26,527 nucleotides of DNA from a virus, in the IMG/VR virus record IMGVR_UViG_3300046454_000984, positions 1 through 26,527 of that record; one strand, written 5' to 3'. The position numbers and the translations under genes were made by a program. A model generated the notes under the pieces. That model was not told where the DNA came from. It did no database searches and saw only the letters and a program-made list of their open reading frames with translations. Each line of letters starts with the position of its first letter. Positions within the stretch are counted from its first letter, which is position 1. Positions 1-26,527 of the stretch are shown here, piece by piece.

Positions 1-1
1 C

Positions 2-184
2 GCTGCCAACGAGAGCGAGGTAGAGGTCGAGTTCCACCCGGGCGTCGTCTCGGAGAGCACGACGGCCAACGCCTCCGCTGGCTTCCCGCAGCATCGCGGA
101 GGCGGAATGTACGTACTTTCTGACGGGTCCCAGGTCAAGGGCCGTCATAAGGCCATCGCCGCCGAAGCCGCGCTCAAGGCGTAG
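2..184 (+). CDS. C-terminal part of an unidentified virion-module protein (partial)
   Basis: Reading frame 2 is open from the window edge to a TAG and gives about 60 residues ending in GRHKAIAAEAALKA. The start lies outside the window. The fragment has an acidic stretch (ANESEVEVEFHPG) followed by a Gly-rich segment and a short alanine-rich helix, with no motif I recognise. It sits immediately before a small virion protein and the head-tail connector genes, so a capsid or capsid-associated protein is the contextual guess only. The next gene starts two bases after this stop, so the two are probably co-translated. Confidence 0.6.
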   Translation, partial: AANESEVEVEFHPGVVSESTTANASAGFPQHRGGGMYVLSDGSQVKGRHKAIAAEAALKA

Positions 185-186
185 GT

Positions 187-558
187 ATGGCAGAAGTCGG
201 CACCCACGAGCACATCAAGGGCAAAGGCCTCTCGGCCGTCTCGGTCACAGGCGGTGGCGGCACCCAGACTTTCGATCTTCCCGTAAGCGGCTTCGTCAGC
301 CTCGTCCTGCTGGCTCGGATGACGGCCAGCGCCTCCGGCGATCTTGCGGTTGCCGTGCAGGCGTACGAGGACGACGGAACCACGGCGTTCGCCGTGTCGC
401 TGCCGACAGACCAGGCCGTCGCCTCCGCCCTCAACGCAGGCGTTGCCCGGCTGCTCGCCTCCTATAAGCTCAACGGCATCGACAAGGTGAAGGTCACTGT
501 GACCAACACGAACGTCGCCGCCCAGACGGTCACCGTCGTCTACTACGCCACGGACTAG
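187..558 (+). CDS. Small putative virion structural protein (123 aa)
   Basis: ATG start two bases after the upstream stop; 123 residues. The protein is rich in alternating Val/Thr/Ala, contains a Gly run (TGGGGTQTF) and no charged helices, and ends in a strand-like VTVTNTNVAAQTVTVVYYAT. This looks like an all-beta domain, as in head decoration or fibre proteins, but I recognise no family. Its position between the previous gene and the gp6-like adaptor supports a head-associated role. The assignment rests on context and composition only. Confidence 0.75.
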   Translation: MAEVGTHEHIKGKGLSAVSVTGGGGTQTFDLPVSGFVSLVLLARMTASASGDLAVAVQAYEDDGTTAFAVSLPTDQAVASALNAGVARLLASYKLNGIDKVKVTVTNTNVAAQTVTVVYYATD

Positions 559-571
559 AGTTCACACGTCG

Positions 572-1039
572 ATGACGTGGACGTACGACCTCACCGAACT
601 CGCCACATCCGAGGTGTACCAGATCCGGCTCGAGATCGGCGACACCGACGGCAGCGACCAACTCCTGCAGGACGAGGAGATCACCCAGAACATCGCGGTC
701 GAGATGAACCTGTGGGGAGCCGCCGCACGATGTTGCGAGCAGATCAGCCGCGTCTTCCTGCGCAAGGCAGACATTCGCCTCGGCCGCGTCCTCTACCTGC
801 TGTACGGCAAGCAGGCGACTCAGTACATGGACATGGCGAAATGCCTGCGCGTCAAAGCGCTCGGCGCCAACGTGCCGTGGATCGGCGGGCAGTTCGTCGA
901 GGACAAGATCACGTACGCCGAGGACGAGTCGCTCGTGAAGCCGAAGTTCGCAAAGGAGATGATGACCGACCCGTGGGTCGGTGTCCTCGGCTCCGACACC
1001 GACAACTCGACGGCCGGGCTTCCCATCGGCGAACAGTGA
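572..1039 (+). CDS. Head-tail connector / adaptor protein (gp6-like)
   Basis: 155 residues from ATG. The N-terminus (TSEVYQIRLEIGDTDGSDQLLQDEEI) has the usual pattern of siphovirus head-tail adaptors of the HK97 gp6 / SPP1 gp15 type: a short segment, 'R..IGDTD..dqlL.DEEI', then helices (NIAVEMNLWGAAARCCEQISRVFLR). Such proteins form a ring below the portal that links it to the head-closure protein. The TGA overlaps the GTG of the next gene. Odd features are the acidic C-terminal tail and the Cys-Cys pair near residue 49. The family call comes from pattern and gene order, not a search. Confidence 0.75.
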   Translation: MTWTYDLTELATSEVYQIRLEIGDTDGSDQLLQDEEITQNIAVEMNLWGAAARCCEQISRVFLRKADIRLGRVLYLLYGKQATQYMDMAKCLRVKALGANVPWIGGQFVEDKITYAEDESLVKPKFAKEMMTDPWVGVLGSDTDNSTAGLPIGEQ

Positions 1040-1395
1040 GCAAACTGCCTCCGCAGATCAAAGGGCTGATGCTCAACGAGGTCACCTGGGAGGGCTTCAT
1101 CGGGCAGGATGGTTTCACCGACGAGCTCTACACGGAGCCGCGCACGATCAAGTGCTGGATCGAGGAGAAGGGCGGCTTCGGAGGCATCCAGCGCAACCAG
1201 GCCGGAAGCAGCACTCTCGTCGATCCGAAGGTGGACGTGTACATGGACCCGAACGACATCGACCCTTCGACGGTGACGATGCGTGACCGCTGGACGTATA
1301 CGATCAACGGCCAGGAGTTCATATCGCAGGCCGACCGTCTAGCCATCACGACCGGCCCCGACTCGAGCCCCTGGCTTCTGGTGGCGACGCTCTAA
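1036..1395 (+). CDS. Probable head-closure (stopper) protein, 119 aa
   Basis: The GTG at 1036 overlaps the upstream TGA and the frame runs to TAA 1393-1395. A longer same-frame reading from 577 only shadows the adaptor gene and is not used. Residues near the middle (VDVYMDPNDIDPSTVTMRD) followed by 'WTYTINGQEFISQADRL' resemble small beta-barrel head-completion proteins that plug the connector. Length (119 aa) and place between the adaptor and the gp10-like neck protein fit that role. Homology is inferred from synteny and the general pattern. Confidence 0.65.
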   Translation: MSKLPPQIKGLMLNEVTWEGFIGQDGFTDELYTEPRTIKCWIEEKGGFGGIQRNQAGSSTLVDPKVDVYMDPNDIDPSTVTMRDRWTYTINGQEFISQADRLAITTGPDSSPWLLVATL

Positions 1396-1799
1396 TGACC
1401 GAACGGCAGGGTTCGTTCTCGGATTCGTACGAGGCCTTCCGCGAGGGCGTGGAGGACGGACTTCGCGTTGCCGCCGAGGAGATCATGGCCGCCGCCGACG
1501 TGCTCTGCCCAAAGGACACGCTCACGCTCGTCCACAGCCGGTTCATCGACGACGTCGAGCGCTCCGCGACCGGAGCCAAGGTCACGATCGGCTACGGACG
1601 CGGCACCGACTTCAACCCGAAGACCGGAGAGCACCCCAGCGAGTACGCCGTCCCGGTGCACGAGATCCTCAACGCGCGTCACGCGCCTCCCACTCAGGCG
1701 AAGTACCTCGAGACGGCAGCGCTCGCCTACGAGCCGACGTTCGGAGCGACTCTGCGCATCACGATTGAGGCGAGACTAGTCTCGAGGATACGCCCGTGA
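1395..1799 (+). CDS. HK97 gp10-like neck / tail-completion protein
   Basis: 134 residues; the ATG shares one base with the upstream TAA. An N-terminal helix (AFREGVEDGLRVAAEEIMAAADVLCPKDT) is followed by beta strands and the segment 'YAVPVHEILNARHAPPTQAKYLETA'. That segment is the family hallmark: a conserved His near an aromatic/Pro stretch, then a helix where the chain is clipped against the tail. Such proteins join the head-closure ring to the tail terminator. The stop overlaps the next GTG start. Confidence 0.75.
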   Translation: MTERQGSFSDSYEAFREGVEDGLRVAAEEIMAAADVLCPKDTLTLVHSRFIDDVERSATGAKVTIGYGRGTDFNPKTGEHPSEYAVPVHEILNARHAPPTQAKYLETAALAYEPTFGATLRITIEARLVSRIRP

Positions 1800-2266
1800 C
1801 CGCCCTGATGGTCGAAGAGATTTGCGAGTTCCTCGTCTCGTTCTCGCCCGCGATCACGCTCGGAACCCCCGCCGCCGCGCTCAGCTTCAACCCGACCGGC
1901 AGCACCGGCAACATCTACGGATTCGACATGCCGGACAAGCCGGACGCGTGCATCAGCATCTGGCCGTACGGCGGCTCGCTCCCGCATCTCGTCGACAACG
2001 TGGACGAGCCCACATTCCAGGTGAAGGTGCGCGACATGGTCGTGCCGTCCGGGGAGAAGACGATCCAGGGCGTCTTCAACGCGCTGCACGGCATCTACGA
2101 GCGCGCGCTCGTCCCCGCTGGAGACTGGTACTGGAACCGCATGTTCGCGCTGCAGAACCCGATCTACCTCGGACGCGACGACGTCCAGCGCCACCTCTGG
2201 GTGCAGAACTTCCGCGGCTTCGTCCGCAACCCGTTCCGAGGCGTCGAAGGCGCCGTCGACCACTAG
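1796..2266 (+). CDS. Probable tail terminator protein (156 aa)
   Basis: GTG start overlapping the upstream stop. The order helix (MVEEICEFLVSF), strands around 'DACISIWPYGG', 'PTFQVKVRDM', then helix 'EKTIQGVFNALHGIYERA' and further strands matches the alpha/beta fold of tail terminators that cap the tail tube beneath the neck (lambda gpU / SPP1 gp17 type). It is the last gene before a 64-base gap and the major tail protein, the usual place. The call relies on fold pattern and synteny. Confidence 0.65.
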   Translation: MTALMVEEICEFLVSFSPAITLGTPAAALSFNPTGSTGNIYGFDMPDKPDACISIWPYGGSLPHLVDNVDEPTFQVKVRDMVVPSGEKTIQGVFNALHGIYERALVPAGDWYWNRMFALQNPIYLGRDDVQRHLWVQNFRGFVRNPFRGVEGAVDH

Positions 2267-2297
2267 GAATCCCCGCGCTGCCGATACCTACGGCCGC

Positions 2298-2327
2298 ATG
2301 CTCACGTACGAGAGCAAGGGGGGTTAG
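2298..2327 (+). other. Possible 9-codon leader ORF overlapping the tail-tube RBS
   Basis: In the gap between the tail terminator and the major tail protein, ATG at 2298 opens MLTYESKGG and stops at TAG 2325-2327, three bases before the GTG at 2331. Its last codons (AAG GGG GGT) are also the purine-rich ribosome binding site of the major tail gene. No clear terminator is seen in this gap. It may be chance, or may couple translation into the highly expressed tail-tube gene. Confidence 0.2.
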
Positions 2328-2330
2328 CAA

Positions 2331-2741
2331 GTGGCAAACCCAAACGCGATCGCCGGGAAAAACGGGTCCGTCTACATCCCGGGAACGCCGAATGCCCCCA
2401 TCGGAGAGATCACGCAGTGGCAGATCCAGGCTGACCGTGAGAACTACGACCAGACGGCGCTCGGCGACGACTGGAAGCGGTTCGTCATCGGCCTCGCCGG
2501 ATGGTCTGGCAGCCTCACCGGCTTCTACGCGATCCCGAGCGACTCGGCCGGACAGCTCGTTGTCTACAACGCGCTGATCAACGGCATCGAGTTCGCCTGC
2601 CAGTTCGTCACGGCCGTCGGCGGTGGCTTCTTCGAGGGAATCATTCACGTCACACAGTTCACGGTCGGCAACCCGAACAACAACTTGGTGTCGATCGCGT
2701 TCACCTTCACCGGAAACGGCACATTGCAGCATCTGCCGTAG
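2331..2741 (+). CDS. Major tail (tail tube) protein, 136 aa
   Basis: GTG start at 2331 preceded by a strong G-rich SD (AAGGGGGG). The N-terminus has the pattern 'GKNGSVYI...PIGEITQWQIQADRENYDQTALGDDWKRFVIGLAGWSGSLTGFY', typical of tube proteins: a strand, then a 'W...tal.gd.wk....g...w.gs..g' segment, like lambda gpV-type domains. It polymerises into the hexameric tube around the tape measure. Its length is on the short side for the family. Position after the terminator and ahead of the chaperones supports the call. Confidence 0.8.
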   Translation: MANPNAIAGKNGSVYIPGTPNAPIGEITQWQIQADRENYDQTALGDDWKRFVIGLAGWSGSLTGFYAIPSDSAGQLVVYNALINGIEFACQFVTAVGGGFFEGIIHVTQFTVGNPNNNLVSIAFTFTGNGTLQHLP

Positions 2742-2743
2742 CC

Positions 2744-3124
2744 GTGCGCTCCTTCTCCGGATCCGGGGGGGCGGTCTACCTGCTCGGGGATCCCGTGACG
2801 AACGGGGTCTCTGAGCCGTGGCGCCCGCGCGCGCTGCTCGCGAAAGTCGCGCGCTGGGGCATGCGACTCAACGAGAACGTGTTCGTGGCACCGACGATGG
2901 GCGCCGACTCCGTCCATGTCAAGCCGCAGCCGACGACCGCACGTCTCGAGGTCGAGGAGATCACCGGCATTGAGGTGGCGACCGGCGACGAACTGCTGGT
3001 CGAAATGCCCTTCATGGGCGGCAGCATCCGCGGCGTCGTCGAGGTGACGACGTCCGTGGCAAACCAACTGCAGGGCGACCCCCTGCTCATCGACGACCTG
3101 AAGGAGGTCGAGTATGTCCAGTGA
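2744..3124 (+). CDS. Uncharacterised tail-module protein (126 aa)
   Basis: GTG at 2744 lies two bases after the major tail stop; the same-frame extension to 2501 only shadows that gene. The protein starts MRSFSGSGGAVYLLGDP and is mainly beta by pattern ('TTARLEVEEITGIEVATGDELLVEMPFMGGSIRGVVEV'), with no motif I recognise. It lies between the tail tube protein and the tail assembly chaperones and overlaps the next ATG by 11 bases. It could be an accessory tail protein; function unknown. Confidence 0.65.
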   Translation: MRSFSGSGGAVYLLGDPVTNGVSEPWRPRALLAKVARWGMRLNENVFVAPTMGADSVHVKPQPTTARLEVEEITGIEVATGDELLVEMPFMGGSIRGVVEVTTSVANQLQGDPLLIDDLKEVEYVQ

Positions 3125-3647
3125 GACCCCCACCGCGACAGAGCCGAAGCAGGAGCCGATCGCAAAGGCGCCCCCGGCTGCCGAGAAGCCCGCGCCCGTG
3201 TCCGAGCCGAAGGTCGAGCCAGCATCGAACGGTTACGCCGACCGCAACGCGTTCCTGTCCCTGATCGGCGACCTCGCCGAAGACGACATGACGTTCACGA
3301 CCACGAAGGGCAAGGAGATCAAGCTCCTCGTCCGCGAGATCACCGGCAAGGAGCGCGCCGACCTGATCACACTGCAGGCGGCCGCGTACGCGAAGGGCGA
3401 GCTCGACATGGTCAACTACGAACGGAAGATGCTGCTCGCGGGCATCGTCGATCCGGAGTCGCCGGAGGGCGCCCGGCAGCCGCTCCTGAAGTCCGGTGAC
3501 GCCGACGCGCTGATGGGCTTGGGGGCGTCAAAGGTGGCGTTGCTTGTCGCGAAGATCGAGGAGTTGTCGGCGATGGGTGTCGTGAACCAGACGAGGGTCG
3601 AGGGAAACTCCGCGACCACCCCGAGCGACGACTCTACTTCCGCATAG
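3114..3647 (+). CDS. Tail assembly chaperone, short (gpG-like) product
   Basis: 177 residues from ATG 3114, SD AAGGAGG just upstream. The N-terminal 40 residues are Pro/Glu/Ala-rich and probably disordered; the core (residues about 42-150) is 'RNAFLSLIGDLAEDDMTFTTTKGKEIKLLVREITGKERADL', the usual chaperone start, followed by helices. The product coats the tape measure during tail assembly in lambda-like phages. The slippery heptamer at 3602-3608 near the 3' end lets a share of ribosomes make the longer GT-type protein. The zero-frame end after the slip site is short and Ser/Thr-rich, as expected. Confidence 0.8.
   Translation: MSSETPTATEPKQEPIAKAPPAAEKPAPVSEPKVEPASNGYADRNAFLSLIGDLAEDDMTFTTTKGKEIKLLVREITGKERADLITLQAAAYAKGELDMVNYERKMLLAGIVDPESPEGARQPLLKSGDADALMGLGASKVALLVAKIEELSAMGVVNQTRVEGNSATTPSDDSTSA
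3602..3608 (+). promoter_or_regulatory. -1 programmed frameshift slippery site (G GGA AAC)
   Basis: Bases 3602-3608 are GGGAAAC, positioned in the zero frame as G GGA AAC, a perfect X XXY YYZ heptamer. Slipping by -1 moves ribosomes into the frame that continues to 3871. Lambda uses the closely related GGGAAAG in its G/GT pair. Both the position near the end of the G frame and the direction of the shift fit the family rule. Confidence 0.85.
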
Positions 3648-3871
3648 CGGAGTCACAGGGGAAGAGCGTGAACGAGATGCTGGCGACCACGACTTCCTCA
3701 GAGATCGCCGAGTGGGCGGCCGAATACATGCTCCGCAACGAGGACGAGGAGCGGGCATATAAGGAGGCCGATGCTGAACGTCAGGCCCCCGAGGGCGTTG
3801 CGGGCGTGCTCGACGAGGATGCGGAAGCGGAGATCCTGCGGGTCGCGCGCGAGCGGGGGTACGAGGTCTAG
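3608..3871 (+). CDS. Tail assembly chaperone, T extension (reached by -1 frameshift)
   Basis: In the -1 frame after the slip, translation reads LRDHPERRLYFRIAESQGKS, then VNEMLATTTSSEIAEWAAEY. 'YFRiAe..G.sv.EmL...SS.EiaEWaaeY' is the textbook start of the T domain of chaperones just before tape measure genes. The joint product is about 252 residues (165 codons of the G frame plus 87 here). An internal GTG at 3668 could start this frame, but the conserved residues begin earlier, so frameshift expression is preferred. The stop directly abuts the tape measure TTG. Confidence 0.8.
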   Translation, partial: LRDHPERRLYFRIAESQGKSVNEMLATTTSSEIAEWAAEYMLRNEDEERAYKEADAERQAPEGVAGVLDEDAEAEILRVARERGYEV

Positions 3872-6800
3872 TTGGAAGTCGCCGAACTCACCGCGACTCT
3901 TGACGCGAAACTCGAGCCGCTCGCGCGCGCCCTCTCGCAAGCTGACGCTCTCCTCGTGGCAACTAGACGCGAGCTGAAGTCGGTCGAGGAAGCGTCCGCC
4001 AAGGCGGGCGTTGCTATGGGACAGGTGAAGATGCGCTCCGGCCAGGCTGCAGAAACGACCGGGGTGATCGAGGCGATCAAACGCGGCCTCGGCAGCCTGC
4101 GAGACAAAGCGGTGGATACCACGCGGTCGCTCCGAGACGTGAAGATGACGTCGCGTCAGGCGGCGGAAGACACCGCCGTCACCGAGGTGCTGATCGCAAA
4201 CCAAAACCGCCTCCAAAGACAGATACGCCAGACGAGGCGTGAACAGGCATTTGGTGGTGGGGGCGGAACGGGGCTAGGGGCCCTCGGATCCATCGTTCCG
4301 GGAGGCGGGCGAGCCACAGGTGCCGCCTTCGGCGTCGCCGTCGCGGGCGCAGCGGCGCTCGCAGCCCCGTTGGCGCCAGCGGTAGGCATCATCGCCGCCA
4401 TTCCCGGGCTCGTCGCCCCCGCGGTCGCCGCGCTCGGCGTACTCGCACTCTCGGGCTTCGGAGACGTCACGAAGGCGATCGGCGGAAACAAGAAGGCCTA
4501 CCAGGATCTTCTGCCCGCGCAGAAAGCGTTCGTCGACTCGATCCGCCAGTTAGTTCCGCTTCTGAACGGCATGAAGCAGATCGTCGGGTCAAACCTGTTC
4601 GGGCCGATGGCCGCCGCGTTGCAGTCTGTCGCCCGCAACGCCTCCGCGCTCTCTCAGATCGGCGGGATCCTCCGAGGCATGTCGCAGTTGATCGGCAACA
4701 TCGCCGCATCCTGGATCAAGTTCCTCGGGTCGACGCAATTTCTTGACTCGTTCCGGCAGACGCTCTCGACCGTCGCCCCGATGTGGCAGCAACTGTCCGG
4801 AGCCATGCAGGCGGTCGTGCAAGGACTCGTCAACATGGGCGTCACGTTCAAGCCACTCGAGCAGTTCCTGACCGATGCCGCGGTGAAGGCCGCGAACTTT
4901 TTCAAGGAATGGTCGAAGAGCAAGGATGCGAAGGCGGCGAACGACGCGATCATCACGTCGCTGAAGCTGCTCGCCCAGACGGCGGACGCGCTCATCTCCA
5001 TCATCAAGGGCCTCTTCGACATTCTCAAGCCGGTCGGCACGCTGCTGCTGTCTTCTCTCAACCCGCTCCTGAAAGAGTTCGGACAGTGGCTCCAGAAGAA
5101 CTCGCAGACCATCTCCGGCGTTCTGATCAACGCGCTCGAAGGACTCATATCCGCCCTCAAGGGAGTCATCGCCTTCATTAAGCCGTTCGGGCCCACGATC
5201 GAGGAGGTCTTCAAGGTCTGGGGTGAGGCGATCAAGGGCATGGGGATGGAGGTCGAGTGGCTCGGCAATCACATGCACTGGCTGGCCGACGCGACGAACT
5301 GGGCGACCAAGAACGTAGTGAGCGCGGTCTCATGGATGGCGTCCGGAGTTTCGACGGCGATCGGCGGGATCAAGACCGTCATCCAGGACGTCGCGAACGG
5401 TCTGATCTGGCTCGTCAACCACATTCCGATCCCCACCTTCAAGACCGTACTCGGCATACCGATCCCCACCGGAGTGCGTTTCCTGAACATTGGCAGCGTC
5501 GATCTCAGTAGCAGCGGCGGGGGCAACCCGCCCGGAATCCAAGGTCCGACAGGATCGGGCGGCGGTGGTCAGCAATCGACCGTTCCTCCCGGAGTCCATG
5601 GAGCGAACACTGGCGGCAGCGGCTTCCCGAACTTTTCTCCCACGCCGATCAGCCCCACCGGCAGCGCCGATCCGTTCACGGGCGGCGCGGCGGGTTCGGG
5701 CGGCCGGACAAAGAAAAACACAGGCGCGAACGCCTACATCAACCCGTTCCTCGGCCGCGGCCAGGGCCGCATCGACCAAGGTCAGGATTTTAGCGGCAGC
5801 GGCCCGATTCTCGCGATCGGTGACGGGATCGTCCGTCGGGCCGCCTCGAGCGGCACGGGCTGGCCGGGCGGCGGCTGGGTCAGCATCACCCTCACAAGTG
5901 GCCCGCGCGCGGGGTGGACGTACTACGTAGCCGAGTACCTCACCCCGAAGGTCAGCGCCGGACAGCACGTCCGCAAGGGACAGGTTATCGCCGAACAGAA
6001 TGGCGGCATCGAGGCCGGGTGGGTCGCCAGTCCCACGCAGGGCAGCGCGATGGCGGGCAACGCCCTCTCGTCGCAGCTCGGACAGAACGCGATCCAGCGC
6101 GGCCTCTCCAGCGACCCGGGAGGCGTTCCGTCGCCTCAAGGTCAGGACTTCGCACGCTTCCTCGGCTCGATCGGTGTCGGAGGTCACGGACGGGCAAAGC
6201 AGCCATCAGCGCTCGACCTGATCCTTCCCCCTGGCATGCAGGCCGGACTGGCGGCGGCGCAACAGGCTGTGGTGAGCGCGAAGGGTCCAGCGGCGATGGT
6301 GACGGCCGAGAAGGCGTACGTCGCAGAGCTCGAGAAGATTCAGACGCTCCTCGATCACGAGAAGATGACCGGCGACGCGCTCGTCCGTCTGAACAAAGAG
6401 AAGCTGCTCATCGCCAAGGACCTGAAGAAGGCGCAATCCGACCTGATCACGGTGGAGAACACGCAGCACGTCCTTGGCATCCTCCGTCCGGTGCTTGGGG
6501 GCACGCAAACGCCGGGTACCGGAATGACATCGCTGAGGAAAGAGTATGCAGCGATTGAGGCAGAAATACGGAAGAGCGGGATCGCCCTAGCAGGCAGAGC
6601 CGAACTCGTAATGAGGTTGGTCGCGCAGGCGATGGAGAAGCCGATCAGGGACTCGAAGATGCGCGACATCGTCCGCCAGTTGCTAGACGGAGTCAAGAGC
6701 GTGGTGGACTCTCGAGCAGCGGCGATCAAGACCGCAATCGCGGCAATCAAATCAGCGATGGACTCGATGCAGTCGACGGCGCTGTCGGCGTTCGACGCGA

Positions 6801-8239
6801 TCAATCAGAAGTGGAAGTCGCCAGCGCAGCAGAAGCTAGACGCGATGCAGAAAGAGGATCAGGCCAATCAACTGAAGCAGAACTTGTCGGACGCGATCAC
6901 CCAATACGGCGCCGGATCTCAGCAGGCCAAGGATGCACAGCGCGCCATCGACGAAGCGGCGCTCGCGCAGCAGGCGCAGGATGAGCAGACGGCGCACGAC
7001 GCCGCGGTGAAGGCGAAGAAGGACCAGTTCGAGAAGGAGTACGCCGCCCTCCAGATCCAGTTGGCGAAGACGCACGCGAGCGCGGAGACGGCCGCTCGAG
7101 CGCTGCGCACCCTTTACAGGAAGTACGGTCTGACGCCAAGCTCGGTGCAGGCAGTGACCGACTGGAACACGGCGCAGAGCCTCTTCGTCGCTGGCATGGC
7201 CGGGTTGACGCAGGCGATCAACAGCCTGTACACCGCCATCACTGGCAAGAAGGCTCCCGGTGGCGGCAAGGGAGGCGCTCCGATCATCAACCCGGACGAC
7301 CCGCTCGGCGGCGGCGGGGGTGTTCCGGCGACCAACCTCATACCTCCAATGGACAAGCACAGGCCGTTCGGCTATGCGGCTGGCGGTCTCGCAAGGGCTG
7401 TCCCCGGCGGCATGTACCGAGTCGCCGAAGCCGGGCACGACGAGATGATCATCCCGCTTGATCCCTCCCGGAGAAGCCGCGCGATGCAGTTGATGCACCA
7501 CGCTGCGAATATCGTCGGCTTCGCCGACGGCGGAGTCCCCAAGCCGCCAAAGGGTCTGCTGCCGCAACTCGGCCCGGGACAAAAGATCAACCCCACAACC
7601 GGACTGCCGGACGTACCAGCCTTCAGAGCAGCAGCGATGTACCTCAACGACGCAGGCCGGGATAAAAATGACACCCCGATCCTGTCGGCGCTCATCGGAT
7701 CTCTCGGGCCGGGCGCGCAAGCAAAGGCGTCGATGCGCGCGACCACCACGTTCGACGGCTATCCGCTGCGACAAGGACTCTGGCGTGGCACTGGCGGTGT
7801 CGTCAACCAGCAGATGATCTCGGGGTGGAAGTCACTGTTTCCCAACGTCGTGTTCGAGACCGGAACCCCGGGCGAGCAAATCTCGTGGATGCAGGCCGCC
7901 TCGCGATTGCCGCTCGGAGGCCAGGAACTCGGAGGTCTGATCCAGAACGCCTACGCAGGCGGGTCGAAGCGTGGGTCACTACTCGAGCACGCCACATCGC
8001 ACGCCGTGCACTTCTCGAAGGGCGGCTACGTCCGCGCGCGCCCGGGCGGCACGCTCGCCCTCCTCGGCGAGGGCGGACGCGACGAGATGGTCACCCCGGT
8101 CGGAGGCGGCGGGGGCGGCGGAGACATCCACCATCACATCTACATCGACTCGACCGAGATCGCCCACACCATCACCGAGCGCCAGTTGCGGTCGAAGCGC
8201 TACGGCGGCGTCGGCTTCCAGAGCTCCACGCGAAGCTGA
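3872..8239 (+). CDS. Tape measure protein (1455 aa) with a degenerate M23-like domain
   Basis: TTG start adjoining the chaperone stop. The N-terminus is a coiled coil with a 38-residue internal repeat (VKMRSGQAAETTG near residue 52, VKMTSRQAAEDTA near 90). A long hydrophobic stretch at about 155-196 (Ala/Leu/Val/Gly-rich) is the membrane-inserting type, followed by a long helical rod and Gly-rich linkers. Around residues 610-700 lies an M23 peptidase-like fold (INPFLGRGQGRIDQGQDFSG ... GDGIVRRAAS ... YYVAEYLTP). The expected zinc ligands are not there: HxGxD reads DQGQD and the HxH strand reads VAEYL. Near the C-terminus the motif 'GG...PGG...E.G.DEM..P' occurs twice (about 1167-1195 and 1381-1405). 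It sets tail length and probably takes part in wall or membrane passage at infection. Confidence 0.9.
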   Translation: MEVAELTATLDAKLEPLARALSQADALLVATRRELKSVEEASAKAGVAMGQVKMRSGQAAETTGVIEAIKRGLGSLRDKAVDTTRSLRDVKMTSRQAAEDTAVTEVLIANQNRLQRQIRQTRREQAFGGGGGTGLGALGSIVPGGGRATGAAFGVAVAGAAALAAPLAPAVGIIAAIPGLVAPAVAALGVLALSGFGDVTKAIGGNKKAYQDLLPAQKAFVDSIRQLVPLLNGMKQIVGSNLFGPMAAALQSVARNASALSQIGGILRGMSQLIGNIAASWIKFLGSTQFLDSFRQTLSTVAPMWQQLSGAMQAVVQGLVNMGVTFKPLEQFLTDAAVKAANFFKEWSKSKDAKAANDAIITSLKLLAQTADALISIIKGLFDILKPVGTLLLSSLNPLLKEFGQWLQKNSQTISGVLINALEGLISALKGVIAFIKPFGPTIEEVFKVWGEAIKGMGMEVEWLGNHMHWLADATNWATKNVVSAVSWMASGVSTAIGGIKTVIQDVANGLIWLVNHIPIPTFKTVLGIPIPTGVRFLNIGSVDLSSSGGGNPPGIQGPTGSGGGGQQSTVPPGVHGANTGGSGFPNFSPTPISPTGSADPFTGGAAGSGGRTKKNTGANAYINPFLGRGQGRIDQGQDFSGSGPILAIGDGIVRRAASSGTGWPGGGWVSITLTSGPRAGWTYYVAEYLTPKVSAGQHVRKGQVIAEQNGGIEAGWVASPTQGSAMAGNALSSQLGQNAIQRGLSSDPGGVPSPQGQDFARFLGSIGVGGHGRAKQPSALDLILPPGMQAGLAAAQQAVVSAKGPAAMVTAEKAYVAELEKIQTLLDHEKMTGDALVRLNKEKLLIAKDLKKAQSDLITVENTQHVLGILRPVLGGTQTPGTGMTSLRKEYAAIEAEIRKSGIALAGRAELVMRLVAQAMEKPIRDSKMRDIVRQLLDGVKSVVDSRAAAIKTAIAAIKSAMDSMQSTALSAFDAINQKWKSPAQQKLDAMQKEDQANQLKQNLSDAITQYGAGSQQAKDAQRAIDEAALAQQAQDEQTAHDAAVKAKKDQFEKEYAALQIQLAKTHASAETAARALRTLYRKYGLTPSSVQAVTDWNTAQSLFVAGMAGLTQAINSLYTAITGKKAPGGGKGGAPIINPDDPLGGGGGVPATNLIPPMDKHRPFGYAAGGLARAVPGGMYRVAEAGHDEMIIPLDPSRRSRAMQLMHHAANIVGFADGGVPKPPKGLLPQLGPGQKINPTTGLPDVPAFRAAAMYLNDAGRDKNDTPILSALIGSLGPGAQAKASMRATTTFDGYPLRQGLWRGTGGVVNQQMISGWKSLFPNVVFETGTPGEQISWMQAASRLPLGGQELGGLIQNAYAGGSKRGSLLEHATSHAVHFSKGGYVRARPGGTLALLGEGGRDEMVTPVGGGGGGGDIHHHIYIDSTEIAHTITERQLRSKRYGGVGFQSSTRS

Positions 8240-9414
8240 TGGCAGGACCGATCCAGGCACTCAAGCACGCGGAGTCCGCCTGGATCAAGGTCGAGATCGC
8301 GTTCCCGAACAACTGGAACGACACCTCGCTCACATGGTCGGATGTGACGAACCGCGTCCGGTTCACCACCGACGGCGGCATCTCGTGGCAGCGGGGACGC
8401 GACGACGAGTTCCAGGAGATCGTCCCCGGCACGGTCAGCATCACCTTCAACAACCTCGACCGCGCCTTCGATCCCACCTACCCCGGCTCGCCCTACTTCC
8501 CATACGTCGACGGCGGTCGGCCGATCAGGATCACCTGTTACTACCCGACTCCGGCCACCGGATTCGTCCAGTTCATCGGCCAGATCGACGAGTGGGACAT
8601 CTTCTGGCCTCCGGGACGAGACGCCTACGTCGTCGCCACAGGACCGGAAATGATCGGCGCCCTCGCGAACTCCCACATCAACGCCAACGCCTTCCTATCG
8701 CTCACCGCACAAGCTCGTCTAGCAGACCTTATGGCCTACGCCGGGATTCCGGTCGCCCGGCAGAACTTCCTGAACGGGACGTATGCGATCCAGACCCAGC
8801 TCTACACGAACACCGACGTCCTCGCCGCAGCGCAACAAGTCGCATCCTCCCAGAATCAGGTGTTCTACGAAACCCGAGACGGCATTTTCCAGACCAAGGG
8901 AGTCTTCTCAGGCGTAGGTGCTCTGGCGACGTCCTTCGGTGAAAAGACCGGCACAGAGATTCCGTTCTCGACCATCGACATCGCCAACAGCGGCGCCTAT
9001 CTCTACACCGTCGTCGAGATGACAGCGGCTGTCGCCCAAGGCGGAGCCCAGGCGCCGGTCGTGACGGCAACGGTCGCTGGTGGCGGACTGCAGCGTTACG
9101 GCTACAGACCGTACGCGCGCAACATCGCGGCGCTCACCCAGGCGAACGCACAAAGCGCCGCGACCGCGATGGCGGCCCTGATCGCCGCCAAAGGATTGAC
9201 GCGCGTCAAGTCGGTCGTGATTAGGCCGATGCGCGCCGCCGCGATCTCGTGGCCGGTCGTTCTGGCCGCCGACTTCGGAAACACTTGCACGTTCAACTAC
9301 CTGCCGCCAGGGGGCGGACCGCGGTTCTCACAGGACATGATCATCCGGTCGATACGACACGAGATCAAACGAGACTGGGTCGTCACCTGGATGACGACAC
9401 CACAGCACGCATGA
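8239..9414 (+). CDS. Minor tail protein (distal-tail / baseplate-hub-like), 391 aa
   Basis: ATG 8239 overlaps the tape measure TGA; the longer same-frame reading from 7825 is only an antiphase reading of the tape measure end. The N-terminus 'AWIKVEIAFPNNWNDTSLTWSDVTNRVRF' and the segment 'GTVSITFNNLDRAFDPTYPGSPYFPYVDGGRPIRI' are typical of siphovirus minor tail proteins, where a 'v.l.NrdraFdP...sPy...l..Grpvri' block opens a hub-type beta domain. The rest is mixed alpha/beta. Right after the tape measure, this protein usually forms the tail tip. Exact role among tip proteins is not resolved. Confidence 0.75.
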   Translation: MAGPIQALKHAESAWIKVEIAFPNNWNDTSLTWSDVTNRVRFTTDGGISWQRGRDDEFQEIVPGTVSITFNNLDRAFDPTYPGSPYFPYVDGGRPIRITCYYPTPATGFVQFIGQIDEWDIFWPPGRDAYVVATGPEMIGALANSHINANAFLSLTAQARLADLMAYAGIPVARQNFLNGTYAIQTQLYTNTDVLAAAQQVASSQNQVFYETRDGIFQTKGVFSGVGALATSFGEKTGTEIPFSTIDIANSGAYLYTVVEMTAAVAQGGAQAPVVTATVAGGGLQRYGYRPYARNIAALTQANAQSAATAMAALIAAKGLTRVKSVVIRPMRAAAISWPVVLAADFGNTCTFNYLPPGGGPRFSQDMIIRSIRHEIKRDWVVTWMTTPQHA

Positions 9415-10601
9415 CTGTCCTCACCACCACCGCCCCCATCTTCGGCGGCATCGTCACGGCGCAAGGCACGCCTAACGGAACCGTCGCCGTGACCGCCGCT
9501 ACCAGCCTGATCGCCAACGTGGTCGTCGCTGGCGCCGGGTCGGGCTCCCTCGACATCCTCGGCGCGCACCCGGCCGACGCGAACTACGACCGCATCGACC
9601 TCGTCACGCAGGACACCACCGGGGCGTTCGTCATGGTCACCGGCACCGCCCAGTTCGGCCCCGTGCTCGCACCCTCCACGGCGAACGCGATCTTCGCCCA
9701 GGTGTACGTCCTCTCGCAGGCATCTCCGACGTACACGGGCACGATCACCAACGACGCGATCCTCCAGACGCCGGAGGACGCGTACGTGCTGCTGCCCCAG
9801 ATCGCGCTCACATGGTCGTACACGTTCCTGTCCGGCGCGCAGTCGAACACCGACCCGGGCGTTGGCAACTACGGGTTCGACACGAGCCTCAACGGAACGA
9901 TGGCACACATGTACATCAGCTTCCAGAACGCGGAGGCGCCGATCGGCGGCGGCATCGTCGGACTCGCCAGCGGCTTCAAACAGTGGCTCGACCAGGCGGG
10001 CAACATTGGGCCGTTCTACTTCCGCATCTTCTCAAGATCGGATCCGACGATCTGGTGGCTAGCGATCGCTACCTCGGTGGTAGACCACACCGCGTACGCG
10101 GACGTCTCGATCACCTTCATCCGCCAGTCGAACTTCACTGTCGGCGGCCCGGTGCAGCCCACCGACGTCCTGGATTCCGTCATCGCGTTCGACGGATTCG
10201 TCCCGGCCACCGAGACCGGACAGAGCGGGTCGGCGACTCTGGCCGGGGATGTGTCGATGGTGACCGCCAACACGTTTTATGACGGCCCGAGCGTCGGCTT
10301 CATCGGCAACACCGGAGAGACGTACCTACTCACTGGCTACGTGACGATCCTGGGTCCAGCCGGAACAGCGAAGACCACCGTGCGATTGACTGACGGCACG
10401 ACTGTCTACGCCGAGGGCGAGAACTCAATCGGCGCCACCAGCACAGGCGTCATCACTCTCATGGCATTAGTGCCCGGCAACGCCTCGTACAAGTTCACGG
10501 CGACTTGCAACGTGAACGCCGCCACCATGAAACGCGACCCGGTCGCGAACTCGTCCGGAGCCCATGTCGCCTCGAAGCTCACCTACATGCGTATCAGTTA
10601 G
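9411..10601 (+). CDS. Minor tail / putative receptor-binding protein (396 aa)
   Basis: ATG 9411 overlaps the upstream stop; the frame is open further upstream but that part shadows the previous gene. The N-terminal third (MTVLTTTAPIFGGIVTAQGT ... ANYDRIDLVTQDTTGAF) resembles virion-anchoring domains of tail appendages with a 'DRIDLV' strand. The C-terminal part (about residues 255-396) is Thr/Ser/Val-rich and jelly-roll-like (GSATLAGDVSMVTANTFYDG, GYVTILGPAGTAKTTVRLTD), a composition often seen in carbohydrate-binding tips. It is the last large structural gene before the membrane cassette. Receptor binding is an inference. Confidence 0.65.
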   Translation: MTVLTTTAPIFGGIVTAQGTPNGTVAVTAATSLIANVVVAGAGSGSLDILGAHPADANYDRIDLVTQDTTGAFVMVTGTAQFGPVLAPSTANAIFAQVYVLSQASPTYTGTITNDAILQTPEDAYVLLPQIALTWSYTFLSGAQSNTDPGVGNYGFDTSLNGTMAHMYISFQNAEAPIGGGIVGLASGFKQWLDQAGNIGPFYFRIFSRSDPTIWWLAIATSVVDHTAYADVSITFIRQSNFTVGGPVQPTDVLDSVIAFDGFVPATETGQSGSATLAGDVSMVTANTFYDGPSVGFIGNTGETYLLTGYVTILGPAGTAKTTVRLTDGTTVYAEGENSIGATSTGVITLMALVPGNASYKFTATCNVNAATMKRDPVANSSGAHVASKLTYMRIS

Positions 10602-10616
10602 CACCGATAGGAGCAC

Positions 10617-10711
10617 AGGCATGACGCTGTCGGTCACCATGCCTTGCTCTCAGGCCGGGCGGCACCGGCCCTACTGCGGTTCTGCCGTGAGGCATCCAGG
10701 CAGGGCCCGAG
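10617..10711 (+). promoter_or_regulatory. Structured gap with competing hairpins before the membrane cassette
   Basis: The space between the last tail gene and the first membrane gene holds several inverted repeats. AGGCATG (10617-10623) pairs with CATGCCT (10638-10644), and GGCCGG (10653-10658) pairs with CCGGCC (10665-10670) around a 6-base loop. A second AGGCAT at 10690-10695 can pair with the same ATGCCT (10639-10644), giving an alternative fold. There is no T-tract, so a simple terminator is unlikely. It may act as a leader or processing site between late-tail and lysis transcripts. Confidence 0.35.
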
Positions 10712-10719
10712 ATGGTTGA
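10621..10719 (+). CDS. Possible 32-aa microprotein
   Basis: ATG 10621 follows a good SD (TAGGAG, about 9 bases upstream) and reads 32 codons (MTLSVTMPCSQAGRHRPYCG ...) to TGA 10717-10719, overlapping the start of the next gene by 8 bases. The peptide is basic with two Cys and no recognisable domain. It covers the hairpins in this gap, so it may be a real microprotein, a leader ORF, or an accident of the structured sequence. Confidence 0.3.
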   Translation: MTLSVTMPCSQAGRHRPYCGSAVRHPGRARDG

Positions 10720-10999
10720 TGCGCTTCTCCTTGCCGCATCGGCTACCAACTACGGAATCCCGGCAGCCGCCCTAATCGTGAGCGCAGCAGCCCTCCTCTA
10801 CGGCGTCAAGTTCGGGCGGACAGGCACGATCGCCTCGATCGAATCGGCCATGTCCGACCGCATCGACGACCTCGTCCAGCAACTCAAGGACGCGCGCGAA
10901 GAGGGTCGCGAGTGTAAGCGGCGCTGTGACGGGCTACAGAGAGAGAACGTCGAGCTCATGCGCCGACTCGTCAACCTCGAGAAGAACGGAGACCATTGA
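10712..10999 (+). CDS. Single-TM membrane protein with cytoplasmic coiled coil (holin-like candidate)
   Basis: 95 residues from ATG. The N-terminus carries one hydrophobic span at about residues 5-31 (LLLAASATNYGIPAAALIVS ...), followed by a charged heptad helix (IDDLVQQLKDAREEGRECKR ... ENVELMRRLVNLEKNGD). A TM span plus short coiled coil is common among small phage proteins encoded next to holins. No signature identifies it further. It opens a run of five membrane proteins and overlaps the next TTG start. Confidence 0.7.
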   Translation: MVDALLLAASATNYGIPAAALIVSAAALLYGVKFGRTGTIASIESAMSDRIDDLVQQLKDAREEGRECKRRCDGLQRENVELMRRLVNLEKNGDH

Positions 11000-11259
11000 A
11001 ACGCCGTGGGATGGTCGCACTCTGGATCTCATGGATCATGGCGGCCTTCGCGATCGCATGGGTTGTCAAGGTGCAGTTCGACGTCTCCGACGAGACAGTC
11101 ACCCGCAAGAAGGAGGACGCCGCCACCATCTGCGTCATCAAGACACTCCTGAACGAGTTCATCTACAACAACATCCAGATTCACTTGCCTGGCTTCGAGA
11201 AGCGAGCCGCCTTCTACCGCACCATCTACCAGCAGCTTCCGAAAGGTAGGTGTGCATGA
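10996..11259 (+). CDS. Single-TM protein, function unknown (87 aa)
   Basis: TTG start at 10996 (TTGAAACGC) overlapping the upstream TGA. Residues 1-25 (MKRRGMVALWISWIMAAFAI ...) have two to three positive residues and then a hydrophobic span, the N-in signal-anchor layout. The rest (about 60 residues) would be extracytoplasmic and holds one Cys (ATICVIKTLLNEF) and another at the C-terminus (KGRCA). It shares this layout with the next gene. A lysis accessory or membrane-exclusion role is possible; no family is recognised. Confidence 0.65.
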   Translation: MKRRGMVALWISWIMAAFAIAWVVKVQFDVSDETVTRKKEDAATICVIKTLLNEFIYNNIQIHLPGFEKRAAFYRTIYQQLPKGRCA

Positions 11260-11705
11260 CGGAGCGTCGGGTCCTTCTCGTCACCAGAGCCATGCAGATC
11301 AGCCTGGTCGTCAGTTGGCTCGCCATCTTCGCCGCCCTCCTCTGGACGTGGAACACGGCCGCCACCGTCTCGAGCCTCAACCAGGCCGTCCACCGGATCA
11401 ACAAGACCGACCTGATCTCCTGCCAGTTCCTGAACGCCGACGCAGCCACGCATCTGAAGCAGAACCAGACGACGCGCGCCAACCAGTTGAAGGCCGAGAC
11501 GTTCTTCATCCGCGACGCCGACTTGTTCCTCGGTCTCTTCGCTAGCGTCAAGTCGCACTCGCCCAACATCCGCATCTTCGCGAACTACATCCGCTCCGAG
11601 CGCGACCTCGTCATCTCGATCCGCGACGGGTCCGCGCAGAACATCGTCTACAGCCAGCAGCTCGCCACGCTCGGCAGGAGACTCGCCAACCAACTCCACT
11701 GCTAG
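11256..11705 (+). CDS. Signal-anchored protein, function unknown (149 aa)
   Basis: ATG 11256 overlaps the upstream stop and has an SD-like AAAGGTAGG upstream; an in-frame GTG two codons earlier is less likely. After a basic N-terminus (MTERRVLLVTRAMQ), residues 15-33 form a TM helix (ISLVVSWLAIFAALLWTWNT), followed by a helical outer domain (SLNQAVHRINKTDLISCQFLN ...) rich in Asn/Gln and ending in Cys. The topology resembles its upstream neighbour and may reflect a shared origin, although direct similarity is weak. Function unknown. Confidence 0.7.
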   Translation: MTERRVLLVTRAMQISLVVSWLAIFAALLWTWNTAATVSSLNQAVHRINKTDLISCQFLNADAATHLKQNQTTRANQLKAETFFIRDADLFLGLFASVKSHSPNIRIFANYIRSERDLVISIRDGSAQNIVYSQQLATLGRRLANQLHC

Positions 11706-11715
11706 GAGGGACAGC

Positions 11716-11805
11716 ATGCTCGCATCCACCGAGCACGACCTCATCCTGGCCGTCCTAGTGCTCGCGGCCATCGCCCTGATCCTCTTCATCTGGCATCAGC
11801 GCTGA
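11716..11805 (+). CDS. 29-aa single-TM microprotein
   Basis: ATG 11716 is preceded by a near-perfect SD (TAGGAGGG, 7-8 bases upstream). The product is MLASTEHDLI followed by LAVLVLAAIALILFIW and HQR: a short polar head, one hydrophobic helix and a basic tail. The strong RBS in a short gap between two membrane-protein genes makes translation likely. Size and layout suit a pinholin-like or antiholin-like micropeptide, but no family is recognised. Confidence 0.65.
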   Translation: MLASTEHDLILAVLVLAAIALILFIWHQR

Positions 11806-11843
11806 AGCGACGATAAGCGCCAACGTCAATCCAAGGAGGCACC

Positions 11844-12083
11844 GTGACCAACCCCCTATCCTCGAACCCCGAGCCTGGCAAGTTCGCCTCGCCGGACATC
11901 ACCGCAGCGCAAGTTCTCTCCGTCATCTCCGCCGTCGCGGCACAGGTCGTCGCGTGGGGCATTATGACGCAGGGCACGTCGGCGCAGCTCGTCTCGATCG
12001 CTGGCATCGTGCTACCCGCCGTCTGGGCGGTCGTCGACTCCGTCATCCGCCACGGGCGCGCAACAGGGAGCGCGGCCAAGTAG
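11844..12083 (+). CDS. Putative holin (79 aa, two TM helices)
   Basis: GTG 11844 with SD AAGGAGG 7 bases upstream. After a soluble 18-residue head, two hydrophobic spans appear at about 22-41 (AAQVLSVISAVAAQVVAWGI) and 46-64 (SAQLVSIAGIVLPAVWAVVD), joined by a short turn, followed by a positively charged tail (SVIRHGRATGSAAK). This is the class II holin layout with a cytoplasmic basic end. It would make the lesion through which an endolysin acts. No endolysin lies directly beside it; a small exported lysozyme-like gene is 9 kb downstream. Confidence 0.6.
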   Translation: MTNPLSSNPEPGKFASPDITAAQVLSVISAVAAQVVAWGIMTQGTSAQLVSIAGIVLPAVWAVVDSVIRHGRATGSAAK

Positions 12084-12121
12084 CGATAGACTCTACCCAG
12101 ATCATCCAAGAAGGGAGTCGC

Positions 12122-12376
12122 ATGGCTATCAGCGCAATCCGTCTCAACGTCGACCGGGAAATCTACGAGGTTCAGTACGACAAGGACGAAGTCCACGGCC
12201 CGACGGTCAGGGTGAAGTTCAAGAACGCGGACAGCGACAAGGTCTCCATCTACACGGGCGCGAACGACGGCACCTTCATCGTCACCACCGGGAAAGGCGT
12301 GGTCATCCACGACCACGTCACCGTGAACGGATCCGATGGCGGAGAAGAGGCGGGCGAGGTCTCGCTGCACGCGTAG
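12122..12376 (+). CDS. Small beta-rich protein of unknown function (84 aa)
   Basis: ATG 12122 with SD AAGGGAG. The sequence alternates strands and turns (YEVQYDKDEVHGPTVRVKFK, KVSIYTGANDGTFIVTTGKG) and ends in an acidic tail; there are no Cys and no TM span. It is the last + strand gene before a terminator, in the same run as the holin candidate. I recognise no family. It could be a small virion or regulatory protein. Confidence 0.6.
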   Translation: MAISAIRLNVDREIYEVQYDKDEVHGPTVRVKFKNADSDKVSIYTGANDGTFIVTTGKGVVIHDHVTVNGSDGGEEAGEVSLHA

Positions 12377-12401
12377 ACTTGCGTTCTTCGGCACGACACG
12401 C

Positions 12402-12430
12402 GAGAGGGCCTTCGGGCCCTCTCAGCGTTT
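12402..12430. terminator. UUCG-loop intrinsic terminator, probably bidirectional
   Basis: GAGAGGGCC at 12402-12410 and GGCCCTCTC at 12415-12423 form a perfect 9-bp stem around a TTCG tetraloop, followed by AGCGTTT. It lies between the end of the + strand membrane cassette (12376) and the end of the convergent reverse-strand gene (stop at 12424-12422), so it can end both transcripts. The T-tract is short on both sides. Confidence 0.75.
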
Positions 12431-12577
12431 CAGGGCAACCACGTGGCAGCCGAGCGCGAAGCAGGCCAACCCCACAGGGATCCCGATGATCGTCAGGCAG
12501 AGCAGGCAACCGGCGAACATCAGGAGCACGCAGAGCGGGAAGCCGACGAGCAGGGTGTAGAGGATGCTGCCGATCAC
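12422..12577 (-). CDS. YccF/DUF307-like membrane microprotein (51 aa, reverse strand)
   Basis: On the reverse strand a GTG at 12577 opens 51 codons to TGA at 12424-12422. The protein is almost wholly hydrophobic (VIGSILYTLLVGFPLCVLLM ...) and contains CLTIIGIPVGLACFALG. This 'CLTIIGIP.Gl..fklg' block is the hallmark of the YccF inner-membrane component family, usually longer (about 100+ residues with two blocks); here one block remains. An in-frame GTG at 12595 would add six residues. It is the only reverse gene supported in the window, with its own candidate promoter and terminator. Its role in the phage is unknown; it may act on the host membrane. Confidence 0.6.
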   Translation of the reverse strand: MIGSILYTLLVGFPLCVLLMFAGCLLCLTIIGIPVGLACFALGCHVVALKR

Positions 12578-12614
12578 TTGACACCACGGTACCACATCTG
12601 TTACCGTCGTGCCA
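12578..12614. promoter_or_regulatory. Symmetric divergent promoter with 22-bp dyad; leaderless starts
   Basis: On the + strand TTGACA (12578-12583), an 18-base spacer and TACCGT (12602-12607) are followed six bases later by the ATG of the HTH gene (12614), as in leaderless actinobacterial promoters. On the - strand the same hexamer TACCGT (12591-12586) stands 8 bases before the GTG of the YccF-like gene, with ATGGCA 18 bases upstream of it. The two hexamers form an inverted repeat (ACGGTA-N10-TACCGT, 12586-12607), which could also be an operator. Confidence 0.5.
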
Positions 12615-12808
12615 TGCCTGAGCTACATGATCGACTTGACGAGCTCGACCGCTTCCGCGACATGGACGAGCGACAGGTCGAGCCGCTCTACGCAGCCCGC
12701 GCTGCCGCTATCCGTTCAGCGCGCACGGCTGGGGCGACAGTTTCGGAAATCGCTCGCCGTCTGAACGTCGGAAGGAAGGTCATCTACGATGCCCTTGAAT
12801 CGCAGTAA
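12614..12808 (+). CDS. Small HTH DNA-binding protein (64 aa)
   Basis: ATG 12614 follows a candidate promoter with almost no untranslated leader. The first half is acidic and helical (MPELHDRLDELDRFRDMDER); the second half reads 'AARAAAIRSARTAGATVSEIARRLNVGRKVIYDALES', a clear helix-turn-helix of the Hin/resolvase or sigma-region-4 type (TVSEIARRLNVGRKVIYDAL). It is probably a regulator, perhaps of its own divergent promoter. It overlaps the next gene by 20 bases. Confidence 0.7.
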   Translation: MPELHDRLDELDRFRDMDERQVEPLYAARAAAIRSARTAGATVSEIARRLNVGRKVIYDALESQ

Positions 12809-13271
12809 AGACACGACAGCGGTCGTGTACTTCTTGCGATCCGGCGAGAGAATCAAGATCGGATCGACAACGAACCCGCGAACGCGATTCGGTGAGATCG
12901 CGAATCAGATCGGCGCAGACGTGGAGTTGCTCGGATGGATGCCGGGAGACTACGCGGTCGAGCGCAACCTACATAAGCGATTCTTTGCCACGCGCATCGA
13001 AGGCGAGCAGGAGTGGTACACACCCTCGCCGGAACTCGATGCAGTGATCGCGATTGCATGTTCGGCTGCAACCTGTCCTCCCGACTCGCACAAGAGCGCA
13101 GCCGTCCGTCTCGACCACGGCACCTACGAGATGCTCAGACGGATCGGAGCACGGCGGGATCGCTCAATCTCAAATCTACTCCTGATCGCAGTTGATCTGT
13201 GGATCGCTGTCGGCTGTCCCGAGCCGCCTGAATCTCGCGCTATCGCGATTACCGCCGTGCACGGTCAATGA
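12789..13271 (+). CDS. GIY-YIG (T5orf172/MUG113-type) protein with C-terminal ribbon-helix-helix
   Basis: 160 residues from ATG 12789, SD GGAAGGAAGG just upstream inside the HTH gene. Residues about 10-85 form a GIY-YIG-related domain: VVYFLRSGERIKIGST (VYFL and IKIG replacing GIY and YIG), a conserved Arg in NPRTRFGEI, and a Glu/His pair in VERNLHKRF, then GEQEWYTPS. This variant is common in phages and host genomes as T5orf172/MUG113 domains. Residues about 100-145 (AAVRLDHGTYEMLRRIGARR, then SISNLLLIAVDLWIAVG) look like a ribbon-helix-helix DNA-binding domain. A small homing-type nuclease or DNA-binding regulator are both possible. Confidence 0.7.
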   Translation: MPLNRSKDTTAVVYFLRSGERIKIGSTTNPRTRFGEIANQIGADVELLGWMPGDYAVERNLHKRFFATRIEGEQEWYTPSPELDAVIAIACSAATCPPDSHKSAAVRLDHGTYEMLRRIGARRDRSISNLLLIAVDLWIAVGCPEPPESRAIAITAVHGQ

Positions 13272-13273
13272 CC

Positions 13274-13366
13274 GCGGTGCTGACAAGAGCGGGGACCAAA
13301 GTCTGATGCCAGACTCGACGCGCCGGGCCACCACCATGCGCTTCGCCCCGCTCCTGTGAACACCGC
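13274..13366 (+). ncRNA. Candidate structured leader RNA (three-way junction)
   Basis: The whole gap between the GIY-YIG gene and the next SD folds on itself. GCGGTG (13274-13279) pairs with CACCGC (13361-13366), and GAGCGGGG (13287-13294) with CCCCGCTC (13346-13353); between them lie symmetric 7-base segments with four further pairs. Inside, AGTCTG/CAGACT (13300-13305/13310-13315) closes an ATGC loop, and CGA.GCGC (13316-13323) pairs with GCGC.TCG (13338-13345) with one mismatch. P2, P3 and P1 abut, which makes a three-way junction. The SD AAAGGAGG (13371-13378) follows directly, so translational control of the Gp3-like gene is plausible. Confidence 0.5.
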
Positions 13367-13387
13367 AACGAAAGGAGGCCGAACTCC

Positions 13388-14824
13388 ATGACCCTCGTGC
13401 TCCCTGAAGGAGTGCCCCCAGCACCGCCGCCCGCAGGAAGCCGCCAGCTAGGCCTGCGCATGTCGCCGAGCCTGCGCCTCTCCATCGGCTTCAGGAATCC
13501 GGCACGCAACAACGCCCCCGACAAGCTCGACTACTTCCGCGCCAAGGAAGGCGCCAACGGCGAGTTCAAGGCCGCGGCCGCCAAGTTCCACTCCGAGGAG
13601 TGCTACGGACCGACTCCACGCGCGGTCGACATCCGTCTGCCCGCTCGTCTCGAGGACGCCCTGCGCATCGAGTACCTCGCGTTCAAGGGCAACCGCGACG
13701 ACCCCGCTGGCGGCGTGATGACAGCACGTGGCGAGACGAACTTTGCAGCGCTCGGATGGGCTGGCGGCCCCGACACGCTCACCTTGTTCGAGCAGGACGG
13801 GGAAGTCAGGCATGTCCGCACCGAAGGCATCGACGCGCTCACCGGGAATCCACGCGACGAGATCGCCGCCAGCTCGGGGCTGATGTTGTGCACGACGCTA
13901 CGGGTCGGACTGCCGAAAGTGCTCGGCTACGGATCGTTCGCGGAGATCACGTCGAAGAGCATGAAGTCCACCGACCAGCTCTGGGCGAAACTCCGCGACT
14001 GGTACGCGGCGTGGCCGAACGGCGCGATCACGTTCGCGATGCAGCCGAAGCTCGTTGTCAAGCCCGCGTTCGCGCGACCGCTCGTCAAGGGGAAGAGGAT
14101 GCGCGTCCAGGTGTACGTTCTCGACCTCGTCGGCGGAGACTCCGAAGAAGAGATGCTCGCCCGCCTCGACCGCTACCACGGCTCGATCCAGATCGCGCCC
14201 GGCAGCGTTATGCCTGTCGCCGAGCTTCCACCCGGGGCACCAGAAGGAGCCGTGCCGTTCGAGGCTGTCGAAGACATTGTGGACGCCGAGATCGTCGACG
14301 ACGACCCGGGTCCCGCAGATACGGGGCCGGACTCTGTGGGCACAGCAGAGACACCTCCTTCCGAGCCGACGATTGCATCGGAAGAGACGGCGCCCGCGGT
14401 CGTGGCCGCGGGCACCGGCCCCGTAGAGCATGACGCGCTCCCCTTGTCGGCCTCGGGGAGCGCGTCAGAAGCGCCCGGACGGCAGGATGAGACCCCCCTG
14501 CCTGCGGCGGGCGCTGGAACAGACGACGGAGAGCCGGTGCTGGCTGCGGTCGCACCGGCTCCCGGCGTCGAACCCTCCACCGACGAGAAGGCCCTGGCTG
14601 ACCAGGCGGCGAAGATGAAGCCGCCGTGGGGCTCATACCAGACACAGACGCTCGGCACGATCTACAGCAACCCGTCCGGCAACGGCCGGGCGTGGATCGA
14701 GTACGCGATCAAGCAGAGCGTCGACGGCAAAGAGTCGAACGCGACGTTCGAGCGCGCACTGTGGGCGTTCGTGAAGGTGTACCTCCCCGACCTCTACGCC
14801 GAGCACAAGGAGCATGCGAAATGA
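13388..14824 (+). CDS. Gp3/RDF-like DNA metabolism protein with ExoX-like C-terminus (478 aa)
   Basis: ATG 13388 with a perfect SD (AAAGGAGG). Residues about 25-270 (SLRLSIGFRNPARNNAPDKL, then 'DYFRA', 'AVDIRLPARLEDALRIEYLA', 'LPKVLGYGSFAEITSKSMKS', 'RMRVQVYVLDL') resemble the Gp3-like/recombination-directionality-factor family of phage proteins often encoded near recombination genes; the match is by pattern and uncertain. Residues 275-400 are a long Pro/Glu/Ala-rich linker. The C-terminal 70 residues (MKPPWGSYQTQTLGTIYSNP ... WIEYAIKQ) match the ExoX-type C-terminal domain pattern 'm.fGkykgkTl.eiy..dp.yi.wa'. It probably takes part in recombination or repair. A ssDNA-annealing role is an alternative. 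Confidence 0.6.
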   Translation: MTLVLPEGVPPAPPPAGSRQLGLRMSPSLRLSIGFRNPARNNAPDKLDYFRAKEGANGEFKAAAAKFHSEECYGPTPRAVDIRLPARLEDALRIEYLAFKGNRDDPAGGVMTARGETNFAALGWAGGPDTLTLFEQDGEVRHVRTEGIDALTGNPRDEIAASSGLMLCTTLRVGLPKVLGYGSFAEITSKSMKSTDQLWAKLRDWYAAWPNGAITFAMQPKLVVKPAFARPLVKGKRMRVQVYVLDLVGGDSEEEMLARLDRYHGSIQIAPGSVMPVAELPPGAPEGAVPFEAVEDIVDAEIVDDDPGPADTGPDSVGTAETPPSEPTIASEETAPAVVAAGTGPVEHDALPLSASGSASEAPGRQDETPLPAAGAGTDDGEPVLAAVAPAPGVEPSTDEKALADQAAKMKPPWGSYQTQTLGTIYSNPSGNGRAWIEYAIKQSVDGKESNATFERALWAFVKVYLPDLYAEHKEHAK

Positions 14825-15018
14825 GCAACGCCGAACCCGAACTCGACCCTGTCGCCGGACTGTCTGTCAGCACCGTGAAACTGATCCGCAACACGAAAGG
14901 CGTCAACTGGGAGATCCGTGTCAGCGAAGGTACGACGGAAGAGGAACTCGTCCGTCTGCGCACGCTCGCCGTCGCACAGCATGAGGCGCTCGCCGCGATG
15001 TTCCCGGAGAGCGCGTGA
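14821..15018 (+). CDS. Small phage protein of unknown function (65 aa)
   Basis: ATGA overlap with the upstream gene. After an acidic head the chain reads VKLIRNTKGVNWEIRVSEGT, then TEEELVRLRTLAVAQHEALA. The order 'strand with conserved NTKGVNWEI, then helix' is common in small phage proteins beside recombination genes, and may bind DNA or a partner, but it has no named function. It overlaps the following GTG. Confidence 0.65.
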   Translation: MSNAEPELDPVAGLSVSTVKLIRNTKGVNWEIRVSEGTTEEELVRLRTLAVAQHEALAAMFPESA

Positions 15019-15191
15019 CCACCAAGCATGCCCGCAAGAACGAGCGCCTAGACGCGCTCCGCCGCAAGCGCGACCTCGACCTGCGCGAGATCGGCACGGA
15101 GCTCGCGAACGGTAAGCAGCAGCTTGAAGAACGGGCCGCGCGCGCGCGAAAAGTCGTGTGGGATGACTTCCGAAGGGCGACAGGAAAGTGA
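15015..15191 (+). CDS. Short basic helical protein (58 aa)
   Basis: GTG 15015 overlaps the upstream TGA (GTGA) and the frame ends at TGA 15189-15191, overlapping the next GTG. The product is very basic and helical (TTKHARKNERLDALRRKRDL ... QLEERAARARKVVWDDFRRA), with Arg/Lys throughout. It may bind nucleic acid. Overlap at both ends supports it as a gene although it is short. Confidence 0.55.
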   Translation: MTTKHARKNERLDALRRKRDLDLREIGTELANGKQQLEERAARARKVVWDDFRRATGK

Positions 15192-15541
15192 CCGACTTGA
15201 TGACTGAGCTGAAAGAAGCAAACGCCCGGTGCGAGCGGTGGGCTGAGGACTGCGAGAAGGCGCTGGGCCACATCGCCAGGTTGGAGGCTGAGCGGGACGA
15301 GGCGAAAACGCTGCTTCGTGAAGGCTTGGTGTCTGCTGCTCGGGCCTGCGAGCACGTAGAGGCTGAGCAGGATGACGAGATAGCTCGTCGTGTCGCGCTC
15401 GAACAGGATCGCTCTGATTGGAGAGAGCGCGCCATCAGGCTGCGGGCAGCACTTACCCGTGTTGACTCGGCGTGCGAGGCACTCAGTGACGAGGACGCTG
15501 CTTTCATCCGTGCTGCTCTGGCTGGCGAGGAGAATCCGTGA
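15188..15541 (+). CDS. Coiled-coil protein 1 of a tandem pair (117 aa)
   Basis: GTG 15188 overlaps the upstream stop. The chain is heptad helix nearly throughout (ANARCERWAEDCEKALGHIA, 'RLEAERDEAKTLLREGL', 'EQDRSDWRERAIRLRAALTR'). It shares the DNA block that encodes RLEAERDE with the next gene and ends in AALAGEENP, whose GAGGAG codons serve as the SD of the next gene. The similarity suggests duplication. Function unknown; a structural or scaffold role is only a guess. Confidence 0.65.
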   Translation: MTDLMTELKEANARCERWAEDCEKALGHIARLEAERDEAKTLLREGLVSAARACEHVEAEQDDEIARRVALEQDRSDWRERAIRLRAALTRVDSACEALSDEDAAFIRAALAGEENP

Positions 15542-15542
15542 G
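15512..15542 (+). repeat. Gene-junction repeat, copy 1
   Basis: The 31 bases over the end of coiled-coil gene 1 and the start of gene 2 match the junction at 15937-15967 at 28 of 31 positions. They encode the AAL.GEE(N/K)P end of one protein, hold the SD (GAGGAGAA) and reach into the start codon of the next gene. A looser third copy lies at 16256-16292. Confidence 0.75.
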
Positions 15543-15966
15543 CGTTGAGAACGTCCAGTATGCCGAGCAGTTGCTAGCGCGCGTCGCCGAGTTGAAGGCT
15601 GAGCGGGACGAATGGCGTGAAACGGCTGGGCGCTGGCGGCGAGACAACGACGTTCTTGTTCTTCAGGTCGCCAGGTTGCGTCGTCAGTACATGGACGCAG
15701 CCGAAATCATGGAGGCTGAGCGGGACAAGCGCATCGCCGAGTTGGAGGCTAAGTGGCCGTGCGAGAAGGCCGAGGCGCGGGTCGCCGAGTTGGAGGCGAT
15801 GGCCTTCGGCGTAGACGGGCAGACGTTGCAGGCCCGCATCGCCGAGTTGGAGGCTGAGCGGGACAGGCTGCGGGCGACTCTCGGCCGAATACGGAACGCC
15901 CCTTGTTCCCATTGTTGGGGAAACGAGTGGGCTGATGCTGCTCTGACTGGCGAGGAGAAGCCATGA
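15538..15966 (+). CDS. Coiled-coil protein 2 with repeated AELEAERD units (142 aa)
   Basis: GTG 15538 overlaps the upstream stop. The sequence holds four near-identical units ('RVAELKAERD', 'RIAELEAKW', 'RVAELEAMA', 'RIAELEAERD'), copied in DNA as (g/a)tcgccgagttggaggct and followed in part by gagcgggac. This suggests recent expansion by slippage or recombination. The C-terminus has CSHCWGNEWADAALTGEEKP with one CxxC and the junction end motif. The protein is probably a long helix; function unknown. Alternative: a variable-length spacer or decoy protein. Confidence 0.65.
   Translation: MSVENVQYAEQLLARVAELKAERDEWRETAGRWRRDNDVLVLQVARLRRQYMDAAEIMEAERDKRIAELEAKWPCEKAEARVAELEAMAFGVDGQTLQARIAELEAERDRLRATLGRIRNAPCSHCWGNEWADAALTGEEKP
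15583..15868 (+). repeat. Degenerate tandem repeats within coiled-coil gene 2
   Basis: Copies of the block tcgccgagttggaggct start near 15584 (with 'aag' for 'gag'), 15734, 15781 and 15840; a fifth related copy lies in the upstream gene at 15272-15301. Two copies are followed by gagcgggac. Copies are in frame, as expected of expansion of a coiled-coil heptad unit. Confidence 0.7.
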
Positions 15967-15967
15967 G
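15937..15967 (+). repeat. Gene-junction repeat, copy 2
   Basis: The same layout as at 15512-15542: codons for AALTGEEKP, the embedded SD GAGGAGAAG, and an ATGAG start overlap. Only three positions differ from copy 1. The differences include the start codon itself, ATG here and GTG in copy 1. Confidence 0.75.
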
Positions 15968-16028
15968 TGTCCTGTGGTGGGGATTCGCGGATGCGAAGGG
16001 ATGGATTTGCTTCCGGGTGAAGCCGTGA
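15963..16028 (+). CDS. Possible 21-aa microprotein
   Basis: ATG 15963 overlaps the upstream TGA and has the GAGGAG SD of the junction repeat; it reads MSVLWWGFADAKGWICFRVK P and stops at TGA 16026-16028, which overlaps the GTG of the next ORF. Overlap at both ends and a good SD favour translation. It may only carry ribosomes to the next gene. No domain. Confidence 0.35.
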   Translation: MSVLWWGFADAKGWICFRVKP

Positions 16029-16297
16029 CCGCCGGGGCTGACCGCGCCGACCGCATCCGGGAAGCACTCCTGATGGTTGAGGGCGCGAGCGCTTGGCGTA
16101 CAGAACGAATAGGTGTCTGGTGCTTCACGGAGGAGGAGCCGCCAAGCGCAGACATCCCCCCGGGTTCGGTGGTGCTGACCGCCGACGAGGCTAAACGGGT
16201 GCGGCACGCTCTGACATGGGAAGGTGGGGTCCCGCCTGCGCTTGACGACTGTCTCGCTGCTCTCGCGTTGCTTGGCGAGGAGAAGTCCGATGTATGA
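16025..16297 (+). CDS. Small protein of unknown function with GEEK end motif (90 aa)
   Basis: GTG 16025 overlaps the stop of the 21-residue ORF; an alternative GTG at 15974 would add 17 residues but has no SD at a proper distance. The chain (ADRIREALLMVEGASAWRTE, then 'SVVLTADEAKRVRHALTWEG') is mixed alpha/beta and ends in LALLGEEKSDV, echoing the two upstream genes. No family is recognised; the shared C-terminus points to cassette-like assembly of this gene row. Confidence 0.6.
   Translation: MTAGADRADRIREALLMVEGASAWRTERIGVWCFTEEEPPSADIPPGSVVLTADEAKRVRHALTWEGGVPPALDDCLAALALLGEEKSDV
16256..16292 (+). repeat. Gene-junction repeat, copy 3 (diverged)
   Basis: It starts with the same gctgctct, has an insertion (cgcgttgc), and then again holds tggcgaggagaag before the ATG of the next gene. 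The amino acids LGEEK are kept. The longer spacing gives an 8-base overlap between neighbouring genes. Confidence 0.55.
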
Positions 16298-16592
16298 CAC
16301 CATTCTCAGTTGTCCGAACTGCGGACTAGAACATCGTCTGGTCGCGGACAATGTGGTGGAGCACCGTGACGCCCTGATCCGTGCGGGTGACGTGCTCGCC
16401 ACCCGGCTAGACGAAACACCCGTGCCATCGCGCTTCGGGTTCGAGGATCTCGACAAGGCAAAGATGCAGCAGCAGGCGGTGCGAGAATGGCTCGCCATAG
16501 CCCACCCAAACGGGGAAGGCCACGTAGACGCGACCACGGTCGGCGAACGCGGCGAACGATCGGGCATGACGTGGGACGAAGCGACAGAATGA
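16290..16592 (+). CDS. Protein with N-terminal CPNC half-ribbon (100 aa)
   Basis: ATG 16290 lies 8 bases inside the upstream gene with the repeat-borne SD. Near the N-terminus is ILSCPNCGLEHRL, one CxxC typical of half a zinc ribbon; no second pair follows, so metal binding would need a dimer or His residues. The rest is charged and helical (LDKAKMQQQAVREWLAIAHP) with a His/Asn-rich end. Function unknown. Confidence 0.6.
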   Translation: MYDTILSCPNCGLEHRLVADNVVEHRDALIRAGDVLATRLDETPVPSRFGFEDLDKAKMQQQAVREWLAIAHPNGEGHVDATTVGERGERSGMTWDEATE

Positions 16593-16819
16593 CGCTGCAC
16601 GTTCTCCGTGTCCGTACCCGTGAGATTCGCCGGAAGCCCGTCGGCGAACGCTGGTGCTTCAACTGCCGCAAACGGCTAGAGCACGCAATCGTGGTCACGG
16701 CGCCCGTCGACCCGATGAGCTACTACGGCCCGAATTGGGCGTATGAATGCGCGCGCTGCAAGGGCGACCACGTTGATTTTCCGGGCTGTTTCTCAGGTCG
16801 GGAATGGGCGGACGAGTGA
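16589..16819 (+). CDS. Small zinc-ribbon protein (76 aa)
   Basis: ATG overlaps the upstream stop. Two CxxC pairs (RWCFNCRKRLEH and YECARCKGDH) are 35-40 residues apart with a basic N-terminus (LRVRTREIRRKP), as in zinc-ribbon miniproteins. Nucleic-acid binding is likely by analogy. One of several Cys-pair miniproteins in this half of the window. Confidence 0.6.
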   Translation: MTLHVLRVRTREIRRKPVGERWCFNCRKRLEHAIVVTAPVDPMSYYGPNWAYECARCKGDHVDFPGCFSGREWADE

Positions 16820-17034
16820 CGTCGCGTGAGAGGGCATGGGCCACGCCTGTCCCGGCTCTCTCACGGGGCGCCACCCGAGACGCGACACTCCGCTCTCTCC
16901 CCAGGGCGGCGCTCCACAGGTTGCCGCGCCCGGGCAGGTCAGCGGGAGAGCGGCGGGGCTATGCAGGTTCGACTCCTGCCCCCGCTGACTACATCACCCG
17001 GACAGCCGCCTACCCCGAGTCAGGCGAGCGGTGA
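16816..17034 (+). CDS. Gap-bridging ORF (72 aa), coding status doubtful
   Basis: GTG 16816 overlaps the upstream stop and the TGA (17032-17034) overlaps the sbcD GTG, so the ORF fills the gap exactly. The product is Arg/Ala/Pro-rich (MTSRERAWATPVPALSRGAT ... RLPRPGRSAG) and lacks a recognisable fold. The DNA underneath contains the two-hairpin element and the tRNA-like hairpin, and the 2-base indel between the two element copies shifts this frame. So selection here appears to act on the nucleic acid; this may be a carrier frame for ribosomes. Confidence 0.3.
   Translation: MTSRERAWATPVPALSRGATRDATLRSLPRAALHRLPRPGRSAGERRGYAGSTPAPADYITRTAAYPESGER
16826..16915 (+). ncRNA. Two-hairpin element, copy A (upstream of sbcD)
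   Basis: P1: GTGAGAGGGC (16826-16835) pairs with GCTCTCTCAC (16855-16864), 10 bp with one G-U. P2: 16865-16876 (GGGGCGCCACCC) pairs with 16904-16915 (GGGCGGCGCTCC), 11 of 12 bp with one G-U and one mismatch. P1 and P2 abut and could stack. The P2 loop and its 3' strand are nearly the same sequence as copy B at 18168-18276, differing by a CT duplication and one base over about 31 bases. Stem partners differ while pairing is kept. Confidence 0.5.
16938..16989 (+). other. tRNA-like minihelix (T-arm present, anticodon arm missing)
   Basis: GCAGG-TTCGACT-CCTGC (16963-16979) is a perfect T-arm. Just upstream, GGTCAGCGGGAGAGCG looks like a tRNA D-arm, but only ten bases lie between it and the T-arm, so no anticodon arm fits. 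GTCAGCGGG (16938-16946) pairs over 9 bp with CCCGCTGAC (16981-16989), closing a hairpin of about 52 bases. No CCA is encoded. It may be a tRNA remnant, a tRNA mimic or an RNA-processing signal. Confidence 0.4.
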
Positions 17035-18155
17035 GAATACTCCTCGCATCCGACCTCCAACTCGAATCCGGACAGGCGCTCGGGCACGGCGAGTACGGGC
17101 CCGGCAGCCGCTTCGCAGACCAGGAAGCCATGCTCGACCAGATCGCGCGCATTGCCGTGGCCGAAGGCGTGCGGTTGGCGATCCTAGCCGGGGACACGTT
17201 CGACCGCTCGAAGCCGTCGCCGTGGGCGATCCTTGCGCTGCAGAAGTTCCTCGCCCACATCGACGAGGCGATCATCATCTCCGGCAACCACGACGTCAAA
17301 TCGCTGGCGTTGCCGTCCGTGCTCGGCTGCTTCGAGGACGCCAATCACGTCGAGGTGTTCGACAAGCCATCCGTCAAGATCGTGGAGAACGAGTTCCGCA
17401 TCAGCATGCTCCCATGGATGCCGTCAGCCGCGTTCGACGCGGCTGGGCCGACAGACCGGGATGAGCGCAACGACTGGATCGGCCAGAAGCTAGGTGCCGT
17501 CGCGCGGGAACTCGGCAACCATCACTTCGACGGCCGCCGCATCCTGATCGGCCACTGGTCGATCCGCGGCGCCTCCACGTCCACCGGCATCGGCGTGGAC
17601 GTGTTCCGCGAGCCGCTCGTCCCGCTGGAAGCGCTCACGTCCGGCTACGACCTTGTCGCGTTCGGTCACATCCACAAGATCCAGGTGCTGAACGAGACCC
17701 CGCCCGTCCTGTACTTAGGCGGCCCGTGGGTGAACAACTTCGGGGAGGCGAACGAGCCGCACGGCGTCTGGATATACGACACCGAACTGCCCGAGATGCG
17801 CTTCGTGCCGGTCAAGGACCCGCGGAAGTTCGTGACGGTCGACCTCGAACCATACGACGCACTGCCCGATGATCTGGCTGACACGGTCGTACGTATTCGC
17901 TACACCGTCACCGAGGATGAGGCGCAACAGATCGACCAGGCTGGCATCCGCAAGGCAGCCGCAGAGAGCGGCGCGCACAAAGTCTTCATCCAGCCGACCG
18001 TGCTGAAGAAGAGCCGGGCACGCATCGAAACGTCGGCGGAGGCGCTGGACGACGGCCAGACCGTCGACCTATGGCTCGAGCTCGACCGCCCATCGCCAGA
18101 CCGGCGGAAACGCATCCTCGCCTTGCACGACGAGATTCGGGACGGGATCATCTAA
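17031..18155 (+). CDS. sbcD: SbcD/Mre11-like nuclease subunit (374 aa)
   Basis: GTG start giving MRILLASDLQLESG, in line with the usual 'MRiLh.SDwHLG' start. Calcineurin-like phosphoesterase motifs follow in order: D8 (motif I), GDTFD 54-58, GNHD 85-88, GHW 174-176 (H175) and GHIH 212-215. Motif I has Gln10 where the metal-binding His normally sits (SDLQ instead of SDxH). The C-terminal third would dock onto the ATPase subunit. With the downstream SbcC it should form a dsDNA-end nuclease that trims or opens hairpin ends in replication and recombination, like T4 gp46/gp47. Gene order (nuclease first) is standard. The rest of the active site is intact. Confidence 0.9.
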   Translation: MRILLASDLQLESGQALGHGEYGPGSRFADQEAMLDQIARIAVAEGVRLAILAGDTFDRSKPSPWAILALQKFLAHIDEAIIISGNHDVKSLALPSVLGCFEDANHVEVFDKPSVKIVENEFRISMLPWMPSAAFDAAGPTDRDERNDWIGQKLGAVARELGNHHFDGRRILIGHWSIRGASTSTGIGVDVFREPLVPLEALTSGYDLVAFGHIHKIQVLNETPPVLYLGGPWVNNFGEANEPHGVWIYDTELPEMRFVPVKDPRKFVTVDLEPYDALPDDLADTVVRIRYTVTEDEAQQIDQAGIRKAAAESGAHKVFIQPTVLKKSRARIETSAEALDDGQTVDLWLELDRPSPDRRKRILALHDEIRDGII

Positions 18156-18280
18156 TGATCGACGCTGCGCGACGGGGGCACACTACAACGAGATCCGGGA
18201 CGACTCGCTGTATGCCTCCGTCGCGGAGCGCCGACTCGAGTCGGACGACACTCCGCTCTCCCCAGGTCGGCGCTCCTTGA
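18155..18280 (+). CDS. Gap-bridging ORF (41 aa), coding status doubtful
   Basis: ATG 18155 (TAATG overlap with the sbcD stop) runs to TGA 18278-18280, overlapping the sbcC TTG. The product is Arg/Thr/Ser-rich (MIDAARRGHTTTRSGTTRCM ...), with no fold. The frame that continues into sbcC has higher third-position GC here but no ATG, GTG or TTG. The segment contains copy B of the two-hairpin element. As with the ORF before sbcD, it may act only in translational coupling. Confidence 0.25.
   Translation: MIDAARRGHTTTRSGTTRCMPPSRSADSSRTTLRSPQVGAP
18168..18276 (+). ncRNA. Two-hairpin element, copy B (abuts the sbcC start codon)
   Basis: P1: CGCGACGGGGGC (18168-18179) pairs with GCCTCCGTCGCG (18214-18225), 12 bp with one G-U. 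P2: GGAGCGCCGAC (18225-18235) pairs perfectly with GTCGGCGCTCC (18266-18276), sharing one base with P1. A 14-base palindrome (18231-18244, CCGACTC/GAGTCGG) offers a competing fold. The P2 3' strand ends right before the TTG of sbcC, so the fold covers the usual SD region. The shared block with copy A runs 18246-18276. Confidence 0.55.
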
Positions 18281-20421
18281 TACCGCTGCGTCTCGCAGCC
18301 TCGCACTACGGGCCGTACGAATCCCTGTCGTGGCAACCGCCGCGCGGCCTCACCGCCATCCTCGGACAGAACGCGGGCGGCGAAGGCATCTCGTCGAACG
18401 GAGCTGGCAAGACGAAGCTCCTCGAGATCCTCCCGATCGCGTTGTTCGGACCGCGGCTGCCGTGGGGTGAGTACGTCACAACAGGCACCGTCGAGGAGAA
18501 GTGCACGGTCGCGCTCGAGTTCGAACATCGCGACTACCAGTACAAGGTCGTGCGCAACTTCGATCCCCGCGGACGCGGCAAGACTTCGCTCGACCTGAAC
18601 TTGCTCGGCGACGACCTGCAGTGGATCCCGATGACCCGCGAGTCCCAGTCCGAGACGCAGAAGGTAATCGACGATCTGCTCGGCATGAGCGAGGAGACGT
18701 TCTCCCAGTCCGTGTTCGCCGCGCAGGGCGCTCAGCATTTCGCCGACCCTGCGCTCACTCCGGCGCAGCGCAAAGCGGTGCTGTCGGAAGCGCTCGGACT
18801 CGACGAGTGGGCGCGGTTGGCCGCTGCCGCCACCGAGCGCCGCCGCCTCGCCGAGGCGGAACAGGAGAAGATCGCCGCTAGCCTCGGCGACCGCCCCGAC
18901 CCGGAGACCGTGGCCGCGGTCGAGACATCGCTCATGGAGATGAACAACCAGAAGATGAACCTGGAGGCAGACCTCGCCAAGATCGAGGAGGCGCTCGGCA
19001 TCGCCCGCGCGCGCGCCGAAGAGATTGCCTTGGCGGTCGCCCGCCGCCTAACACTGGCGGCCGAGCACGAAGCCGCTAAGGCCGACTTCAAGCGGATAGA
19101 CGAGATCGTCCGGCAGGGCGTGCGCGCCCGCGAGTTGGCTACCGAACTGCTGCCGCAGATCGCGGAGGAGTCGAAGATCGCCGCGTCCGTCCCCGAGCTC
19201 GAGGCGGAACTGGAGCGACGCCGCGTGGCTGACGGACTCATCGCGGAGCGCGACCGACGCCGAGTCGAGGGACGAGCTCTTGCCGCGCGCGCCGAGTCGT
19301 TCGCACAACGCAGCAGCGATGTAAACGCGCAGATCGCCGCGACCGAATCCCAGGCCTTCGCTGTCTGCGATCGCTGCAACCGGCCGGTCGACGACGCCTC
19401 CCGCGAGACCGTGCTCAACAGTCTCCGCCGCGACTTCATCACCCTGCAGCAGGAGCTCGATCGTCTTGCGGCTGAAGCCCAGAACGAGTTCGATCTCGCC
19501 GACGCTATCATCGTCCGACCCGGCGACGACATCTCGACGTCGGACGTTCAGGCGATGCTGTCCGCCGCCCGCCAGTCCGCAGAAACCCTCGTCCGCCTCG
19601 AGGAACGCTACGAGGCTGTGGGCGCCGTCCTCGCCGACACCGAACAGGAATCCCTCAGCGACGCGCACCGTGCCGCCACCGAGCGACTGGCGCAGGCAGA
19701 GCAGGCTCGAGGAGCGTCCGTCGCGGACGCTGAACCCGACCTGGAATCCGTCAACTCGATCGAGTCCGCCGCCAAGCTGAAGCGCGACCAGTTGATCATG
19801 CTGGCCGCCAGCCAAGGGGCCGCAAAGGAACGGCTCGAAACTTTGCAGCGCGCGCGCGCCGAAACCGACGATGCCGCCGAACGATTGGAAGGTCTCAACC
19901 TCGAGATCGCCGACCTCCGCTACATGGAGCTCATGTACGGCCGGGACGGCATCCCCGCGCTGCTCCTCGAAGGGCAGGCGATCCCGCAGATCGAGCAGGA
20001 GGCCGAACGCGTCCTGCGCGCCCTCGGCACGAACTTCCGTGTCGAGCTCCGCACGCAGCGCGACCTGAAAACCGACGCCGACCGCAAGAAGGAAACGCTC
20101 GACGTGATCGTGTCCGACGACGCCGGGGAGCGGTCGTACGCGTCGTTCTCCGGCGGCGAGCGCACCCGGATCAACCTGGCGCTCCGCATCGGTCTTGCTC
20201 GCTTGATTGCGAGTCGCAAAGGTGCGGACATGCGAACGCTCTGCCTCGACGAACCCGAGTTCCTCGACGCGGAAGGGTTGCGTCGGCTGCCGGAAGTGCT
20301 GCGCTGCCTCACCGAGTTCGACACGGTGCTCGTGATCTCCCACGACGAGGCGCTATCCGACCAGTTCGACCAGACCGTCACCGTCGTCCGCGACGGAGAA
20401 CGATCCACGGTGCAGGCATGA
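18277..20421 (+). CDS. sbcC: SbcC/Rad50-like SMC-family ATPase (714 aa)
   Basis: TTG start gives MIPLRLAASHYGPYESLSW, the classic SbcC N-terminus. Walker A is SSNGAGKT (residues 39-46) within ILGQNAGGEGISSNGAGKT, slightly longer than usual between 'GqN' and 'GKT'. A long coiled coil follows with the zinc-hook CDRC (C364/C367) near the middle, then the coiled coil returns. The signature is FSGGERTR (about 624-631), Walker B LCLDEPE (D658, E659) and the H-loop VISHDE. At 714 aa it is compact beside bacterial SbcC (about 1000 aa), as in phage gp46-type proteins. It works with SbcD on DNA ends. An unusual hairpin abuts its start. Confidence 0.92.
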   Translation: MIPLRLAASHYGPYESLSWQPPRGLTAILGQNAGGEGISSNGAGKTKLLEILPIALFGPRLPWGEYVTTGTVEEKCTVALEFEHRDYQYKVVRNFDPRGRGKTSLDLNLLGDDLQWIPMTRESQSETQKVIDDLLGMSEETFSQSVFAAQGAQHFADPALTPAQRKAVLSEALGLDEWARLAAAATERRRLAEAEQEKIAASLGDRPDPETVAAVETSLMEMNNQKMNLEADLAKIEEALGIARARAEEIALAVARRLTLAAEHEAAKADFKRIDEIVRQGVRARELATELLPQIAEESKIAASVPELEAELERRRVADGLIAERDRRRVEGRALAARAESFAQRSSDVNAQIAATESQAFAVCDRCNRPVDDASRETVLNSLRRDFITLQQELDRLAAEAQNEFDLADAIIVRPGDDISTSDVQAMLSAARQSAETLVRLEERYEAVGAVLADTEQESLSDAHRAATERLAQAEQARGASVADAEPDLESVNSIESAAKLKRDQLIMLAASQGAAKERLETLQRARAETDDAAERLEGLNLEIADLRYMELMYGRDGIPALLLEGQAIPQIEQEAERVLRALGTNFRVELRTQRDLKTDADRKKETLDVIVSDDAGERSYASFSGGERTRINLALRIGLARLIASRKGADMRTLCLDEPEFLDAEGLRRLPEVLRCLTEFDTVLVISHDEALSDQFDQTVTVVRDGERSTVQA

Positions 20422-20591
20422 GCGTCATCACCTTCGAGCAGCTCGGCGTGATCACCGAGGAGATCCCATGCGCCAAGTGCGGAGAGATCACCACCGTCCA
20501 CGCGCTCGGCTGGTCGGCCATGCCGGACGTCGGCAACTACGTCGGCTCGTGCTGCCGCAAATACATCGGCGACCTCGACTGGGACGAGTGA
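20418..20591 (+). CDS. Cys-pair miniprotein (57 aa)
   Basis: ATGA overlap with sbcC; ends in TGATG overlap with the next gene. The sequence MSVITFEQLGVITEEIP is followed by CAKCGEITTVHALGW and GSCCRKYIGDLDW, so a CxxC and a CC pair could bind one zinc. Tight overlap at both ends supports it as a gene. Function unknown; nucleic-acid or protein binding by analogy. Confidence 0.6.
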   Translation: MSVITFEQLGVITEEIPCAKCGEITTVHALGWSAMPDVGNYVGSCCRKYIGDLDWDE

Positions 20592-20788
20592 TGACCCCCG
20601 ACGAAGTCTCTCAGCGCGTCATTGTGATCAGCGCCCACAGCGACGATCCGTCGCAATCACATTACGAGGCGGACGCGCTCTACCGTGACGTGCTAAAGGC
20701 CATCGCAGACGGCGCCGCCGATGCTCCGCTGCTGGCCAGCCGAGCGCTCCGAGTCGAGGAGCTAGACCTAACGAGGTGGTACGAGTGA
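20591..20788 (+). CDS. Small protein of unknown function (65 aa)
   Basis: The ATG shares one base with the upstream TGA. It reads MTPDEVSQRVIVISAHSDDP, then 'QSHYEADALYRDVLKAIADG' and an acidic end. A mixed alpha/beta pattern is likely; no motif known. Continues the overlapping gene row behind sbcC. Confidence 0.55.
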   Translation: MTPDEVSQRVIVISAHSDDPSQSHYEADALYRDVLKAIADGAADAPLLASRALRVEELDLTRWYE

Positions 20789-20991
20789 TCGTCACGTTCC
20801 TCATGTCCTGCGGCGACAACGAGCGCTTCGACGAGGACGCCGCGGTCAACCTGATCGGCACCGTCACTGTCCTCGACATCGGCGGCGACAAGACCGCCGT
20901 CCTCATCACAGCCGCCGAGCTAGTAGACGGCGGCGAGGCCATCTACCTCACCTGTCGCGTGCCCGACGAGATCGCGGCGCGCATCCAGTGA
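20785..20991 (+). CDS. Small protein of unknown function (68 aa)
   Basis: GTG 20785 overlaps the upstream stop and sits 5-6 bases after GAGGTGG (20773-20779), so it is preferred over the GTG at 20776. The protein is beta-rich (VTFLMSCGDNERFDEDAAVN, 'LIGTVTVLDIGGDKTAVLIT') and ends in an acidic helix (VPDEIAARIQ). No family is recognised. Confidence 0.55.
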   Translation: MIVTFLMSCGDNERFDEDAAVNLIGTVTVLDIGGDKTAVLITAAELVDGGEAIYLTCRVPDEIAARIQ

Positions 20992-21034
20992 CCACCGATA
21001 CGTTCGTCCATCGTCAACCCGAAGGAGGTGGGTT

Positions 21035-21085
21035 ATGCCCACGCTCGTCGCTGTTTTGTCCCCGGGGAACGGAATGGAGATTTGA
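21035..21085 (+). CDS. Possible 16-aa leader peptide before the lysozyme gene
   Basis: ATG 21035 follows the best SD of the region (GAAGGAGG, 7 bases away) and reads MPTLVAVLSPGNGMEI, stopping at TGA 21083-21085. The TTG start of the lysozyme gene (21082) overlaps this stop as TTGA. The SD thus serves the leader, and the exported protein may be made by re-initiation. Confidence 0.45.
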   Translation: MPTLVAVLSPGNGMEI

Positions 21086-21474
21086 GACTGATCGCCGCGA
21101 TCGCCGCGGCGGCCACGCTCCTGATCTTCGCAGCCCCGGGGCAGGCACAACCTCAGTCGCTTGCGCAACGCATGCAGGCGATCATCTACACCGAGTTCGG
21201 TCACGGCTGGGTGGGCCAGGAGTTCGTACGCTGCGCCTACCGCGAGACCGGCCACACCTGGAACCCGCGCTCCGCCAACTACCACGACTCTCACGGCGGC
21301 AGCTTCGGACTCCTGCAGTTGAACGGCGCGCACGCGCCCGGAGGCTGGGCGTCACCCTCGTTCATCCTCGCGATGTTCAATCCGTGGCAGAACGTGCGGC
21401 TCGCCCATCGTCTCTACAACGGCGCCCTCCACGACTACGGCAACGGATTCCAGCCGTGGGGCGGCGGATGCTGA
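21082..21474 (+). CDS. Exported lysozyme / lytic-transglycosylase-like protein (130 aa)
   Basis: The TTG at 21082 gives a clean signal peptide (MRLIAAIAAAATLLIFAAPG, then QA-QPQ cleavage); the longer reading from GTG 21028 would put 18 odd residues before it. The mature part has the lysozyme-like pattern 'FVRCAYRETGHTWNPRSANY' with E55 as the likely catalytic Glu, followed by GGSFGLLQLNGAH and 'NPWQNVRLAHRLYNGALHDYG...PW'. This matches small 'resuscitation/SLT-like' muramidases. It would cleave wall peptidoglycan from outside the membrane without a holin. It lies among replication genes, far from the tail and holin genes. Ends in GGGC. Confidence 0.7.
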   Translation: MRLIAAIAAAATLLIFAAPGQAQPQSLAQRMQAIIYTEFGHGWVGQEFVRCAYRETGHTWNPRSANYHDSHGGSFGLLQLNGAHAPGGWASPSFILAMFNPWQNVRLAHRLYNGALHDYGNGFQPWGGGC

Positions 21475-21506
21475 AGGAAGCAGCGCTCTAAGCGAGAACC
21501 AGTAAC

Positions 21507-21557
21507 GGCCGGGGGGTTGCGTCTACAGCCACCAGCAAGTAGGTTCGCCTCCCGGCC
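21507..21557 (+). other. Second tRNA-like minihelix
   Basis: GGCCGGG (21507-21513) pairs with CCCGGCC (21551-21557), a perfect 7-bp acceptor-like stem. Within it, AGG-TTCG-CCT (21541-21550) forms a small hairpin in T-arm position, and TTGC/GCAA (21517-21520/21535-21538) can pair. Total 51 bases, the same size as the 16938-16989 hairpin, and again too short for a whole tRNA. It ends 7 bases before the ATG of the next gene, which has no SD. No CCA is encoded. Confidence 0.35.
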
Positions 21558-21564
21558 ATCTTCT

Positions 21565-21759
21565 ATGCCCACCGACGAGAGTCCCCAACCATCCCTCTTC
21601 TCCGCCGACGGAGAGCCGACCCTAGCTCCCGTGCGCGTCTGCTGGTCATGCAACGGCAACGGGGTGTCGACCGTCCGCGACGGCCCGTGCACGGTCTGCC
21701 ACGACGGCTGCGGATGGCTCCCCGACTACGACCCCGACACCGAGGAGATGCCGTACTGA
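21565..21759 (+). CDS. Zinc-ribbon miniprotein (64 aa)
   Basis: ATG 21565 follows the tRNA-like hairpin; a TTG at 21517 would give a longer N-terminus made of the hairpin itself. The core is VCWSCNGNGVSTVRDG, then PCTVCHDGCGWLPDYDP: two CxxC knuckles with CxGxG features like half of a DnaJ zinc finger. The C-terminus is acidic. No SD is visible, so start and expression are uncertain. Confidence 0.6.
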   Translation: MPTDESPQPSLFSADGEPTLAPVRVCWSCNGNGVSTVRDGPCTVCHDGCGWLPDYDPDTEEMPY

Positions 21760-21962
21760 TGAACCGCGTCGAAGCAACAATCGTCCTTGAGCTATCCGAC
21801 AGTGTTCACGTCGGCGACACCTTCCAAGTCACAGGCCAGTGTCGAGTCGTGATGATCAGGGACGACCTCATTGATGTCACACCGATCAACGGACCGCGCG
21901 ACTACGTCGCGGGCGAGCGCTCCTACGAGCTGCTGATCACTGACGCGCGGATGAGGTTCTGA
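21759..21962 (+). CDS. Small beta-rich protein of unknown function (67 aa)
   Basis: The ATG shares one base with the upstream TGA. The sequence (MNRVEATIVLELSDSVHVGD, 'TFQVTGQCRVVMIRDDLIDV', 'SYELLITDARMRF') alternates strands in a compact beta pattern. The stop shares a base with the resolvase ATG. Function unknown. Confidence 0.6.
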   Translation: MNRVEATIVLELSDSVHVGDTFQVTGQCRVVMIRDDLIDVTPINGPRDYVAGERSYELLITDARMRF

Positions 21963-22495
21963 TGGAAGTCTGGGGCATCGACTTCTCCACGAAAGCCATC
22001 GACGTACTCGAGGTCGCACTCGACGACGAGACGAACATCTGGTGGCACCACGTCCTTGAAGGCAAGACGCTCGAGGAGCGCATCCGATACCTCGACGCCA
22101 CCGACGACGCGGGCTACCCGCTCACCTCTCTGCCGCGGCGCAACTCGAACCTCTGGGACAACGTCCTCGCCGTCGGCATCGAACGCCCCATCGGACGGTT
22201 CTCCACCGACCAACTCAGCATGGTGCTCGGCGCCCTCATCACCCGCGTCCCCCAGTCGACGCTGATGAAGCTCTGGACGCCGCCCGCATGGAAGAAGCAG
22301 TGCGGGATGCCCGGCAACTGCGACAAGGCTCACGTCGCCCGCTGGGTCTCCGAACAGATACCCGGACATCCCCTACTCGAGAGTCAGGACGCCTGCGACG
22401 CGTACGCCATCGCGTACGCCACCCGGAGCGTCACCGAACTCGCCCCCACCGACGATAGTCCAACCCCATTCACAGAGGAGGCATCGACCCCATGA
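21962..22495 (+). CDS. RuvC-like Holliday junction resolvase (177 aa)
   Basis: ATG 21962. The RNase H-fold pattern is clear: GIDFSTKAIDVLEVAL with D7, the second acidic site in LAVGIERPIG (E74), and the C-terminal SQDACDAYAIAYA with D143 and D147. Length agrees with RuvC (about 170 aa). It should resolve four-way DNA junctions in phage recombination or before packaging. It lies between SbcCD and the helicase, a sensible setting. The overlap with the next ATG suggests co-translation. Confidence 0.8.
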   Translation: MEVWGIDFSTKAIDVLEVALDDETNIWWHHVLEGKTLEERIRYLDATDDAGYPLTSLPRRNSNLWDNVLAVGIERPIGRFSTDQLSMVLGALITRVPQSTLMKLWTPPAWKKQCGMPGNCDKAHVARWVSEQIPGHPLLESQDACDAYAIAYATRSVTELAPTDDSPTPFTEEASTP

Positions 22496-22944
22496 GCGAA
22501 ACGTCACTCGTTCTCCCCGACACTCCGACCGCCGTAAGCGAGACGCCCGCCGACGTCCAGATCCCCGAGGGGGCAGCGCCGATCGCCAACATCGAACCTC
22601 ATGTCGAGCCGATCCTCGCTCCCGTCGAAGGGCCCGATGGGCAAGTCCACTTCGATGCCAGCACCTACGCGCTCGACGTCCCCAACGTCGACGGCGTCCA
22701 CGCGGAGAAGATCATCATCGCATTCGCAGGCAGCGTCGAACTCGACATCCACGACGAGAAGGACCTCGCCATATTCAACGCCCTCACTCTCGGCAAGGAA
22801 GTCGACCTACGCGTCGCAGGCATCGTCGCCGACCGCCCCAGCCCGCTCAAGACCGACAAGGAGACGGGGGCGCAGACGATGATCCGCAAAACCAAGATCG
22901 CAGTTCACACCGTTTACGTCCTGTCTCCTGAAGAGCTCGGCTAA
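22492..22944 (+). CDS. Conserved-looking phage protein of unknown function (150 aa)
   Basis: ATGA overlap with the resolvase, with GAGGAGG upstream. The first 50 residues are Pro/Ala/Glu-rich and probably disordered. The folded part (VHAEKIIIAFAGSVELDIHD, 'EKDLAIFNALTLGKEVDLRV', 'TMIRKTKIAVHTVYVLSP') is a beta barrel-like chain. Small DNA-binding or helicase-partner proteins look like this, but no family is recognised. Confidence 0.65.
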   Translation: MSETSLVLPDTPTAVSETPADVQIPEGAAPIANIEPHVEPILAPVEGPDGQVHFDASTYALDVPNVDGVHAEKIIIAFAGSVELDIHDEKDLAIFNALTLGKEVDLRVAGIVADRPSPLKTDKETGAQTMIRKTKIAVHTVYVLSPEELG

Positions 22945-22970
22945 CTCTCCTCGGAGCCAGGCGCCTGACC

Positions 22971-24596
22971 GTGACCGCCAGTCGGTCGGACGGTCCCACC
23001 CCGGGACCGGCCGAGTACGTCGCCCCACAAAACCTCGATGCCGAGGAGTCCGTGCTGGGGGCGTTAATGCTGTCACGGCAGGCGATCGTGTCGGCGGCCG
23101 AGGAGGTGTCGCCCGAGGACTTCTACAAACGCTCGCACGGACGCATCTTCCGCGCCGCCCTCACACTCCACGCGCGCGGAGAGCCCGTAGACGCGATCAC
23201 GCTCACCGCCGAACTCGAGCATCGCGGAGAACTCGAAGAGGTCGGCGGGAAGATGCGGATCGGCGAGCTGGCGGAACTCGTCCCTGCAGCGGGGAACATC
23301 GGTCACTACGCCCGTCTCGTCCGTGAAGCCGCCCACCGCCGGGCGCTCCTCGTCGACCTGCAGCGCATCCAGATGCAAGTGCTGTCCGGCGAGTGGCAGG
23401 CCGAAGAGGCGGCCGACACGCTCCGCGCGGTTGCGGACGCGCGCGGCACGAGCGCCGACATCGAACCGTCCATCCGCATCCTGTCGCTCCGCGAGTTCGT
23501 GGAGCAGCCACTCGCCGACACGGGCGCGATCATCGGGGAAGGCAAAGACCGCGTGCTCGTGCCGAAGAGCCTGAATATCCTCGGCGGACCCGGTGGCGTC
23601 GGCAAGACCACGCTCGCCATGCATCTTGCCGCCCATCTGTGCGCAGGCATCGACTGGCTCGGTCTCAAGGTGCAGCAGCAGATACGGATCCTGCTGCTCG
23701 AGAACGAGGGCCCACACGACCTGTTCGCCGAGAAGCTGAAGGAGTTCCGGTCGCGCTGGGACGGCCCGTCGATCGACGACCACCTGATCATCCACGACGC
23801 CCCCTGGGGGCACTTCTCGTGGGACGACAAACGCAAGGCGGCAGAACTGCGCGCCGTCGCCCGCGACTTCCAGGTCGACATCATCCTCGCCAACCCCCTG
23901 AACCGGCTCGGCATGAAAGGCGCCGGTACACCGGAGGAGACGAACGCGTTCCTCGACATGCTCGTCCGCGGTGGTCTAGGCGACGACTTCGGCATCTTCC
24001 TGATCCACCACACCCGCAAACAGCAGGGGCGCCAGAACAGCAGGCAGGTTCCGCAGACCGCCTCCACGCTCGACGAGCTCTCCGGCGCCTGGGGGCCGCA
24101 CCCCGACCTCGTGATGCTGCTCGAGGCCGACGGGAAGCGCCGCGTGTCGCTGTCGCTGCCGAAGGTTCGCTGGGGCGAGCAGGGCAACCACGGCCCGTTC
24201 GTCCTGTACTTCGAGGAGGACGCCACCAAGCCGGTCGGCTACCGGCTGATGGACACGTCGTCGACACGGAAGGACGACGGCGAGATCATCGAGCGGATCA
24301 ACGAGACGCTGGAAAAGGCAGCCACGCCGCTGAACATGAGCGAGATACGCGCACGGACGACCGGCAACGGCTCCAGGATCGCGTCGCTTATCAACGACGG
24401 TGTCAGGCAGGGGCGCTACCACTCCTCCGGCGGCGGCCGCCCGAAGTTCTGGCTGTCCGACGGGGAGGAGCCGCGGCTCGCGGATGCGAGCGTGCTGGAG
24501 GAGATCACCGCCCAGCTCGCGGATGAACGCGGCGAATCATCGGTGCCGCTCGCCGACGTATTGGCGCGCGCCGAAGAGGAAGGCTACTCGACATGA
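22971..24596 (+). CDS. Replicative helicase: DnaB-N domain fused to RepA/AAA_25-like ATPase plus winged-helix-like C-terminus (541 aa)
   Basis: GTG 22971. Residues 15-130 are DnaB N-terminal-like ('PQNLDAEESVLGALMLSRQA', 'FYKRSHGRIFRAALTLHARG', 'DAITLTAELEHRG'). Residues about 200-420 are a RecA-fold ATPase with Walker A GGPGGVGKTT (205-214), ILLLENEGP, the Walker B-like VDIILANPLNRLG and FLIHHTRKQQG; this resembles RepA (RSF1010)-type ATPases more than canonical DnaB. Residues about 430-500 (GEIIERINETLEKAATPLNM, 'SRIASLINDGVRQGRYHSSG', 'GRPKFWL') read as a winged-helix domain. It is likely the phage replicative helicase, with an attached DNA-binding module. An alternative is a primase-helicase partner, but no primase domain is seen. 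Confidence 0.8.
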   Translation: MTASRSDGPTPGPAEYVAPQNLDAEESVLGALMLSRQAIVSAAEEVSPEDFYKRSHGRIFRAALTLHARGEPVDAITLTAELEHRGELEEVGGKMRIGELAELVPAAGNIGHYARLVREAAHRRALLVDLQRIQMQVLSGEWQAEEAADTLRAVADARGTSADIEPSIRILSLREFVEQPLADTGAIIGEGKDRVLVPKSLNILGGPGGVGKTTLAMHLAAHLCAGIDWLGLKVQQQIRILLLENEGPHDLFAEKLKEFRSRWDGPSIDDHLIIHDAPWGHFSWDDKRKAAELRAVARDFQVDIILANPLNRLGMKGAGTPEETNAFLDMLVRGGLGDDFGIFLIHHTRKQQGRQNSRQVPQTASTLDELSGAWGPHPDLVMLLEADGKRRVSLSLPKVRWGEQGNHGPFVLYFEEDATKPVGYRLMDTSSTRKDDGEIIERINETLEKAATPLNMSEIRARTTGNGSRIASLINDGVRQGRYHSSGGGRPKFWLSDGEEPRLADASVLEEITAQLADERGESSVPLADVLARAEEEGYST

Positions 24597-24784
24597 GCCC
24601 ACGACACCCCGGTAACCATCAGGGGAGAACGTGTCGCCGCGGACACTGGGTGCCGCCCGGCGTGACGCACTGCGTTGCGTGCCGTTGGTGGACCGAACGC
24701 GAGTCGTGTGACTGCGGCGGGCTGAAGTGGAAGACATCCCAGCGATGCCAGGATTGCGACACGGACCGGAAACGGGCGGCGTGA
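24593..24784 (+). CDS. Cys-rich zinc-binding miniprotein (63 aa)
   Basis: ATGA overlap with the helicase. The chain has TCRRGHWVPPGVTHCVACRWW and SCDCGGLKWKTSQRCQDCD, i.e. several Cys pairs and His residues, enough for two zinc sites, plus Arg/Lys. Such phage ribbon proteins often bind DNA or polymerases. No specific family is recognised. Confidence 0.6.
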   Translation: MSPRHPGNHQGRTCRRGHWVPPGVTHCVACRWWTERESCDCGGLKWKTSQRCQDCDTDRKRAA

Positions 24785-25353
24785 TGGCCGTCCTGGCTGA
24801 GACACCCGCCACCTGGATCGGCGTTGTCCAGGTGAAAATCACACCGGGCGAGCTCGCCGGATGCGAACCGCTCGCGCGCGCCGCCGAAATCGGAGGGCAG
24901 TCGAACATCCGCAACGGAGACGACCGGCGCCGAACGCTCGTCGAAGACCAGCTTGTCGGGCAAGTCACGGCCCTCGCCGGATGCAAGATGCTGCTCGGAA
25001 CCGCGCTCGGACATTACGCCTACAAGCTGTCGCGGTGGGCGGCCGATCGCAACCCGACGATGGGAGACGGCGGGGAGGACATACCGCTCTCGAACGTCGA
25101 CTTCAAGGGGTCGCTGAGGCGCACGGCGAAAACACCGCAGGAGCATCATCTGCTCGTTCGTCCGCGCGAGCGTCACCCCGGATGGATCTACTACGCCGCC
25201 CTCGTCGAGCCCGACTTCCTGACCGTCTCTTTCTTCGGATGGCTGGCAGACTACGAGCTACCCCCGGCCGAGGCTGACGGCCCGTTTGAGGGCGCCCACG
25301 CCGTCGTCGGATGGGCGCTGCACCCGTGCCCAGACATCCGGTGGCGCGTATGA
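24784..25353 (+). CDS. Possible PD-(D/E)XK-fold nuclease (189 aa)
   Basis: ATG 24784 shares one base with the upstream stop; the frame is open upstream without a reason to extend. A helix with LVEDQLVGQVTALAG (E54) precedes a segment GGEDIPLSNVDFKGSL (D99, D106, K108) and then HHLLVRPRERHPGWIYYAALV. This order (helix with Glu, 'D...vDfKgS', then strand, 'YYaLV') is the pattern of PD-(D/E)XK restriction-like nucleases. Function would be DNA-end or structure-specific cutting. The spacing between D99 and D106-K108 is short, so the identification is moderate. Confidence 0.6.
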   Translation: MAVLAETPATWIGVVQVKITPGELAGCEPLARAAEIGGQSNIRNGDDRRRTLVEDQLVGQVTALAGCKMLLGTALGHYAYKLSRWAADRNPTMGDGGEDIPLSNVDFKGSLRRTAKTPQEHHLLVRPRERHPGWIYYAALVEPDFLTVSFFGWLADYELPPAEADGPFEGAHAVVGWALHPCPDIRWRV

Positions 25354-25694
25354 ACATCCCGCGCCGCGACCCGCTCACGCTCGAGCAAGCCTTGATTCAC
25401 TGCCCCGGCTGCAGCGAACTCCTCGCCGTCATCGAATCGCTCGGCCCCACCTACACCGCCGTCTACCTCTGGCGGCCAGTCGGCGACAGTCCGGGGCCCC
25501 GCTGCCACGAGAAAGGACTGACCGCCTGGCAGGCCGAGGCGGCGTTTCTGAGCAACGGCTGCGACGACCACCGCTCCGAGATCATCGACACGTACGGCTG
25601 GGGCCCGAGGGAATGGCAACCAATTCCACAAAACGACCACCCGGACGAGCCGTACCTAGACCCGGTCGACGAACAGCTCGAACTCACACTGTGA
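25350..25694 (+). CDS. Protein with single CPGC motif (114 aa)
   Basis: ATGA overlap. The N-terminus carries LTLEQALIHCPGCSELLAVI, then YTAVYLWRPVGDSPGPRCHE and later NGCDDHRSE: several Cys/His that could bind zinc. The C-terminus is acidic and Pro-rich. No family recognised. It continues the operon of overlapping small genes; stop overlaps the next GTG. Confidence 0.6.
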   Translation: MNIPRRDPLTLEQALIHCPGCSELLAVIESLGPTYTAVYLWRPVGDSPGPRCHEKGLTAWQAEAAFLSNGCDDHRSEIIDTYGWGPREWQPIPQNDHPDEPYLDPVDEQLELTL

Positions 25695-25909
25695 CGTACA
25701 AACGGATCAGGAAAGCGGGCGGCAAAATCATCTCCCAGGACGAGGCCAACTTCGAGGCGTGGGCTATCGAACAGCCAAACCTCACCTCGTGCGTATTCTG
25801 CCCCTGGACGTTCAAGGGCACAGTGGCGGAGGGCACCATCGCTTTCGCCGAGCACCGGGCCGCCGAACATTCCGACATTCCTTTCGCCAAGAAAAGGAGG
25901 AGGCGTTGA
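25691..25909 (+). CDS. C2H2 zinc-finger-like miniprotein (72 aa)
   Basis: GTG 25691 overlaps the upstream stop. CVFCPW is followed by a 16-residue spacer and HRAAEH, matching a C2H2 finger (C-x2-C ... H-x4-H). The tail is very basic (FAKKRRRR). It is likely to bind DNA or RNA. The stop overlaps the next TTG. Confidence 0.6.
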   Translation: MTYKRIRKAGGKIISQDEANFEAWAIEQPNLTSCVFCPWTFKGTVAEGTIAFAEHRAAEHSDIPFAKKRRRR

Positions 25910-26331
25910 CGAAGTGCGTCCTGATCGCCGGAAGCCGCAATCCGAAGAACATCTTCCAGGCGAAACTGCTCGTCGACGAGATGGTGCAGCGGCTCGAGCC
26001 CGGCATGGTGGTACTGAACGGCGGCGCCAAGGGCATCGACACGTACGTCCTCGACGCCATGAACCACTTCCACCCCGGCGGCATCATCGACCTCGGCACC
26101 GGCTGGGGCTTCGAAAAACGCACACCGTGGCCCGATGAGGTGATCGCGCTCGTCTTCCGCGCCAACTGGAAACGCGACGGCAAAGCCGCAGGGATCATCC
26201 GCAACCTCCACATGCTCGACCTCAAACCCGACATGGTCGTCGTCGTCTGGAACGGCGAAAGCCCCGGATCCCGCCACGTCGCCGAAGAAGCGAAACGACG
26301 CGGCATACACACGGAGGTGATGATCGCGTGA
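25906..26331 (+). CDS. SLOG-fold (DprA/YspA-like) nucleotide-binding protein (141 aa)
   Basis: TTG 25906 (SD AGGAGGAGG just upstream). 'CVLIAGSRNPKNIFQAKLLVDEM', 'MVVLNGGAKGIDTYVLDA' and later 'PDMVVVVWNGESPGSRHVAE' match SLOG-superfamily proteins with the GSR and GGAxGxD motifs (YspA/DUF2493-type). These bind nucleotides or ADP-ribose derivatives; in phages they are frequent with unclear function and may act as sensors in host-defence interplay. The gap-free fit and its place in the row are clear; the exact ligand cannot be read. Confidence 0.75.
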   Translation: MTKCVLIAGSRNPKNIFQAKLLVDEMVQRLEPGMVVLNGGAKGIDTYVLDAMNHFHPGGIIDLGTGWGFEKRTPWPDEVIALVFRANWKRDGKAAGIIRNLHMLDLKPDMVVVVWNGESPGSRHVAEEAKRRGIHTEVMIA

Positions 26332-26527
26332 CGCTCGAAACCATACGACAGCGCCTCGACAAACGGCCGATCCAGGAGGCCGACCTCGTCGGCCTCGTCC
26401 CGAACGCCGACGTGGAACGGCTACTAGCCGTCGTCCGCCTCGCCAGTTCCCTTCTGCACTACGACTCGCAGGGAATGGGCCACTACTTCGGAATACGTGG
26501 ACAGGAAGCTATCCACCCGTGCCACCT
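26328..26527 (+). CDS. Unknown protein, 3' end outside the window (partial)
   Basis: GTG 26328 overlaps the upstream stop. The visible 66 residues begin MTLETIRQRLDKRPIQEADL, then 'VERLLAVVRLASSLLHYDSQ' and end in GIRGQEAIHPCH. Helical at first; no motif recognised. The gene continues past the window edge. Confidence 0.6.
   Translation, partial: MTLETIRQRLDKRPIQEADLVGLVPNADVERLLAVVRLASSLLHYDSQGMGHYFGIRGQEAIHPCH

Follow-up and report, generated by a model that had tools for sequence, protein, structure and literature searches.

Two related two-hairpin elements, copy A (16826-16915) and copy B (18169-18276), flank the sbcD gene of an uncultured virus and, judging from their base pairing and modelled folds, probably act as functional structures in the + strand mRNA. 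Structured RNA acting on sbcD and sbcC is the best-supported class of explanation because pairs are kept between the copies, the wobble positions fit the + strand, and there is more structure than coding constraint would give. Within this class, the two copies are tentatively read as structured translational-coupling spacers that would tune SbcD and SbcC output. In the relatives seen, the sbc genes overlap the end of the upstream gene or start shortly after it, and both joints are here replaced by matched structured spacers. If the coupling reading is true, the locus is a compact, testable case of an operon gaining and copying translational control over both subunits of a nuclease of the Mre11-Rad50 type, and A and B may define a new RNA family of soil phages.

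The DNA studied, a stretch of 26,527 nucleotides (hereafter the window), matches bases 3022-29548 of a 63,064-base IMG/VR contig except at two positions in 26.5 kb. Phage structural genes lie on it, together with an early operon to which sbcD and sbcC belong; both of these genes have non-AUG starts and weak Shine-Dalgarno (SD) sequences (Table 1). The sbcD and sbcC gaps aside, all but one of the operon joints between 15015 and 20591 are stop-start overlaps of -4 or -8, a type of spacing that is among the most enriched in prokaryotes and typical of coupled genes (PMC12548453). Several other features of this DNA merit mention. Adjacent small genes at 15248-15864 of the window have repeated coding motifs (AELEAERD-type), which suggests duplicated coiled-coil genes. 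A strong GC palindrome at 2996-3022 of the 63-kb contig lies where the window contig begins and is probably the cause of the shorter contig's break at that point. Outside the window, dense GGAAC/GTTCC repeats with long, origin-like palindromes overlap an open reading frame (L010 10400-10640; 30400-30640 of the 63-kb contig), and an 81-bp repeat of 79% identity (33498-33578 and 34552-34632, also L010) precedes two small genes with a -10-like TACTGT or TACTTT and looks like a repeated promoter.

Table 1. Structural elements, bridging mini-ORFs, and sbc genes, in window coordinates
Feature	Position	Strand	Description
Copy A hairpin P1	16826-16864	+	16826-16835 / 16855-16864, 10/10 pairs; pair probability 1.0 in three contexts
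Copy A hairpin P2	16865-16915	+	16865-16876 / 16904-16915, 11/12 pairs; inner stem; conserved loop and 3' strand 16883-16915
Copy A alternative hairpin	16904-16934	+	P2 3' strand GGGCGGCGC with downstream GCCGCGCCC
Copy B hairpin P1	18169-18224	+	18169-18180 / 18213-18224, 12/12 pairs
Copy B hairpin P2	18225-18276	+	18225-18236 / 18265-18276, 12/12 pairs including one U-G; flush with the sbcC start codon
Mini-ORF over gap A	16816-17034	+	72 codons; from a GTG overlapping the upstream stop (GTGA) to a TGA overlapping the sbcD start (GTGA)
Mini-ORF over gap B	18155-18280	+	41 codons; from an ATG overlapping the sbcD stop (TAATG) to a TGA overlapping the sbcC start (TTGA)
sbcD	17031-18155	+	GTG start, weak SD; PHROG 100, E 9e-35
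sbcC	18277-20421	+	TTG start, weak SD; PHROG 77, E 2e-70

The coordinates, sequences, and pairing given in a preliminary description of the locus are as described there, including a shared block (16883-16915 and 18246-18276) that differs by CT and one base and a copy B whose last base directly precedes TTG 18277. When the 63-kb contig is searched against itself, the two P2 hairpins come out as one repeat (58 bp, 83%, E 2e-5); each is 51/52 nt long and has two helices and an asymmetric internal loop. The same two-stem design indeed recurs in both gaps, and the likeness had been understated, as the P1 stems align pair for pair with three double changes. The paired strands proposed earlier hold as well, with a correction of register: P1 of copy B had been drawn to share G18225 with P2, and P2 of copy B has 12/12 pairs rather than 11/11.

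The copies differ in how firmly P2 folds. P2 of copy B is stable across all contexts tried, whereas P2 of copy A is mostly displaced at 300 nt of context by a hairpin with downstream sequence and is back at 600 nt. The top pair probability of this alternative hairpin is 0.84-0.86 in contexts of up to 300 nt and 0 at 600 nt. Because P2 of copy A competes with another hairpin, a mechanism common to A and B is not secure. Between copy A and sbcD (16937-16990) lies a separate hairpin that resembles a tRNA T-arm and acceptor (GTCAGCGGG ... GCAGGTTCGACTCCTGC ... CCCGCTGAC); neither ARAGORN nor Rfam calls a tRNA gene there, and the hairpin may be what is left of a tRNA or of an attachment site.

Folding energies set both copies apart from dinucleotide shuffles, a comparison proposed at the outset as a means of refutation (MFE z of -3.51 for A and -5.79 for B). 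The minus strand gives z values of -6.9 for B and -1.5 for A, so the strand is not settled by energies alone. In a GC-regressed scan of the 63 kb, copy B falls within one of the most structured 100-nt windows on either strand, whereas copy A does not stand out. Against synonymous resampling, the structure of copy B has a z of about -4 in both frames tested, and that of copy A a z of -1.9 to -3.4.

Pair conservation is clearest in P1. When the P1 stems are aligned pair for pair, 10/10 shared pairs are kept, with a G-U at the same place and three double changes (U-A to C-G, G-C to C-G, and A-U to G-C). Placing the observed 3' changes at random preserves all pairs in 6 of 3240 cases (0.19%) in the best gap register, and in 0.008-0.21% over all gap registers. 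A fully paired P2 of copy B arises in 1 of 36 placements. The inner stem of P2 has two double changes in a MAFFT alignment that fits the structure, but the P2 counts as observed are reached by 142 of 500 column shuffles, two sequences being too few for strong statistics. The non-Watson-Crick positions of P1 and the outer P2 stems read G-U on the + strand and A-C on the - strand, with the exception of one A-C in P2 of copy A, and this bias makes the mRNA the likely working form.

Comparison with relatives places the spacers late. Of the closest relatives found, one (L018/G002; capsid 70%) has a syntenic sbcC that is about 40% identical; a second (G014, L184; capsid 71%) has its sbcC and a helicase gene on the strand opposite sbcD, about 13 kb away. 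In both, the sbc genes are without such spacers and begin at the end of the upstream gene or shortly after it. The junctions in L018 read GCATGA at the sbcD-sbcC joint and GGTAATG ahead of sbcD; the one ahead of sbcD in G014 reads TTTGATG. The sbcC start of G014, GTGATCCCGCTGCGC, is close to TTGATACCGCTGCGT of the window. Because these relatives have the capsid and sbcC genes yet are without the spacers, the latter most likely represent later, lineage-specific additions.

A covariance-model search of phages had been proposed at the outset, with a lack of more copies counting towards refutation, and none were found by covariance model or DNA search. The model detects no third copy in the 63-kb parent contig and returns chance-level matches only over 37 capsid relatives, 35 loci, and 76 pattern-selected loci; a DNA search finds no copies in phages and plasmids; and no Rfam family matches at E<=1 over the window. 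With no Rfam match and no more copies, the covariation rests on two sequences. The best covariance match (L251, E 0.13) sits within a coding gene on the opposite strand and was set aside, as were pattern matches in bacterial genomes, which are chance coding (in two Actinoplanes genomes, the codons of a gene). The alignment of five SbcD proteins is too diverse to serve as a search query. A target-site duplication was also considered, given suggestive sequence to the left of both copies (start-like for B, GTGAGA for A), and was rejected since the similarity is not significant.

Each gap is bridged by a mini-ORF (Table 1), a feature that is new relative to the preliminary description, which missed both. 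The overlaps at both ends are -4/-1, the kind that links the operon. Among shuffled gaps with start and stop codons fixed, such bridging occurs in 4.0% (A) and 0.3% (B), in a test designed post hoc, once the pattern had been seen. Neither mini-ORF has a coding signature by codon score, with values of -0.28 (A) and -0.52 (B) bits per codon compared to +0.2 to +0.6 for reference genes. Thus, if the mini-ORFs are translated, their effect would come via the act of translation and not the product.

These features fit together, tentatively, in a coupling scheme, in which this phage lineage would have gained a related pair of structured mRNA spacers where sbcD and sbcC begin. The mini-ORFs re-establish the run of stop-start overlaps that links the operon. 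Ribosomes from the upstream gene would translate the mini-ORF through P1 and P2, stop at the codon overlapping the sbcD or sbcC start, and then re-initiate. The hairpins, possibly together with a factor binding the conserved P2 loop, would lower and tune ribosome flow, and those of copy B may also block direct ribosome entry. As an outcome, SbcD and SbcC dosage would be set relative to the upstream genes and to each other. For copy B, a coupling spacer would explain why sbcC has no usable Shine-Dalgarno sequence and why its start is heavily structured, with an MFE of -44.6 over the 95-nt initiation region, the second lowest among 29 genes; folding in context nevertheless predicts a largely unpaired start codon. 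The coupling link is weaker for copy A, whose P2 trades with the alternative hairpin by context and whose hairpins stop 115 nt short of the sbcD start, so that they cannot mask that start directly. Of an RNA switch setting the subunit ratio, as suggested earlier, the structured RNA is borne out by the kept pairs and + strand wobbles, and the switch and ratio are not, given no Rfam match and no more copies.

The strongest rival, although an unlikely one, is an intercistronic processing or mRNA-stability signal of the RNase III type, by which host RNase III would cut P2 and/or P1, split the sbcD and sbcC messages, and leave protective hairpins. This model explains the positions of A and B equally well, since both lie exactly at the junctions around sbcD, and P2 resembles the 60-nt R1.1 signal between genes 1.0 and 1.1 of T7 (PMC6121014). 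However, structured spacers are common, and the one-sided conservation of primary sequence is not required by the model.

A transcription element read by RNA polymerase, such as a put-like antiterminator or a U-less attenuator, is a rather improbable alternative. In HK022, putL and putR likewise form a pair of sites, each about 70 nt long with two adjacent stem-loops, and are partly similar in sequence (PMC9378689); P2 of copy A, for its part, has a mutually exclusive alternative hairpin. Yet a second such site within one operon, 1.4 kb from the first, would be redundant. Moreover, positions 16400-18500 have no + strand promoter-like (sigma70-type) site, although the host's promoters may differ, and no U-tract terminator (0 sites with a hairpin followed by a T run), and Rfam gives no match.

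A similarly doubtful explanation places the function in DNA, with repeated palindromic boundaries that let sbcD move as a cassette, or with palindromes produced by template switching, and involves no RNA function. A direct repeat on either side of sbcD and the wide separation of sbcC and sbcD in G014 agree with mobility, as does, weakly, an apparent partial repeat of the sbcC start left of B (ATGATCGACGCTGCGC vs GTGATCCCGCTGCGC of G014), which 3% of NTG sites match as well. On the other hand, template switching gives perfect palindromes, whereas the wobbles here are kept as G-U on the + strand, and the flank similarity of A and B is not significant. The recombination site entertained in the preliminary description has no positive evidence except the direct repeat.

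Autogenous control appears quite improbable: a hitherto unseen phage RNA module of a mini-ORF and two abutting hairpins would have been copied to both sbc starts and bound by SbcCD, which cuts hairpins, or by another phage protein, holding the subunits at a set ratio. Equally remote is a coding remnant or peptide, with copy B as a small-protein tail or an N-terminal extension of SbcC (AHYNEIRDDSLYASVAERRLESDDTPLSPGRRS). Copy B does look coding-like in the SbcC frame (0.195 bits per codon), a score reached by 0.1% of off-frame gene windows and by 1.5% of shuffles (4.5% over six frames). Nevertheless, that frame has no upstream ATG, GTG, or TTG, the SbcC of relatives starts MIPLRL or MNPL, no homologue is found in phages, Pfam, or PHROGs, and the structure exceeds synonymous variation. 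Copy A is coding-like in no frame, which leaves the LSPGRRS peptide, raised earlier as a possibility, unsupported there. Chance is the least probable reading: a GC-rich spacer with a decayed duplicated segment would fold readily and there are only two copies, but the shuffle z-scores, the repeat E-value, and the compensated P1 pairs speak against it.

An RNA element is thus supported, with no known family assigned. Sites of the attC type are defined by GTT/AAC ends, and these are not seen in the sequence, so an attC-like cassette site was rejected. T4 gene 60 exemplifies translational bypass; a bypass of this style was likewise discarded, the matching GCTGCG stretches being out of register between the two frames. 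Cluster K mycobacteriophages have SAS/ESAS, an inverted repeat beside the start codons of a subset of genes (PMC3203893), which is similar in placement. The present elements differ in having two copies only, two hairpins, and only copy B beside its start codon, and the 13-bp SAS/ESAS sequence GGGATAGGAGCCC is absent before 17031 and 18277 on reading the sequence. The HK022 put RNAs share the two related copies, adjacent stem-loops, and partial sequence similarity; they belong to an early transcript downstream of a promoter and contact the β' zinc-binding domain of RNA polymerase for antitermination, whereas A and B lie inside an operon, not beside a recognised promoter, and show no detected family similarity. 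The T7 R1.1-type RNase III signal is alike as an irregular intercistronic hairpin, about 50-60 nt in length, that contains an asymmetric internal loop, and A and B, as putative cleavage sites, differ from it by the second abutting hairpin and high GC. Overlap translational coupling with a hairpin-masked downstream start (PMC12548453) is matched in the -4/-1 overlaps at both ends, the weak starts, and the structure upstream of the sbcC start. What distinguishes the present locus from that system is a separate mini-ORF with two hairpins between the coupled genes, in a module present twice.
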